Below, piece after piece: positions 1 through 64,000 of a stretch of DNA of 64,000 nt. Each line of letters starts with the position of its first letter. Within the stretch, counting starts at the first letter, position 1. Both the position numbers and the translations under genes were made by a program. The notes under the pieces were generated by a model, which had not been told where the DNA came from, did no database searches, and saw nothing but the letters and a program-made list of their open reading frames with translations. The stretch is from Marine Group II euryarchaeote MED-G38. Its GTDB lineage: Archaea > Thermoplasmatota > Poseidoniia > Poseidoniales > Thalassarchaeaceae. Where the stretch lies: positions 43,088-107,087 of the forward strand of contig NTJP01000006.1 in the NCBI GenBank assembly GCA_002457145.1, in the 5' to 3' direction.

Positions 1-1
1 A

Positions 2-295
2 ATTGGAGAAATAATATTTGATTGGAGAAATAGTAAAGCTGGAAATGAAGAGTTGAAATGTGTAATCTTGACACCAACTCAGATAGTTGAAGAAGATTCT
101 TTTGGAGGGGGCAATATGACAAGTGAAACAATTAATTGGAAAGTAAATGAAGATGAGGTAGGGTTTTCATATGTCATACCAATATTAATTGTAATTTCAT
201 TAGGCATAATAATAATAGGTTATATATTAGTCAATAGAGCATCAATAAAAACTGAAATAAATACGGTTAATCCAGATACGGAAAATAATAGATGA
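2..295 (+). CDS. 3' end of a membrane-anchored protein with a C-terminal TM helix (partial, truncated by window edge)
   Basis: Frame is open from base 2 (IGEIIFDWRNSKAGNEELKCVILTP...), upstream of the TTG the ORF caller used; C-terminal hydrophobic segment VIPILIVISLGIIIIGYIL then a short polar tail and TGA. Confidence 0.6.
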   Translation: MGEIIFDWRNSKAGNEELKCVILTPTQIVEEDSFGGGNMTSETINWKVNEDEVGFSYVIPILIVISLGIIIIGYILVNRASIKTEINTVNPDTENNR

Positions 296-308
296 AGTTT
301 GATAGTAA

Positions 309-1745
<1,437 letters not shown>

Positions 1746-1781
1746 TTAAAAATTGAATCTATAATACAATATCAAAACCTA

Positions 1782-3101
1782 TTAAACATTAAACAAATGT
1801 CTTTTGATTAGACTTGAAACTACTTCTTTATGACTAGGGACTGTCATTACATAAACTGCTGATTGACTTACTTGACGATTTCGCAATGCGTCTGCAATGG
1901 GAGTATGTTCCCTTAGCCAACGTATTTTACCATCATCACCTATAATCTTTATATCAACCTGAGACATTCTAGGTTCTGATAATAGTAGCTTTGCGCTGGG
2001 CATATCAATTGATACATAACCGGGAGTTAATCCTGCCCTAAGGGCAATATCATCTTCAAAAATACGTCTTTTTATAGAATCTTTAGCCATTTCAACTAAT
2101 CTTATTACTTGTTCATCGGATAATTCTTGGCGTCTCCTACTGATACATACCTTCAATAATTGACGGTATTTAAAACGACTAATTATGTCTTTAGAGAAAT
2201 CATTGGCTTCATTTAATGCCCCCCATACTTCAGAATCAACAAATCTTTGCATATCTACTGAATCCGGGAGACTATCCATACTTCTCTCAACGGCACTGGA
2301 CAGCATGACTTCTGTGACTCTTGTGACTCTATGAAAATAAACTGAACTGTACATTAACCCACGAGACATCAACATTCCTTCTAGAGAAGTTAATCCCCCT
2401 TCTTTGATTGAAATATCCCCACCTTTCCTAGCCATACTTGATATCAATCTCCTATGATCTATTACTCCATGTTTTACGCCAGTAAAATGAGAGTCTCGTA
2501 ACAAATAATCTATCTGGTCACAATCAACTGGACCATGTATTAAATGCTCGAGAGTGTTATCCACATCTACAAAATCCTCTTGACCTTCAATCCATGAAAG
2601 TAATGATCTTTCAGTACCACCTGCGTTAGGACCTCGTATTAAACCAGCAACTTCCTGCGGATCGAGATCATATTTCTCGAGTATATCAGGAATTAAAACT
2701 CTTTTTTTATTTATACGAGATTCACTACCTCTAATTATATCATAATCTCCTAAAATTATTCCTTCAGTAATGGACATATGATCTAATCCTCCTTTCTCAT
2801 GTAAAATATGTTCCAAAGTATGTGAATACGGACCATGGCCAATATCATGTAACATACCTGCTACTTCTACAGTTAATTTCTCATGAGAATCCAATTTTAA
2901 TTGATCAGCCATCATACCTGCTACATGAGAAACTCCCAAAGAGTGTTCAAAGCGAGTATGATGAGCTCCAGGAAAAACAAGATGTGCCAATCCTAATTGT
3001 TTAATATGGCTAAGTTTATTCATTTCGGGTGTTTTGAGTAACTCTTGACATACGCCATTTAGTTTAAACTGACCATGAATAGTATCATTAATTATTTTCA
3101 T
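1782..3101 (-). CDS. HD-domain phosphohydrolase (dNTPase/SAMHD1-like, COG1078 type)
   Basis: HTRFEHSLGVSHVAG ... AGMLHDIGHGPYSHTLE ... DCDQIDYLLRDS motifs. Confidence 0.88.
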   Translation of the reverse strand: MKIINDTIHGQFKLNGVCQELLKTPEMNKLSHIKQLGLAHLVFPGAHHTRFEHSLGVSHVAGMMADQLKLDSHEKLTVEVAGMLHDIGHGPYSHTLEHILHEKGGLDHMSITEGIILGDYDIIRGSESRINKKRVLIPDILEKYDLDPQEVAGLIRGPNAGGTERSLLSWIEGQEDFVDVDNTLEHLIHGPVDCDQIDYLLRDSHFTGVKHGVIDHRRLISSMARKGGDISIKEGGLTSLEGMLMSRGLMYSSVYFHRVTRVTEVMLSSAVERSMDSLPDSVDMQRFVDSEVWGALNEANDFSKDIISRFKYRQLLKVCISRRRQELSDEQVIRLVEMAKDSIKRRIFEDDIALRAGLTPGYVSIDMPSAKLLLSEPRMSQVDIKIIGDDGKIRWLREHTPIADALRNRQVSQSAVYVMTVPSHKEVVSSLIKRHLFNV

Positions 3102-3248
3102 AAAACTCCTCCCTCATAATTGGCAAGTAGTTCTACCTTTCAAGTAAACTCAAAATAATTATTTTTAATTAAAATTTTTCGTATAATGTACTACAATTGA
3201 ATTTCATTTGCATTACATTTATACATGTTATGCACTTTGGCTTGTTCA

Positions 3249-3632
3249 ATGAAGTCCTCTCGAGTGGCAGGTAACAGCCCGATGGTATCTCTAAGAATAC
3301 CCGAAGATTTCTTACTGGAGTTGGATCAAAGAGTTGGGCTGGAAGGCACAAGAAATAGGTCTGACGTGATAAGAGAGGCAATTAAAAAATATATTAAGAG
3401 TCCTTTATCCCCAATAGGAGATATAATAGAAGTTAATTTGGGACCTGATTTATCTGTTAGAATGAAAGACTTCTGTAAGATACATGCAGAGTCACCAGAA
3501 TCTGTCCTAAAACAAGGGGCTAGAGAATTAATTAGACGCGAAACAGTTGAAGGAGCAACTGTAGATAAATTAATTTCTTCTAGAATGAAAGAAATTGAAA
3601 TACGATATGACAGCGAATCGAACGCTCAATAG
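3249..3632 (+). CDS. Ribbon-helix-helix (CopG/NikR-like N-terminus) DNA-binding protein
   Basis: MVSLRIPEDFLLELDQRVGLEGTRNRSDVIREAIKKYI fits the RHH fold; ORF open from 3225, ATG at 3249 preferred. Confidence 0.7.
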   Translation: MKSSRVAGNSPMVSLRIPEDFLLELDQRVGLEGTRNRSDVIREAIKKYIKSPLSPIGDIIEVNLGPDLSVRMKDFCKIHAESPESVLKQGARELIRRETVEGATVDKLISSRMKEIEIRYDSESNAQ

Positions 3633-3640
3633 GTGAGAGA

Positions 3641-3886
3641 ATGGGCGAAGATGGGATGCACACAAAAAATGCGGGGGGGCCTAAAACCCCCCTCGCCAAC
3701 ACTCCCAAATCTAAAGATAGATTTCAAAGAGGTTTTAGAGGTGTAGTTCACAGAGCTAGACTCTCAAATGCCGTGGGATATAATGCTAAAGAAGCCCCAA
3801 GGTTTCCAAGAGGAATAGAATATACAAATACCAGAGGATTTAATGGATTATCAAGCAGATCTAAATTTTCTGAAAGGAATAAATAA
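3641..3886 (+). CDS. Small basic hypothetical protein
   Basis: 81 aa, Arg/Lys-rich, starts 8 bp after the RHH gene, ends just before a strong hairpin. Confidence 0.5.
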   Translation: MGEDGMHTKNAGGPKTPLANTPKSKDRFQRGFRGVVHRARLSNAVGYNAKEAPRFPRGIEYTNTRGFNGLSSRSKFSERNK

Positions 3887-3905
3887 ATGCCACTCTACAC
3901 ACATC

Positions 3906-3928
3906 GCCTCGTGCTTCACACACGAGGC
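3906..3928 (+). terminator. Hairpin (8-bp perfect stem GCCTCGTG/CACGAGGC, 7-nt loop), possible transcription terminator
   Basis: Inverted repeat read directly, 20 bp downstream of the 81-aa ORF stop; no clear U tract. Confidence 0.45.
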
Positions 3929-4009
3929 AACATGAATTAACGTATAATGGTTAATTTTTCAATAATTTAAAGCCAATCTTCTTGGTCGTTCTATTTTCAG
4001 GCGCTTTCT

Positions 4010-6073
4010 ATGGACATAGGAGAACTGTCGTCTGAATGTGAATTCTTTGCTCATAATGAACTTAGAGATTCCCAAAAAGAGATGTTGCTTGATTCTATAA
4101 GTATACTCGAAGAAAAGGGTTTCCTGATCGCTTCGGCACCAACGGGCATTGGTAAAACTGCTGCTTCCCTTGCAGCAGCGTTGAAGGTTAGAAGTAAATC
4201 AAAGAATGTTAAAAAAATATTATTTTTAACAGGTAGACAGTCTCAACACAAAATAGTTGTAGATACAATAAAACAAATTAATCAAAGGTTAACTAATCAA
4301 TTACCAATAAAATTAACGGATATGATTGGTCGAGAAAGTATGTGTGAAGAAGTTCAACCAATAACTGGAGAATGTAACTGTGAATTCGGGATTCAAGAAA
4401 AGGCTAGAAGAAGTAATAAAATTAAACTGGCAAATATGATACTAGAACGACCGATGCATGTTGAGGATGTAATTAAACTAAGTAGAAATGAAAAAATCTG
4501 CGCATGGGCATCAGCAAGAATTGCAGCCAAGGATGCCGATGTGATAGTTTGCGATTATAACCATGTATTTATTGAAAATATAATGAAATCATCTCTCTCG
4601 TCGATGGGCATAGATCTAGTTAATTGCATTCTGATAGTTGATGAGGCACATAATTTACCCGATAGAGTCAGGAATGGCCTAGAAAGAAGTTTACAACGTA
4701 AAGCATTTGGATATGCTTATGATGAAACTAATGAATATTTAGCAAATAAGGAGAAAGAAATCAATGAATCTGACATAGATAATACATTTGGTAATAAAGA
4801 AATAGAAGAGATTAGAAAATTAAAAAGACAATTGAATAAACTTAAAAAAGATATGATAAAATGGTATAATACAAAAGAAAAAGAATTAGGCGATAGAAAA
4901 GATATGAAAATAGAAACAAGTGATTTTTTAAATAAAATTAATGAAAGTTTAATGGAATCCCTAGATGTAGAACATAAGAGAAGATATGAAATACTCAACA
5001 GAATGATAGAATTATTGTATCTCGTTTCACCAGAAGAACTTAGCGAAGATGAAGATGAAACAGCATGTTCTAGACTGGCATATTTGTTAGAAATATGTTT
5101 GGAGTACAGAAATAATTCTGCATTAGCATTAGTTATTGATAGAATTCCTTCCAGTAACCGAGAAAGAAGAGAACAAGATGAGCAGCCGATAAGAGTCCAT
5201 AGTTTTCTACTTGATCCGGGAGTAGTTAGTGGACCATTATTTGAACAAACTAGTGGAACTATACTCATGTCTGGAACTTTATACCCTCCTTCAATGTATT
5301 CAGATGTACTACAAATACCTGAAGATAGGAAGAATATTTCTAAAGAATACAGATCTGATTTTCTGTCTAACAGAAGACCTGTTTTGATAGCAAGAGATGT
5401 GACAACTAAATTCACCTCTAGAGGTTTATCGAATACAAACAAAATAAATCAACATATTTCTTTAACTATTAAAAATTCAAAAGGTAACATAGCATTATTC
5501 TTTCCAAGTTATGCTATGATGGAAAAATTTAGAGCTCTAGAAGAAGATTGGTTGCCATCATCGTGGCCAAGAATTAGAGTAATTGAAGAGAAGAGATCGA
5601 TGACCAAAAGAGAAATAGAAATTAATAAAAAACTACTATATGAATTGGAATCGAATGGAGAGAGAGGAGTATTGATGGGCGTATTAGGAGGCAAATTCTC
5701 AGAGGGAGTGGATTATCCCGATAACATACTTCAAGCTGTAATATGTGTTGGATTACCTTTGGCGCCACCTAGTGCAAAACAAGATGCATTAAAGAAATAT
5801 TATGAGAAGCGATTTGGGAATTCTGTAGCATGGAGATATTCAAGCTCACAACCAGCTGTAAATAATTTAATGCAGGCCATAGGAAGGCCAATAAGAAAAG
5901 GAGAAGATAGAGCAATAGTAGTACTTCTTGAAAATAGACTTTTACAAAGAAATTATAATATTTGTATGCCAGATTCATTACAAACCATAGAAGTAAGTAA
6001 TCCTGAGAGAACAGGTAAATTTACTAAGTCATTTTTTGATTATTTTCCAAAGCCTGAAAAAACAATCGAGTAA
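4010..6073 (+). CDS. Rad3/XPD-family Fe-S DNA helicase
   Basis: Walker A SAPTGIGKTAAS, VDEAHN box, cysteine cluster (MCEEVQPITGECNCEF...KICAWASAR), C-terminal LMQAIGRPIRKGEDRA. Confidence 0.88.
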   Translation: MDIGELSSECEFFAHNELRDSQKEMLLDSISILEEKGFLIASAPTGIGKTAASLAAALKVRSKSKNVKKILFLTGRQSQHKIVVDTIKQINQRLTNQLPIKLTDMIGRESMCEEVQPITGECNCEFGIQEKARRSNKIKLANMILERPMHVEDVIKLSRNEKICAWASARIAAKDADVIVCDYNHVFIENIMKSSLSSMGIDLVNCILIVDEAHNLPDRVRNGLERSLQRKAFGYAYDETNEYLANKEKEINESDIDNTFGNKEIEEIRKLKRQLNKLKKDMIKWYNTKEKELGDRKDMKIETSDFLNKINESLMESLDVEHKRRYEILNRMIELLYLVSPEELSEDEDETACSRLAYLLEICLEYRNNSALALVIDRIPSSNRERREQDEQPIRVHSFLLDPGVVSGPLFEQTSGTILMSGTLYPPSMYSDVLQIPEDRKNISKEYRSDFLSNRRPVLIARDVTTKFTSRGLSNTNKINQHISLTIKNSKGNIALFFPSYAMMEKFRALEEDWLPSSWPRIRVIEEKRSMTKREIEINKKLLYELESNGERGVLMGVLGGKFSEGVDYPDNILQAVICVGLPLAPPSAKQDALKKYYEKRFGNSVAWRYSSSQPAVNNLMQAIGRPIRKGEDRAIVVLLENRLLQRNYNICMPDSLQTIEVSNPERTGKFTKSFFDYFPKPEKTIE

Positions 6074-6095
6074 ACAATGGGTTAATGCGGGTTAG

Positions 6096-6587
6096 ATGTT
6101 TGGGATAGATGATAGTATGGAGTGGAAGAGAATAGAATTATTGATTGGGGATGATTTGAATATACAAAGACAAGTACCTGATATTTCTAATTCTGGACTA
6201 GATGTCACTGCAGAAATAATGCATGATAGTTTTTTGTCTAACATGCCTCACTTGGAAGAAGTGAATATTAGTCACATGAGTATTATGTCAGAAATTTCAG
6301 ATGCTATTGAATCTGAAAAGGCATCTTCAAGAAGAAATAAAAGTTTAGATATATTTTTAGAAGAAGTAGGAGGAATTTTAGATAATTCTAAGATAAAAAT
6401 ACCATTGTCGACAAAATTTCCTAGTGAAATAATTGTTGAAACTAACAGAAGTAGGGGGAATAATTTAGTCAGAATAATAAGTCCAGAAGTTTTTGGAGGG
6501 ATGATTGAGACATTTGTGATAGGAGAAAATCAAGAAATTTCTAACGGTAAATGGATTAATGATTTCTTAGAGCTACAGATAGAATAA
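6096..6587 (+). CDS. Hypothetical protein downstream of the XPD-like helicase
   Basis: 163-aa ORF, same strand, 22 bp downstream of the helicase. Confidence 0.6.
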   Translation: MFGIDDSMEWKRIELLIGDDLNIQRQVPDISNSGLDVTAEIMHDSFLSNMPHLEEVNISHMSIMSEISDAIESEKASSRRNKSLDIFLEEVGGILDNSKIKIPLSTKFPSEIIVETNRSRGNNLVRIISPEVFGGMIETFVIGENQEISNGKWINDFLELQIE

Positions 6588-9500
6588 TTAGTTTTCTAAT
6601 TCAATTAATTCCTGATCTCTACTTGGGACCTCTTGTAATTCCTCTAATTCATTTATTACTAAAGAAAGTGCTCCTTGAGCATTTTTGCGATCAGATTCTC
6701 CCAATATATGGCTTGAATACCGGGCTTCTTCAAATATTCTATCTAGAGCTACTAGAGAATTTTCACTAATTTCCGGTAATGCTAGCCTTATTGCCAATTC
6801 GAACTCTCTCACTGTTTCGAAACCACGGCGTAAGAAACCTCTTCGCATGAAGACCTCACAAAGATTTTGATAACATTCGAATATTGCCACCCTCACTTCA
6901 TCTCCGGCTGCAAGAAGTTCTGAAGCATAATTGAATATTCCAGCTATTTCAGACATTTCAGACATCTTTCGACGATTAAAGAAAACAAAAGTGCCAACCA
7001 AAGAAGATACTAATATTATAAACATAATTCCGAAGATTGTTGATTGGAAGAATGAGTCGTCAGAAGTAACTTCATAACTTATTTCTAAGTTACCTTGTAA
7101 AACCAGTCCAGATAGGCTAAGTGGATCAATAAAGTCTGAATCTGATGATAATTGGACATTTAGAATTCCCCATGATGCTTTATCAGACAAAGGAGGTAGC
7201 GGAGATAATGATTTGAATTCATAATTAAAACGACCATTATCATCTGTTAACTTTATAGAAGAAAAATGTGTAGTTGATCCGTTAACTAGTAAAGCAGACA
7301 TTGGAATATTAGGCAAAACTTCTCCGGTATCATTTGCTGTTAGATTAACAGAACCCCGTAGTATTCTCTGACCATTAGATAAATCAAGACTGGAGAAATC
7401 AAAATCAACAGAAACGAGAACAGTGACATCTATATTGATTGAGGCCCCATTAAGATAACGAGATTCATCTGATTGGATTACGAGTTCTAAATTATTTATT
7501 CCTGGTTCCATAAATTCACGAGCGCTTGAGATTATTTGGAAATTAAGTGTTCCAGAACTTGCCCATGGGTCGTTTCTAAATGGTAAATCACTTTCTCCGT
7601 AGTATAGTTTAAGAGTTAAATTTTCAAATATATTAAATTGCCCACCTATTTCCCTTACAAAACCTTGAATTTTTATTGGTTGATTTTCTGAACTACGTAT
7701 TATCGTATGAGTTATTGGAGATAATTCTATACTTATATCAGATTTGACATATGTAGTAATATTTGTATTGGAAGGAAGATAAAATAATTCACCTTCGAAT
7801 AAGAAGTTAACATCATGAATTCCTCTAGATATTTGATATCCCAGGGAATGATTATACATGAAAGAACCATCATTATTGGTATATAATTTTGATATTTCTA
7901 CTCCGTCTAATAAAACTGATATTTCTCTATCTTCTAGCCCTAATTGATAAGGAGTATCGCCCTCATATAATCTACCATTGAATTTCCAATATTCACCTCT
8001 TGTCATTGAATTAGATTCAATTGATAGAGATATAACTGTATGATAGGCTACTGTAAGATTTGTTTCATGAATTCCTTGCCGATGATATCCTTGTGAAGGA
8101 GAGAAAGCCGTTAATGTGTGATTACCAATATCCAGAGATTCAGGTATAGTCCAATCATACTCCCAATGACCTGTTGAATTAGAAGTAGTTATTCCCATCA
8201 AAACTCCATCAACGAGAATTTCTATTGTATGATTGGATAGCCAACCATCTTGTAAATTGTCTTTCACGGTCCCTTTGATTAATAGAGAATCACCTACAGC
8301 TACAGAATTAGGAGTATATAAAAATGGAAATACAGGGCCGTGAACTACAAAAATTGTAGAAGAATTTGAAGGAAGTATAAATTCTTCACCTGCAAATATA
8401 ATCTTCACGATTTGTGGCCCTAATTCCATATCTGGAGGTATTGGAATGTAGACACTAAATTCACCATTTTCATCAACTGTTAAATCAGTCATGAATTGTT
8501 CGTTCATAAAGACTTCTAAATTTCTACCAGGTATTTCCCTTCCAATTTTATCTGTAAGTTGACCTTCGATTAAGACTAGATCATTACGATCAACATCACT
8601 AGGAGGAGTGGTGATTATAACTTGCGATAATTGTGAAATATTGAAATTGATAGTTGCTAACGATGATAAATAATATTCTGGGTTTAGAGAATCACCTTGG
8701 CCCATAGGATCTACCCATGTGAATCCTCCCAAGAATTTTACAGAAGCTGAATGCCCTCCATAATTTATCTCTGATGGGACATCATAGGTTATATTCCAAA
8801 GGGTAGTAGTTGCATTTGATTGAGAAGTATATATTGGTCCAACATCTATGTCGTCTATGAAAAGATGTAATATGCCCCCAACAGGTGCTTCAGAACTCAA
8901 CAGGTTCTGACCATGTTCATCAGTTAGTGTACCTTGGAATGTGATTTTTTCACCGGCGATAAATGAGCCTGTAATTTCTAATATTTCAATAACTGTTGGA
9001 GCCAAAATTACTACCCTGGTCCAAGATTCGTCCCCGAGAAGTCCTGTTGAACCATTAATTCCATCAAAAGATACGGTAATAATAATTGGCCCCGGTGAAG
9101 TAAATGGATTTATAGAAATAATTGATGTTGATTCTCCATTAGAATCAGTGAATCCTGATTCCACGATAACATCATCAATACTTACGTCATATGGCACTGC
9201 GATTACCGCCGATCCTGCATTGTCAATAATAGAAATATTGATAGAAATAGAATTTCCCCTTATTGTTCTACTATCTGGATCGAGATCTAATGGACTAAGA
9301 ATTGATAATAATGAATATCCTCTACTATCAAAGATTGAATTATTTGTACTTTCCCCGTAATAACTTACTCCGGGAGTAAAAACTACATCAATATTATGAA
9401 CTCCTCTAGGGAATGATAAATCTAATCTAATTTCTGCCGACCAGTTACCTTCAGAATCAATGGATATTGAAGAAACGATGAATGTATTAAAATCGCCATC

Positions 9501-12500
9501 TATTGAGAAAGTAAGTGCAGGGCTTAGTAAAGTTCCTTGTCTATTAGTTAAAGCAGTATTATTATCAGAAGTTAATGAACCTGTAATATTAAAGAAATCT
9601 CCCGGAAACGGATTAGCAACTATTGGATAAATTTCAATCGAGGTAGAAGATCTGATAGTTATTGTATTAATTATCTTGATAGTAGAATGTAATGTTTCGG
9701 AGCCATTAAAGAAAAATGATACATTTATCAGTCCGAGAGGATGATTATTTGGAACAGTGAATAGAAAATCAACTTCTCCTTCTTCACCGGTTAAATTGGT
9801 ACTTAACCACGTATCATGGAATTTCACAGTAACAGAAAAATCACTTAATGGCCTATTATTATCATTAAATTCTACGAGAGTTGCAGCCATTGAAATCGAG
9901 CTTCCTCTATCTACTACAGTATTTATAAAGGGACTAGTATCAATAAAATTTGGTATTCCACGTACTAAAATACTGGTATCTCCAGTTCCCGTCAGGTAAA
10001 ATGGACTGGAATCATTAACTACACTAACTATTAATGTCTTTAAGCCACTAGAGACTCCATCTCCAGAGACATCGGTAGGAACTGAAATAGTGAAGCTTCC
10101 ATTAATGGTTGTGGTGAAGTCAGAAACTAAAATTTCTTCGGGATCATCTAAGAAAAATATCTCGATGTCAACCGGTCCTTGTACAGTTCTATTTGCATCT
10201 ACTAAATCCATCACTACTCCAGAAACTGTAAAAAACTGAAGTGCAGTAACTTCTGAAGGTATGGAATTAATCTGTACTAAACTAGGCACTTGTACAGTTA
10301 AATTAATGAAAATTTCATGACTAAGCCAACGACCTGCATCCTCATCATCTAAATTATCCGTTAGATCATCAGGTGCGAAAATTCTTAATTCATAATAGCC
10401 TGGAGCTGTATCTGAAGATATTAAAGAATCAAAAGAAGCTGTTCCATCAGAATCGGTTTGAACTATCTGCAATAAATTCTGCGATGGGCCACCCCAATCG
10501 AAGTAAATTTCTACAGTAACATTAGAGAGTCGTGATAAATCTGCGATATCATTGATGGTAGCATTCAGTTGTATATTTTCACCAGCAACTACAATAGCTA
10601 CTGAATCATTTGTAGTAACTAAGAATTCAGATTGTATCCCTGCTTGTACTAATAATACAGAATTATCTTGATAGTACCTCCCTCCTTGTGGTGGATTTAC
10701 AGAGAAATCTAAATCAATACGTAAATCATAAACTCCTGAAGCGATATCTCCCGGCATAACAAATGATAGATTGTACTCTCCTGTTTGTTCATCTATCCAA
10801 CCAAATGCCAATTCGTAAACTAACGGGGCGGCAGGAAAACCATCAGGAGAAGGAGGTAAATTAGAGGGGACTTGTAATGTTAGAGATATAGAAGAATTAT
10901 TTCCAACTATAGTATTACCTAAAATAATATCTCTGGCGACACCACTAATCCAGTTAGGACTACTCAAATCGCCACCCTGAGACCATTCTGAACCAATATT
11001 TGTGGTTACATTGGCCCTGCCTCTAATTCTAATTTGATCTACTATATTTGATGGTTTAAGCCATGTTGTACCGCTGTAACTTAGTTCCCATGAATAGTCT
11101 CCGGGGGCTATATCCAAAGATGGAGTCCATTCAATTAGTAATTTAGGAGTGGGCGGATCAGAAAAATTCCAAACTTGTGTACCATTAAAGTCTAGAGTAT
11201 AATTACCTAAAAAGCTAGCAAATGAGGTTCCAGTATGATCTGATAAAGTAACATCAACGTCAATAAGCGTACCTCTCATATCAGGAACAAGGGTATAATT
11301 GAAATATATTTCACTCCTAATTCCGAATATATCAGAAAAGGTTTCCTGATCAGAAGCAGATAAATTGTCGGCATTAAATTGGAATTTAACCTCTACCGGG
11401 CCCGCAGGTATTGGTACTTCGGATTCGTTGAAGAACCATAAAATCTCAAATTCCCCTGGATTACTTGTCCATGAGGATTCATTTAAAATCCAATTTTTAA
11501 GATTTACATAAGGCCCATTCATATCAGATCTACGCATGTCTAATGACAATGAGCCGTTTAATGAACTAGGATTAAGTCCTCGACTAAGGACCGTTCCATT
11601 AAGGTAAATGAAAGAATTGATATCGATTATCGTATTATTGATATTACTACTTTCAAGAGTTATAGACATATTAGGAGAGGGAGTTATATTAAGAGGCAGT
11701 GTTAATGATTTAGGATTAGCATGATACAATGGATTAGATAAATTATTAAAATCATCTTGATGCCAACCGAAGAAGTCTAATGTAGCGTTAATAATTCCAA
11801 GCGGTTCATTATCTTGTATTGGGACAATAAATTCGAAATATCCACCGGCTCCTATCTCGGTTGAAATAATTACATCGCCATCAAGAGAAGTAGAATAGCT
11901 TAGTTCTAGTTGTAAATTATCAACTAATGTGGGATCTATTTTTGGACTACTTTCCCATGACATCTGTCCTGAAATAGTGGTATTTACTCCAACACCAAGC
12001 ATAGGTTCTACGATAGGCAGAGGTTCTAGAATACTGATATTTACATTATCGGTTATGTTAATTGTCCATGAAAAGCTAATACCTTGATCTCCTACATAAT
12101 TTTTCTTAGATGTCTGAATTACCAATGAGGCATAACCAGGACTGATGATTTCATCAGGTAGGCCTGATAGATTGAAATGTCCATTTTCATCTGTAGTTGT
12201 AGTAGCAACTAAATATTCATTTAAAGAAGCTGAGCCGGGTATATTGGATATTTCTAATGGAGAAATTAGATAAAGAGATAAGTCAATTTCTGGTGCTACT
12301 GATGAATTATCAACAAACTTTAATACGCCCTCAACAGAAATATTTTCACCACTTAAATCACGTTTCAATGTATCTGGTGACCATGATAAGTTAGTAACCT
12401 CGACCAATGACATATCAGGGCATGCTTCAAAAGGAATCCACCCCATATCCAAATTACCTTGATTTTGATTCGTTTGTAAATGTACTTCGACCCACCAAGT

Positions 12501-15500
12501 GAAATCTTTTCCATAAATATCAAAGGATTTACCATTCCAATCACCTCCTGCAAAACCAGTAACTTTCCTACTAGGCATTCCTGCATGCCTCAACATAACA
12601 GCAAATAAAGATGTGAATTCATCACAGCTTCCTTCAAGGGAAGAGTTTAGAATCCAATGAGACAAATCACTTTCTGAGCCTAAATCATTAGGCCTTGAAG
12701 ACCCATCATGATTCCTTAAGAAAGTAAAAGTTTCATTACCATTTATTATGAAGTCTTGTATTGCAATAATTTTATCCCATGCAGAAACCGCTCCAGAACT
12801 GTTTATTACTTGTTGAGTGATATTATTTACAAATTGTCCAGCACTAGAGAGATAGACATTAGGAAGGTCAGTAGCATAAGAACTAGCAGTGAAAAATGTT
12901 GAGTTTTCTCTTATTTCTGAAGAGAAAATAATTTCTGGTGCAGAAATAAATAAAGAATCTATATTAGAGTTATCAATGATAATATCACGTGTAAAATTTG
13001 AGAAATTTAATCCTGCAGTAAATTCTGTCCAACTATCAAATTCAAATACATTATAGGGGGCTATTAATTCAATACCAGGAGTCAATAATCCACTATCAAA
13101 TACTAATTCCCAATCAGTTGCAGAGGATGAATTCCAGAAAGCAGGATCTGAAACTCCTTGGCTGATATTGGAGGTTGGAGTTATTACAGTATTTCCTAAA
13201 AGTGAAGAATTAACACCCCAAGAAGCCCCAGTGTAAGAATCATAAGTATGCCATCTCCAGTAATGTTTCAGAGTTGGATCTGCTCCTGAGGATAAATTGT
13301 AAGCAGAAAAATATAGTGAATTGTAATCAATATCATCACTGGAATTGAAGGGATCAGAGATAGAATCCACGCAATCTGTTGACCAGAATGATTCTGGGCA
13401 TTCTTGGCCATCTGGGATTCCTCCACCATCTGTATCTGGATCTAACCAATCAGTACCGATATCCTGCTCGATAGTGTCCGGTATTCCATCACCATCGGTA
13501 TCTGTAGGGTTGATATCGTCTGAAGGGTTATTTTGTGGATTAGTTCCATCGAGATACTCTTGGCCATCTGAAACTCCTCCATTGTCGGAATCAGATTGAT
13601 TCCACAATGTGAGATAAGTATCTAATGTCATATTCCCAGGAGAAATTCCAAATGACAAACTACATCCAGTGTTATTTTCAAAATAATTATTTAATCCATC
13701 GCCATCTGTATCTAATAAATTATGACAAGGTTCCATAGGATTAGTTGAATTTTGAATTTCGGATAAATCATCTACACCATCTCCATCTGAATCTGTCATA
13801 TTTATGCTTGAAACAAATCCCCATGTACCTTCTAATTCTTCCCAATCTGCTAAGCCGTCTGAATCTAAGTCAGGATAATCATCATCACAATGAGGGTCGT
13901 TAATAGCCCCTACAGTTGCATTCCAACACCATGAACCATTCGTAATAATTATTGAAGATACGCCTAAAGGCATGTCAGTATCTACACCTCGTAAAGTGTC
14001 TCCAAATATACTGCTAAATCTGAAACCTGTTAAATTACCCGATAATGATACATAATATGCCATAGGGGCTTGATTTTGTCTCCAATCAACAGGATTTGGA
14101 TTTATTTTATCCGTAGAATTTAGTTGTAAAGTATTCACATTAGAATCCCAAGATAATACTATGAATTCTAGATCAAGAGTCGAAACGCAAGGATTAGTAG
14201 ACCTCATAAAATCTAATTCATCACCATCATTTATTCCCCCTCCATCTGAATCAGGATTATCCCAAAATGTACAAGTTAGATTTTCTTCCCAATTTTGTAA
14301 TCCATCATTATCAATATCTCCTTCATCTTCTATCCTAGTTGGATCCGTTTCTCCTTCATCAACAATCCCATTTCCATTTGTATCTTCTTCACCATCTTCA
14401 AGATGGTCGTCATCGGTGTTATTATCCCGTGGATCAGAAGGTTGTTCCGGATCCCCATAAAGCCCGTTTACTTCAATACCATCAGGTATTCCATCACTGT
14501 CAGTATCTGGTTCTGTTGGATCTGTTAGTAGAATTAAAGCTTCATATGAATCATTCAGGCCGTCTCCATCTGTATCGTTATTCTGAGGATCTGTTTGCGT
14601 TATTCCATCTACCTCAGCAGTAAATATTTGACAACCTCCTGGGCCTAATTCAAGAACGGGGTTGCAAGGAGATGTAGTGAAGGTCATATTTACAGGACCT
14701 GGTCTAAAATATTGAGTGGGAGGGAAAGTGCTACCATTTCTTGTATTCCAGGCTGGATTAATATATTCATACAAATTAATTAATCCATCGCCATCAGGAT
14801 CACCGAAGGTTCCATCCATATTAGAATTGGACGTAGGATCAAGCCCATATGCCACTTCCCAGCCATCGGGAATTCCATCGCCATCAGTATCCCATCCATT
14901 TACATCTTCATCAATTAGGCCATCGCCATCATCATCATCCGAGGAACAATCAGCATCTCCGTCTTTATCATTATCGAAATCATCTACCAATCCGTCTCCA
15001 TCGTTATCAAAGGTATCAGCGCATATATTTCCAACTGGATCTTCATCGAACCCGTCTCCTCCTGTACCTTGAAGAAGTTGCATAGCACTTTCTTCATCCC
15101 AATTACTTACAGGTACAGTACCATTCCACCATACACCATTATCCAATTCATTTGGAGTCCCTGAAAAGTCCCAATTAGAAGGAATTGAATATAAATATTC
15201 ATTTAAATTATTCAGTGAGTCTAGATCTGGATCACCAGTGGATCCATTATTACCCAAAGAAGAAAGTGGATCTAATCCATACTGCCACTCCCAACCATCA
15301 GGTAAGCCATCATTATCTGTATCCCAATCTTGTGGCTGAGTATTAATTAAAAATTCAAGACCATAACTTAAACCATCACCATCCTGATCGGTTGTAGCCA
15401 TAGCTTTCCAAATTCCAAACTCTAATGCCGATAGAGAAGCACACAGCATTACAAAACTAAAGAATACAGCTGAACGTGTCTTTCTTAGCTGAACTCCTTT

Positions 15501-15527
15501 GTCAGAATACTCAAATGACACACTCAT
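6588..15527 (-). CDS. Giant surface protein: Ca-binding (thrombospondin type 3-like) repeats, transglutaminase-like domain, Ig-like repeats, TM helix, DUF4129-like cytoplasmic tail
   Basis: 2979 aa; repeated DxDxDGxxD motifs, SCDEFTSLFAVMLRHAGMPSRKVTGF...WWVEVHL...GWIPFEACPD, many Ig-like repeats, TM SDDSFFQSTIFGIMFIILVSSLVGTFVFF, tail with RRGFETVREFELAIRLALPEI...LDRIFEEARYSSH. Confidence 0.85.
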   Translation of the reverse strand: MSVSFEYSDKGVQLRKTRSAVFFSFVMLCASLSALEFGIWKAMATTDQDGDGLSYGLEFLINTQPQDWDTDNDGLPDGWEWQYGLDPLSSLGNNGSTGDPDLDSLNNLNEYLYSIPSNWDFSGTPNELDNGVWWNGTVPVSNWDEESAMQLLQGTGGDGFDEDPVGNICADTFDNDGDGLVDDFDNDKDGDADCSSDDDDGDGLIDEDVNGWDTDGDGIPDGWEVAYGLDPTSNSNMDGTFGDPDGDGLINLYEYINPAWNTRNGSTFPPTQYFRPGPVNMTFTTSPCNPVLELGPGGCQIFTAEVDGITQTDPQNNDTDGDGLNDSYEALILLTDPTEPDTDSDGIPDGIEVNGLYGDPEQPSDPRDNNTDDDHLEDGEEDTNGNGIVDEGETDPTRIEDEGDIDNDGLQNWEENLTCTFWDNPDSDGGGINDGDELDFMRSTNPCVSTLDLEFIVLSWDSNVNTLQLNSTDKINPNPVDWRQNQAPMAYYVSLSGNLTGFRFSSIFGDTLRGVDTDMPLGVSSIIITNGSWCWNATVGAINDPHCDDDYPDLDSDGLADWEELEGTWGFVSSINMTDSDGDGVDDLSEIQNSTNPMEPCHNLLDTDGDGLNNYFENNTGCSLSFGISPGNMTLDTYLTLWNQSDSDNGGVSDGQEYLDGTNPQNNPSDDINPTDTDGDGIPDTIEQDIGTDWLDPDTDGGGIPDGQECPESFWSTDCVDSISDPFNSSDDIDYNSLYFSAYNLSSGADPTLKHYWRWHTYDSYTGASWGVNSSLLGNTVITPTSNISQGVSDPAFWNSSSATDWELVFDSGLLTPGIELIAPYNVFEFDSWTEFTAGLNFSNFTRDIIIDNSNIDSLFISAPEIIFSSEIRENSTFFTASSYATDLPNVYLSSAGQFVNNITQQVINSSGAVSAWDKIIAIQDFIINGNETFTFLRNHDGSSRPNDLGSESDLSHWILNSSLEGSCDEFTSLFAVMLRHAGMPSRKVTGFAGGDWNGKSFDIYGKDFTWWVEVHLQTNQNQGNLDMGWIPFEACPDMSLVEVTNLSWSPDTLKRDLSGENISVEGVLKFVDNSSVAPEIDLSLYLISPLEISNIPGSASLNEYLVATTTTDENGHFNLSGLPDEIISPGYASLVIQTSKKNYVGDQGISFSWTINITDNVNISILEPLPIVEPMLGVGVNTTISGQMSWESSPKIDPTLVDNLQLELSYSTSLDGDVIISTEIGAGGYFEFIVPIQDNEPLGIINATLDFFGWHQDDFNNLSNPLYHANPKSLTLPLNITPSPNMSITLESSNINNTIIDINSFIYLNGTVLSRGLNPSSLNGSLSLDMRRSDMNGPYVNLKNWILNESSWTSNPGEFEILWFFNESEVPIPAGPVEVKFQFNADNLSASDQETFSDIFGIRSEIYFNYTLVPDMRGTLIDVDVTLSDHTGTSFASFLGNYTLDFNGTQVWNFSDPPTPKLLIEWTPSLDIAPGDYSWELSYSGTTWLKPSNIVDQIRIRGRANVTTNIGSEWSQGGDLSSPNWISGVARDIILGNTIVGNNSSISLTLQVPSNLPPSPDGFPAAPLVYELAFGWIDEQTGEYNLSFVMPGDIASGVYDLRIDLDFSVNPPQGGRYYQDNSVLLVQAGIQSEFLVTTNDSVAIVVAGENIQLNATINDIADLSRLSNVTVEIYFDWGGPSQNLLQIVQTDSDGTASFDSLISSDTAPGYYELRIFAPDDLTDNLDDEDAGRWLSHEIFINLTVQVPSLVQINSIPSEVTALQFFTVSGVVMDLVDANRTVQGPVDIEIFFLDDPEEILVSDFTTTINGSFTISVPTDVSGDGVSSGLKTLIVSVVNDSSPFYLTGTGDTSILVRGIPNFIDTSPFINTVVDRGSSISMAATLVEFNDNNRPLSDFSVTVKFHDTWLSTNLTGEEGEVDFLFTVPNNHPLGLINVSFFFNGSETLHSTIKIINTITIRSSTSIEIYPIVANPFPGDFFNITGSLTSDNNTALTNRQGTLLSPALTFSIDGDFNTFIVSSISIDSEGNWSAEIRLDLSFPRGVHNIDVVFTPGVSYYGESTNNSIFDSRGYSLLSILSPLDLDPDSRTIRGNSISINISIIDNAGSAVIAVPYDVSIDDVIVESGFTDSNGESTSIISINPFTSPGPIIITVSFDGINGSTGLLGDESWTRVVILAPTVIEILEITGSFIAGEKITFQGTLTDEHGQNLLSSEAPVGGILHLFIDDIDVGPIYTSQSNATTTLWNITYDVPSEINYGGHSASVKFLGGFTWVDPMGQGDSLNPEYYLSSLATINFNISQLSQVIITTPPSDVDRNDLVLIEGQLTDKIGREIPGRNLEVFMNEQFMTDLTVDENGEFSVYIPIPPDMELGPQIVKIIFAGEEFILPSNSSTIFVVHGPVFPFLYTPNSVAVGDSLLIKGTVKDNLQDGWLSNHTIEILVDGVLMGITTSNSTGHWEYDWTIPESLDIGNHTLTAFSPSQGYHRQGIHETNLTVAYHTVISLSIESNSMTRGEYWKFNGRLYEGDTPYQLGLEDREISVLLDGVEISKLYTNNDGSFMYNHSLGYQISRGIHDVNFLFEGELFYLPSNTNITTYVKSDISIELSPITHTIIRSSENQPIKIQGFVREIGGQFNIFENLTLKLYYGESDLPFRNDPWASSGTLNFQIISSAREFMEPGINNLELVIQSDESRYLNGASINIDVTVLVSVDFDFSSLDLSNGQRILRGSVNLTANDTGEVLPNIPMSALLVNGSTTHFSSIKLTDDNGRFNYEFKSLSPLPPLSDKASWGILNVQLSSDSDFIDPLSLSGLVLQGNLEISYEVTSDDSFFQSTIFGIMFIILVSSLVGTFVFFNRRKMSEMSEIAGIFNYASELLAAGDEVRVAIFECYQNLCEVFMRRGFLRRGFETVREFELAIRLALPEISENSLVALDRIFEEARYSSHILGESDRKNAQGALSLVINELEELQEVPSRDQELIELEN

Positions 15528-15606
15528 AAAACTACCCTAAAACTATGGCGTTATTATAAGGGTCTTAAGAAGAATGGAGCGTCGTTCATACATATCTTAG
15601 AAATAA

Positions 15607-18540
15607 TTAAACTAGTTCTATATCATCTTGTTCATATTTATCAGGAGTTATATCTTCATCCACCATGATAGGATCAGGTATATCAATATTATTTTGAGAG
15701 TTTTCATCTTCATTACCACTATCAGATAACATCTCCAAATAAGCCATCTGAGTGGCCCATTTTCTCCTATTCATACGACTCTGTACCCCTGCGAATATAA
15801 TTAAAATTGCTACTAAGGCGAAAACCATTGTTGAAAATCTTGGATGAGTGATTTCATTGATTATTATTTCCTTAATTGAAGATATTTCTATTACAGCATT
15901 TAGTTGGAATTCAGCTGTAAATTCATCTGAAAAACTTTGTTCTGTGTCCAAAGGGGATGCGGTAATTGAAATCGGTATTTTATCACCATTATTTGCATCA
16001 TCTGGAACTAATACTTCAACAGTAAAAGTTTCTTCATCGAAGGCATCTAATTCTATTAAGGGCGAACCAGATTTTCCTTCTATTGTTATACTCCAACCTG
16101 TTTCTTCTACAGACGAATCCAACAAAACGGTCATAGGAGTATTTGCTTGATTGCGGACTTTCATTTGTATTGAATAAGGCTCTCCCGGAATGAATCTTGA
16201 AATCGGAGAAACTTGAACAATTTCTAAGTCTGGATCACCTTCGCCGATTTCAAATGTCATAGGTAAATCAAAATATCTTGGATTGGGGTCTTCTGTGTCT
16301 TCTATTATTCTCAAATAAAGTGTATGATTACCAGCTTCAACCTGATCAGTCAGTGTAATTGATACAAAAACTTCAGTATAGTCATCAGGACCTAAAGTAA
16401 CTCTTGGTACTGATATTCCGTCTTTATCCTTGACTGTAAATTGCCATTGACCAAATACTGGATTGATATCAAGATTTTTCAATAGCGAGGCAGGATTTTG
16501 AATTCTCCATTGTGTTGAAGCTTGATCGTTTTCCATAGTATTTGTTATCCTAGCCCTTAAATCGACGGTAGGATTATCTGAATTAGGTGCACAAAGAGAA
16601 ACCTCAATCTGGCCTAGAGGTGTACCATCACAATCTTGAGATACCTCTGCCCTTATCCCAAATGTTCTTTGAATGGTAAAAATAATAGTGGAACGTAAAG
16701 AAGCATTTCCTTCACTGATTATTTCTAGTTCAATTTGACCAATATCTGAATCTTCTCTGTCATCAGAAGGTTTTATACTGAATTTCAAGGTTTGTGTGGA
16801 ATGTCTTTCTAATAATGAGATATGAAATGTGCCATCTCCATCGTCTTCTAGAATTCTATTACCAGTATCGTTATCAAATATCTGGAAAATAGCTTTTGAG
16901 CGTTTTAATATGTCTATTCTAAAGGAATCTGCATCAAAACCTGTATTAAATACTTCTAAAATAAATGGATTGAATTCCCCGTACTCAACATATCTTGGTA
17001 TGTCTGGATCAATGGAATCTCCCCTAGTTGAATTAGCTATGGCTACATCATGTTCTTCCGACCAAAGAGAAATTTCTGGCGGTTGGTAAACATCAATTTT
17101 TTCTAAATCTAGTTCCAACAAATCTGAGTGCACTACTGTTAATATGCCATCATCATTCAATGCTTCTGCTTGAGCGGTTATTTTTATTTTACCAGGCGTC
17201 CTACTCAAATCATCAGGAGCTCTTAATGACAATATTGGATTTAATATATCTCCACCCTGATCTAGAGTATAGCCTCCTGGCGAGTCAAATTCTACTAACC
17301 AAGAAGTACCCAATGCAGTTTGGACGCTTAATTCAACATCCATTGATTTTGTAGAATCTCCTCTGTGAACTAGTTGGAGTGGTATTGGTGTAATCTCCCC
17401 TGGTGCTATAAATTCGACATATCTATCAAATCTATGATTTAATGCAACGCCCCATTGTTTCATTTGTATCTTTTCGTGTTCAATTACAGCGGAATGACCT
17501 TGAATATCAGTTATCTCTAATTCAACTGAATATTCTCCGGAAGGTAAACCACTTGGATAGGTCCACAGATACTTACCATATATTCCAGAAGAAGTATCTT
17601 CAATATCTTCATTATCTTGAGATTGTATTTCTCTATCAATCCTGTAAACTCCATCTGGATCACGCATCAAAAGTTTTACATCTGCTATGTCATATCTTCC
17701 AAAAGCACTTTTAACATCAAAGGTAAATTGCATAGTTCTCTCAGAAATGATATCATTTGGATACCAAGTTAACTCAGGGCCTTCTACCAATTCTGAACCT
17801 TCTCTCTGTAAAACAATTAAACTATCAGAAATTGCATTAGCATCTACTTCAATACTTGAATATCTTGAATCCCCATCGATTTCGTTCCATGCAATTTCAG
17901 CCTCACATGAAGAAAATAATCCCCCTCCATCACAGCCAGACATAGATGCATCAACAATTACTTCTAACCTTTCATCTTTAGAAACTGTGAATTGATCTCT
18001 GGAACCTACATCTATTTCAAATAACTCATAATCAAAATCATCACAACTGCTTGTTATGCCAGAAACGCAGGCCTCATTGCTCAGAGATGCAGTACCAATT
18101 TGAGATCCTGAAGCCTTTAAAGTGATTGTCCATTCAACATTAGATCCACTTGGCCCTGATGCCTTGAGAAATAAGTATAATGGAATATAGTAACCAGAGC
18201 TACTTGAGGAACGAGTTTCAAAATCTAAGGAAGAACGTAATTTTGGTGTTGTGAATTCAATAGTTTCATCCAACACACTTCCTGTTTTCTGACCTCCTTC
18301 ATCAGGAACCTTGGTAGTAATTGAACCGTCACCTCCTCCAGAATCATTAGAGCTCTCTTCGGCAAAATACAACCTATACATGTTGGTATCTTGAGATGCA
18401 TAGTAATTCTTTTCAAATTCTTTATTTTCCACTAAATTTTGATTGAATGGGGCATAAATTGGAACTAAAAATAAGAAAGTAATAAAAAGTGCTATTCTAG
18501 TACTTTGCAGTGTAAAAATCGATGAACGACTATCTGGCAC
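15607..18540 (-). CDS. Large exported/surface protein with beta-sandwich (Ig/CARDB-like) repeats and C-terminal TM anchor
   Basis: 977 aa; N-terminal hydrophobic segment IALFITFLFLVPIYAPF, C-terminal TM FSTMVFALVAILIIFAGV followed by an acidic tail. Confidence 0.7.
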   Translation of the reverse strand: MPDSRSSIFTLQSTRIALFITFLFLVPIYAPFNQNLVENKEFEKNYYASQDTNMYRLYFAEESSNDSGGGDGSITTKVPDEGGQKTGSVLDETIEFTTPKLRSSLDFETRSSSSSGYYIPLYLFLKASGPSGSNVEWTITLKASGSQIGTASLSNEACVSGITSSCDDFDYELFEIDVGSRDQFTVSKDERLEVIVDASMSGCDGGGLFSSCEAEIAWNEIDGDSRYSSIEVDANAISDSLIVLQREGSELVEGPELTWYPNDIISERTMQFTFDVKSAFGRYDIADVKLLMRDPDGVYRIDREIQSQDNEDIEDTSSGIYGKYLWTYPSGLPSGEYSVELEITDIQGHSAVIEHEKIQMKQWGVALNHRFDRYVEFIAPGEITPIPLQLVHRGDSTKSMDVELSVQTALGTSWLVEFDSPGGYTLDQGGDILNPILSLRAPDDLSRTPGKIKITAQAEALNDDGILTVVHSDLLELDLEKIDVYQPPEISLWSEEHDVAIANSTRGDSIDPDIPRYVEYGEFNPFILEVFNTGFDADSFRIDILKRSKAIFQIFDNDTGNRILEDDGDGTFHISLLERHSTQTLKFSIKPSDDREDSDIGQIELEIISEGNASLRSTIIFTIQRTFGIRAEVSQDCDGTPLGQIEVSLCAPNSDNPTVDLRARITNTMENDQASTQWRIQNPASLLKNLDINPVFGQWQFTVKDKDGISVPRVTLGPDDYTEVFVSITLTDQVEAGNHTLYLRIIEDTEDPNPRYFDLPMTFEIGEGDPDLEIVQVSPISRFIPGEPYSIQMKVRNQANTPMTVLLDSSVEETGWSITIEGKSGSPLIELDAFDEETFTVEVLVPDDANNGDKIPISITASPLDTEQSFSDEFTAEFQLNAVIEISSIKEIIINEITHPRFSTMVFALVAILIIFAGVQSRMNRRKWATQMAYLEMLSDSGNEDENSQNNIDIPDPIMVDEDITPDKYEQDDIELV

Positions 18541-18656
18541 AGTTACCGGATATATTCAAATTGTTAAAACGTTCGGGAAGTTAGTACACTATATGCATCG
18601 TAATTAGGAGTAAATTATCAGTTTGTTTGAAAACATGAAGCCTCGGCGTTATACTT

Positions 18657-18741
18657 GCTGGGATACCCGAGCGGTCAAAGGGGCCGGACTTAAGCTCCGG
18701 TGGCAAGGCCTTCGTGGGTTCAAATCCCACTCCCAGCACCA
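18657..18741 (+). tRNA. tRNA-Leu (UAA), CCA encoded
   Basis: Acceptor GCTGGGA/TCCCAGC, anticodon stem CCGGA-CTTAAGC-TCCGG (anticodon TAA), long variable arm, T arm GTGGGTTCAAATCCCAC, discriminator A18738, CCA 18739-18741. Confidence 0.96.
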
Positions 18742-18756
18742 TAGAATTTTATGATA

Positions 18757-19155
18757 TTATTTTTTTCTAGAAACTGAACATCCAATATTACCTGAGTCTA
18801 GAATATCTAATTTTGAAACGATTACTGTGGCTGCTAAAACTTTCTCTGGTAATAACACATCGTCTAAAATATCATTAGCAAGTGTTTCTAAAAGCGATAC
18901 CCGTTTTCCTTGTGTTTTAGAATTTAAAATCTCAATTAGATATTCATAATTTAATGTATCATCAATATCATCACTTACTAATTCTTCGATACTATCAATT
19001 GCAACAAAAATATCAAACTTAATTCTCTGAGGATGGCCTATCTCAAAGCTATGAATTCCAATATCTATGGTTCGAACTACAGATTCTAAGAATATAGTTT
19101 GAAAAATCTTTTTATCACTAAAATTTTGTAAGAAGATACTTTTTAGAAGACTCAT
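18757..19155 (-). CDS. folB: Dihydroneopterin aldolase-like protein
   Basis: GIHSFEIGHPQRIKFDIFVAID...DDTLNYEYL...VSLLETLANDI matches FolB pattern; internal ATG at 19155 follows the SDR stop. Confidence 0.75.
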   Translation of the reverse strand: MSLLKSIFLQNFSDKKIFQTIFLESVVRTIDIGIHSFEIGHPQRIKFDIFVAIDSIEELVSDDIDDTLNYEYLIEILNSKTQGKRVSLLETLANDILDDVLLPEKVLAATVIVSKLDILDSGNIGCSVSRKK

Positions 19156-19156
19156 A

Positions 19157-19933
19157 CTAATTCTCCGTTTCAAAGAAAACGTCTCTTTTTCTAGAGAGAA
19201 ATCTCTCTCCTGAATCAACAAATATTATTTGCCCTGTTACAGATTTTGCTTGCATAAGATATGATACTGAGTCCGCGATATCTTCGGGACTTGGTCCGTT
19301 ACCTAAGGGTGTTTCAGATTGAGATTTTGAAAAACCGGATTCAGATTGTTCGGGGCTAGCAATTGTATGCCCAGGTGCAACAGCATTAACTCTTATGCTT
19401 GGAGCAAGTCCTCTTGCTAGAGTATCTGTTAAACCGAGTAAAGCAAATTTAGAAGCAGTATATGACAAGTAATCAGGATTGGGATTTGAAATTTTTTGAT
19501 CTAGAATGTTAACTACAGACGATTGTAATTTGCCGTTATTTAATTTATGTAATTCTTTAATAAGCAAAATTGGTGACCTGGCATTAATATTCATATGGTC
19601 ATTCCAAGAGATATCAGTAATTGATAATATGTCGTCATAAGAAAAAAGTGAAGCATTATTTACAATCCCTGAAATATGTCCCATAGCAGATTTTACTCTT
19701 GGTATTAATTTAGAAACAGCTTCTGAGTTGTTTAAATCAGCATCAAACGCGGCTGCTTCGCCTCCGATGGAATGTATTTTCTTGACTAGATTAAATGCAT
19801 CTTCTGATGATTTATTATAATGTATAGCTATTGAATAACCGTCCGAAGAAAGTTTTAGTGAAATTGCTTTTCCAATTCTTTTAGCGCCTCCAGTAACTAT
19901 TACAGTTCCCCGATTCATGTCTCTCCGAAGCAT
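19157..19933 (-). CDS. Short-chain dehydrogenase, pteridine reductase/FolM-like
   Basis: VTGGAKRIGKAI, IVNNASLF, LDQKISNPNPDYLSYTASKFAL, FVDSGERF; abuts folB. Confidence 0.75.
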   Translation of the reverse strand: MLRRDMNRGTVIVTGGAKRIGKAISLKLSSDGYSIAIHYNKSSEDAFNLVKKIHSIGGEAAAFDADLNNSEAVSKLIPRVKSAMGHISGIVNNASLFSYDDILSITDISWNDHMNINARSPILLIKELHKLNNGKLQSSVVNILDQKISNPNPDYLSYTASKFALLGLTDTLARGLAPSIRVNAVAPGHTIASPEQSESGFSKSQSETPLGNGPSPEDIADSVSYLMQAKSVTGQIIFVDSGERFLSRKRDVFFETEN

Positions 19934-20012
19934 CTAGTTTTTACAAGGTTTAGGAAGATAGGGAGAGACAAGTATGATAATAGTTAATGTTTATGTTCTT
20001 TTGGAGGAACTA

Positions 20013-21074
20013 ATGACGCCGCGTCTTCCAATAGTTGAAAGCAGCGAAAATAGAGATTCTGGAATTTCCAAAGTCAAAAAAATGAATGCTATTGAAAGAC
20101 GTAAAGCGAATAAAAAAAGGCTCCCAGAATGGTTTAAGACTTCCTTACCAATAGGTGATGCTCAGAAAAAATTTAATGAGGCTAGAATGAATGTCAGAGA
20201 ACACGGACTGAATACAGTTTGCGAGGAGGCCAAATGTCCTAATATCCATGATTGTTGGGGCAGAGGTACTGCAACATTTATGATTGCAGGAGAAGTTTGT
20301 ACAAGAGGTTGTAGATTCTGTGCTGTAGGCACAGTAAAAAGCCCCGAGGATTTAAATAAAAATGAACCTAAAGAACTAGCAAGTGCAATAAAGCAAATGG
20401 GTTTAGAATATGCAGTGATTACCGTCGTTAACAGAGATGATTTAGAAGATGGCGGTGCTGAGCACTACAGAAACTGTATTATTGAAGTAAAGAAGGAAAA
20501 TCCTGATGTTGGATTGGAATTATTATGCTCAGATCTAGATGGTAATTTGGATGCACTAGAGATACTATTAGATAAAATACCCTTGAAAGTATTTGCTCAT
20601 AATGTTGAATGCGTTCCTAGATTAGATTCTACAGTAAGAGATCCGAGAGCATCATTTAGTCAATCATTAACTATTCTTGCAATGGCTCGAAAACTAAGGC
20701 CTGATCTGAAAATCAAATCAAGTATAATGGTAGGCATTGGAGAGACCGATGAAGAAATTATTGAAGCGATGAAGTTACTAAGAACAGCAGGTGTTGATAT
20801 GATAACTTTGGGACAATATCTCCAACCAAGCCATAAACATCTTCCAGTTTCTCGATTTCCAGAACCAAATAAATTTGCTATTTGGGATGGTTTAGCAAGA
20901 GAGATGGGTTTCAAGGCAGTAGCAAGTGGACCTTTGGTACGCTCTTCTTACAGAGCAGGTTTGTTGTTTAATGAATCAAATGGAGGAGTTCCTGTAGCAT
21001 TACAAAATTCTACTGGATCAGCGGTATCAAATATTTCCTATCATAACTCAGATAGGACAGTAATTACAAAGTAA
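20013..21074 (+). CDS. lipA: Lipoyl synthase
   Basis: CEEAKCPNIHDCW, radical SAM CTRGCRFCAVGT, TLGQYLQPSHKHLPV; ATG 20013 preceded by GGAGG. Confidence 0.96.
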   Translation: MTPRLPIVESSENRDSGISKVKKMNAIERRKANKKRLPEWFKTSLPIGDAQKKFNEARMNVREHGLNTVCEEAKCPNIHDCWGRGTATFMIAGEVCTRGCRFCAVGTVKSPEDLNKNEPKELASAIKQMGLEYAVITVVNRDDLEDGGAEHYRNCIIEVKKENPDVGLELLCSDLDGNLDALEILLDKIPLKVFAHNVECVPRLDSTVRDPRASFSQSLTILAMARKLRPDLKIKSSIMVGIGETDEEIIEAMKLLRTAGVDMITLGQYLQPSHKHLPVSRFPEPNKFAIWDGLAREMGFKAVASGPLVRSSYRAGLLFNESNGGVPVALQNSTGSAVSNISYHNSDRTVITK

Positions 21075-21083
21075 TATAATAAG

Positions 21084-22349
21084 ATGAATAGGGCAGGGTA
21101 TAATATGTCTAGAGGAGAGGAGGAACAAATTCCTTTGTATATCCCTGATGCACCTCACAGACCAGGGGATTCTTCTTCTTTTGAACCATGGAAATGGCAT
21201 CCTGAGGATTTAAAAAAACCAAAATTTGATTGTGATGCGAATGAAACATATGAACATGCCGTAGGGCTAGTAAGAGTTCTAGATGACAACGGAGAAGCGC
21301 TGGGAGAATGGAATCCTAACTTAACACTTGAAGAATTAAAATTAGGATTAGAACATATGGTTCGTTTACGAATTTTTGATGATAGGATGATGAAAATGCA
21401 AAGAACTGGTAAGTTATCATTTTATATGCAATCATTTGGAGAAGAAGGTATTGCAATAGCTCAAACCATGGCGCTGAATAACGAAGATTGGATATTCCCG
21501 ACATATCGGCAACCTGGTGCACAGTTTGTTAGAGGTAGAGATATGGTGAGTATGATTTGTCATTGTATTGGGAATATAGAAGATAATGTCAAAGGTAGGC
21601 AAATGCCAGTCCATTACACGTACAAAAAAGGGCGTTTTATCTCGATTTCTAGCCCGGTTGGGACACAATTTAGTCAGGCGGTTGGAGTAGCATTAGCATC
21701 TAAATACAAAAATTTGAATGAAGTAACTATAACGTGGATTGGAGATGGTGCTTCCGCAGAAGGAGACTATCATTATGGGCTTAATTTTGCCAGTGTTTTC
21801 AAAGCTCCAATAATATTGAATGTAGTAAATAATCACTGGGCAATTTCAACCCACTATAACATCGCGAGTGGTAGTAATAATTTTGCCACAAGGGGTTTAG
21901 CATACGGAATACCTTGTTTCAGAGTGGATGGTAATGATTTTTTAGCGCTTTACTCAGTCACTAAATGGGCCAGAGAGAGGGCTAAAATGGGATTTGGTGC
22001 AACCCATATAGAGATTTTAACATATAGAGCCGGAGCTCATAGTTCCAGTGACGACCCCTCTAGATATCGTCCTTCTAATGAACATGAATATTGGCCAGGT
22101 GGAGATCCAATACTCAGATTGAAAGAACATCTAATTAAGAATTCTCAATGGACAGAAAAGGAACAAGAAGAATTAGAAGAGAAAATAGATGAGGAGGTTA
22201 TTACTGCATACAAGGAGGCAGTAAAATATGGGGATTTAGCAAATGGCCCTTACCCTTCCTCTGATACAATATTCACAGAAGTATACGAGAGCGTTCCATG
22301 GCATCTTCAAGAACAATGGGATGAAATGAAAAAATGGAGTGTTGAATAA
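21084..22349 (+). CDS. 2-oxoacid dehydrogenase (pyruvate/branched-chain) E1 alpha
   Basis: TPP motif GDGASAEGDYHYGLNFASVFKAPIILNVVNNHWAIS; E1-alpha family. Confidence 0.93.
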   Translation: MNRAGYNMSRGEEEQIPLYIPDAPHRPGDSSSFEPWKWHPEDLKKPKFDCDANETYEHAVGLVRVLDDNGEALGEWNPNLTLEELKLGLEHMVRLRIFDDRMMKMQRTGKLSFYMQSFGEEGIAIAQTMALNNEDWIFPTYRQPGAQFVRGRDMVSMICHCIGNIEDNVKGRQMPVHYTYKKGRFISISSPVGTQFSQAVGVALASKYKNLNEVTITWIGDGASAEGDYHYGLNFASVFKAPIILNVVNNHWAISTHYNIASGSNNFATRGLAYGIPCFRVDGNDFLALYSVTKWARERAKMGFGATHIEILTYRAGAHSSSDDPSRYRPSNEHEYWPGGDPILRLKEHLIKNSQWTEKEQEELEEKIDEEVITAYKEAVKYGDLANGPYPSSDTIFTEVYESVPWHLQEQWDEMKKWSVE

Positions 22350-23359
22350 TGGTCGAAATGAATATGGTTCAATCTGTCAATAGTGCCCTCGATAATATGC
22401 TTGATAAGGATCAAGACGTGTTATTATTTGGTGAAGACATAGGATATTTTGGAGGTGTTTTTAGAACTAGTGATGGTTTACAAGAAAAATTTGGTAAACA
22501 TCGTGTTTTTGATACTCCGTTATCTGAAGGTGGCATAGCTGCTACTGCATTTGGAATGGGAATTAATGGACTTAGGCCGGTTGTAGAAATTCAATTTGCT
22601 GATTACATATTTCCTGCTTATGACCAAATAGTAAATGAAATTGCTAAAGTTAGACATAGGTCTGGAGGAGAATTTTGGTGTCCAATTACAATACGCACTC
22701 CAGCAGGCGGAGGAATAAGAGGTGGACATCATCACTCTCAATCACCAGAATCACAATTTACACATACTCCTGGACTAAAAGTTGTTTACTGTTCGACCCC
22801 CTATAATTCTAAGGGTTTGTTAATTAGTTCGATAGAATCAAATGATCCAGTTATTTTCTTTGAACCAAAAAGATGCTACAGGGGTCCTTTTTACGGAGAT
22901 CCTCACAATGTACCAACATGGAAAAATCATTCTGAAGCAGAAGTCCCAGAAGAATACTATAAGATACCTTTGGGACAAGGTAGATTAGCATTGGAAGGAG
23001 ATAATTGTACCGTTATAGCTTGGGGCACTATGGTTCACGTTTCCGAGAGAGCTATAATTGAGTCTGGAATTAGTTGTGATTTAATTGATTTACAAACTCT
23101 TTTACCATGGGACAAAGATATAATAATTAAATCTGTTAGAAAAACTGGTAGGTGTGTAATCGTTCACGAGGCCCCCAAAACAAGCGGTTTTGGATCTGAA
23201 CTATCTGCTTCAATCCAAGAATTATGCTTTTATAACCTCGAAAGTCCAATACAAAGAGTTGCAGGCTGGGATACGCCTTTTCCTCATACTACAGAATGGG
23301 ATTATATGCCTAGTACATCAAGAATAATTGGAGCGATAAAGAAAACTCAGGAGGACTAA
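22349..23359 (+). CDS. 2-oxoacid dehydrogenase E1 beta
   Basis: FGEDIGYFGGVFRTSDGLQEKFG, RTPAGGGIRGGHHHSQSPE; overlaps E1-alpha stop by 1 bp. Confidence 0.94.
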   Translation: MVEMNMVQSVNSALDNMLDKDQDVLLFGEDIGYFGGVFRTSDGLQEKFGKHRVFDTPLSEGGIAATAFGMGINGLRPVVEIQFADYIFPAYDQIVNEIAKVRHRSGGEFWCPITIRTPAGGGIRGGHHHSQSPESQFTHTPGLKVVYCSTPYNSKGLLISSIESNDPVIFFEPKRCYRGPFYGDPHNVPTWKNHSEAEVPEEYYKIPLGQGRLALEGDNCTVIAWGTMVHVSERAIIESGISCDLIDLQTLLPWDKDIIIKSVRKTGRCVIVHEAPKTSGFGSELSASIQELCFYNLESPIQRVAGWDTPFPHTTEWDYMPSTSRIIGAIKKTQED

Positions 23360-23360
23360 A

Positions 23361-24662
23361 ATGGTAAATTATGAATTTAAACTTCCAGACATTGGAGAAG
23401 GAGTAGTAGAAGGAGAAATAGTGACATGGCACGTTGCCATTGGCTCTACTGTAAAAGAAGATGATGCATTAGTTGATGTGATGACGGATAAAGCAACTGT
23501 GACAATACCATCCCCAGTGAATGGCGTAGTGTCATCACTTAGTGGAGATATAGGAGATATGGTAGCTGTAGGAACAACTTTAATTAGTTTTGATATAGAT
23601 TCTACAGGAGAAAGTAATCAAAATTCAGATATTATAGAGGTTTCTGAACCTGTTGTGGTGCCTGAACCTGTTGTGGTGCCTGAACCTGTTGTGGTGCCTG
23701 AACCTGTTGTGGTGCCTGAACCTGTTGCGGTGCCTGAACCTGTTGCGGTGCAAAAAAATAATTCAGTATCTAATGTAAAAAAGGCACATAAAAAGGCATT
23801 AGCGAGTCCAGCAGTTAGAAGAAGAGCTAGAGAGAATGGAATCAATCTCACGATGATAAATGGAACTGGCCCGGCTGGAAGAATACGTCATTCAGATATA
23901 GATTTGTATGTAGCTTCAAATGGAGCAATGGGAGATAATCAAGTAAATTCTATTAAAATGAAAAGAGAAGATGTTACAGAAATAAAAGTTGTCGGTTTAC
24001 GAAGAAAAATTGCAGAACAGATGGTAATTAGTAAAAGGACAATACCTCATTTCTCATATTTCGAGGAAATTGATATTACAGAGTTAGAAAAATTAAGACA
24101 AACACTAAATGGAACTAGAGATGAGTCGCAACCAAAACTAACTTATTTACCCTTTATAATGCTTGCACTAACTAAGATAATGCCTCAACACCCTGAATGT
24201 AACGCCAGATATGATGATCAAGCCAATATCGTAAGTAGATTTGGTGCTCTCCATATTGGAATAGCAACACAAACAGAACGAGGGTTGTATGTTCCGGTGG
24301 TAAAACATGTAGAAACGCTGGATATTTGGCAAACAGCATCTGAAATGCAAAGAGTATCAGGATCCGCTAGAAATGGAACAGCGAGTTTGGATGAATTAAG
24401 TGGCTCTACATTTACGATAACAAGTCTAGGGAGAGATGGAGGGCTTGGCGCTACACCAATAATAAATCATCCAGAAGTTGCAATACTTGGAGTCCATAAT
24501 GCTAGAGAAATGCCTGTTGTTAGAGATGGAAACATCGTCATTAGAAGGATAATGAATGTATCAAGTTCTTTTGATCACAGAGTAGTGGATGGAGCAGATG
24601 GTGCAGCTTTAATTCAAAATCTTAAAAGAATGTTGGAAACGCCTGCTCTTATCTTTATATGA
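23361..24662 (+). CDS. 2-oxoacid dehydrogenase E2 (dihydrolipoyl acyltransferase)
   Basis: Lipoyl domain DVMTDKATVTIPSP, PSBD ASPAVRRRARENGINL, catalytic SSSFDHRVVDGADGA. Confidence 0.95.
   Translation: MVNYEFKLPDIGEGVVEGEIVTWHVAIGSTVKEDDALVDVMTDKATVTIPSPVNGVVSSLSGDIGDMVAVGTTLISFDIDSTGESNQNSDIIEVSEPVVVPEPVVVPEPVVVPEPVVVPEPVAVPEPVAVQKNNSVSNVKKAHKKALASPAVRRRARENGINLTMINGTGPAGRIRHSDIDLYVASNGAMGDNQVNSIKMKREDVTEIKVVGLRRKIAEQMVISKRTIPHFSYFEEIDITELEKLRQTLNGTRDESQPKLTYLPFIMLALTKIMPQHPECNARYDDQANIVSRFGALHIGIATQTERGLYVPVVKHVETLDIWQTASEMQRVSGSARNGTASLDELSGSTFTITSLGRDGGLGATPIINHPEVAILGVHNAREMPVVRDGNIVIRRIMNVSSSFDHRVVDGADGAALIQNLKRMLETPALIFI
23643..23750 (+). repeat. 18-bp tandem repeat (6 units, consensus cctgaacctgttgtggtg) coding for a PEPVVV linker
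   Basis: Six consecutive units read directly; the last two carry t->c (Val->Ala), the first begins with t. Confidence 0.97.
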
Positions 24663-24671
24663 GGTCGTCAA

Positions 24672-26108
24672 ATGTCAGAAACACGTAAATGTCAAGTTTT
24701 AATCGTAGGTGCAGGACCAGGAGGATATGTCGCAGCCATTAGAGCTGGACAGTTGGGTCTAGATACTGTAATTGTCGAAGGAAATAAGGCAGGAGGAGTT
24801 TGTCTCAACGTAGGATGCATTCCGAGTAAAGCTATAATTCATAGTGCAGAAAGATTTGAGAACCTACGAAAACACTCTTCCCAAGATAATCATATGGGAC
24901 TTACTATTGACGGAAAAGTAGAAATCGATATGGAGGCCATGACGTTATGGAAAGATTCGATAGTAAATAAATTAACAAAAGGTGTTGAATCTCTACTGAA
25001 GGGAGCGGGTGTTGAGATAATTGAAGGATGGGCAAGTTTTGAAAGTTCAAAGCGTTGTAATGTAAAAACTAAAAATGGTTCAATTAGTATTGAGTCAGAG
25101 AATGTCATAATTGCAACAGGATCAAGTTCCATAGATTTACCATTCATGCCATGCGATGAAGAATTTATCTTATCTTCAACGGGCGCATTAGAGCTAAAAG
25201 AGCTTCCAAAAAGTGTTGCAATAGTAGGTGGAGGATATATAGGATTAGAATTAGGATGTGCATTGACCAAATTAGGAACTGAAGTAACTATTGTAGAAGG
25301 TTTAGATGATATTCTTTCAATAATGGATAAAGAAATTAGAAGACCTTTAGAAAGATGGTTGAAAATGAATAAAGTTTCAATTCACACCAAAGCGTTGGCT
25401 AGGGGCGCTGAAATTAAGGGCAAAGGAGCCTCAAGGAAAGTTCATTTACGATTTGAAAAGAATAAAGAAGAACATACGATAAAAGTTGACAAAGTATTAG
25501 TTACTGTTGGAAGAAGACCGAATTCAAAAGGTTGGGGTTTGGAAAACATGGGCATTAGAATGGATTCCTCAGGAAATTTCATTCGAATCGATAGAAAATG
25601 TAGGACCTCTGCACCTGGTGTATTTGCAATTGGAGACGTTGCAGGAGAGCCGATGTTGGCCCATAAGGCAAGTGCACAAGGAGAAATGGTTGCCGAAATA
25701 ATTGCAGGTGAGAATAGAGAATTTGATAAAATTGCAATTCCGGCAATAGTTTTCACTGAACCTGAAATTGTATCAGTTGGATTAAGTCCAGATGAAGCAA
25801 GAGATTTGGGCGAGGAAATTATTACTGGGAAATTTCCTTTGGCTGCTAATGGTAGAGCGCTTACGCTAGAGGCTGAAAAAACTGGTGGCTTTATTCGGGT
25901 AACGGCAAGAAAATCGGATCATGTAATTCTTGGAATTCAAGCGGTTGGTACCCACATTGCGGAATTAAGTGGAGAATTTGTATTAGCATTAGAAATGGGT
26001 GCTTTATTAGAAGATATAGCTGATACTGTGCATGCACATCCGACGATGACAGAATCATTCCATGAAGGTGTTTTGAAGACATTAGGTCACGCAATACATA
26101 TATCTTGA
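24672..26108 (+). CDS. lpdA: Dihydrolipoamide dehydrogenase (E3)
   Basis: GAGPGGYVAAIRAGQLG, GGVCLNVGCIPSKA, APGVFAIGDVAGEPMLAHKA, HAHPTMTESFHE. Confidence 0.96.
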   Translation: MSETRKCQVLIVGAGPGGYVAAIRAGQLGLDTVIVEGNKAGGVCLNVGCIPSKAIIHSAERFENLRKHSSQDNHMGLTIDGKVEIDMEAMTLWKDSIVNKLTKGVESLLKGAGVEIIEGWASFESSKRCNVKTKNGSISIESENVIIATGSSSIDLPFMPCDEEFILSSTGALELKELPKSVAIVGGGYIGLELGCALTKLGTEVTIVEGLDDILSIMDKEIRRPLERWLKMNKVSIHTKALARGAEIKGKGASRKVHLRFEKNKEEHTIKVDKVLVTVGRRPNSKGWGLENMGIRMDSSGNFIRIDRKCRTSAPGVFAIGDVAGEPMLAHKASAQGEMVAEIIAGENREFDKIAIPAIVFTEPEIVSVGLSPDEARDLGEEIITGKFPLAANGRALTLEAEKTGGFIRVTARKSDHVILGIQAVGTHIAELSGEFVLALEMGALLEDIADTVHAHPTMTESFHEGVLKTLGHAIHIS

Positions 26109-26782
26109 GGGATTACTTGAAAGAAATTAAAATCCTAAGAGCAGGGATACTACCTCACAAAGTAGTAGATAACGAAATGAAGAAATTGCAAAAGATGAGA
26201 ATTAATGATGAAATTTCTGATGTCATGATTTTAGTTGAACACCCAGAAATAGTTACCATGGGAGCCAAGGCATTAAGAGATAAAATAATTGTTGATGAAG
26301 ATTATGAAACCGCCAATGTTGATAGAGGAGGAGGAATTACTTGGCACGGCCCTGGCCAACTAGTTGTTTATCCAATCATTAAATGGGATAAGGGTGAACA
26401 AAACATTAGGGCCATAATTGGTAAAATAGAAGAATTAGTAATTGGGACATTAAATGATTGTGGCATAAACGGTTATAGAAATAAAAAGATGATGGGGGTA
26501 TGGGTAGATGATAGAAAAATCTGTTCAATAGGTTTGGCATTTCTCCATTGGGTCAGTAGGCATGGATTAGCATTAAATTATTCCACACCTGGAGAGAGGA
26601 TAGAATCATTATTATGTTGCGGACTAGAAAAAAATGTAACCACTTCATTAGATAAATTAGGATATACACATGACCAAAAAGGGAAACTAATTGATAGAGA
26701 TAGGTTAGAAAAATCACTTATATCAAATATTGAAAGAGTTTTAGAGAGGATTCCACAAAAACCATTAGATTGGTTGCCTTAG
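26105..26782 (+). CDS. lipB: Lipoyl(octanoyl) transferase
   Basis: DRGGGITWHGPGQLVVYPI, SIGLAFLHWVSRHGLALN; TTG start overlapping E3 stop. Confidence 0.93.
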   Translation: MRDYLKEIKILRAGILPHKVVDNEMKKLQKMRINDEISDVMILVEHPEIVTMGAKALRDKIIVDEDYETANVDRGGGITWHGPGQLVVYPIIKWDKGEQNIRAIIGKIEELVIGTLNDCGINGYRNKKMMGVWVDDRKICSIGLAFLHWVSRHGLALNYSTPGERIESLLCCGLEKNVTTSLDKLGYTHDQKGKLIDRDRLEKSLISNIERVLERIPQKPLDWLP

Positions 26783-26790
26783 AATGATTT

Positions 26791-27978
26791 ATGGGCCTAC
26801 CTCAAAGAAGTAATCTTTCCAAATATTGGCAATTAGATGAGAACACTGTTTTCCTTAATCATGGTTCATTTGGTGCAAGTCCAATCGAGGTTTTGAAACA
26901 ACAGGGCGACTATAGGAAAAAAATAGAAAGTGACCCTGTAAAATTCTTTGAAAGAGAATATTTTGAGTATTGGAAGAAATCAATACTGGCATTATCTAAA
27001 TTTATTAATGCTGATCCGGAAGGATTAGTATTTGTAACAAATGCTACATATGGGGTTAATACTATTTTAAAAAATCTTGATTTAAAAAATGGAGATCAGA
27101 TTATTGTTACAGATCATACATATGAAGCATGTCGGAATATAGTAGACTATGTCACAAAAAGTGTGGGTGCAGAAACAATAGTTGTAGAAATTCCATTCAA
27201 TGTAAAAAATCAAAAAGAAGTAATAGAGATCATAATGAATTCTGTTTGTGAAAAAACTGTATTAGCATTGATTGATACAGTAACGAGTCCAACTGGGATG
27301 AGGATGCCTTTTGAAGAAATAATAAGGAGATTAGAAAAAGAAAATATAGATGTTTTATTAGATGCCGCCCATGGAGCGGGAATTATAGATTTGAATTTGA
27401 GGAAAATAAATGCAGCATATGTTACTGGTAACTGTCACAAATGGTTGTGTAGTCCAAAAGGATCTGCATTTTTACATATACGTGAAGACAAGAAAGAAAC
27501 TATTAGGCCTTTGAGTATAAGTCATGGTGCTTCCTTTGCAGGAGATGTACAAGATAAATTTGAGTATGAATTTGCTTGGTCAGGGACTTATGATCCTACT
27601 CCATGGATGTGTATTCCTAAATCTATTCAGCACATGGAAATGATGGTCAATGGAGGATGGGATGAGATAATGGAAAGGAATAGAAAATTAGCCATAAAGG
27701 GAAGGAATATATTATGTGAGGAATTAGGAATCAAGCCTCCTTTTCCAGATGATATGGTCTCTGCGATAGCTTCTTTGGAGCTCCCAGATAAAGAAATACC
27801 TCCATTTAGTATTCAAGGAGATCCTTTACACAATAAATTATTGGATGAATATTCTATTCAAGTTCCAGTATTTCCTTGGAAACTACATAATAAAAGATAT
27901 ATTCGTATATCTTCTCAATTATATAATCATAAAGATGAATATGAATATCTAGCAGAATCATTGAATGAATGTGTATGA
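26791..27978 (+). CDS. Class V aminotransferase (isopenicillin N epimerase-like)
   Basis: FLNHGSFGASPIEVL, DAAHGAGII, PLP Lys in TGNCHKWLCSPKG. Confidence 0.88.
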   Translation: MGLPQRSNLSKYWQLDENTVFLNHGSFGASPIEVLKQQGDYRKKIESDPVKFFEREYFEYWKKSILALSKFINADPEGLVFVTNATYGVNTILKNLDLKNGDQIIVTDHTYEACRNIVDYVTKSVGAETIVVEIPFNVKNQKEVIEIIMNSVCEKTVLALIDTVTSPTGMRMPFEEIIRRLEKENIDVLLDAAHGAGIIDLNLRKINAAYVTGNCHKWLCSPKGSAFLHIREDKKETIRPLSISHGASFAGDVQDKFEYEFAWSGTYDPTPWMCIPKSIQHMEMMVNGGWDEIMERNRKLAIKGRNILCEELGIKPPFPDDMVSAIASLELPDKEIPPFSIQGDPLHNKLLDEYSIQVPVFPWKLHNKRYIRISSQLYNHKDEYEYLAESLNECV

Positions 27979-28021
27979 TATTTAGGCAACACTTCAAATT
28001 ATAGTATTGATACGCCTTTTC

Positions 28022-28600
28022 ATGAAAAGAGCAGTAGTCGCAGTCACAGGTGCTTCCGGAGCACAATATGCAGTGAAGCTAGTTGAAGCTCTTTCGGAAG
28101 CAAACTGGGAAATAGATTTGATAGTTACTAATGCAGGTTCGATAAATCTAGATTTAGAATGCTCAATGACTCCTAAAGAGATGGCCAATAAAAAAAACGT
28201 TACACTACACGATAATAAAAATTTAGCTGCTAGGCCTGCTTCTGGTTCTGCTAAATATGATGCATATATATTATGCCCATCAAGCGGGACAACGATAGGA
28301 AAGATAGCAGCAGGAATATCGGACAATTTGGCCACTAGAAGTGCTTTGGTGGCCCTTAAGGAACGAAGAAAATTGATAATAGTCCCCAGGGAAACTCCAT
28401 TTGCAACTGCTCATCTAGAGGCGATGACAAAAATGTCAACATGGGGAGTCATCATATTACCAGCAAGTCCAGGATTCTACCATAATCCTAAAACAATAGA
28501 AGAATTAATTGACTTTGTTGTAGCAAGAATTCTGGATCAACTGGACATTGACCATAAATTGGGAAAGAGATGGAAGGGGACGGAAGTCCAAAAAAAGTAA
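28022..28600 (+). CDS. ubiX: UbiX-family flavin prenyltransferase
   Basis: VTGASGAQYAVKLVE, ILCPSSGTTIGKIAAGISDNLATRSALVALKERRKLIIVPRETP. Confidence 0.9.
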   Translation: MKRAVVAVTGASGAQYAVKLVEALSEANWEIDLIVTNAGSINLDLECSMTPKEMANKKNVTLHDNKNLAARPASGSAKYDAYILCPSSGTTIGKIAAGISDNLATRSALVALKERRKLIIVPRETPFATAHLEAMTKMSTWGVIILPASPGFYHNPKTIEELIDFVVARILDQLDIDHKLGKRWKGTEVQKK

Positions 28601-28656
28601 GAAAATAATTATTGATACTCAATAACAAAAAATTCCAATAACGTGATGGTGAGGGA

Positions 28657-30372
28657 ATGAAGCAATGGAGAGAAATGACAGTTAAACAATTAAAATCTGA
28701 ATTAAAAACTCGTAATGTATCTCAAAGTGGCAATAAAGATGAATTAGTAAAGAAATTAGAAGATTTGGAAATCGTTGAAGCTGAGATACTTAATAGTGAC
28801 ATTATATCAAAAATAAAAAGTAAAATTCACATAGGATATAATGCAAATAGAAATACTCCAATTTTATCATTAGGAGTTATCTCAATCCTACTTATTGGTA
28901 CCTCAGGAGGGGCTCTTTTGTATTCTGATGAGATAATTAATTTTATTGGAGGTGATCAAGAATATGAATTAATTGATTTTGACGTAGAACAGACGATATC
29001 ATACGCTCAAACCTTGGTTAATTTAGGGCATCCTGATTGGGAAGGTAGATTATCAGGAACCATAGAAGAAAAAAATACAGCAGATTCAATTAAATATAAT
29101 TTTTCTGAAATGGGCATACCTTCGACATTGGAAGAGTTTTCAGTACCCATGTTTGTGATGGGGAATCAATTTGAACTATCCACATGTGAACCAGGAGATA
29201 TCGGGAATATAGTTGGTGGATTTAGCCCATGTTCATTGGCCGATGCTAATAGAGAAATAACTCAATTTACCCATAGAGAAGATTACGTAATACAAGGATA
29301 CAGCGGTTATACAGATATTAGGTACGCGAATTATGTAGAAATAATTGATTTAAACAGAGGTAGCGATAGTGAAAATTGGGATTTAGCATCTGATAAAATA
29401 GGACTAGTATGGTTAAGGGAAGGAGGAGGCTTTCCTGCAACTGAAAGTAATACAATTTTATTCGAGAGGGCACAGGAGAATCAACTTCTTTCACTGATAT
29501 TGGTAAATGACAATGTAAACTGTGATGATTTGATAGAAGGAGATTGTGTTCCATATTTCAAATCATTAGATGTTGAGTCATTTGAAAATTTACCAGAAAA
29601 TATTGGACTCATGATGGTTTCCAGAAGTACTGGTGAACATTTATCAGAACAGGTCATTAACGGAGAATCAAGAGTTCAGTTGATAATAGATGTACAAAAT
29701 CAGGGAAAAGAAACAATATATGTTCCATGTGGAATCATAGAAGGAGAAACCGAAGAATTGATCGTATTTGGAGCGCATCATGACACAGTGTACAATGGTC
29801 AAGGAGCGGTCGATAACACTGCAGGAGTCGCAACAATTCAGGAAATTGCAAGACAGTTCAGCCTAATTCTTGAAGAAAAAGGAAAGCCATATTATACAAT
29901 TTGGTTTTGTACCTGGGGAGGCGAAGAAGAGGGACTTTGGGGGTCAAGTGAATGGGTAGAAAAACATAGAGAAAATCTTGATGAAAATCTAAGGACATAT
30001 GTCAACCTAGATATGAACCATGTTGATTTAGAAAGAAATAATGGAGTAACAATTTTTGGAAATAATAATAAGGATATTAAGAATATTAAAAACATAATAA
30101 AGGAGTTTGAAAATCAATTCCCTACATTATATGAAAAATATCCAATTAATGTTAGATATATCGAAACGTCTGATATGCCCAATAATTCTGATTTTGCTCC
30201 TTTCATGAATCAAATAAGTGAAGAAAAATTTGGTAATGTTGTTTCTTGTTATGGCTCTGGTTCTTCTGAATATCATACTTATTTGGATACCATGGATAGA
30301 TTTAATGGAGAAAGTTTAGCAGTCTCTGGTATAATTTATGGTAGTTTTGCTCATCATTTAGCATATAATTAA
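28657..30372 (+). CDS. SAP-domain / TM / M28-family metallopeptidase
   Basis: N-terminal MTVKQLKSELKTRNVSQSGNKDELVKKLEDLE (SAP-like), TM LSLGVISILLIGTSGGALLY, M28 metal motifs GAHHDTVYNGQGAVDNTAGVATI, WGGEEEGLWGS. Confidence 0.85.
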   Translation: MKQWREMTVKQLKSELKTRNVSQSGNKDELVKKLEDLEIVEAEILNSDIISKIKSKIHIGYNANRNTPILSLGVISILLIGTSGGALLYSDEIINFIGGDQEYELIDFDVEQTISYAQTLVNLGHPDWEGRLSGTIEEKNTADSIKYNFSEMGIPSTLEEFSVPMFVMGNQFELSTCEPGDIGNIVGGFSPCSLADANREITQFTHREDYVIQGYSGYTDIRYANYVEIIDLNRGSDSENWDLASDKIGLVWLREGGGFPATESNTILFERAQENQLLSLILVNDNVNCDDLIEGDCVPYFKSLDVESFENLPENIGLMMVSRSTGEHLSEQVINGESRVQLIIDVQNQGKETIYVPCGIIEGETEELIVFGAHHDTVYNGQGAVDNTAGVATIQEIARQFSLILEEKGKPYYTIWFCTWGGEEEGLWGSSEWVEKHRENLDENLRTYVNLDMNHVDLERNNGVTIFGNNNKDIKNIKNIIKEFENQFPTLYEKYPINVRYIETSDMPNNSDFAPFMNQISEEKFGNVVSCYGSGSSEYHTYLDTMDRFNGESLAVSGIIYGSFAHHLAYN

Positions 30373-32115
30373 TTACATTTTCTCCGGAGAATCTATTCCT
30401 AGTAATTCTAAACCTTTTTTTAAAGTTCTACCCGTTAAATCACACAAGGCCAGCCTACTTTTGATTAACTCTTTATTATCATTCTTCAATACGGGACAAT
30501 TCTCATAAAATGAAGCAAAGGAAGAAGCTAGTGAGTGTAAATAATTACATAATTTATGAGGTGAAAAGGTAATTATTGATTCTTCAATTATATTTGCAAA
30601 TGAAAGAAGGCGTTTTGCCAAAAGTTCTTCTTCTTTATCAATAATAATAAAAATTGAATCATAAAGAGAAGTTGATGAGATATCTGATTTAGAAAATATA
30701 CTACAAATTCTTGCATGGGCATATTGGAGATATGGCGCAGTATTTCCTTCAAATGAAAGCATTTTATCCCAGTCAAAAACATAATCTTTAGTTCTTTCAG
30801 TTGAAAGATCTGCATATTTAACTGCCCCTATTCCTATCATTTTTGCTGAATCTAGCTTTTCATTAATAGATAAGTTAGGATTCTTCTCGGATATTACTTC
30901 TTTGGCTCTAGAAATAGATTCAGATAATAGATCAACGAGTTTAATGGTATTTCCTTCTCGGCTTTTGAGTATTTTTCCATCTTGATTCAGCACTGAACCA
31001 AAATTAACATGTGTTGCATTATGTCCTTCATGCAAAAAACCAGCCATTTGGGCAATATCGAAAACCATCTCAAAATGTTGTTTTTGAGGAGTTCCTACGA
31101 CATAAATTAAATCTGTACAATTTAATCTTTCTGTACGATCAATAATACATGCTAAATCAGTGGCAGAATAATTATATCCTCCATCACCTTTACGGATAAT
31201 TACTGGCATTTCATCCCCTTCTCTGTTAAGCCATTTTTTGATAGGAAAAACAACTTCTGCCCCCTCGCTATTTACCAATATATTAGATTTCGACAGTCTG
31301 TCAATAACAACCGGCAATAGGTCATGGTAGGAAGACTCGCCCTTAATATCGGAATCAGATAGTAGGACTCCTAGAATTGAATATACTTCGTTAAAATATC
31401 TCATTGATTCAGAAACTAGTATTTTCCAGAGGCGGAGAGTTTCTTTATCGCCTCCTTGCAACATTACAACTCTATTACGAGATCGGGATGCAAAGTTATC
31501 AATTGTATTGAATTTTGACCTAGCTTGTTTGTAAAAACTATCCAAATCACCAACCCCTAATTCTTTTGCAGCTTTATCTTCACCTAAATCAAGAAGATGT
31601 TCGATCAACATACCAAATGGAGTACCCCAATCTCCAATGTGATTTTCTCGGTATACAGTATATCCTTTGAATGATAATAATCTTACTATTGAGTCTCCTA
31701 TGACTGTTGATCTCAGGTGTCCAACGTGCATTTCCTTGGCGACATTAGGCGCGGAATAGTCAACAACAAACGTACGTGAATGATCATAGACAACGCCAAG
31801 TCTTTCATCTTTAAATATACGAGAAATTTGAGTTTCGATATAATTATTTGTAGCGCTAATATTAACAAAACCATTCTTAGATGAAACTTTGGCAATAGAA
31901 AGAATATCATCAGAAACTAATGAAACTATCTCCTCGGAAATATCTACAGGAGATCTTTTCATTATCTTCGAAAGTGAATGGCAAGGTATCGCAAGATCGG
32001 CATGGCCTTCAGTAGTTGCTGGAGCGAGTAATTCCGACAATATTTGTTCATCCAAGTTCAAAGAAGACATTACATCTTTGAAAAATGGATAAATATCTTT
32101 GATTAAAATTTCCAA
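30373..32115 (-). CDS. argS: Arginyl-tRNA synthetase
   Basis: VDYSAPNVAKEMHVGHLRSTVIGDSI; ENHIGDWGTPFGML; DALR-type C-terminus. Confidence 0.95.
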   Translation of the reverse strand: MEILIKDIYPFFKDVMSSLNLDEQILSELLAPATTEGHADLAIPCHSLSKIMKRSPVDISEEIVSLVSDDILSIAKVSSKNGFVNISATNNYIETQISRIFKDERLGVVYDHSRTFVVDYSAPNVAKEMHVGHLRSTVIGDSIVRLLSFKGYTVYRENHIGDWGTPFGMLIEHLLDLGEDKAAKELGVGDLDSFYKQARSKFNTIDNFASRSRNRVVMLQGGDKETLRLWKILVSESMRYFNEVYSILGVLLSDSDIKGESSYHDLLPVVIDRLSKSNILVNSEGAEVVFPIKKWLNREGDEMPVIIRKGDGGYNYSATDLACIIDRTERLNCTDLIYVVGTPQKQHFEMVFDIAQMAGFLHEGHNATHVNFGSVLNQDGKILKSREGNTIKLVDLLSESISRAKEVISEKNPNLSINEKLDSAKMIGIGAVKYADLSTERTKDYVFDWDKMLSFEGNTAPYLQYAHARICSIFSKSDISSTSLYDSIFIIIDKEEELLAKRLLSFANIIEESIITFSPHKLCNYLHSLASSFASFYENCPVLKNDNKELIKSRLALCDLTGRTLKKGLELLGIDSPEKM

Positions 32116-32124
32116 AATAGCACC

Positions 32125-33396
32125 TCATGACCATGCATAACGAAGAATAGCTGCTATACCTCCAAATGCAGCATCCAACGTAGCTCCTTCTTCAGTATCT
32201 AATGAAATTAGTCTTACTTTTGAAGATGTTCGCTCTGCGAGAATTGAAAGTTCATCTATCAAATCAACTGTTTTATCCGTTAGTTCAAACACTTCTTCAG
32301 ATTTACAATTAGCACATAATGGAGTTTCTGATGTTCTATTTTGTGTACTCACCCAAGTATTTTTGCATAACTTGCATGACCAATGTACTCTACGTTTTGT
32401 AATGGCCTCTGAAAGTAAAAGGGTTTCAACGGCACCTTGCTCAAGTGCAGCACGTATCATTGACTCACCATATGTTGCCTTTGGATGAGGTTGCATAACC
32501 TCTCGAAGGAAAATATCAACCACCTTTCTTTCAACATCTAGTTCGATTTGGTCCATTAAACCTCCTGCTCTTTGGATGAGTTCTCTAAGTCCACTTTCAT
32601 TTGAATAACCAACATCAAAAAATGGTTCGCGAATCAATTTCTTTATTTCGTGGTGAAAGTAATCATTTCTAATTACAAAATCTTTGGTAGCGCCGGGTCC
32701 TCCGATAATTATTCCTTTAAGATCCTGAATCATTGGAAGCCAATAAGCACAAGCTCTTTCGGTTGATTTTTTGAAAAATTTATGTGCAGCTTCTTCGATT
32801 AATCTTTCGAATCTTTGTGCCGATTGGCCCCCTCTTCCATGTTTGGAAGGGACTAAAGACGTAATATGTTCTTGGCAATGTAACCTTTTTCCTGATGCTA
32901 GGCCATAAGCTGCTTCTGATCTATCTATAACAAAAAGTCCATATGCAGTTCTATCTATTAGCATCTCTTCTAATTGGCTTAATTCAAAAGATGAGTCGCA
33001 TCTATATCTGAAAGATGGGAATGCCTCTGGTGGGTTATCTATTACAGTTGAAATTAATCGAGTTTTGTTATTTCCAGTTATTACATGACCGACAAATAAT
33101 GCTATCCCTAATTCACCAGGGGTTTTATATCTATTAAGAGTGGAGATTGCCGATTCTATTGCATCTGTAACATGTTTTTTTGTTGATTTAGATTTTATGT
33201 TTGCAGCTTGACCTGCTTCTTGCGTAAGATGATGTCTTACATCGCTAATCATCTTATCAGGAGGTATGATTACCGATACTAATTCAGTACCCATTCCCTT
33301 CATGACTGATACTTCAGCAAGAACTTTTTTTAGTTTTAAGCGACGTTGTTGTAATTCTAAATCCTCAGCCATAGACACCCTCCTGTGAATTGCCAT
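32125..33396 (-). CDS. prf1: Peptide chain release factor aRF1
   Basis: NIKS motif AANIKSKSTKK, GGQ motif GRGGQSAQRF, GGPGATKDFV. Confidence 0.96.
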   Translation of the reverse strand: MAIHRRVSMAEDLELQQRRLKLKKVLAEVSVMKGMGTELVSVIIPPDKMISDVRHHLTQEAGQAANIKSKSTKKHVTDAIESAISTLNRYKTPGELGIALFVGHVITGNNKTRLISTVIDNPPEAFPSFRYRCDSSFELSQLEEMLIDRTAYGLFVIDRSEAAYGLASGKRLHCQEHITSLVPSKHGRGGQSAQRFERLIEEAAHKFFKKSTERACAYWLPMIQDLKGIIIGGPGATKDFVIRNDYFHHEIKKLIREPFFDVGYSNESGLRELIQRAGGLMDQIELDVERKVVDIFLREVMQPHPKATYGESMIRAALEQGAVETLLLSEAITKRRVHWSCKLCKNTWVSTQNRTSETPLCANCKSEEVFELTDKTVDLIDELSILAERTSSKVRLISLDTEEGATLDAAFGGIAAILRYAWS

Positions 33397-33470
33397 AGGA
33401 GGCTACATTTCAACCCTTCAGCGTATCTAGAGCATAGAACTTCAAAGGGAGTATCTTCTTCCAACGGTCA

Positions 33471-34175
33471 ATGAAGTTCATCGTGGCCGCAGTAGGTGGG
33501 AGTTTATTGCGACCAGAAGTACAAGAAAGACAGAGTTGGCTGAAAGATTTATCCGTAATGGTAAAGGAACAAATTTCTCCTGGAGTAAAGCTTGGTTTAG
33601 TAGTTGGAGGAGGGAGTCCAGCAAGAGATAGTATTCAGCTTGTTGAACCAATTATTAATGATGTTCTGGCCCTCGACAGGATTGGAATATCTGCAACTAG
33701 ATTAAATGCTTCAATAATTAAAGAAGTTTTTCAAAATTCTGGAATTTTTGTATCAGAACAAATTCCTAAAAATGTTACTGAAGCAGTAACTCTTATGGAA
33801 AAATATGATGTTGTTGTAATGGGAGGGACTGTTCCGGGACACACTACTGATGCTGTTGCAATCGAATTGGCAATTTCTTCGAATTCAGATAAATGCATCA
33901 TTGCAACAAATGTAAATAAAGTATATGAAGAAGATCCTAGAAATAACGAAGGGGCAAAATCTTTTGATAACTTAACATTTAATGAATTACAGAAAATTGT
34001 TGGTCCGGCAGAACATTCTAACGCAGGAATATCGCAAGTAGTGGACCCCGTGGGAGTTTCATTGGCAAATAAATCTAAATTAACATTAAATATTTTAGAT
34101 GGAAGAAAGATAGAGAATATAAAAAATGCAATAAAGGGAAGTAAATTTGAAGGTACTACGGTAAATGGTGATTAA
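33471..34175 (+). CDS. pyrH: Archaeal-type UMP kinase
   Basis: Amino acid kinase fold: VVGGGSPARD, GGTVPGHTTDAVAIELA, ATNVNKVYEEDPR. Confidence 0.8.
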   Translation: MKFIVAAVGGSLLRPEVQERQSWLKDLSVMVKEQISPGVKLGLVVGGGSPARDSIQLVEPIINDVLALDRIGISATRLNASIIKEVFQNSGIFVSEQIPKNVTEAVTLMEKYDVVVMGGTVPGHTTDAVAIELAISSNSDKCIIATNVNKVYEEDPRNNEGAKSFDNLTFNELQKIVGPAEHSNAGISQVVDPVGVSLANKSKLTLNILDGRKIENIKNAIKGSKFEGTTVNGD

Positions 34176-34469
34176 TTGAGTCGTAAAGATACGATATTGA
34201 GGGCTGCTCAAAGAACAGCAAAGGAAGCTAGAGAAGCAGCATCTAGAAAGAGTAAGAGAAAGGAGAAGTCTGGAGTATCCCCCCATAGGCATTGCTCAAT
34301 ATGTTGGAAGCCTATTACTCTCGAAAGTCACCCGCCGGTTTGTAATAATATAGAATGTGAAGATTCCTGGAAGAAAAAAGATAAATCTAGAAAGAGATTG
34401 ACAATAATGATGTATTTCTTCCCGGCTTTCGCAATTCTTCTTTTAATAATTAATATTTTACAAAGTTAA
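34176..34469 (+). CDS. Zinc-ribbon (DUF2116-like) membrane protein
   Basis: HCSICWKPITLESHPPVCNNIEC then TM helix; TTG start abuts the pyrH stop. Confidence 0.7.
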   Translation: MSRKDTILRAAQRTAKEAREAASRKSKRKEKSGVSPHRHCSICWKPITLESHPPVCNNIECEDSWKKKDKSRKRLTIMMYFFPAFAILLLIINILQS

Positions 34470-34486
34470 ATAATGGAATTGAAAAT

Positions 34487-35071
34487 ATGATGATGAGAAT
34501 TCTATCAATATTACCCGGTTTTGTAGGATTCCTATGCATAATTATAATGATTAGCAGTATAATTGGTTACTCCACAGAAGAAGTTGTAAATGATATACCA
34601 ATAGTGCCTTGTAGTGATGATGATGAAATTGGTTGTAGAGTTGCAATGACCAGTTCGGATATTGAAGTTCCGAATGCATTCAGTCTGCTTGAAATTAAAA
34701 TTTCTGTTATTTGGGAAGAGTCAGAAAGAAGTTGGTTCGGAGTAATACAACAATATGATGAAGCTTGTGAACCAGATAGTAATGGCTTAACAAATTGTAC
34801 TGAATCAGATTTTGAAGATTATATCATTGCAGGAGGCTCTAACGCAGATGGAAAATTACAATTCGAAATGGAACCAGGAGAATATAGATTTATCACTGCA
34901 GGAAAGGATAGCTCAGCAATAAGTCAACAAGATGCAAGTTTACAAATAGAAATACATCTTAATTCAATAATAGAATTGATAATCGGAGGGATTGGAATAT
35001 TTTTATTCATTGGAGCAACTGAAATGGCATTTCCATTAAGAGAATTATATAGAAAATTTAGAGATGCATAA
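34487..35071 (+). CDS. Hypothetical membrane protein
   Basis: 194 aa with N- and C-terminal TM segments and an acidic extracytoplasmic domain. Confidence 0.65.
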   Translation: MMMRILSILPGFVGFLCIIIMISSIIGYSTEEVVNDIPIVPCSDDDEIGCRVAMTSSDIEVPNAFSLLEIKISVIWEESERSWFGVIQQYDEACEPDSNGLTNCTESDFEDYIIAGGSNADGKLQFEMEPGEYRFITAGKDSSAISQQDASLQIEIHLNSIIELIIGGIGIFLFIGATEMAFPLRELYRKFRDA

Positions 35072-35117
35072 CATATTTGATAGTATCTTTGAATAACCAC
35101 GTGATAGTGGCACCCAT

Positions 35118-35237
35118 ATGGTTGTACCTAAGTGCCCTAACTGTGGGTCAAAAAAAGATATTGGGGGCCTTGATAATTCATTTGGTGGACATCAGATTTT
35201 TTGTACTGTCTGTGGCCATAACTGGCACATATCATAA
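35118..35237 (+). CDS. Small zinc-ribbon protein (39 aa), not in the supplied ORF track
   Basis: ATG...TAA reads MVVPKCPNCGSKKDIGGLDNSFGGHQIFCTVCGHNWHIS; two CxxC knuckles. Confidence 0.7.
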   Translation: MVVPKCPNCGSKKDIGGLDNSFGGHQIFCTVCGHNWHIS

Positions 35238-36371
35238 ATATCTGGCTTCATCTTGACGCCGTAAAATTTCTTGCTGAGAACCTATTGGTTTTATTGAGTC
35301 GTCTTCGCGATACCAGTGATCAGGCAAAATTAATGGATCTGAAACAATATTTGACGCAATTTTTTCTATTATTATTTTTCTAAGCTCTTCAATACCAGAA
35401 CCAGTTTTTGCACTGATAAGAATCTCAATATTTGATGGTTTTTTATCAAATAAATCAGATTTAGTATGAATAGTGAGTATTGGCTTACCGGTAATCATAT
35501 TTTGAACTTCTTTGAATAAATTATTTTGTTCTTTAAGAGGTGTTGTGGCACCATCAGTTGAATCTATTAAGAATAAAAGAACATCCCCGATATTCTCCAA
35601 TGCTGCAATAGCTTGCATTTCAATATTATTTCTTTCAAACATCGGCCTATCTAAAAGTCCTGGAGTATCTACCATTTGATAGACTCGTCTTCTATGTTCA
35701 AAATGCCCTAAATGCAATTGTTTTGTTGTGAATGGATATTCTGCTACTTCCGGCTCTCCGCTTGAAAGAGAGTTTATCAATGCCGATTTACCAACATTAG
35801 GAGAACCTGCTACTACTATGCAGGGCTCTAATGAATCGATTGAAGGTAGTTTTCTAAGTATATTTCTAGCATCTCCCAGCCATATTATAGAATCAGAAAT
35901 TTGATCTACTATTGAGGAAATCCTGCCATAAGCATGCCTTCTTTCTTTGTGAAAACCATCAATTTCCCTTAATCTGAGCATTTTTTGTTGTGAATCGGAT
36001 GCAAGTCTTATCACTTTATCAGATGCCCATTGCAATGCACCTAAATTTCTACGAAAGTCATCATTACCTACGGCTGCATCGACCAAAGCTTGATCAAAAT
36101 CAGATAACGAATTAAGACTTGGCCATTTTTCGATATAGTCAAGTAGAGTTGAGGAAATGATATCAGCAGCAGATTGGACCATTCTATTCATTTGCTTTCT
36201 TACTCTATGATACTTATCCGGATCTTCAACTAAATTAGCTTGTTTACTAGCTCTTGAGAATGCCTTATCCAGTATCTCTTGAGGGTAAAGAACTGTAGGT
36301 ATAGATCGCCAATTGATGGATGCCATGGTGTCTCTCAGGCATATGGCTAAGACCATGACACTTGAAATCAT
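35232..36371 (-). CDS. Nog1-like GTP-binding protein
   Basis: G1 AGSPNVGKSALIN, G3 DTPGLLDRP, HTKSD; Nog1-type N-terminal helical region. Confidence 0.88.
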   Translation of the reverse strand: MISSVMVLAICLRDTMASINWRSIPTVLYPQEILDKAFSRASKQANLVEDPDKYHRVRKQMNRMVQSAADIISSTLLDYIEKWPSLNSLSDFDQALVDAAVGNDDFRRNLGALQWASDKVIRLASDSQQKMLRLREIDGFHKERRHAYGRISSIVDQISDSIIWLGDARNILRKLPSIDSLEPCIVVAGSPNVGKSALINSLSSGEPEVAEYPFTTKQLHLGHFEHRRRVYQMVDTPGLLDRPMFERNNIEMQAIAALENIGDVLLFLIDSTDGATTPLKEQNNLFKEVQNMITGKPILTIHTKSDLFDKKPSNIEILISAKTGSGIEELRKIIIEKIASNIVSDPLILPDHWYREDDSIKPIGSQQEILRRQDEARYL

Positions 36372-36443
36372 TAGTCGGTTGACGTCTTAAAATAGTAAAC
36401 AATAACCCTATCTCTTTTTTTAGAATTACATGCACGTATAGCC

Positions 36444-36896
36444 ATGGATGGGAACAGGACGGCATCAATAATCAAAAATTTACCAGAATGGGCTAAAAAA
36501 ATGTATATAGAAAATGGGTCTCCAGATTTAAAAGAAAACGAAGATATTTTTCATGGTCCTTTGATAGATAGAAAACATGGATTAAGGAAAGATGACTTAA
36601 TAGAAATTAGCATAGATGATAGAGTTCTGCCTAAAAATGAAAATCGTAAGATAGGAGGTATGCTGATAGGAACTACACGAAATTCTGTAGATGTATTAGA
36701 TGCTGATGGTAATTTTTTATCAATTTCAAGAGATAGAATTGTTCAGATAAAAATTATAATACATCTTCGAAAAACATATTTAGAAGATGAGGAATTACTA
36801 ACATTTGAAAAAGAAGATATGCGAAGAAGAGCAAATGTTCAAGAAAAAGCTGAAAAGAATGCCGAAGGAAGTAGAGACGGACATATATGGGATTGA
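36444..36896 (+). CDS. Hypothetical protein, possible Sm/SH3-like beta-barrel
   Basis: IGGMLIGTTRNSVDVLDADGNFLSISRDRIVQIKI beta-rich segment; 150 aa. Confidence 0.5.
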   Translation: MDGNRTASIIKNLPEWAKKMYIENGSPDLKENEDIFHGPLIDRKHGLRKDDLIEISIDDRVLPKNENRKIGGMLIGTTRNSVDVLDADGNFLSISRDRIVQIKIIIHLRKTYLEDEELLTFEKEDMRRRANVQEKAEKNAEGSRDGHIWD

Positions 36897-36900
36897 TAAT

Positions 36901-37227
36901 ATGGAATTAAGTAAGAAAAAGTGTATACCTTGTGAAGGAGGAATTCCTCCTTTGAATGAAGAAGAATGTAATGTATTAAGTAAAGAAATTGATGATAATT
37001 GGGAAGTTATATCCTTACATCATTTGGAAAGAGAGTGGTTGTTTGATGATTTTATAAATGCATTAAATTTCACTAACAAGCTTGGAGGCATATGTGAAGA
37101 AGAAAATCATCATGCTGATTTCGAGTTAGGATGGGGAAGAGTTAAGGTCAAAATTTTTACACATAAAATTGATGGATTGGCCGAGGCAGATTTTATTCTT
37201 GCAGCAAAATTTGATTGTTTGGATTAG
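36901..37227 (+). CDS. Pterin-4a-carbinolamine dehydratase (4a-hydroxytetrahydrobiopterin dehydratase)
   Basis: EENHHADFELGWGRVKVKIFTHKIDGLAEADFILAAKFD; start ATG 36901, 5 bp after the preceding gene. Confidence 0.88.
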   Translation: MELSKKKCIPCEGGIPPLNEEECNVLSKEIDDNWEVISLHHLEREWLFDDFINALNFTNKLGGICEEENHHADFELGWGRVKVKIFTHKIDGLAEADFILAAKFDCLD

Positions 37228-37235
37228 GAATTTAC

Positions 37236-37808
37236 ATGAGTATTGTACAGGATCTCCTGAATAGTAGAAGAAGTATTTATCACTTCACAGACCAAAATGT
37301 GAAATTGACAGATTTAGATAAAGCGTTTAAAGCGGCTAGTAATGCACCTTGTCATAAACAAACCCATCCATGGAATTACTACGTATTAGGTGAAAAAACA
37401 AGGAAAAAATTGTTACCTACTGTGATTTCATTAGCCAAAATAAAGGCTAAAAATAATAATGAAGAAGATACTATGTCTTCTGTCAATAGGGCTATTTCAA
37501 AGATAATGGATATTCCAGTAATTATCGTTGTAACAGCAAAACTAAGTCCTGAAGATTTATTCAGAGAACAAGAAGATTATGCAGCCACAGTTTGTTCTTT
37601 ACATAATCTCGTTCTATCGCTTTGGGATATGGGAATTGGCTCTCAATGGAGTACTGGTGGCATTACTAGAAGTTCAATGACCTATGATAGATTAGAGATA
37701 AATATAAAATTAGAAAAAATTATAGGTTTCCTTAAAGTAGGATATCCTCAAAAAATACCAAAAAAACAGAAGAAAGAGGTCTCCGAAATAAGAAAATTTC
37801 TACCCTAA
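37236..37808 (+). CDS. Nitroreductase-family protein
   Basis: LLNSRRSIYHFTDQ, ASNAPCHKQTHPWNYYVL, GIGSQWSTGG, IGFLKVGYPQ. Confidence 0.85.
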   Translation: MSIVQDLLNSRRSIYHFTDQNVKLTDLDKAFKAASNAPCHKQTHPWNYYVLGEKTRKKLLPTVISLAKIKAKNNNEEDTMSSVNRAISKIMDIPVIIVVTAKLSPEDLFREQEDYAATVCSLHNLVLSLWDMGIGSQWSTGGITRSSMTYDRLEINIKLEKIIGFLKVGYPQKIPKKQKKEVSEIRKFLP

Positions 37809-37820
37809 TATGGTGATAAA

Positions 37821-38843
37821 ATGAAAAAAATAATTTATACAAAAGTCGGAGGACTTGAGGCGATAGATATAATAGAACAAGAAAAAGAGAATATTGGTGA
37901 AAGAGAAGTTAGAGTTAGAGTTCACCGGGCAGGAATTAATTTTGCCGATCTAATGATGAGGCAGGGATTATATGGTGCAAGTCCAGATTTTCCTTTTACC
38001 CCGGGTTATGAGGTATCAGGAGAAGTTATTGAAATAGGTAAACTTGTCTCAAAAGTTAATCTAAATGACAGAGTAATAGCTATTCCAGGTTTTGGAGGGT
38101 ATTCTGAAGAAATAATAATTACAGAAAATAGAGTAATCATAATACCTGAAAAAATGTCCTATGATCAAGCTGCATCTATTCCTGTGACTTATGGTACTGC
38201 TTTCCATATGTTAGTTCATTTAGGCTGCATAAAAGAAGGAGACGCCATATTAATTCATCATGCAGCAGGAGGAGTGGGAACAGCAGCAGCACAAATATGT
38301 AAGGCATATGGTGCATCTTTAATCATAGGAACTGCTTCTAGTAAGAAAAAAGATTTTGTTGAATCCCTTGGAATGCATTTTGTAGATAAAGAAAAAGATG
38401 ATTTTGTTAAAATATGTAAAGATCTTACAGGAGGTTTTGGAGTTAATCAGGCAATAGACCCAGTTGCAGGAAAGCATTTGATGAGATCATATAAAGCACT
38501 GAGAAACGGAGGCAAATTACATTGCTTTGGAGCTTCCTCTGCTGTTCCGAAGTCAAAAAGATCATGGTTTGCTGCATTGAAGATGTGGATCGATACACCA
38601 AGATTCAATCCAATAAAAATGATGAAATCTAATAAATCTGTTTTTGGAGTTCATATGGGAACTTTAGACGATGAGAGGATATTTAATAGTCATCTTCAAG
38701 AGTTGAATAAGATGATGCTGTCGGGAAGTATTAATCCAATAATAGACTCAATTTGGAGATTTGAAGATGTACGTGAAGCCCAGAGGCATATGCATGATAG
38801 AAAAAATTGTGGCAAAATAATATTAGATTTTGCACCTAAATAA
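37821..38843 (+). CDS. Medium-chain quinone oxidoreductase (VAT1-like)
   Basis: VRVHRAGINFADLMMRQG, AAGGVGTAAAQICKA, PVAGKHLMRSYKALRNGGKLHCFGASS. Confidence 0.88.
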   Translation: MKKIIYTKVGGLEAIDIIEQEKENIGEREVRVRVHRAGINFADLMMRQGLYGASPDFPFTPGYEVSGEVIEIGKLVSKVNLNDRVIAIPGFGGYSEEIIITENRVIIIPEKMSYDQAASIPVTYGTAFHMLVHLGCIKEGDAILIHHAAGGVGTAAAQICKAYGASLIIGTASSKKKDFVESLGMHFVDKEKDDFVKICKDLTGGFGVNQAIDPVAGKHLMRSYKALRNGGKLHCFGASSAVPKSKRSWFAALKMWIDTPRFNPIKMMKSNKSVFGVHMGTLDDERIFNSHLQELNKMMLSGSINPIIDSIWRFEDVREAQRHMHDRKNCGKIILDFAPK

Positions 38844-38866
38844 TTAAAAATATTACGAAGATTATC

Positions 38867-39289
38867 CTATAGCCTAACAGGCCTAGTTGCTCCACAAGCC
38901 TGGCATTTTAGAAGAGTCGTTCTAGCTTCTCTTATGAAACTAGTATCTGGTGATCTGCACTGATTACAAATTACATATGATTTAACATAAGAAACTATTT
39001 TTTCTTTAATTCTTTTTGGAGGGACTCGTCCTTTGAACATTATTCGAATCTGCTCTCTAGTTCCGGATGTTCCCAACTCATTTAATAGATATTGATAAAC
39101 ATGATTTGCGTCGCGATCCATTGCATCTACAATATCTGAGAAATTTCTCAATATTGTCTGACTTCCTTCTATTAAAACATCGGGTTCGGGCATAGTCCAT
39201 CTTGACCTCTCGCTGATATCTTTGGGTATCATTTCTCTGGCTCTGTCGAGAAGTGATTCATAGTCAGACATGATTGGTCCAATAGCCAT
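38867..39289 (-). CDS. Translation initiation factor aIF2 subunit beta
   Basis: Zn-binding C-terminus VICNQCRSPDTSFIREARTTLLKCQACGATRPV. Confidence 0.92.
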   Translation of the reverse strand: MAIGPIMSDYESLLDRAREMIPKDISERSRWTMPEPDVLIEGSQTILRNFSDIVDAMDRDANHVYQYLLNELGTSGTREQIRIMFKGRVPPKRIKEKIVSYVKSYVICNQCRSPDTSFIREARTTLLKCQACGATRPVRL

Positions 39290-39358
39290 TCCTTTTTCAC
39301 CCCACCGGATAAATTACAATTTACTAAATGTAAAAAGGCTACCTCCTTTGCTAGTAGC

Positions 39359-39808
39359 ATGGATATGACCTTGGAAGTTAAAGTTGCAAAGATTCATTCA
39401 ATGGCCAAGATGCCTACGAGAGGAAGTATAAATGCCGCAGGATGGGATTTGTATGCATTGGAAGATATGACAGTACCATTTAGAAAAAGTATGAAAATAC
39501 GTACGGGAATTAGAGTTGCAATACCTAATGGATATGAGGGTCAGGTCAGATCACGTTCTTCATTAGGCAAGAAAGGATTAATATTACCTCATAGTATTGG
39601 AACAATCGATTCAGATTATAGAGGAGAATTATTTGTCTTAATGACATGGATAGGTGAGAGTGAATCCTACACAGTAACCGCGGGTGAAAGAATCGCCCAA
39701 TTACTAATTTGTCCCATACCAGATGTCATCTTTACAGAAGTTGATGAAGATGATTTAGGTAAAACCGAGCGAGGAGCGGGTGGTTTTGGAAGTACTGGTA
39801 AGTTCTAA
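39359..39808 (+). CDS. dut: dUTP diphosphatase
   Basis: NAAGWDLYA, RSRSSLGKKG, IGTIDSDYRGE, GERIAQLLI, ERGAGGFGSTG. Confidence 0.94.
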   Translation: MDMTLEVKVAKIHSMAKMPTRGSINAAGWDLYALEDMTVPFRKSMKIRTGIRVAIPNGYEGQVRSRSSLGKKGLILPHSIGTIDSDYRGELFVLMTWIGESESYTVTAGERIAQLLICPIPDVIFTEVDEDDLGKTERGAGGFGSTGKF

Positions 39809-39881
39809 AAATTACTTTTTTATTTAAAATAACTAGTCTATTGTCGGTGGATTCATAGCACTTGAGTGTCAGGCAGGTATT

Positions 39882-40460
39882 ATGCAAATGAGTATAGAGG
39901 AACTTAGGAAGCAAGTAGAGAGTTATCGTACTGAAGGCTTGAGTACACAACAAATAGCGGATGAAATGTCACTTTCTCAGACGACTGTATTGTGGCTTTC
40001 GGCTAAAGAAATAGTTGAAGAACAACCAATTGATATCAGAGTTGGGTGGAGATCTATAGCAGTAAAAGGTTCTAGAATTGAGGCTATTTCATCAATATTC
40101 TGTGACATAATTGAAGAAGAATGTGGAGACGAAATTGATGTAATTGTAGGCATAAGTCTCAATGGGATAGCATTTGCTCAATCAATTGCCAGCATGATGG
40201 ACTTGGAACTTTCAATTAGTCGGAGCATAAGTGAAGATGGAAATGGACATATTTCAGATGTTTATGCAGATGTAAGAGGTAAAAATGTAGTCATAATAGA
40301 TGATGTAATATCTTCTGGGACCACTATGAAGAAAACAATAAATAATTTAAAAACCATGGGTAGTAATGTTTCCTTATGTGTTGTGCTTGCAAATAAGTCT
40401 GTTGTTGATGAATTAGAAGGCGTTCCTCTGAGAGGGTTAATTAGAGTAGTTTCTGTTTGA
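39882..40460 (+). CDS. GfcR-type HTH / phosphoribosyltransferase-like regulator
   Basis: N-terminal HTH (GLSTQQIADEMSLSQTTVLWL) plus PRPP loop VVIIDDVISSGTTMKKT. Confidence 0.85.
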   Translation: MQMSIEELRKQVESYRTEGLSTQQIADEMSLSQTTVLWLSAKEIVEEQPIDIRVGWRSIAVKGSRIEAISSIFCDIIEEECGDEIDVIVGISLNGIAFAQSIASMMDLELSISRSISEDGNGHISDVYADVRGKNVVIIDDVISSGTTMKKTINNLKTMGSNVSLCVVLANKSVVDELEGVPLRGLIRVVSV

Positions 40461-40469
40461 GGTGTCAAT

Positions 40470-42050
40470 ATGCATTGGGCGGACCATACCGCACAAACAC
40501 TCAAAGAAAGAGGAGAGTCACAAGTTTGCGCCTCTGGCATAACTCCATCTGGTGAATTTCACATAGGCCATATTAGAGAAATTCTTAGTGCTGAGATGAT
40601 ACATAGGGCATGCCTAGATATTGGATTAAAATCAAAATATATATTCATAGTTGACTCGATGGATCCTCTTAGGAGAGTTTACGATTTCTTATCTCCTAGT
40701 TATCAGAAATATATTGGAGTCCCTTTGGCGTTCATACCCGCGCCTGATTCAAATGGAGAACCCGATAAAAAAAGAGGTAGTTATGCGGAGTATTTTCTAA
40801 ATCCTTTCTTAACATCTCTAGAAAGAATAGGAGTAATTCCTGAAATAGTAATGAATCATGAAGTTTATGCTCAAGGCAAATTTGCCAGTAAAATTGATAT
40901 TGCAATAAATAAAAAAGAGGAGATTAGAGAAATAATAGAAAATATTTCTGGACGTGAATTACCAGTAGATTGGTTTCCATATTCTCCTATCGGGTCAGAT
41001 GGTAGCATGGATGGAGTTAAAGTAACTAAGTATGAGAAGCCATATGTATATTGGATTGATAAAAATGGCGTTGAGGGAATTTCTGATATAAATAAAGCAG
41101 AAGGAAAATTACCCTGGAGGATAGATTGGGCTGCACGCTGGGGAATACATAATATCACGTCTGAGCCGGCTGGAAAGGATCATGGTTCTGCCGGAGGCAG
41201 TTATGACACTGGAATACCAATATGCAGACTACTTGGGAGTGAGCCTCCAAAGAAAATGGTATATGAATGGATTCAGATAAAAGGAATGGGTCCTATGTCG
41301 AGTTCTAAAGGAGTAACTATAGGACCAGTTGAAGCATTGGAATTAGTACCTCCCCAAATACTTCGATATATAATAGCAAGAAGTAAAGTAAATCGGCATA
41401 TTGATTTTGATACTGGAGATACTTTATTTGAAATGGCGGATGAATATGAACGGTTATTATCTGAATCTATTAATGTAAGAGATGAGGAAATGACGCGTCG
41501 ACAAAGAATTGCCAAAGAAACCAATAATGGAGCACTTCGGTTAAGTCAGATAAAAAGAGGAGACAATCCAAAGGATTCATGGGCAGGAGTTTCGTTCCGT
41601 CATTTAGCTTTATTAGCTCAGATAAAAAATGATGATGATGACGTATGGAAATCACTCCAAAAAAGTGGCCATATAGAAGATAAGCCCGCAAAGATTTTAC
41701 AAGTTAGATTAGAAAGAATGCGGAATTGGATAAATGGCCCACATTTCCCTGAAGACTCAAAGATAAAAATTCAGAAAGAATTGAGTACGCTTGCCAGTGA
41801 AAATATAACGAGTCATCAAATCAAATTCATATATAATTTAAAAAATAAATTTATTATTTGTGAATGGGATGAGAATGTAATAAATAATCAGATAAGAGAT
41901 TCAGCAAAAGAAGTTGATTTGAAAATTAAAGATGCATATTTAGCTCTTTATTGGCTATTAATTAATAAAAATAAGGGGCCAAAAATAGCCGCTATAATTT
42001 CAGAATTACAAAGGAACGATATAATCAAGATATTTGAGACAGTTTTTTGA
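40470..42050 (+). CDS. lysS: Class I lysyl-tRNA synthetase
   Basis: ASGITPSGEFHIGHIRE, DHGSAGGSYDTG, MSSSKG motif. Confidence 0.95.
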   Translation: MHWADHTAQTLKERGESQVCASGITPSGEFHIGHIREILSAEMIHRACLDIGLKSKYIFIVDSMDPLRRVYDFLSPSYQKYIGVPLAFIPAPDSNGEPDKKRGSYAEYFLNPFLTSLERIGVIPEIVMNHEVYAQGKFASKIDIAINKKEEIREIIENISGRELPVDWFPYSPIGSDGSMDGVKVTKYEKPYVYWIDKNGVEGISDINKAEGKLPWRIDWAARWGIHNITSEPAGKDHGSAGGSYDTGIPICRLLGSEPPKKMVYEWIQIKGMGPMSSSKGVTIGPVEALELVPPQILRYIIARSKVNRHIDFDTGDTLFEMADEYERLLSESINVRDEEMTRRQRIAKETNNGALRLSQIKRGDNPKDSWAGVSFRHLALLAQIKNDDDDVWKSLQKSGHIEDKPAKILQVRLERMRNWINGPHFPEDSKIKIQKELSTLASENITSHQIKFIYNLKNKFIICEWDENVINNQIRDSAKEVDLKIKDAYLALYWLLINKNKGPKIAAIISELQRNDIIKIFETVF

Positions 42051-42062
42051 ATATAAATTGAT

Positions 42063-45000
42063 TTAAAGTGAAGAAATATCAAGGGCACGTGGTTCTGGCA
42101 TACCTAATCTAGCTTCATAAATTGCTTCAACTTCCATTTTAGCTCCGGCCATGGTAGTCACAAATGGTATATTCAATTCCACAGCTAATCTTCTCATCAT
42201 ATTACCATCCAAAACCGCCCCTCCTGTAGAACTAGGGGTATTTATTATCAAATTAATTTTACCTTGCCTCATTAGATCTAATGCGTCAGGAGAAGATCCT
42301 TCAGAAATTCTATAGCAAGTTTCTACATCAAGATTTCCTGACTCTCTCAAAATACTTGAAGTGCCACTAGTTGCGTATAATTTGAAACCCATATCTTGTA
42401 ATTTTTTTGCATGTTTAATAACTCTAACTTTATCTTTGTCGTTAACTGTGACATAAACTCCGCCTTCAGTAGGAATTGGAGACTCAGTTGCCATCCTTGC
42501 CTTCAAATATGCTGCAGAAGCACGAATATGAGAGCCCATGACTTCACCTGTTGATTTCATTTCAGGACCTGGAGCAGGATCTAATCCCCTTAATTTAATG
42601 AATGGGAAAACTGGTGCTTTAACACAAACTGCTTTATCTTGGGCAGAGGGAATAGGAAGATCACTAAGTTGATCTCCTAAAGCTACCCTAGCTGCGATTC
42701 TAGCCAGTGGGATGCCGGTTGACTTGGCTACAAAGGGAAAGGTTCGTGAACCACGTGGGTTTACTTCCAAAACGTATAAAATTTCTTCTTTAATGGCGAA
42801 TTGTATATTAAAACAGCCTCTTATATCAAGCCCTAGGCCAATTTTATTTGTCCATTTTTTTACTTCGGATAACATTTCATCAGAAACATTTTGAGTAGGT
42901 ATAAAACAAGTCGAATCTCCAGAGTGGATTCCTGCTTCCTCGAGATGTTCCATTATAGCACCAATGAGTACTGTGTTACCATCACAAACAGCATCTACAT
43001 CTAATTCCATAGCATTTCCCAAATATTCATCAATTAATAGAGGTTTATCATTAGCAATGTATGCTTCCGCCATATACGCTTCCAGTTGAATATTTGAAGA
43101 TAAAATCTCCATACCTCTTCCTCCTAAGACATATGAAGGTCTAATCAGCACAGGGTAGCCGATTTTTTTAACTGCAGCGCGGACATCTTCGGAGGATTTA
43201 GCCGTAAGTCCATTCGGCATTCTCAAATCATTATTTGAAGCGAATTTCTCAAAACGAAATCTATCACTCGCTTCATCAATTGCAGATGGGCTAGTTCCTT
43301 TGATTACAGTTTTTAGACCTAAAGATTTTAGATAATTTAGATTATTATTGAGAGGCAATGCTAGGTTTATTGCAGTTTGACCTCCGAATTGAAGTAGAAT
43401 ACCATCTGCAGATTCCCTCAATAATATCTCTGAAACATTTTCTAAAGTTAGAGGATCGAAATAAAGTCTATCACTGGTATCAAAGTCAGTCGATACAGTT
43501 TCAGGGTTATTATTGATTATTATAGCCTCATGATTGAGGTCTTGAATTGCTCCTGCGGCATGGACACATGCGTAATCAAATTCTATACCCTGACCTATCC
43601 TAATAGGTCCAGAACCAACAACAACCATTCTTTTTTTACTACTATTTTTTGCCTCAGGAGTTTTGTCTATGCCGTGTGTAACCTTACTTCCTTCATAAGT
43701 TGAATAATAATATGGAGTTACTGCAGCAAATTCTGCTGCACAGGAATCAACCATCCTAAATCTAGGATGAATACCTAACTCATGTCTTCTTTTTGTAATT
43801 GATAATTCATCTATTTCCGAAGCAATGTCATTGGAATTATTTGCATTAAAACCCACAAGGGCGTTTGCTATATAAAGATCCGAAAAACCCATTCCTTTCC
43901 AAAACCTTAGATCTTTTTCAGATATTTGTGAAGTATTCAATCCAGAACTTCCGATTGATTTTACTTCGGCTTCAACTAGAGCCATAGTCTCAAATCTATG
44001 TAAAAACCATCGAGTTATTCCTCCTGTCAAATTCCTTATTTCTTCGATACTATATCCTCTTCGAAAGGCTTCAAAAATCGCACTCATTCTCCTATCTGAA
44101 GGGACACTGAGCCACTCTTCCAGAATATTACTTGGTAACGGCTTGGTTGAATCAATATCTCTAAATTCTCCATCTGAACAATCGGCAATAGTCAATGGAA
44201 TTGGATGTGGTTTACCATATTCTAGACTGGCCCATGCTTTCAGACATGCTTCTTCGAAAGAACGTCCTATAGCCATTACTTCACCAGTAGATTTCATAGA
44301 TGTACCAATTGTCCTATCTGCAGTTCTAAATTTATCAAATGGCCATCTAGGAATTTTTACAACACAATAATCTAAAGTTGGCTCAAATGCAGCGGTAGTT
44401 CCTTCACCTGTTATTGGATTTGGTAATTCATCCAATGTATATCCCACTGCAATCAAAGCAGCCATCCTAGCAATAGGATATCCTGTGGCTTTTGATGCAA
44501 GTGCAGAAGAACGAGATACTCGTGGATTTACTTCTATCACACGAAAGTCACCATTGGATTGGTCAAAAGCAAATTGTACATTGCATCCACCCTTGATATT
44601 TAAGCGTCGAATCAATTTTAGAGCAGCATCTCTCAACATCTGATGATCTTGATCAGATAGAGTCTGTTGAGGAGCCACGACTATTGATTCACCAGTATGA
44701 ACTCCCATTGGGTCCAAATTTTCCATAGTACAGACAATAATCGCATTATCTGCATCATCTCTCATAACTTCATATTCATGTTCTTGCCAACCTAGTATAC
44801 TTTCTTCTACTAATACTTGTCCTATTGCAGAATGTAGTATCCCTTGGCTTGCAATCTCAACTAATTGTCCTTTATTGAATGCAGTTCCTCCTCCTAAGCC
44901 ACCTAGTGTAAAAGCAGGCCTAATAAGAAGCGGAAATCCACCTAAATTTTCTGCGGCCAGGAGGACTTCATCTATAGATGAGCAAGCGATTCCTCTGCAA

Positions 45001-45428
45001 ACTGGAAGATCTATTTCTTCACATGTTTTCTTAAATAAATCTCTATCTTCAGCTTCATCTATTGAAACTAAGTCGCAACCAATTAGTTCAACACCTAGTT
45101 GTTCAAGTGAACCATCATGAGCTAACGCAGATGCAATATTTAGAGCTGTCTGACCTCCCATTCCTGCAAGTAGAGCATCGGGCTTCTCAATTTCTAGAAT
45201 ACGCCTAACAACCTCAGGAAGGAGTGGTTCTATGTATATTTTATCTGCCATTTCGGGATCATTCTGAATAGTAGCAGGGTTAGAATTTATTATTATAATC
45301 TCATAACCATCATCTCTTAATGCACGACAGGCTTGAGAACCCGAAAAATCAAATTCAGCAGCCTGTCCTATTCTTATTGGACCGCTTCCAAGAATAGCAA
45401 TTTTTTTTAAATCATCTCTACGAGGCAT
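42063..45428 (-). CDS. carB: Carbamoyl-phosphate synthase large subunit
   Basis: 1121 aa, duplicated ATP-grasp halves, SGPIRIGQAAEFDFSG / SGPIRIGQGIEFDYA. Confidence 0.97.
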   Translation of the reverse strand: MPRRDDLKKIAILGSGPIRIGQAAEFDFSGSQACRALRDDGYEIIIINSNPATIQNDPEMADKIYIEPLLPEVVRRILEIEKPDALLAGMGGQTALNIASALAHDGSLEQLGVELIGCDLVSIDEAEDRDLFKKTCEEIDLPVCRGIACSSIDEVLLAAENLGGFPLLIRPAFTLGGLGGGTAFNKGQLVEIASQGILHSAIGQVLVEESILGWQEHEYEVMRDDADNAIIVCTMENLDPMGVHTGESIVVAPQQTLSDQDHQMLRDAALKLIRRLNIKGGCNVQFAFDQSNGDFRVIEVNPRVSRSSALASKATGYPIARMAALIAVGYTLDELPNPITGEGTTAAFEPTLDYCVVKIPRWPFDKFRTADRTIGTSMKSTGEVMAIGRSFEEACLKAWASLEYGKPHPIPLTIADCSDGEFRDIDSTKPLPSNILEEWLSVPSDRRMSAIFEAFRRGYSIEEIRNLTGGITRWFLHRFETMALVEAEVKSIGSSGLNTSQISEKDLRFWKGMGFSDLYIANALVGFNANNSNDIASEIDELSITKRRHELGIHPRFRMVDSCAAEFAAVTPYYYSTYEGSKVTHGIDKTPEAKNSSKKRMVVVGSGPIRIGQGIEFDYACVHAAGAIQDLNHEAIIINNNPETVSTDFDTSDRLYFDPLTLENVSEILLRESADGILLQFGGQTAINLALPLNNNLNYLKSLGLKTVIKGTSPSAIDEASDRFRFEKFASNNDLRMPNGLTAKSSEDVRAAVKKIGYPVLIRPSYVLGGRGMEILSSNIQLEAYMAEAYIANDKPLLIDEYLGNAMELDVDAVCDGNTVLIGAIMEHLEEAGIHSGDSTCFIPTQNVSDEMLSEVKKWTNKIGLGLDIRGCFNIQFAIKEEILYVLEVNPRGSRTFPFVAKSTGIPLARIAARVALGDQLSDLPIPSAQDKAVCVKAPVFPFIKLRGLDPAPGPEMKSTGEVMGSHIRASAAYLKARMATESPIPTEGGVYVTVNDKDKVRVIKHAKKLQDMGFKLYATSGTSSILRESGNLDVETCYRISEGSSPDALDLMRQGKINLIINTPSSTGGAVLDGNMMRRLAVELNIPFVTTMAGAKMEVEAIYEARLGMPEPRALDISSL

Positions 45429-46804
45429 TAAAGATCATTCCCTTCCATAGTTATTGATTTCAATTTAGGATTATTCTTATTTTGGACGAGGTTAGAAAAT
45501 CTATCAAATAGTGGAGAGGCATCATGAGGCCCGGGGCATGCCTCAGGATGGAATTGAATCGTAAAGGCAGGCCTATCAATCAAATCTAATCCTTCTACGG
45601 TTTTATCATTTGCATTAATATGACGTACCTTGAAATCAGCCCCAAGAATATTTTCATTGATATCTGAGCATAATCCAGAAGGATGTGGAGACAACATACC
45701 ATTAGTTGGATCCTCTAACGCATAACCATGATTTTGGCTAGTTATTATCACCTTACCAGTTTCAATATCTAAAACTGGCTGATTAGTACCTCTATGGCCA
45801 TACTTTAGCTTGTATGTTCTCAATCCAGCTGCCAAACCCATTAGTTGGTGACCTAAGCAAATTCCCATAACAGGTATCTCGGAACGTACTGCTTCTGCTA
45901 AAGATTTCCTAGCCGTTAAAGCAAGTCCATTATGTGCTGGATCGCCAGGGCCATTTGAAGCGAATATAGCATCTGGATTCCAGTCATCTACTATTGTCTT
46001 GAAATCAATAGAAGCGGGGCACCAAACTACCTCAAAGCGATTACATAATTCACTTAAAATATTATATTTAACCCCGCAATCTATTGCTGCTAATCTTGGT
46101 AATTTTTGACCTATTTCATCGGTTGCTCCAGGGTTAATTACTATGGCTTCTTTACAAGTTACTGAGGCAACTAAATCTTCATGATCAGGAGGAGTCATAT
46201 TATCTAATAATGAATATATTTCTTCCTCCTTCTCTAAAGGGCCGAAAGCACATAGTAGCGTTCCAAATTCCCTTACCTTTTTTGTTAATTCTCTAGTATC
46301 TATTTCTTCTATGCCGGGAATATTATGTAAAAGTAGAAAATCGTGAACACTTCCAACGCTATCTCTATGATCGGGTATTTTCATTAATTGTTTACATATA
46401 ACGCCCCTTGGATGCACTCTTGATGATTCAGATTGACCTGGTATTATCCCATAATTACCCAATAGAGGCCAAGTGAATGTAAGCACTTGGCCGGCAAATG
46501 AAGGATCGGTTAAACTTTCTTGATATCCAGTCATTCCTGTTATGAAAACTAGTTCGCCCTGAGAAATTATTTCTGAGCCAAATAACTTTCCCTCAAATCT
46601 AGAACCATCTGCCAGCAAAAGCACCCCTTTGTTGCCTTTAGGACCTTCTTTAACCTTGGAATCTAACAAAATATCGGCTGCATCGGTAAATGTCGGGTAA
46701 TCATTTACTCCCTGACAAAAAGCCCCCGGGGAGAATCCTCGACTAATTCCCGACTCCGACATCAGCAATGCTGCCAAACTACGACTATTAATCATTGAGA
46801 ACAA
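45428..46804 (-). CDS. carA: Carbamoyl-phosphate synthase small subunit
   Basis: LLADGSRFEGKLFGSE, class I GATase MGICLGHQLMG, IQFHPEACPGP; 1-bp overlap with carB. Confidence 0.95.
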   Translation of the reverse strand: MFSMINSRSLAALLMSESGISRGFSPGAFCQGVNDYPTFTDAADILLDSKVKEGPKGNKGVLLLADGSRFEGKLFGSEIISQGELVFITGMTGYQESLTDPSFAGQVLTFTWPLLGNYGIIPGQSESSRVHPRGVICKQLMKIPDHRDSVGSVHDFLLLHNIPGIEEIDTRELTKKVREFGTLLCAFGPLEKEEEIYSLLDNMTPPDHEDLVASVTCKEAIVINPGATDEIGQKLPRLAAIDCGVKYNILSELCNRFEVVWCPASIDFKTIVDDWNPDAIFASNGPGDPAHNGLALTARKSLAEAVRSEIPVMGICLGHQLMGLAAGLRTYKLKYGHRGTNQPVLDIETGKVIITSQNHGYALEDPTNGMLSPHPSGLCSDINENILGADFKVRHINANDKTVEGLDLIDRPAFTIQFHPEACPGPHDASPLFDRFSNLVQNKNNPKLKSITMEGNDL

Positions 46805-46837
46805 TAAACATAAAAATAGATGTTAATGAGTAGAAAA

Positions 46838-47392
46838 TCACTCTTCTTCAGCAATAAAAACTTTTTTTTCACGAGCAGAAGGTAAGACTTTTATCTCGCC
46901 GCCCTCAAATCTTTTATCAGGATCTATTTTACCGACCCATGAATTTAGAAAAATTGCTAAAGCAGCCACCTCAGAGTGTGGCTGGTTGCCAATAGAAATA
47001 TTGTAGTCTGCTAGACCAAAAATTTCACCTGGAACTTTAGTACCCCCAACAACAATAATAATTGATTTATCATCAGGAATTTTTGAAATTGTCTTCTCTA
47101 ATCCTTCCCCATACATCGTCAAATGAACTATAGTCGAAGACTTATTCTTAGAAACATTCCTCAGAAATTTTAATGGTTTAGGTTCATAATAACAATCAAA
47201 ATTCCCACCAAAGCGTGAAGTCACCGAAGACCATGTTTCGAGAGGAGATTTGTCTTCTTCTCCACATAAGATTATCTTATCAGCACCAAATGCGCGGGCT
47301 GTAAGGCCCAAATGAGATGTTATTCTCTTATCTCTTTCCCTGCGATGACCAAGTCTAAGGACAGAAATATCATTGGCCCCTACAGATGACAT
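46838..47392 (-). CDS. tRNA (cytidine(56)-2'-O)-methyltransferase (aTrm56)
   Basis: LRLGHRRERDKRITSHLGLTARAFGAD, VVGGTKVPGEIFGLADYNISIGNQPHSEVAALAIFL. Confidence 0.93.
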   Translation of the reverse strand: MSSVGANDISVLRLGHRRERDKRITSHLGLTARAFGADKIILCGEEDKSPLETWSSVTSRFGGNFDCYYEPKPLKFLRNVSKNKSSTIVHLTMYGEGLEKTISKIPDDKSIIIVVGGTKVPGEIFGLADYNISIGNQPHSEVAALAIFLNSWVGKIDPDKRFEGGEIKVLPSAREKKVFIAEEE

Positions 47393-47397
47393 AGAAG

Positions 47398-48075
47398 TTA
47401 TGCGTAAGGCCCCTCTTCATCAGTATGCCCCTGATCGCCAGTGATTTCAAAAGGTGTAGAAATATTCACATCCATATTAAGCATACTTGAACTGACCCAT
47501 TGAAGGAGTAAGGCATCGAAAAAGAATTTTGAGCCCAAATATACCATAATTGAGAGTGTAAAAAGTCTTCCGGAAGCAAATAAAGCAGATTCGGCACCTA
47601 ATTCATCGTAATGAAGAATTAATGGCTCTAGTATGTAGAATATTCCAAGGACGATTAATAAGCCGCCTATATTTGAAATAGTAGCATTTCCTTTTTCCCT
47701 TCCCATTACAACGACAAAAGTTGATACAAAAATTATCACAGCAACTACTAGACTTAGAGTTTCAAATCCAAATTGGCCGATCATAGAGGAGGGGATTTCA
47801 GAATCATTGACCGTATTTCCACCTTTTTTTATCGATATCCACCAAAATAAAGCGCTAGTCATCATTAATGCTCCTGACATCAATCCTCTTTGATTTATCA
47901 TTTCTCTAACGTGATGTGAGTCTTTTGGTTTTAATCTCTGTATTATTGAATCCATTATCAATAGCGTTTGTCCATCTGGAGCCTGATTATTAGATAGCCC
48001 ACTTGTAGTTTGTAAGAGTTCATCACCTATGTCCTCTCCCATAGCCATTACAGGGTTGCATGTCTGCCACATCAT
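47398..48075 (-). CDS. Hypothetical multi-TM membrane protein
   Basis: 225 aa with several hydrophobic segments. Confidence 0.65.
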   Translation of the reverse strand: MMWQTCNPVMAMGEDIGDELLQTTSGLSNNQAPDGQTLLIMDSIIQRLKPKDSHHVREMINQRGLMSGALMMTSALFWWISIKKGGNTVNDSEIPSSMIGQFGFETLSLVVAVIIFVSTFVVVMGREKGNATISNIGGLLIVLGIFYILEPLILHYDELGAESALFASGRLFTLSIMVYLGSKFFFDALLLQWVSSSMLNMDVNISTPFEITGDQGHTDEEGPYA

Positions 48076-48102
48076 AAAGGATACGTAGGATAGGAGGATA
48101 AG

Positions 48103-48936
48103 ATGGCTGACTGGCGACCTATTATAAAATGCCGAGACAATGGCTTTCCCCGAATAATGGGCGTCATAAATATCACTCCAGATTCCTTTTTTAAAGAATC
48201 TAGGTCGAATAGTTTAGAAAAAATATCAGAGAAAGCAATAATGATGGCTGAGAATGGTGCTGATTGGATAGATGTAGGTGGTGAATCAACGCGTCCTGGT
48301 GCTTCTGAAGTAAGATTAGAAGAAGAAATGAATAGAGTTTCTGGAGCCATTGGAATTATTAGAGATGAACTACCTAATATAGGCATATCAATAGATACTA
48401 GGAAATCTCAAGTTGCATTGAGTGCATTAAAATATGGAGCAGATATGGTTAATGATATATCTTCATTATCAGACCCTGAAATGAAAAATGTGATTTTGGA
48501 AAATAATTGTCCTATATGTATTATGCATATGAAAGGATTACCAGGAAATATGCAAAATGACCCTACATATGGGGACGTAATACAGGAGGTTAAACAAGAC
48601 TTGAAAGATGTTAGTGAGGAATTAATTCAGGCAGGTGTAGATAAAAGAAAAATAATAAATGATCCAGGAATAGGATTTGGAAAACTTCTAAAACATAATT
48701 TAAAACTCCTTTCAGCTGGTAGAGAGATTATTTCTGATGATGCTATGCCATTAATGTGGGGAGTTAGTAGGAAGAAAATGTTTGAAGATTTATTAGGAAG
48801 AGATGAAATCAAAAATAGGCTCGCAGGTACATTGGGTGTTGCGGCAATGGCGCGAGAAAAAAAAGTAGATATACTCAGGGTGCATGATGTTAGTGAGCAT
48901 TACGACTTATATAGAACAATGTATGCATTGGAGTGA
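48103..48936 (+). CDS. folP: Dihydropteroate synthase
   Basis: RIMGVINITPDSFF, GADWIDVGGESTRPGA, NDISSL, NDPGIGFGK. Confidence 0.94.
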   Translation: MADWRPIIKCRDNGFPRIMGVINITPDSFFKESRSNSLEKISEKAIMMAENGADWIDVGGESTRPGASEVRLEEEMNRVSGAIGIIRDELPNIGISIDTRKSQVALSALKYGADMVNDISSLSDPEMKNVILENNCPICIMHMKGLPGNMQNDPTYGDVIQEVKQDLKDVSEELIQAGVDKRKIINDPGIGFGKLLKHNLKLLSAGREIISDDAMPLMWGVSRKKMFEDLLGRDEIKNRLAGTLGVAAMAREKKVDILRVHDVSEHYDLYRTMYALE

Positions 48937-50114
48937 GCCTGATGTCAGAAAATTTATCTGGCGATATATTTGATTTTGATGAAAATCTAAGAATAGTTGG
49001 TACGGCCCATATAAGTAAGAAATCAATCGAAACTGTACTATCACAAATTGAAGAATGGTGTCCTGAGATTATAGCAGTGGAACTGTGTGAATCTAGATTA
49101 AAGGCTTTGAAAGAACCTGAGAAATTAGAGTCTGAAACGCTTTTGAAAATAGTAAAAGACGGTAAAGCTCCAATGGTAATTTTACAATCTGCTTTGGCTG
49201 CAGAGCAAAGAAGAATGGGGCTCACTACAGGAGAAAAACCTGGTGCAGAGTTATTGGCAGCAGTAAATGCTGCAGAAGAAAACGGAATTAAGTTTGAATT
49301 AATAGATCGTGATGTCGCCACAACGCTGAGAAGGGCTTGGAAAAAAATGAAATTCATGGAAAAATGGAAGGTACTCTATGCAATGCTATGGGCCGAAGAA
49401 GATGAAGAAATTGAAATAGACGAACTATTAGAAGATTCAGATATGCTAAGCAATATGTTAGAAGAGGCACGCAAAATAGCCCCTGGAGCAGGATATACTT
49501 TAATCGACGAGAGAGATATTTATTTATCTGAAAAAATTCGTCAGATAAGAACAGAAGGGAAAATTTTAGCAGTAGTTGGTGCAGGACACGTTAATGGTAT
49601 AAAGAAAAATCTAATGAAAGAAAGAAATGATTCGAAAGAAATTCTACATCAATTAGATAGAATCCCTAATAAAGCCAGATGGCCAAGAATTATTATGTTA
49701 TTAGTACCTTTAATAATATTTTCAGCAATAGGTTGGCTTGCTTATAATGGACAGATGTCCGAGATACAGGAGATTGCAAAAACCTGGTTGATACTAAATA
49801 TGGCATTTGCAGGTTTAGGCATAATAATTGCTAGAGGACATCCACTATCAGTAATAGTAGGCGCTCTTGCATCTCCTTTTACTTCTCTTAATCCAACATT
49901 AGCGGCAGGATGGTTTGCAGGATATACACAGTTCAAAATGGTACCTCCAACAGGAAAAGACGCTCAGGATTTTTTGAAATTAGACGATATGTCATTATTT
50001 TGGAAAAATAATGTTGGAAAAATTTTACTTGTTACTACGTTCGGTAATTTAGGTTCCTCATTGGGAGCATGGATTGGAACAGTAGGAATAATAGGGCTGG
50101 TACTGAGCCTTTAG
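48933..50114 (+). CDS. TraB/PrgY-family membrane protein
   Basis: VGTAHISKKSIETVLSQIEEWCPEIIAVELCESRL, VVGAGHVNGI, C-terminal TM helices; GTG start, alternative ATG at 48942. Confidence 0.88.
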   Translation: MSLMSENLSGDIFDFDENLRIVGTAHISKKSIETVLSQIEEWCPEIIAVELCESRLKALKEPEKLESETLLKIVKDGKAPMVILQSALAAEQRRMGLTTGEKPGAELLAAVNAAEENGIKFELIDRDVATTLRRAWKKMKFMEKWKVLYAMLWAEEDEEIEIDELLEDSDMLSNMLEEARKIAPGAGYTLIDERDIYLSEKIRQIRTEGKILAVVGAGHVNGIKKNLMKERNDSKEILHQLDRIPNKARWPRIIMLLVPLIIFSAIGWLAYNGQMSEIQEIAKTWLILNMAFAGLGIIIARGHPLSVIVGALASPFTSLNPTLAAGWFAGYTQFKMVPPTGKDAQDFLKLDDMSLFWKNNVGKILLVTTFGNLGSSLGAWIGTVGIIGLVLSL

Positions 50115-50125
50115 GGTGTGATATT

Positions 50126-51547
50126 ATGGTTAACTACGGTTTTGTAATTGACAATAGAAAATGCATAGGATGTCATGCATGTACTGTTGCATGTAAATCT
50201 GAACATGAAGTACCACTCGGCGTCAATCGAACTCATGTTAAATACATAGAAACCGGACAATATCCAAATACTTCAAGAGAGTTTTCAGTACATAGATGTA
50301 ATCATTGTGAGGACTCGCCTTGTACTACAATATGCCCTACTACTGCCTTATTTACTCGTGAAGATGGGATAGTTGACTTTGATGACGATAGATGCATAGG
50401 TTGTAAATCATGCATGCAGGCATGTCCTTATGATGCTTTATACATAGATCCAAATAAAGGTACGGCAGCAAAATGCAATTACTGTGCACATAGAATTGAG
50501 CAATCATATGAGCCTGCTTGTGTAATTGTATGCCCTACAGAAGCAATTATTTCTGGCGATTTAGATGAAGAAAATTCTTCAATATCAAATTACATTAAGC
50601 AGCATGATGTAAGTGTCAGAAAACCAGAATCTGGCGCTAAACCTAATTTATTTTATATTGATGCAAGCCCAGAAATGTTAGATCCTTTAGCGACAGAAAG
50701 AACTCAGACCTATGTATGGAGTGAGCAAGTTTCTGGTGTCGGACATTATGCTAAGTATGCAGAAGAAAGATTGTCAGGGGCCGATACGAATTCCATGATA
50801 GTGCAATTAGCATTGGAAAAAAAAGCCAAATCATCAAATCCAAGAGATAGGGCCATTATCAGAGATGTTATGGAAAAATTAGATAAAGATGTTGAATCAA
50901 ACACAAAAAGGACTTATGATCAACCAAGTAAAGGAGTTTTATGGGGGTGGGAAGTTTCTGCATACATATGGACAAAGGCGATTTCTGCCGGACTTTATTT
51001 TGTAGCAATGATAGCGTGGTTAGTATTAGATTATGATTTATCTGATTACGGACTTTGGTGGCCTGTAATCGGCACTAGTCTACTATTTTTGGCTATAACA
51101 GGAGTGTTGCTAGTAATGGATTTAGATAGACCAGAACGATTTCTATATGTCATGCTTAGACCTAATTGGGATTCATGGTTAGTAAAAGGAGCTTATATTC
51201 TTTCAGCATATGGAGGAGTATTATTTGTAACTATGATACTTCTTATTTTAGATTTAGATTTGATTTATCTTAAAGTAATAGCTATTGTTGGCATACCTAT
51301 CTCTTTATTGACAGGAATTTATACTGCTTGGTTACTACAACAAGCAAAAGGTAGGTCATGGTCAAAAGATAAAATCCTTCCACTTAGATTCTTAATGGAC
51401 ACTGTATTAATTGGAGTTGCATCTTTAGCCATAATATCCAACTACAATGAAATACAATATGTTTTAGTTGGCCTTGGAATATTGATATTTTACTGGTACG
51501 AAGGTAAGAATATGATAATCAAACCACAAATGGAATCTCTAACTTAG
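50126..51547 (+). CDS. Fused 4Fe-4S (DmsB/PsrB/SoeB-like) and NrfD/PsrC-like membrane anchor subunit
   Basis: Four cysteine clusters (CIGCHACTVACKSEH, CNHCEDSPCTTICP, CIGCKSCMQACP, CNYCAHRIEQSYEPACVIVCP) then about 6 TM helices with the NrfD-type MDLDRPERFLYVMLRPNWDSWLVKGAYIL. Confidence 0.88.
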   Translation: MVNYGFVIDNRKCIGCHACTVACKSEHEVPLGVNRTHVKYIETGQYPNTSREFSVHRCNHCEDSPCTTICPTTALFTREDGIVDFDDDRCIGCKSCMQACPYDALYIDPNKGTAAKCNYCAHRIEQSYEPACVIVCPTEAIISGDLDEENSSISNYIKQHDVSVRKPESGAKPNLFYIDASPEMLDPLATERTQTYVWSEQVSGVGHYAKYAEERLSGADTNSMIVQLALEKKAKSSNPRDRAIIRDVMEKLDKDVESNTKRTYDQPSKGVLWGWEVSAYIWTKAISAGLYFVAMIAWLVLDYDLSDYGLWWPVIGTSLLFLAITGVLLVMDLDRPERFLYVMLRPNWDSWLVKGAYILSAYGGVLFVTMILLILDLDLIYLKVIAIVGIPISLLTGIYTAWLLQQAKGRSWSKDKILPLRFLMDTVLIGVASLAIISNYNEIQYVLVGLGILIFYWYEGKNMIIKPQMESLT

Positions 51548-51558
51548 GTGAAATTATA

Positions 51559-54297
51559 ATGAAAAAAGACAGTATAATAGAACGAATTGCTGTAAAGTTA
51601 AAGATTATACCAGATTTGTCCAGAGAAAGAATTGAATCTAAGGTAAATGGAGAATTAAGGAAATACCCTTCATCGAATGATTGGCATAATCATATCGAGT
51701 TTGATGCCCAGGCATGGCCAAAGAGAATTGAGAGGAAATATTCACTAGTACCTACGACCTGTTTTAATTGTGAGTCTGCGTGTGGCTTAATGGCTTATGT
51801 AGATAAAGAAACAGGAAAAGTAAGTAAATTTGAAGGAAACCCTCATCATCCCGGATCTAGAGGAAGGAATTGTGCTAAAGGTCCTGCAACAATAAATCAG
51901 ATTAATGATACTGAGAGAATATTATACCCATTGAAAAGAAAGGGAGAAAGAGGATCTGGCGAGTGGGAAAGAGTTAGTTGGGAAGATGCATTAGATGATA
52001 TTGCCAGTAAAATAAGATCCTCTTTGAAGAGCGGTGCTAAAGATAAGGTGGTTTATCATGTAGGAAGGCCGGGTCATGAAGGCTATACAAATAGGGTGTT
52101 GAAAGCATGGGGAGTAGATGGACATAATTCTCACACAAATATTTGTTCAGCTGGTGCAAGAACTGGGTACGCATTATGGCACAAACATGATCGCCCGTCT
52201 CCAGATCATTCCAATGCAAAAGTCATTCTATTAACCTCATCGCATTTAGAAACTGGACATTATTTCAATCCACATGCTCAACGAATTTTAGAAGGGATGA
52301 TGGAAGGTGCGAAATTGATTGTGATAGATCCCAGATTATCAAATACTGCTGCAATGGCTGATCATTGGCTACCTACATGGCCGGGTTCTGAACCAGCATT
52401 ATTCTTATGCTGGGCGAAAATGATACTAGAAAAGGAATTATATGATCGTGAATTTTTGGAAAAATGGGTCAACTGGGATGAGTGGATTAAAGCGGAACAT
52501 CCAAAAGAAGATTGTAATTTTGATAGATTTATTGAATTATTACTAGATGAATATGATAAATATACGCCAGAGTATGCCGCTTCTGAATGCCGCATACCTG
52601 TGGAACAAGTAATAGAAACAGGTGAAATTGTAGCTTCAGCAGGAAGTAGATTGTGTACTCATGTTTGGAGGGCTGCTGCAATTGGTAACTTAGGTGGTTG
52701 GCAAGTGAGTAGGACTTTACATTTCCTAAATGTTTTAACCGGTTCTGTTGGAACAGAAGGAGGTACAGCGCCCAATTCTTGGGCCAAATTTAAACCTGAA
52801 TTATTTAATAATCCTCCTGATCCAGATGGATGGAATGAATTACATTTTCCTCCTGAATATACATTATCTCATTTTGAAATGAGTCATATACTCCCGCACA
52901 TGATTAAAGAGGGCAGGGGGAAAATGGATGTTTATTTTACTAGAGTATTTAATCCAGTTTGGACATACCCAGATGGTTTTACTTGGATAGAAATGTTACA
53001 AAATAAGGAAGCTCTAGGATGCCATATAGCGTTAACGCCGACATGGAATGAGACAGCATTTTTCGCTGATTATGTCTTGCCAATGGGGCATGCATCTGAA
53101 CGTCACGACATAAATTCTTATGCTACTTCAGCTGGAAAGTGGGTGGCATTTAGACAACCAGTACTAAGAGAATTTTCTCGTAGAGAAGGAAAAAATGTAG
53201 AGTTTACACATGAAATTAATCCAGGAGAAGTATGGGAAGAAGATGAATTTTGGATAGAATTATCTTGGAAAATAGATGATGGGACCATGGGTATAAGAGA
53301 CCATTTCATGAGCCCCTACAGAGAAAATGAAAAAATCACAATTGATGAGTATTATAAATATACTTTTGAACGTGTACCAGGATTGAATGAAGCAGCAGAG
53401 AAAGAAGATTTGGATGCTTTGGAGTATATGCGAAAACATGGTGCGTTTTTGATTGAGCCTGCGACATACAAAAAACACGAGCAAGAAGGTTGGCCTACTC
53501 CTTCAGGGAAACAGGAATTTTATTCCTTAACTATGAAAGAATTCGGCTATCCTGAACATACCATACCTCATTATAAAATAAATAGTCAAGTCCATCCGAG
53601 TAACCTTCAAGGCGATGATGAATATTGTCTTTTACCTAATTTCAGGCTTCCTCAACACATACATTCAAGGTCTGCTAATGCTAAATGGTTAGTGGAAATA
53701 GCTCACAGGAATCCAATTTGGTTACATCCCAAGGATGCTAAAAAATTAGATGTCAAAGATGGAGAATTGTTGAAAATAGAAACTGAAATAGGATGGTTTG
53801 TTGACAAAGTTTGGGTTACTGAATCGATTAAACCAGGAGTTGTTGGATGTTCACACCACATAGGAAGATGGAGAAGAAATCAAGATTCAGGAAATCGTTT
53901 TCTTACCAATACTGTTGATATTCAAGATAGAGGTGATGGTAAATGGCGAATGAGCACTATAAAAGGAATAGAATCATGGAAATCAGATGATCCAGACACT
54001 AATAGAATATGGTGGAGAGATGGAGGGGTTCATCAAAATATTACTCATGCCGTTCAACCGGATCCAATAAGTGGAGCGCATTGCTGGTTACAGAAAGTTA
54101 AATTGAGTAAACCCAATTCTGATGAAAAATATGGCGATATAGAAGTAGATACAAATAAGTCATTTGAGTATTATAAAAAATGGAACAAATGGGCTAAGGA
54201 AAGAGAGACTCATCCTCGAAGAGAACGTAGACCATTGTGGATGAAAAGACCATTATCGCCACAAAAGGAAAATTGGTATATTAAAGAAGAAGGGTAA
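51559..54297 (+). CDS. Molybdopterin oxidoreductase catalytic subunit (DMSO reductase family, SoeA/Psr-like)
   Basis: 4Fe-4S motif CFNCESACG...GRNCAKG, NICSAGARTGYALW, IVIDPRLSNTAAMADHWLPTWPGSEPAL; no N-terminal twin-arginine signal. Confidence 0.9.
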   Translation: MKKDSIIERIAVKLKIIPDLSRERIESKVNGELRKYPSSNDWHNHIEFDAQAWPKRIERKYSLVPTTCFNCESACGLMAYVDKETGKVSKFEGNPHHPGSRGRNCAKGPATINQINDTERILYPLKRKGERGSGEWERVSWEDALDDIASKIRSSLKSGAKDKVVYHVGRPGHEGYTNRVLKAWGVDGHNSHTNICSAGARTGYALWHKHDRPSPDHSNAKVILLTSSHLETGHYFNPHAQRILEGMMEGAKLIVIDPRLSNTAAMADHWLPTWPGSEPALFLCWAKMILEKELYDREFLEKWVNWDEWIKAEHPKEDCNFDRFIELLLDEYDKYTPEYAASECRIPVEQVIETGEIVASAGSRLCTHVWRAAAIGNLGGWQVSRTLHFLNVLTGSVGTEGGTAPNSWAKFKPELFNNPPDPDGWNELHFPPEYTLSHFEMSHILPHMIKEGRGKMDVYFTRVFNPVWTYPDGFTWIEMLQNKEALGCHIALTPTWNETAFFADYVLPMGHASERHDINSYATSAGKWVAFRQPVLREFSRREGKNVEFTHEINPGEVWEEDEFWIELSWKIDDGTMGIRDHFMSPYRENEKITIDEYYKYTFERVPGLNEAAEKEDLDALEYMRKHGAFLIEPATYKKHEQEGWPTPSGKQEFYSLTMKEFGYPEHTIPHYKINSQVHPSNLQGDDEYCLLPNFRLPQHIHSRSANAKWLVEIAHRNPIWLHPKDAKKLDVKDGELLKIETEIGWFVDKVWVTESIKPGVVGCSHHIGRWRRNQDSGNRFLTNTVDIQDRGDGKWRMSTIKGIESWKSDDPDTNRIWWRDGGVHQNITHAVQPDPISGAHCWLQKVKLSKPNSDEKYGDIEVDTNKSFEYYKKWNKWAKERETHPRRERRPLWMKRPLSPQKENWYIKEEG

Positions 54298-54301
54298 AGA
54301 C

Positions 54302-55123
54302 ATGGAATTAGAAATAATCTTGGCAATATCACTAATTGTCACTACTGCTTTTCTTTTTTCTCCATTAGGGCTTGGCGGAGGAGTACTTTATATGCCAATT
54401 TTACATTATATTGTAGGTTGGGACATTTCATTATCAGTTTTGGGTTCTTTAATTTTAATTCTTATGGTATCTTCTGGTAGTAGAATGGCCCATATGAAAG
54501 GAGGATATGCCATAATTTCAGTTGGAAAACATGGAGTTTTACCTGCCTTAATAGGGGCAGTCTCGGGAACTATAATGAGTTACTTTTTAATTGTACATGT
54601 CGGTGATTTCACAATAAAGATAGCAGCCTCCTTACTACTAATTTGGGTAATAATGAGAACTATGAAACAAATAGTTGGAGATAACAGAGTGGGCGAGACT
54701 AAAGAAATCTCACCGGATGAAATTACTTCAGAAATCATGAATAAATATAAAATTTTATGTTTTGTTGCTGGTATGGTTTCAGGTGCATTAGGGATGGGAA
54801 GTGGAATGTTACTTGTCACATTTCATCGCACACTTTTCTCTTGGAAACCTCATTATACTGCAGGAACATCCGCACATATAGTAATGTTAATGATACCTGT
54901 TGGAATTATTTCTCATCTAATTATCGATGGGACTGGAGTACAATTTTGGAGAGAAATGGGGTATTTCATAATCATTTTTGCCATCATGATGCCATTAGTT
55001 TCATGGCTTGGTTCGAGAACTGCAATAAAATTAATCCCTCAAAGATTGTTAACTTATCCGTTTTTATTAGCTGTTTTTGGAAGTTTAATTAGATATATTT
55101 TAGATATTTTTGGAATTATATAA
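54302..55123 (+). CDS. TauE/SafE-family membrane transporter
   Basis: FSPLGLGGGVLYMPIL, MVSGALGMGSGMLLV repeat halves; multi-TM. Confidence 0.85.
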   Translation: MELEIILAISLIVTTAFLFSPLGLGGGVLYMPILHYIVGWDISLSVLGSLILILMVSSGSRMAHMKGGYAIISVGKHGVLPALIGAVSGTIMSYFLIVHVGDFTIKIAASLLLIWVIMRTMKQIVGDNRVGETKEISPDEITSEIMNKYKILCFVAGMVSGALGMGSGMLLVTFHRTLFSWKPHYTAGTSAHIVMLMIPVGIISHLIIDGTGVQFWREMGYFIIIFAIMMPLVSWLGSRTAIKLIPQRLLTYPFLLAVFGSLIRYILDIFGII

Positions 55124-56354
55124 TTGATTCCAAAATAATTGCAATTCCTTGACCGCCTCCAATGCATGCTGTTGCTACACCATATTTTCCTCTACATCTT
55201 CTTAATTCATGTGCCAATGTCAAAACCAGTCTTGTACCGGTTGCTGCAAGAGGATGTCCTAAGCCAACGGCCCCTCCATTTACGTTAACCTTAGAAATAT
55301 CTATTTCTAGATCTTTTACACAAGCAACTAATTGTCCTGAAAAAGCTTCATTTATTTCCCATCTGTCAATATCCTGAACACTGAGTCCTGCACGCTCTAG
55401 AGCTAATCGACTACTAGGAACCGGCCCGTAAGCCATTATGGCAGGATCTAGTCCGACTACCCCCCAAGAAACTATTCTTGCTAATGGTTCATCACCATCT
55501 TCAGATGCTTTTTTAGCTGATTTTAATATCACTGCAGCCGCGCCATCAACGACCCCAGAAGCATTACCTGCAGTAACAAGGGAGTCAGGACCGAAATGGG
55601 TCCTGAGATTTGTTAGTGATTCCAAAGTGGTCCCTCTAACAAAATGATCCTCATCTGAAACACTAACGATTCCATCAGGAGTTATTACATCTATAACTTC
55701 ATTTTCAAAGATTCTTGAGTCTATACTTTTTTCCGTTCTATGGTGGCTCAACATTGCGAATTCATCAGCCTGTTGACGAGTTACTCCAGAACGACTACAT
55801 AATTCATCACTAGTCTGGGCCATGAAATATCCAGGTATTTTGTCTTTCAGATTGGTAAATAAATAATCTTCCATATCTTTTGATAATTCCTCACCTTTCC
55901 TTGGAGATCTACCGAGTTTATATTCATCCCTCAACCCTCTCAAAACATGAGGTGCTTGGCTAAGATTTTCCATTCCCCCTGCAACTACTACTTCGGCTTC
56001 TTCTAAAAGTATCAACTGAGCGCCATAAATTATAGATTGTGCCCCACTACCACATAAACGATTTAATGTTAACATAGGTACTTCTTGAGGAATTCCTGCT
56101 TTTAGCCCTGAATGTCTTGCTCCAAAAATAGCTTGATCAGAAGTCTGTAATGCATTTCCCATAATTACGTGATCAACTGATGATGGATCAGTATTTGTCT
56201 TACTTAATGCTCCTTTTATTGCTATTGAGCCTAATTCTTCAGCAGAGATTGAGGATAATAATCCACCTGTTTTTCCATCTCCTCTTTTTCCCCCTAGCCA
56301 TTCACAAAAAGGAGTTCTGGCACCTCCTAAGATAACAATGTCTCCCTCAATCAT
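55116..56354 (-). CDS. Acetyl-CoA C-acyltransferase (thiolase)
   Basis: LTLNRLCGSGAQSII, EAFSGQLVA, VNGGAVGLGHPLAATGTRLVLTL, GVATACIGGGQGIAI. Confidence 0.94.
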   Translation of the reverse strand: MIEGDIVILGGARTPFCEWLGGKRGDGKTGGLLSSISAEELGSIAIKGALSKTNTDPSSVDHVIMGNALQTSDQAIFGARHSGLKAGIPQEVPMLTLNRLCGSGAQSIIYGAQLILLEEAEVVVAGGMENLSQAPHVLRGLRDEYKLGRSPRKGEELSKDMEDYLFTNLKDKIPGYFMAQTSDELCSRSGVTRQQADEFAMLSHHRTEKSIDSRIFENEVIDVITPDGIVSVSDEDHFVRGTTLESLTNLRTHFGPDSLVTAGNASGVVDGAAAVILKSAKKASEDGDEPLARIVSWGVVGLDPAIMAYGPVPSSRLALERAGLSVQDIDRWEINEAFSGQLVACVKDLEIDISKVNVNGGAVGLGHPLAATGTRLVLTLAHELRRCRGKYGVATACIGGGQGIAIILESII

Positions 56355-56400
56355 AGTCTCCCGATGAACAGGTTATTCAAGAGGATGACGATTATAAATA

Positions 56401-57843
56401 TCATGAATCGTCAGATAGTTCATTTATTGAGCCTAAGTAATCTGGTAAATCTACTCCAGCCATCTTTGCTACATCATGAATCGGCGGTAAACTTTGTACT
56501 AAGCTACTAACAAAATTACTTGTCGCTGAAGATCCATCGCCAGATGCATTTCCTCCATCCCAAACTGTAACTTTATCAATTTTAATATTTCTTATTGCTT
56601 CAACTTGAGCAGCGACCATTGCCTCTATTTTCTCAACCATTAAGAGAGTAGCTGCTGCCTTAGCATCCCCTGATGCGCTTTTTACTAAGTCTGAATAACC
56701 GGCTGCTTTAGCTTCCAGAACTCTTTGAACACCAGTTGCTTCTGCAGTATACCTTGCAAGTAATCCGTCCGCTTCACCTTGTGCCACAACACGAATACGT
56801 TCTGCTTCTGCAGCAGCAGCAATTTCTATTTGTTGTTTCTGAATTTCTTCACGAACAATTTCTTGTGCACGTAGAGTTTCTTCTGTTTCTATAAATCTAG
56901 CTCTTTGAATTTCGGCCTCTGCTTTTGCTTGTTCAACTTCTGCAGACTGTTTTGCCTTAGCCTGTTCAATTGCTAAGTCTGCATTAGAACGTGCAATAGA
57001 AGCTCTAGCCGTATTTTCTCCAGTAATAGCTTCTGCTTCTTGCTGTTCAACATACATCCTACGATCCACGTCTGCCTTTTTTACACTCATCAAACCTTCA
57101 GCCTCTGCTTGAGCGACTGCTTCATCCTCTAGTTTCTTTGCTCTAGCAACTTCGGTTGCTCCATATTGTTTCGCTCTAGCGACATCTGCATCTGCATTAG
57201 CGCGAGCTTGGGATGCAGCTTTCTTACCTATGCTTTCGATATATTGTGAGTCGTCAGTGATATCAACCAAGTTAACATTGATAAGATACAAACCAATTTT
57301 CAAAAGCTCGGTGTCAACATTCTTTTGTATTTCAGCTAAAAAGGCTTCTCGATCCTGATTTATTTGTTCAATTGTTAGAGAAGCTACAGTTAAACGGAGT
57401 TGTCCAAGAATAATATCTGCCGCCATTGATTCAATATCTACGATACTTAGTCCGAGTAATCTATTCGCTGCATTCGACATTACTGGAGGGTCTGTACTTA
57501 TGGCAACTGTAAATGTACTGGGAATACTTATTCTGATATTCTGAAGAGATAGTGCATTTTCGAGTGGTATCTGGATTGTTATGGGCGTCAACGGGAGGAA
57601 AGCATAATCTTGAATTAATGGCCAAACCAAAGTTGCGCCTCCATGGATGGTCTTAGAAGCCCTACCTTTTTCTGTTCGCCCATAGACTACCATTACTTTA
57701 TCAGGAGGGCATCTTTTATATCTCTGGGCGAAAAACATTATAGTAGCAGCAAAAACTAATATCATTGCAAAAAGCATGATTATCAATAATGCTCCAGCAC
57801 CGTCACTATCAGAACTCTCTTGCATTACTTCGAATACTACCAT
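56401..57843 (-). CDS. Flotillin-like SPFH-domain protein
   Basis: N-terminal TM, SPFH region (KVMVVYGRT...GGATLVWPLIQDY), long Ala/Glu-rich coiled coil. Confidence 0.92.
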   Translation of the reverse strand: MVVFEVMQESSDSDGAGALLIIMLFAMILVFAATIMFFAQRYKRCPPDKVMVVYGRTEKGRASKTIHGGATLVWPLIQDYAFLPLTPITIQIPLENALSLQNIRISIPSTFTVAISTDPPVMSNAANRLLGLSIVDIESMAADIILGQLRLTVASLTIEQINQDREAFLAEIQKNVDTELLKIGLYLINVNLVDITDDSQYIESIGKKAASQARANADADVARAKQYGATEVARAKKLEDEAVAQAEAEGLMSVKKADVDRRMYVEQQEAEAITGENTARASIARSNADLAIEQAKAKQSAEVEQAKAEAEIQRARFIETEETLRAQEIVREEIQKQQIEIAAAAEAERIRVVAQGEADGLLARYTAEATGVQRVLEAKAAGYSDLVKSASGDAKAAATLLMVEKIEAMVAAQVEAIRNIKIDKVTVWDGGNASGDGSSATSNFVSSLVQSLPPIHDVAKMAGVDLPDYLGSINELSDDS

Positions 57844-57920
57844 CCTCTATATCTCCAGCCTCATGAGGCAGTGGTCAGTGATGAATGCTTCGCCGAATGG
57901 GGATGAAATAAAAGATAAAA

Positions 57921-58544
57921 CTAAATTCTTTCTACAATTAATACACCAGCTACAACTTCCTTTACTTGTATCATTACTCCCGTATCAATTGAAGTTTTAT
58001 CAAAAGAGCGCGCTGGATAAGTCCTCAAAGTTCCACCTACGTTAACTTGTACTTGACCGATATTTTCTTCACTAATACCTAGGTAAACAGTTCCTTTTGC
58101 ATTGACTGCACTTGCTATATTAACAGTACCATCTGCCTGAAGGCCAATAAAGAATTCAAATAATTTACCAGTTCCAACCATGGAAGCAAATCCCGTAATT
58201 CCTCCAACTACTATTGCAATAGCATTACCTCCATCAGATTTCAATACAAATAGACCACCAAGTCCGAAAAACATTAAAAAAGCCATGATTCCTTGAAAAG
58301 TTAAAGCTTTGAATGAAGCATCGGCACCTATTGCATCTATATCTGTCCCGAATACTCCATCGAAAATATCCGCAGTTATTCCACCAATCATCACAAGAGC
58401 AAACCAGAATAAAAATAGACCACCTCCGATTACTGCAGAGCCGGCAAAAATTAGCTCAAGTAAAGTTGGAGATTCTAAACCTAAAAAATCAAAAATCAAT
58501 TCATCTAATAAACCCATTAATACATGTCTAAATGTACTTGACAT
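57921..58544 (-). CDS. NfeD-like membrane protein with C-terminal OB-fold
   Basis: TM segments then GTVYLGISEENIGQVQVNVGGTLRTYPARSFDKTSIDTGVMIQVKEVVAGVLIVERI. Confidence 0.82.
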   Translation of the reverse strand: MSSTFRHVLMGLLDELIFDFLGLESPTLLELIFAGSAVIGGGLFLFWFALVMIGGITADIFDGVFGTDIDAIGADASFKALTFQGIMAFLMFFGLGGLFVLKSDGGNAIAIVVGGITGFASMVGTGKLFEFFIGLQADGTVNIASAVNAKGTVYLGISEENIGQVQVNVGGTLRTYPARSFDKTSIDTGVMIQVKEVVAGVLIVERI

Positions 58545-58586
58545 TTGACATATTCGGCTAGATTATAAAAAAAGTAAGGAAATAGG

Positions 58587-58844
58587 CTATTTTAACCATT
58601 GCGCCAAAAGACGATCAAGGTTTAAAACTGGCCCCAATAATAAACCCGTGAAACCAAAAGCCAAAATTGTAGCATTATCAGAATTTGTAAAACCCGAAAA
58701 TAATGTGTATGAAAGTAATAGAATCAATACGAGTATTATTGGAATCGTAACTCTCCGGAGAAATAATTGATAACCTCCTAATAATTCATATGCTGGATTG
58801 TTCACCACCTTATCCACAATACTCTCATGTGGATTTTTATCCAA
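58587..58844 (-). CDS. Small membrane protein
   Basis: 85 aa, two hydrophobic segments, upstream of nfeD-like gene on the same strand. Confidence 0.6.
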   Translation of the reverse strand: MDKNPHESIVDKVVNNPAYELLGGYQLFLRRVTIPIILVLILLLSYTLFSGFTNSDNATILAFGFTGLLLGPVLNLDRLLAQWLK

Positions 58845-58859
58845 TGGAATACACCTCCT

Positions 58860-59192
58860 TCAAAGCGTAGCAAGCCATACAATAGCAGAAATGAATGTTA
58901 TCGAGGCAGGAATAGCAATACCCATTCCTTTCTTGACTGTTGAGTCCCCATTAGTAATCGTTAAACTTCCATTTTCATCTCTTTTGAGTTCACTTTTCTC
59001 AAATTTTGAATATGCATCAGTAAATTCTTCAGAATGCCTAGCGATGAATAATAATACATAAAGGCCCACTACAAGAGAGCTTCCTCCAGTAGTACTGAAT
59101 AACATATTGAAAAAACCCTTTTCTATCTCGTTGGCAATTATTAATTGGGCAAAGCCAACTATGAACCACATCATAGAATCGGAACGAGCCAT
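58860..59192 (-). CDS. Small membrane protein
   Basis: 110 aa, hydrophobic segments at both ends, same strand as NfeD/flotillin. Confidence 0.6.
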   Translation of the reverse strand: MARSDSMMWFIVGFAQLIIANEIEKGFFNMLFSTTGGSSLVVGLYVLLFIARHSEEFTDAYSKFEKSELKRDENGSLTITNGDSTVKKGMGIAIPASITFISAIVWLATL

Positions 59193-59245
59193 GTATTCAC
59201 TAGAAAGGGAGTGATTAATGAATTATACCCCTAATCGTGTTAAAA

Positions 59246-59665
59246 TTATATCAGACTATCAGGTTTTTTATTCCAAATTACCCAAGTTCCTTTTCCAGAA
59301 GCTATTATTTTTCCATCTGAGTCTTTTAAAATTCCTTCACAATGAGCGATATTTTTACCACGCCTTATTACATTTCCTTCTGCCAATAATCTTGTCCCTA
59401 AATATGCTGGATTGATGTAAGAAATGTCTAATTGGGCAGTAGCACACCACTCCTCTTTCTTTATCATTGAAACTAATGACCCTCCTAGTGCAGTATCCAG
59501 CATTGTAGCATGAAGTCCTCCATGTGCAACTCCTCCAGCATTAAGATGAGATTCTAAAACTACAGCAGTGACTTTACATTTACCATTTGAGAAATTATCT
59601 AATTCTATTCCCATTAATTTTCCTAAACCGGAAAGTTTAGGCATATTTTTCTCAATTTTATCCAC
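59246..59665 (-). CDS. PaaI-like hotdog thioesterase
   Basis: NAGGVAHGGLHATMLDTALGGSLVSM hotdog motif. Confidence 0.85.
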   Translation of the reverse strand: MDKIEKNMPKLSGLGKLMGIELDNFSNGKCKVTAVVLESHLNAGGVAHGGLHATMLDTALGGSLVSMIKKEEWCATAQLDISYINPAYLGTRLLAEGNVIRRGKNIAHCEGILKDSDGKIIASGKGTWVIWNKKPDSLI

Positions 59666-59683
59666 GTAATTTTCTCCATCAAT

Positions 59684-61453
59684 TTATTCAATAAACATCT
59701 CACCTGTTTGTACGCCCCACAATCTTGAATATAGGCCATTATTTGATATTAAATCATCATGTGTTCCTGATTCAGAAACTTTGCCATTTTCTAGTACTGC
59801 AATAATATCTGCAGAACGGACTGTTGAAAGACGATGTGCAATAATTAACGTAGTCCTGTTTTCAGAAATTTTTGTTATTGATCGCTGTAATGCTGCTTCA
59901 GTCTCGTTATCTACATTGCTTGTTGCTTCATCTAAAATTAGTATAGGTGCGTCTTTCAGTATGGCCCTTGCTATAGCTAGTCTTTGCCGTTGACCCCCTG
60001 ATAGTTTATGGCCATCCTCTCCAATATTAGTATTCCACTTATTTGGTAAATCTTCAATAAATCCTAATGCCTCACCTATTTTTGCTGCTTCTAAAATTTC
60101 TTCTTCGGATGCGTTAGGGTTACCATAGAGGATATTCTCGCGTACTGTTCCAGGGAATAAAGTAGTATTTTGACTAACTAAACTGATACATTTTCTTAAT
60201 GAATTTAGCGTTACATCTTTGATATTATGTTTGTCAATTGAAATATCTCCTTCCTGTGAATCGTGAAATCTTAATAATAACCTAATAAGGGTAGTTTTTC
60301 CTGAACCTGTGGCCCCAACTAGTCCTACTGTTGAGCCAGCAGGTACGGATAATTGAAAATCATCCAAAACGACCTCTCGGCCAGGATATGTAAAGTTAAG
60401 ATTATTAAAATCAATACTTCCAGAAATTCCAGATAATGCGAAATCACCTTCCACAACTCCTACTTCTGTATCTAATAGATCTAAAACTCTAGTTGTAGAA
60501 GCCATAGCCCTTTGGTATAAGTCGAATGTTTGCCCTAATCTAGTTAATGGCCATAAAAGGCGTTGTGTAATGAATACTATTATCGAATATGCCCCTATGC
60601 TTAGTTCGCCCTCTAATGCTAACCATCCACCAACTAGCATATTAGCCGTGAAGGCGAATAAAATTGCCATTCTAATCAATGGGACAAAAGAAGCTGAAAG
60701 TTTTATAGCATCTCTGTTTGCATCCCTATAAGATCTTGAGGCTTTTGATACTCTTTCTATTTCTCTATCTTCAGCAGTGAATGATTTGATAGTGGTGATT
60801 CCTTGAAGATTATTATTCAAAGTTGAGTTTAAATCTGCTACTTCTTTTCTTACGTTTGAGTATCTAATACCTATTTTTCTTTGGAAAAGAAAAGAGCCAC
60901 CTACAATTACAGGAACAGGTAAAATTGCCCAAATCGCCACTTCAGGGGCTAAAAATAACATAATTCCACCAACTACAAATACTGTTGTGGCAACTTGGAA
61001 TAAATCATTAGCACCTTGATCCAGAAATCTTTCCAATTGGTTAACATCATCATTCATGATAGCCATGAGGCCACCAGTAGTTTGCTCAGAGAACCACTGC
61101 ATCTCAAGATTTTGAATATGTGAGTAGGCATCCATCCTAAGGTCATGTTGTGCAGTTTGTGCTAAATTTCTCCATAGTACATCATATAAATATTGAAAAA
61201 GTGATTCTAGTATCCATATTATTGCAGTTATAACAGTCAGAAGTAAAAATTGATCTTTTGGATCTGGATACCACTCTGCTAGAAAAGATTCTTCTTTTAG
61301 GGCGACAACATCAATCGCTATACCAATTAAAAGAGGTGGTGCAAGGTCCCAAATTTTATTCAATATTGAACATATTGATGCCAGTAATACAGTAATTCTA
61401 TGGCGTTTCAAATGTGATAATAAACGTAAAAGTGGGTGTTGGCTATTACTCAC
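59684..61453 (-). CDS. ABC transporter, fused permease/ATPase (MsbA/MDR-like)
   Basis: Walker A GATGSGKTTLI, LSGGQRQRLAIARAI, Walker B ILILDEATSNVD, TM domain. Confidence 0.94.
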   Translation of the reverse strand: MSNSQHPLLRLLSHLKRHRITVLLASICSILNKIWDLAPPLLIGIAIDVVALKEESFLAEWYPDPKDQFLLLTVITAIIWILESLFQYLYDVLWRNLAQTAQHDLRMDAYSHIQNLEMQWFSEQTTGGLMAIMNDDVNQLERFLDQGANDLFQVATTVFVVGGIMLFLAPEVAIWAILPVPVIVGGSFLFQRKIGIRYSNVRKEVADLNSTLNNNLQGITTIKSFTAEDREIERVSKASRSYRDANRDAIKLSASFVPLIRMAILFAFTANMLVGGWLALEGELSIGAYSIIVFITQRLLWPLTRLGQTFDLYQRAMASTTRVLDLLDTEVGVVEGDFALSGISGSIDFNNLNFTYPGREVVLDDFQLSVPAGSTVGLVGATGSGKTTLIRLLLRFHDSQEGDISIDKHNIKDVTLNSLRKCISLVSQNTTLFPGTVRENILYGNPNASEEEILEAAKIGEALGFIEDLPNKWNTNIGEDGHKLSGGQRQRLAIARAILKDAPILILDEATSNVDNETEAALQRSITKISENRTTLIIAHRLSTVRSADIIAVLENGKVSESGTHDDLISNNGLYSRLWGVQTGEMFIE

Positions 61454-61490
61454 ATAAAACCCTGAGCCATAAGGCGTTTGAATGTAAGCA

Positions 61491-62996
61491 TCATACGCGC
61501 CATTCTACAAATTCTCTATCGGGCATTTGATAATCATTAGCACCGGGCCATTGCAACATTTGTGCTAAAAAAATAAGAATTGAGATATTAGTAAAATCAG
61601 TAGCTTCATCTATAGAAAGATTACCTACACAACCCCTTACAGCGCATCCTATTGGAGCGTAGTGATAATGTCCAGCATCAATGAGTAATGCAGAATGAAG
61701 AACATTTTCGCTTAATAAATTTCGTGTATTATTTACCTCATATAATGGAACTGTTTCATCAATATCACTAGCGATTAAGAGGATATTTGAATCGGTAGAA
61801 GAAATTCCATTATCCAAAAGTGAACCATTCCAAGGAGCTAGTAAAACCGTAGCCCATGCCCTGCTATCCTGTATTTTAATAACAGTAGAATTTGGATTTT
61901 GAATTTGCCATAGTTCTATCATCTCACAAGAACTACCAGGATTTATTTCATCAATTCCACCAGAATGTGGATTTTTACAATCATCTTGTAAATCTGACAA
62001 TAATATTTCAGCTCCTGAAATCATCAAAGAAGTAAAACCGCCAGTTGATTGACCAGTCATAGCATATCCATCTTTGTAATCCACACATCCATTAAGATAA
62101 CCTGGGTCTTCACTTTTAGAAGAAAGCCAATCAAAAGATTCCATAATATCAACTGGTCTTGAAAGCATCATTTCTGCAAAATTTTCTAGTTGAAGATCCA
62201 ATAAGGTACTAAATCTGTGATCAGGTGCAAATGCAAAAAAACCATGACTAGCCAAATATTCCATGTAGTAAGAAGAAGCCCATCTAATACTAGGTAAGCC
62301 ATGACTATATGCGACTACTGGTCTTGACTCAGAGCAATCTGGTTCTGCGGATTCCCAAGCGTTTCCATACCACGCATCATCATAAATTGCATATTCTCCC
62401 TTTTCATCTACAGTTGGATACCATAATTGAAGGGTGATTTCATGTCCCCTAGGAGAATTAAAAATTAATTCTGTCGTTCCAACGTTAAAAGGTCCAGAAT
62501 TGTTCAGTGATGTGAAGGGCGTTAGATCAAATGGATCAACGATATCCAACAACCCATCGTCATCATCGTCATCATCAGCATTATTTCCAAGGCCATCTAA
62601 ATCTGTATCTCTTTGCTCAAAAAAATCATTGGGAAAATGATCTTGTAAATTATCAACTCCATCTCCATCTCGATCTAAATCTGAATTATCTCCAATGCCA
62701 TCGTTATCCATATCTGATATTTCAGTATGATCTAAGGGGAATTTGTCATCCAAATCTAGAGTTAAATCACCATCATCATCATCATCGCATGTATCGCCTT
62801 CGCCATCAGAATTAGTATCAATTTGGTTCGGATTAATCAAAAATACACAATTATCCAACGAGTCGTCTATGCCATCATCATCAGTATCTAACAAATTTGT
62901 TGAAGTACAGCCTGAAAGGGATGAAGAAATTAGAATTAAAAATAAAAAGAAAGAGGGTTTTTTTTTAACAACTGTGTGACTAACAGTAAAGCTCAC
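61491..62996 (-). CDS. Lipoprotein with Ca-binding (TSP3-like) repeats and alpha/beta-hydrolase domain
   Basis: Lipobox-like ISSSLSGC, DxDxDGxxD repeats, GQSTGGFTS nucleophile elbow; GTG start at 62996 places the signal peptide at the N-terminus. Confidence 0.72.
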   Translation of the reverse strand: MSFTVSHTVVKKKPSFFLFLILISSSLSGCTSTNLLDTDDDGIDDSLDNCVFLINPNQIDTNSDGEGDTCDDDDDGDLTLDLDDKFPLDHTEISDMDNDGIGDNSDLDRDGDGVDNLQDHFPNDFFEQRDTDLDGLGNNADDDDDDDGLLDIVDPFDLTPFTSLNNSGPFNVGTTELIFNSPRGHEITLQLWYPTVDEKGEYAIYDDAWYGNAWESAEPDCSESRPVVAYSHGLPSIRWASSYYMEYLASHGFFAFAPDHRFSTLLDLQLENFAEMMLSRPVDIMESFDWLSSKSEDPGYLNGCVDYKDGYAMTGQSTGGFTSLMISGAEILLSDLQDDCKNPHSGGIDEINPGSSCEMIELWQIQNPNSTVIKIQDSRAWATVLLAPWNGSLLDNGISSTDSNILLIASDIDETVPLYEVNNTRNLLSENVLHSALLIDAGHYHYAPIGCAVRGCVGNLSIDEATDFTNISILIFLAQMLQWPGANDYQMPDREFVEWRV

Positions 62997-63060
62997 ATTC
63001 CTACCCAAAGACAGATGCACATAAACCTGTGTAATAATAATAAAATAAATTTTTAATTCA

Positions 63061-63993
63061 TCAAAAAGATTGATTAGTCCATGAATTAGCCCATAAATCA
63101 AATATACCTATGGTAATATTTCCTGTTTTATTCGTCCTCACAGTATATAAATCTCCATTCGAAACCAAATTCTCTCCTAGGTAATCTATCCAATAAAATT
63201 CCCACCACGTTCCATCAGATAATGTTTGATTTAAATTTTGATTATCGAATCTCATTACAGAAACCGAAGAGCTGTAGTTATTTTCAGATACTAACCCATG
63301 AATCTCTAACTGTTCTGGTCTAATTTCAAGAGATAAAGAATTTGAAATAACTCCTGACCAATAAGATATATTTTCAGACGAATCTTTTGGAAAAGGATTT
63401 GGAATAAATGGGGCCGGAGTCCTTTGGATATCATTTCTTAAAGATAAAGAGATATTTTCCGTCGTAACTTGTAAAATAAATTTATCTTCGCCAGAATATG
63501 TTTCGATTCCAGTGATAATTGGAGGAATTCCCATAGTTTCAATAAATATTGAATGGGTTTCATTAGACGAGCTGGCAATCTGTTGTGTTGAAGAAATATC
63601 TGCTGTTATGGACCATTCAAGATCAATTAATTGTGCCGTATCAAAAGCAAATGGTGGCCAAAAACCATCTGGATTTTCTGTAGCAGATTGTGCTAATTTA
63701 ATGAAGGGATTAGAATATTCGGGTATTTCGTCACGCCCTTCATACCACTCATTTCCTACTCTGTAATTATTTGATTTTTGTCCTTCGACATATTCTGTAT
63801 CAATTACTACTGTTTCCCCTAAAACTAGCCTTGAAGAAACTGAACTAAGTTTAGCATGATCATCTTTAACAACATTCCAGTAAATCTCACCTCTCTGTTC
63901 TTGATATTCAGATACCAAAGTTGCTTCAACCTTTATTTGAGGGAAAAAATTAGAATATTCAATTACATCAAAAGCGTTACTATTTGATAACAT
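63061..63993 (-). CDS. Hypothetical protein, possibly truncated by window edge
   Basis: 310-aa ORF whose first Met lies 7 bp from the window end; no signal peptide visible, so the true start may be outside. Confidence 0.5.
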   Translation of the reverse strand: MLSNSNAFDVIEYSNFFPQIKVEATLVSEYQEQRGEIYWNVVKDDHAKLSSVSSRLVLGETVVIDTEYVEGQKSNNYRVGNEWYEGRDEIPEYSNPFIKLAQSATENPDGFWPPFAFDTAQLIDLEWSITADISSTQQIASSSNETHSIFIETMGIPPIITGIETYSGEDKFILQVTTENISLSLRNDIQRTPAPFIPNPFPKDSSENISYWSGVISNSLSLEIRPEQLEIHGLVSENNYSSSVSVMRFDNQNLNQTLSDGTWWEFYWIDYLGENLVSNGDLYTVRTNKTGNITIGIFDLWANSWTNQSF

Positions 63994-64000
63994 ATCAGAG

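Follow-up and report, generated by a model that had tools for sequence, protein, structure and literature searches.

A probable sulfite:quinone oxidoreductase with a shortened NrfD-type membrane anchor in Marine Group II archaea

A probable three-gene sulfur redox module

Three consecutive genes in a 64,000-nucleotide stretch of the Marine Group II euryarchaeote MED-G38 (hereafter the window, whose coordinates are used throughout) code for a fused Fe-S/NrfD-type protein (B), a molybdopterin oxidoreductase catalytic subunit (A) and a TauE/SafE-family exporter (Table 1). We propose that this module is likely to be a cytoplasm-facing sulfite:quinone oxidoreductase of the two-gene fused type, similar to the polysulfide-reductase-like complex 3 (PSRLC3), together with a TauE/SafE outlet. 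Sulfite is put forward as the substrate based on gene context and the published proposal for PSRLC3 and SoeABC; we further infer that quinone is the acceptor, that TauE serves as the sulfite outlet, and that persulfide is the source of sulfite in the richer clusters of related archaea. The initial annotation, made from the letters of the DNA, had described three consecutive + strand genes 4-11 bp apart, the first with four 4Fe-4S cysteine clusters and NrfD-type helices in one polypeptide, the second a DMSO-reductase-family subunit devoid of a twin-arginine leader, and the third resembling TauE/SafE. All of this was borne out: the genes lie on the + strand with gaps of 11 bp between B and A and 4 bp between A and TauE; Fer4_11 and NrfD (PF03916) are both recovered above the Pfam cut-off within the single chain of B, along with 16 cysteines; Molybdop_Fe4S4, Molybdopterin and Molydop_binding are all above cut-off in A; and the third protein matches PF01925 (TauE) over residues 11-263 of 273 with an E-value of 6.7e-19 (68.9 bits against a gathering score of 32.6). 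No twin-arginine leader was found in the window's A, and a loose RRxF pattern matched 2 of 98 family members, neither of them convincing as a leader. A is the sole protein with a Molybdop_Fe4S4 domain in its own genome, which is 75% complete.

Table 1. Features of the module, in coordinates of the window
Feature	Description	Position	Strand
Gene B	Fused four-cluster Fe-S protein and NrfD-type membrane anchor, 473 aa	50126..51547	+
Fe-S domain of B	PsrB-like; 16 cysteines for four [4Fe-4S] clusters in four motifs, residues 13-136	50162..50533	+
Membrane domain of B	PsrC-like; six predicted TM helices, residues 275-468, equivalent to TM1-5 and TM8 of full-length homologues	50948..51529	+
Deletion site in B	Approximate site of the ~75 missing residues (TM6-7 of full-length homologues)	51437..51454	+
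Gene A	Molybdopterin oxidoreductase catalytic subunit without Tat leader, 912 aa	51559..54297	+
[4Fe-4S]-binding cysteines of A	Cys68, Cys71, Cys75 and Cys105; all invariant in the family alignment	51760..51873	+
Cys196 of A	Invariant; position of the cysteine Mo ligand in PsrA, ArrA and NapA; putative ligand	52144..52146	+
TauE gene	TauE/SafE-family exporter, 273 aa	54302..55123	+

Affinities and cellular location of the catalytic subunit

We built a quick maximum-likelihood tree with 80 proteins, in which a branch with an SH-aLRT value of 100 separates the 42 family members (from archaea, Halobacteria, Chlorobium, Bacteroidota and others) from the rest, with A sharing a clade with its Chlorobium homologues. 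This family nests within a group of 64 members that includes PhsA, TtrA and many Psr/Arr-like proteins, its exact sister group being left unsure by the long outgroup branches. DmsA, NarG, NapA, FdnG and FDH3 all lie outside this group, and the nesting of A with formate dehydrogenases or nitrate reductases, which the initial annotation had named as evidence against its reading, was not observed. Judged by its sequence, A falls in the Psr/Phs/Ttr/Arr part of the superfamily. This position bears on the tentative Fqo type of formate:quinone oxidoreductase, which has been proposed for an NrfD-containing complex of Chlorobi, Actinobacteria, Chloroflexi and others (PMC8076601). That complex has three separate subunits, of which A and B are FdnGH-like, whereas the window's A is outside the FdnG/FDH3 group and reaches 141 bits with the Fdh-alpha model against a cut-off of 666; we accordingly regard a formate-dependent enzyme as exceedingly improbable. 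Among NCBIfam models PhsA comes nearest to A, its best PDB sequence match is the Thermus polysulfide/thiosulfate reductase, and its AF2 model is closest in fold to ArrA and PsrA, with ArrA as the best match in a comparison where all DMSO-reductase-family folds score closely. In one relative (G014:C22:47082-49691; L020, L029) an open frame of 876 aa lacks approximately 35 residues from the central part of A (query 452-485), reflecting either an assembly error or a real deletion.

The nearest proteins outside the A family carry Tat leaders, as do the related PhsA and TtrA, whereas the A family is without them, and we detected no export signal in either A or B. Across 17 archaeal sequences of B the presumed outward-facing loops contain 7 Lys/Arg against 75 Asp/Glu, as opposed to 160 against 120 in the inner loops. 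These loop charges indicate that the Fe-S domain of B, and hence A, is situated in the cytoplasm, in agreement with the earlier suggestion of a probably cytoplasmic catalytic subunit; the same arrangement has been proposed for SoeABC (PMC8076601). This location is pertinent to the nature of the substrate because sulfite, unlike DMSO or nitrate, would arise in the cytoplasm, which favors sulfite. As quinol is unable to reduce sulfate given the redox potentials involved, the reaction would have to run as an oxidation if sulfite is indeed the substrate. A different cytoplasmic sulfur compound, such as thiosulfate, polysulfide, tetrathionate, or a persulfide or thiosulfonate carried by TusA/DsrE2, might instead be reduced or oxidized by A-B, in keeping with the PhsA and Thermus matches noted above and with the DsrE2 and TusA genes that adjoin A-B in some members. 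However, the PhsA score is far under its cut-off (192 against 694 bits), the catalytic subunits of known Psr, Phs and Ttr enzymes have Tat leaders and act outside, and the SulP neighbors described below suit sulfate as a product, leading us to view this alternative as unlikely.

A predicted six-helix version of the NrfD anchor

The AF2 model of B displays six TM helices in its membrane part, mostly with pLDDT values of 95-98; the membrane part matches PsrC and the Fe-S part, modeled at low confidence, matches PsrB. Hydropathy peaks alone yield 3-6 helices in the archaeal proteins and mostly 6-8 in the others; as they undercount helices, we used the AF2 model and profile alignments instead. A global profile-profile alignment of 15 archaeal B proteins against full-length homologues indicates that TM1-5, TM8 and the C-terminal tail are kept, while ~75 residues with TM6-7 are absent, overruling a first multiple alignment that had placed the loss at TM7-8. 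Consistent with this, the complete archaeal proteins first read are 443-482 aa in length against ~506-592 aa in nearly all others, and short open frames of similar length were recovered for B in most of the 78 genomes that carry it. This loss of TM6-7, the real peculiarity of B, had been overlooked in the initial annotation. NrfD-like subunits comprise two four-helix bundles, with 8-10 helices in total, of which the first holds the quinone site and both contribute half-channels (PMC8076601). Archaeal B, as modeled, keeps the first bundle and is without half of the second, and we infer that it could support quinone reduction without the proposed ion path. The quinone link suggested by the initial annotation is supported, with quinone itself as the presumed acceptor.

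Phyletic spread and genomic context outside the order

Orthologs of A and B make up a two-gene complex that occurs in more than 10 bacterial phyla and in Halobacteria. A genome scan recovered at least 558 confirmed relatives, the best 80 of which come from Chloroflexota, Bacteroidota, Chlorobiota, Acidobacteriota, Planctomycetota, Gemmatimonadota, Calditrichota, Bacillota and others, and the same pair is present at 51-54% identity on plasmids of Natrinema, Thermomicrobium roseum and Rhodococcus jostii. Fusion of the Fe-S and NrfD parts is the rule among the bacterial relatives. Its prevalence across many phyla points to an old shared trait and does not sustain the earlier notion of the fused chain as a compact archaeal form.

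We then examined the neighbors of A-B, which in several bacterial phyla and Halobacteria include genes for a SulP sulfate permease, MBL-rhodanese, DsrE2, TusA and TauE. Within 2.5 kb of A-B, SulP accounts for 23 of 420 ORFs against 4 of 590 farther out in the same loci (p 3e-6); MBL (p 2e-5) and TauE (8 against 0; p 9e-4) are likewise enriched by the same comparison, all of these p-values being optimistic as the loci are partly related. In 40 of 78 bacterial loci there are no recognized sulfur genes within 4 kb. In Chlorobium, TauE is directly behind A, followed in two loci by genes for DsrE2 and rhodanese. Together with the position of A in the tree, these sulfur-gene neighbors lend support to the interpretation of the window's locus as a sulfur redox module. 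Some Bacteroidota loci (L059:8007-9197; also L069, L078, L084 and L096) code for a type III sulfide:quinone reductase-like protein near A-B, which would extend the route to sulfide.

Conservation and sulfur clusters within the order

A search of 59 genomes found relatives of A at 73-93% identity in 20 genomes other than the window's, with B alongside wherever the locus reaches. B occurs in 78 of the order's 293 genomes, 61 of these 78 belonging to the window's family and 17 to its sister family. B adjoins A in every related archaeal locus that was read and reaches both genes; this constant adjacency, along with the occurrence of B across the order, implies that the arrangement is more than chance. 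Among 20 loci read with wider flanks, 11 have TauE immediately behind A and 2 others have it upstream at a distance of a few kb at most. The neighborhood conservation that the initial annotation had advised checking is hence constant for B-A; the lack of conservation of TauE that it named as counter-evidence was not encountered. Nevertheless, among the 20 loci TauE was absent from beside A-B in the genera g6 and g9 (one contig ends too early), suggesting that the coupling to an exporter, as proposed in the initial annotation, is optional.

Directly upstream of B are genes for a dihydropteroate synthase (48103-48936, +) and a TraB/PrgY protein (48933-50114, +), with the same order in many related genomes and the genes elsewhere in some. 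Having considered them as parts of the module, we treat both as background neighbors, as they are located elsewhere in two clusters with the DsrE2 set. A thiolase gene and flotillin-like and NfeD-like genes downstream of the module are largely conserved in related genomes, and another neighboring gene matches the archaeal tRNA (cytidine-56) 2'-O-methyltransferase (Trm56-like) with a score somewhat below the model cut-off, in keeping with an archaeal host; its gene content, compared with published descriptions (PMC6741140, PMC6336850), suggests a member of the Poseidoniales. PMC6741140, citing Martin-Cuadrado 2008, takes genes for a molybdopterin oxidoreductase, 4Fe-4S proteins and TraB/PrgY in Marine Group II to indicate respiration of DMSO; this gene set fits the window's locus, with TraB directly upstream of B, and this type of locus was apparently seen before under that interpretation. 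Respiration of DMSO or another S/N-oxide is nonetheless very unlikely in our estimate: E. coli DmsA is outside the group holding A, the anchor is NrfD rather than DmsC, A has no Tat leader, the neighbors are sulfur-oxidation genes, and Marine Group II organisms are described as obligate aerobic heterotrophs (PMC6336850).

Of the 20 related archaeal loci, 8 have B-A immediately behind genes for an ArsR-type regulator, DsrE2 and rhodanese/MBL, and two of these 8 include a recognized TusA (Pfam was run on representatives and the rest were called by similarity). The order in these clusters (L280, L281, L283 and L285-L289) is ArsR - (TusA) - DsrE2 - rhodanese/MBL - B - A - (TauE). Of the 293 genomes, 20 carry the rhodanese/MBL gene, and B is present in 18 of these 20 (p 1e-9 given the overall frequency of B); the two genes are adjacent by coordinates in 17. 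These clusters possibly constitute a complete persulfide-to-sulfate route in related archaea. The ArsR-type regulators at their head, together with the ArrA-like fold of A, might evoke an enzyme of arsenite or arsenate redox chemistry. Yet none of the cluster genes was recognized as an arsenic gene, DsrE2, TusA and rhodanese are sulfur carriers, there are ArsR-family repressors for which sulfane sulfur is the signal (PMC12423496), and the folds of this superfamily discriminate little between its members, such that we give arsenic a very small chance indeed. The archaeal MBL domain displays THLQADY where persulfide dioxygenase (PDO) has THxHADH; in our own reading of the sequence it appears to keep the residues for a single iron. 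Our search of genomes of the window's genus did not recover the rhodanese/MBL gene, and the two rhodanese genes of the window's own genome, considered as candidates for the MBL fusion, were read by us as TrhO-like and MoeB-like instead. No sulfite source was identified in this genome (75% complete), and a taurine route via Xsc yielded no match above cut-off in 59 relatives. Marine Group II organisms share assimilatory sulfite reduction (PMC6336850), which makes a cytoplasmic sulfite pool likely. In one relative (L273:694-4435), apparent etfB and etfA genes and a gene for a CCG/Fer4 membrane protein directly precede B, possibly as another electron input to quinone.

Relationship to known complexes

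PSRLC3 of green sulfur bacteria has been described as an alternative sulfite-oxidizing system encoded by two genes (PMC6338057, PMC5473276). The window's pair likewise consists of two adjacent genes, with the Fe-S and NrfD parts in one chain; the Chlorobium pairs, which we tentatively equate with PSRLC3 by their fit to this description, consist of a fused B and a Tat-less A with TauE behind A. PSRLC3 differs in having a full-length NrfD domain, whereas archaeal B is without TM6-7. As TM1-5 and TM8 align beyond doubt, we consider the window's complex a shortened variant of the fused PSRLC3 type. SoeABC of Allochromatium vinosum and Aquifex aeolicus has a Mo subunit with an N-terminal [4Fe-4S], a four-cluster Fe-S subunit, an NrfD-like anchor and cytoplasmic catalysis (PMC8076601, PMC5114278). 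The window's complex shares with it the leaderless Mo subunit with a cytoplasmic catalytic side, the four-cluster Fe-S part and the NrfD-like anchor, a likeness drawn from published descriptions; however, SoeB and SoeC are separate chains, the latter with eight helices, in contrast to the single six-helix chain of B, and we therefore do not file it as SoeABC proper. No SoeABC operon was found on the plasmids searched with A, B, its Fe-S part and E. coli DmsC, nor in the Thioclava, Rhodobacter, Salipiger and Pseudohalocynthiibacter loci inspected, nor in searches of the phyla to which two of the genomes belong. PsrABC has a periplasmic catalytic subunit, and its PsrB and eight-helix PsrC are separate chains. 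While it differs from the fused B in these last respects, PsrABC of Thermus thermophilus (PDB 2vpw) is the best sequence match for both A and B and a structural match for the Fe-S and membrane parts. Finally, clusters for cytoplasmic persulfide oxidation by PDO resemble the related archaeal clusters in that the latter join DsrE2, rhodanese/MBL and in places TusA to B-A; the archaeal protein differs in the above-stated MBL motif, its role as a persulfide dioxygenase being putative, and has no counterpart in the searched genomes of the window's genus. The kind of enzyme is known and widespread, though it has received little study; what looks new is the six-helix archaeal form of B and the archaeal sulfur-oxidation cluster, with B-A placed behind ArsR, DsrE2 and a persulfide-dioxygenase-like rhodanese/MBL gene. 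We found no report of a Marine Group II sulfite or persulfide gene cluster of this make-up in the literature searched, the coverage of which was incomplete.

Proposed mechanism and implications

In light of the above, we posit that the sulfite:quinone oxidoreductase would work like SoeABC, with A oxidizing the toxic sulfite to sulfate at Mo-bisPGD. Electrons would pass from the [4Fe-4S] of A through the four clusters of B, for all of which the binding residues are present, to quinone at a site in the retained first four-helix NrfD bundle, and from there to the aerobic respiratory chain. With TM6-7 gone, an ion path via the second bundle is probably not functional, which would make the complex a plain electron feeder and detoxifier, with TauE expelling surplus sulfite. 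In related genomes the sulfite may be generated from persulfide by DsrE2, sometimes TusA, and the persulfide-dioxygenase-like rhodanese/MBL enzyme of the same cluster; the window's genus would have retained the sulfite step alone. More tentatively, and with somewhat less than even confidence, we suggest that a sizeable fraction of the abundant, planktonic Poseidoniales-type archaea gain additional electrons by oxidizing sulfane sulfur or sulfite, by means of a cluster of the order ArsR - TusA - DsrE2 - persulfide dioxygenase - sulfite:quinone oxidoreductase - TauE, with the six-helix NrfD feeding quinone without ion pumping. Descriptions of Marine Group II archaea, which are abundant and uncultured, present them as aerobic (photo)heterotrophs; a module for sulfite oxidation, supplemented by a persulfide one in some genomes, would place them in the marine sulfur cycle, and the sulfite reading would replace the older one of DMSO respiration. 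The six-helix NrfD further represents a natural deletion experiment on whether the second bundle is needed for quinone chemistry or just for the proposed ion translocation. Some related archaea (L022, L023 and L030) additionally code for another Mo/Fe-S protein, ~900 aa long, which begins with a 2Fe-2S ferredoxin-like part and resembles NuoG or NAD-dependent formate dehydrogenase.
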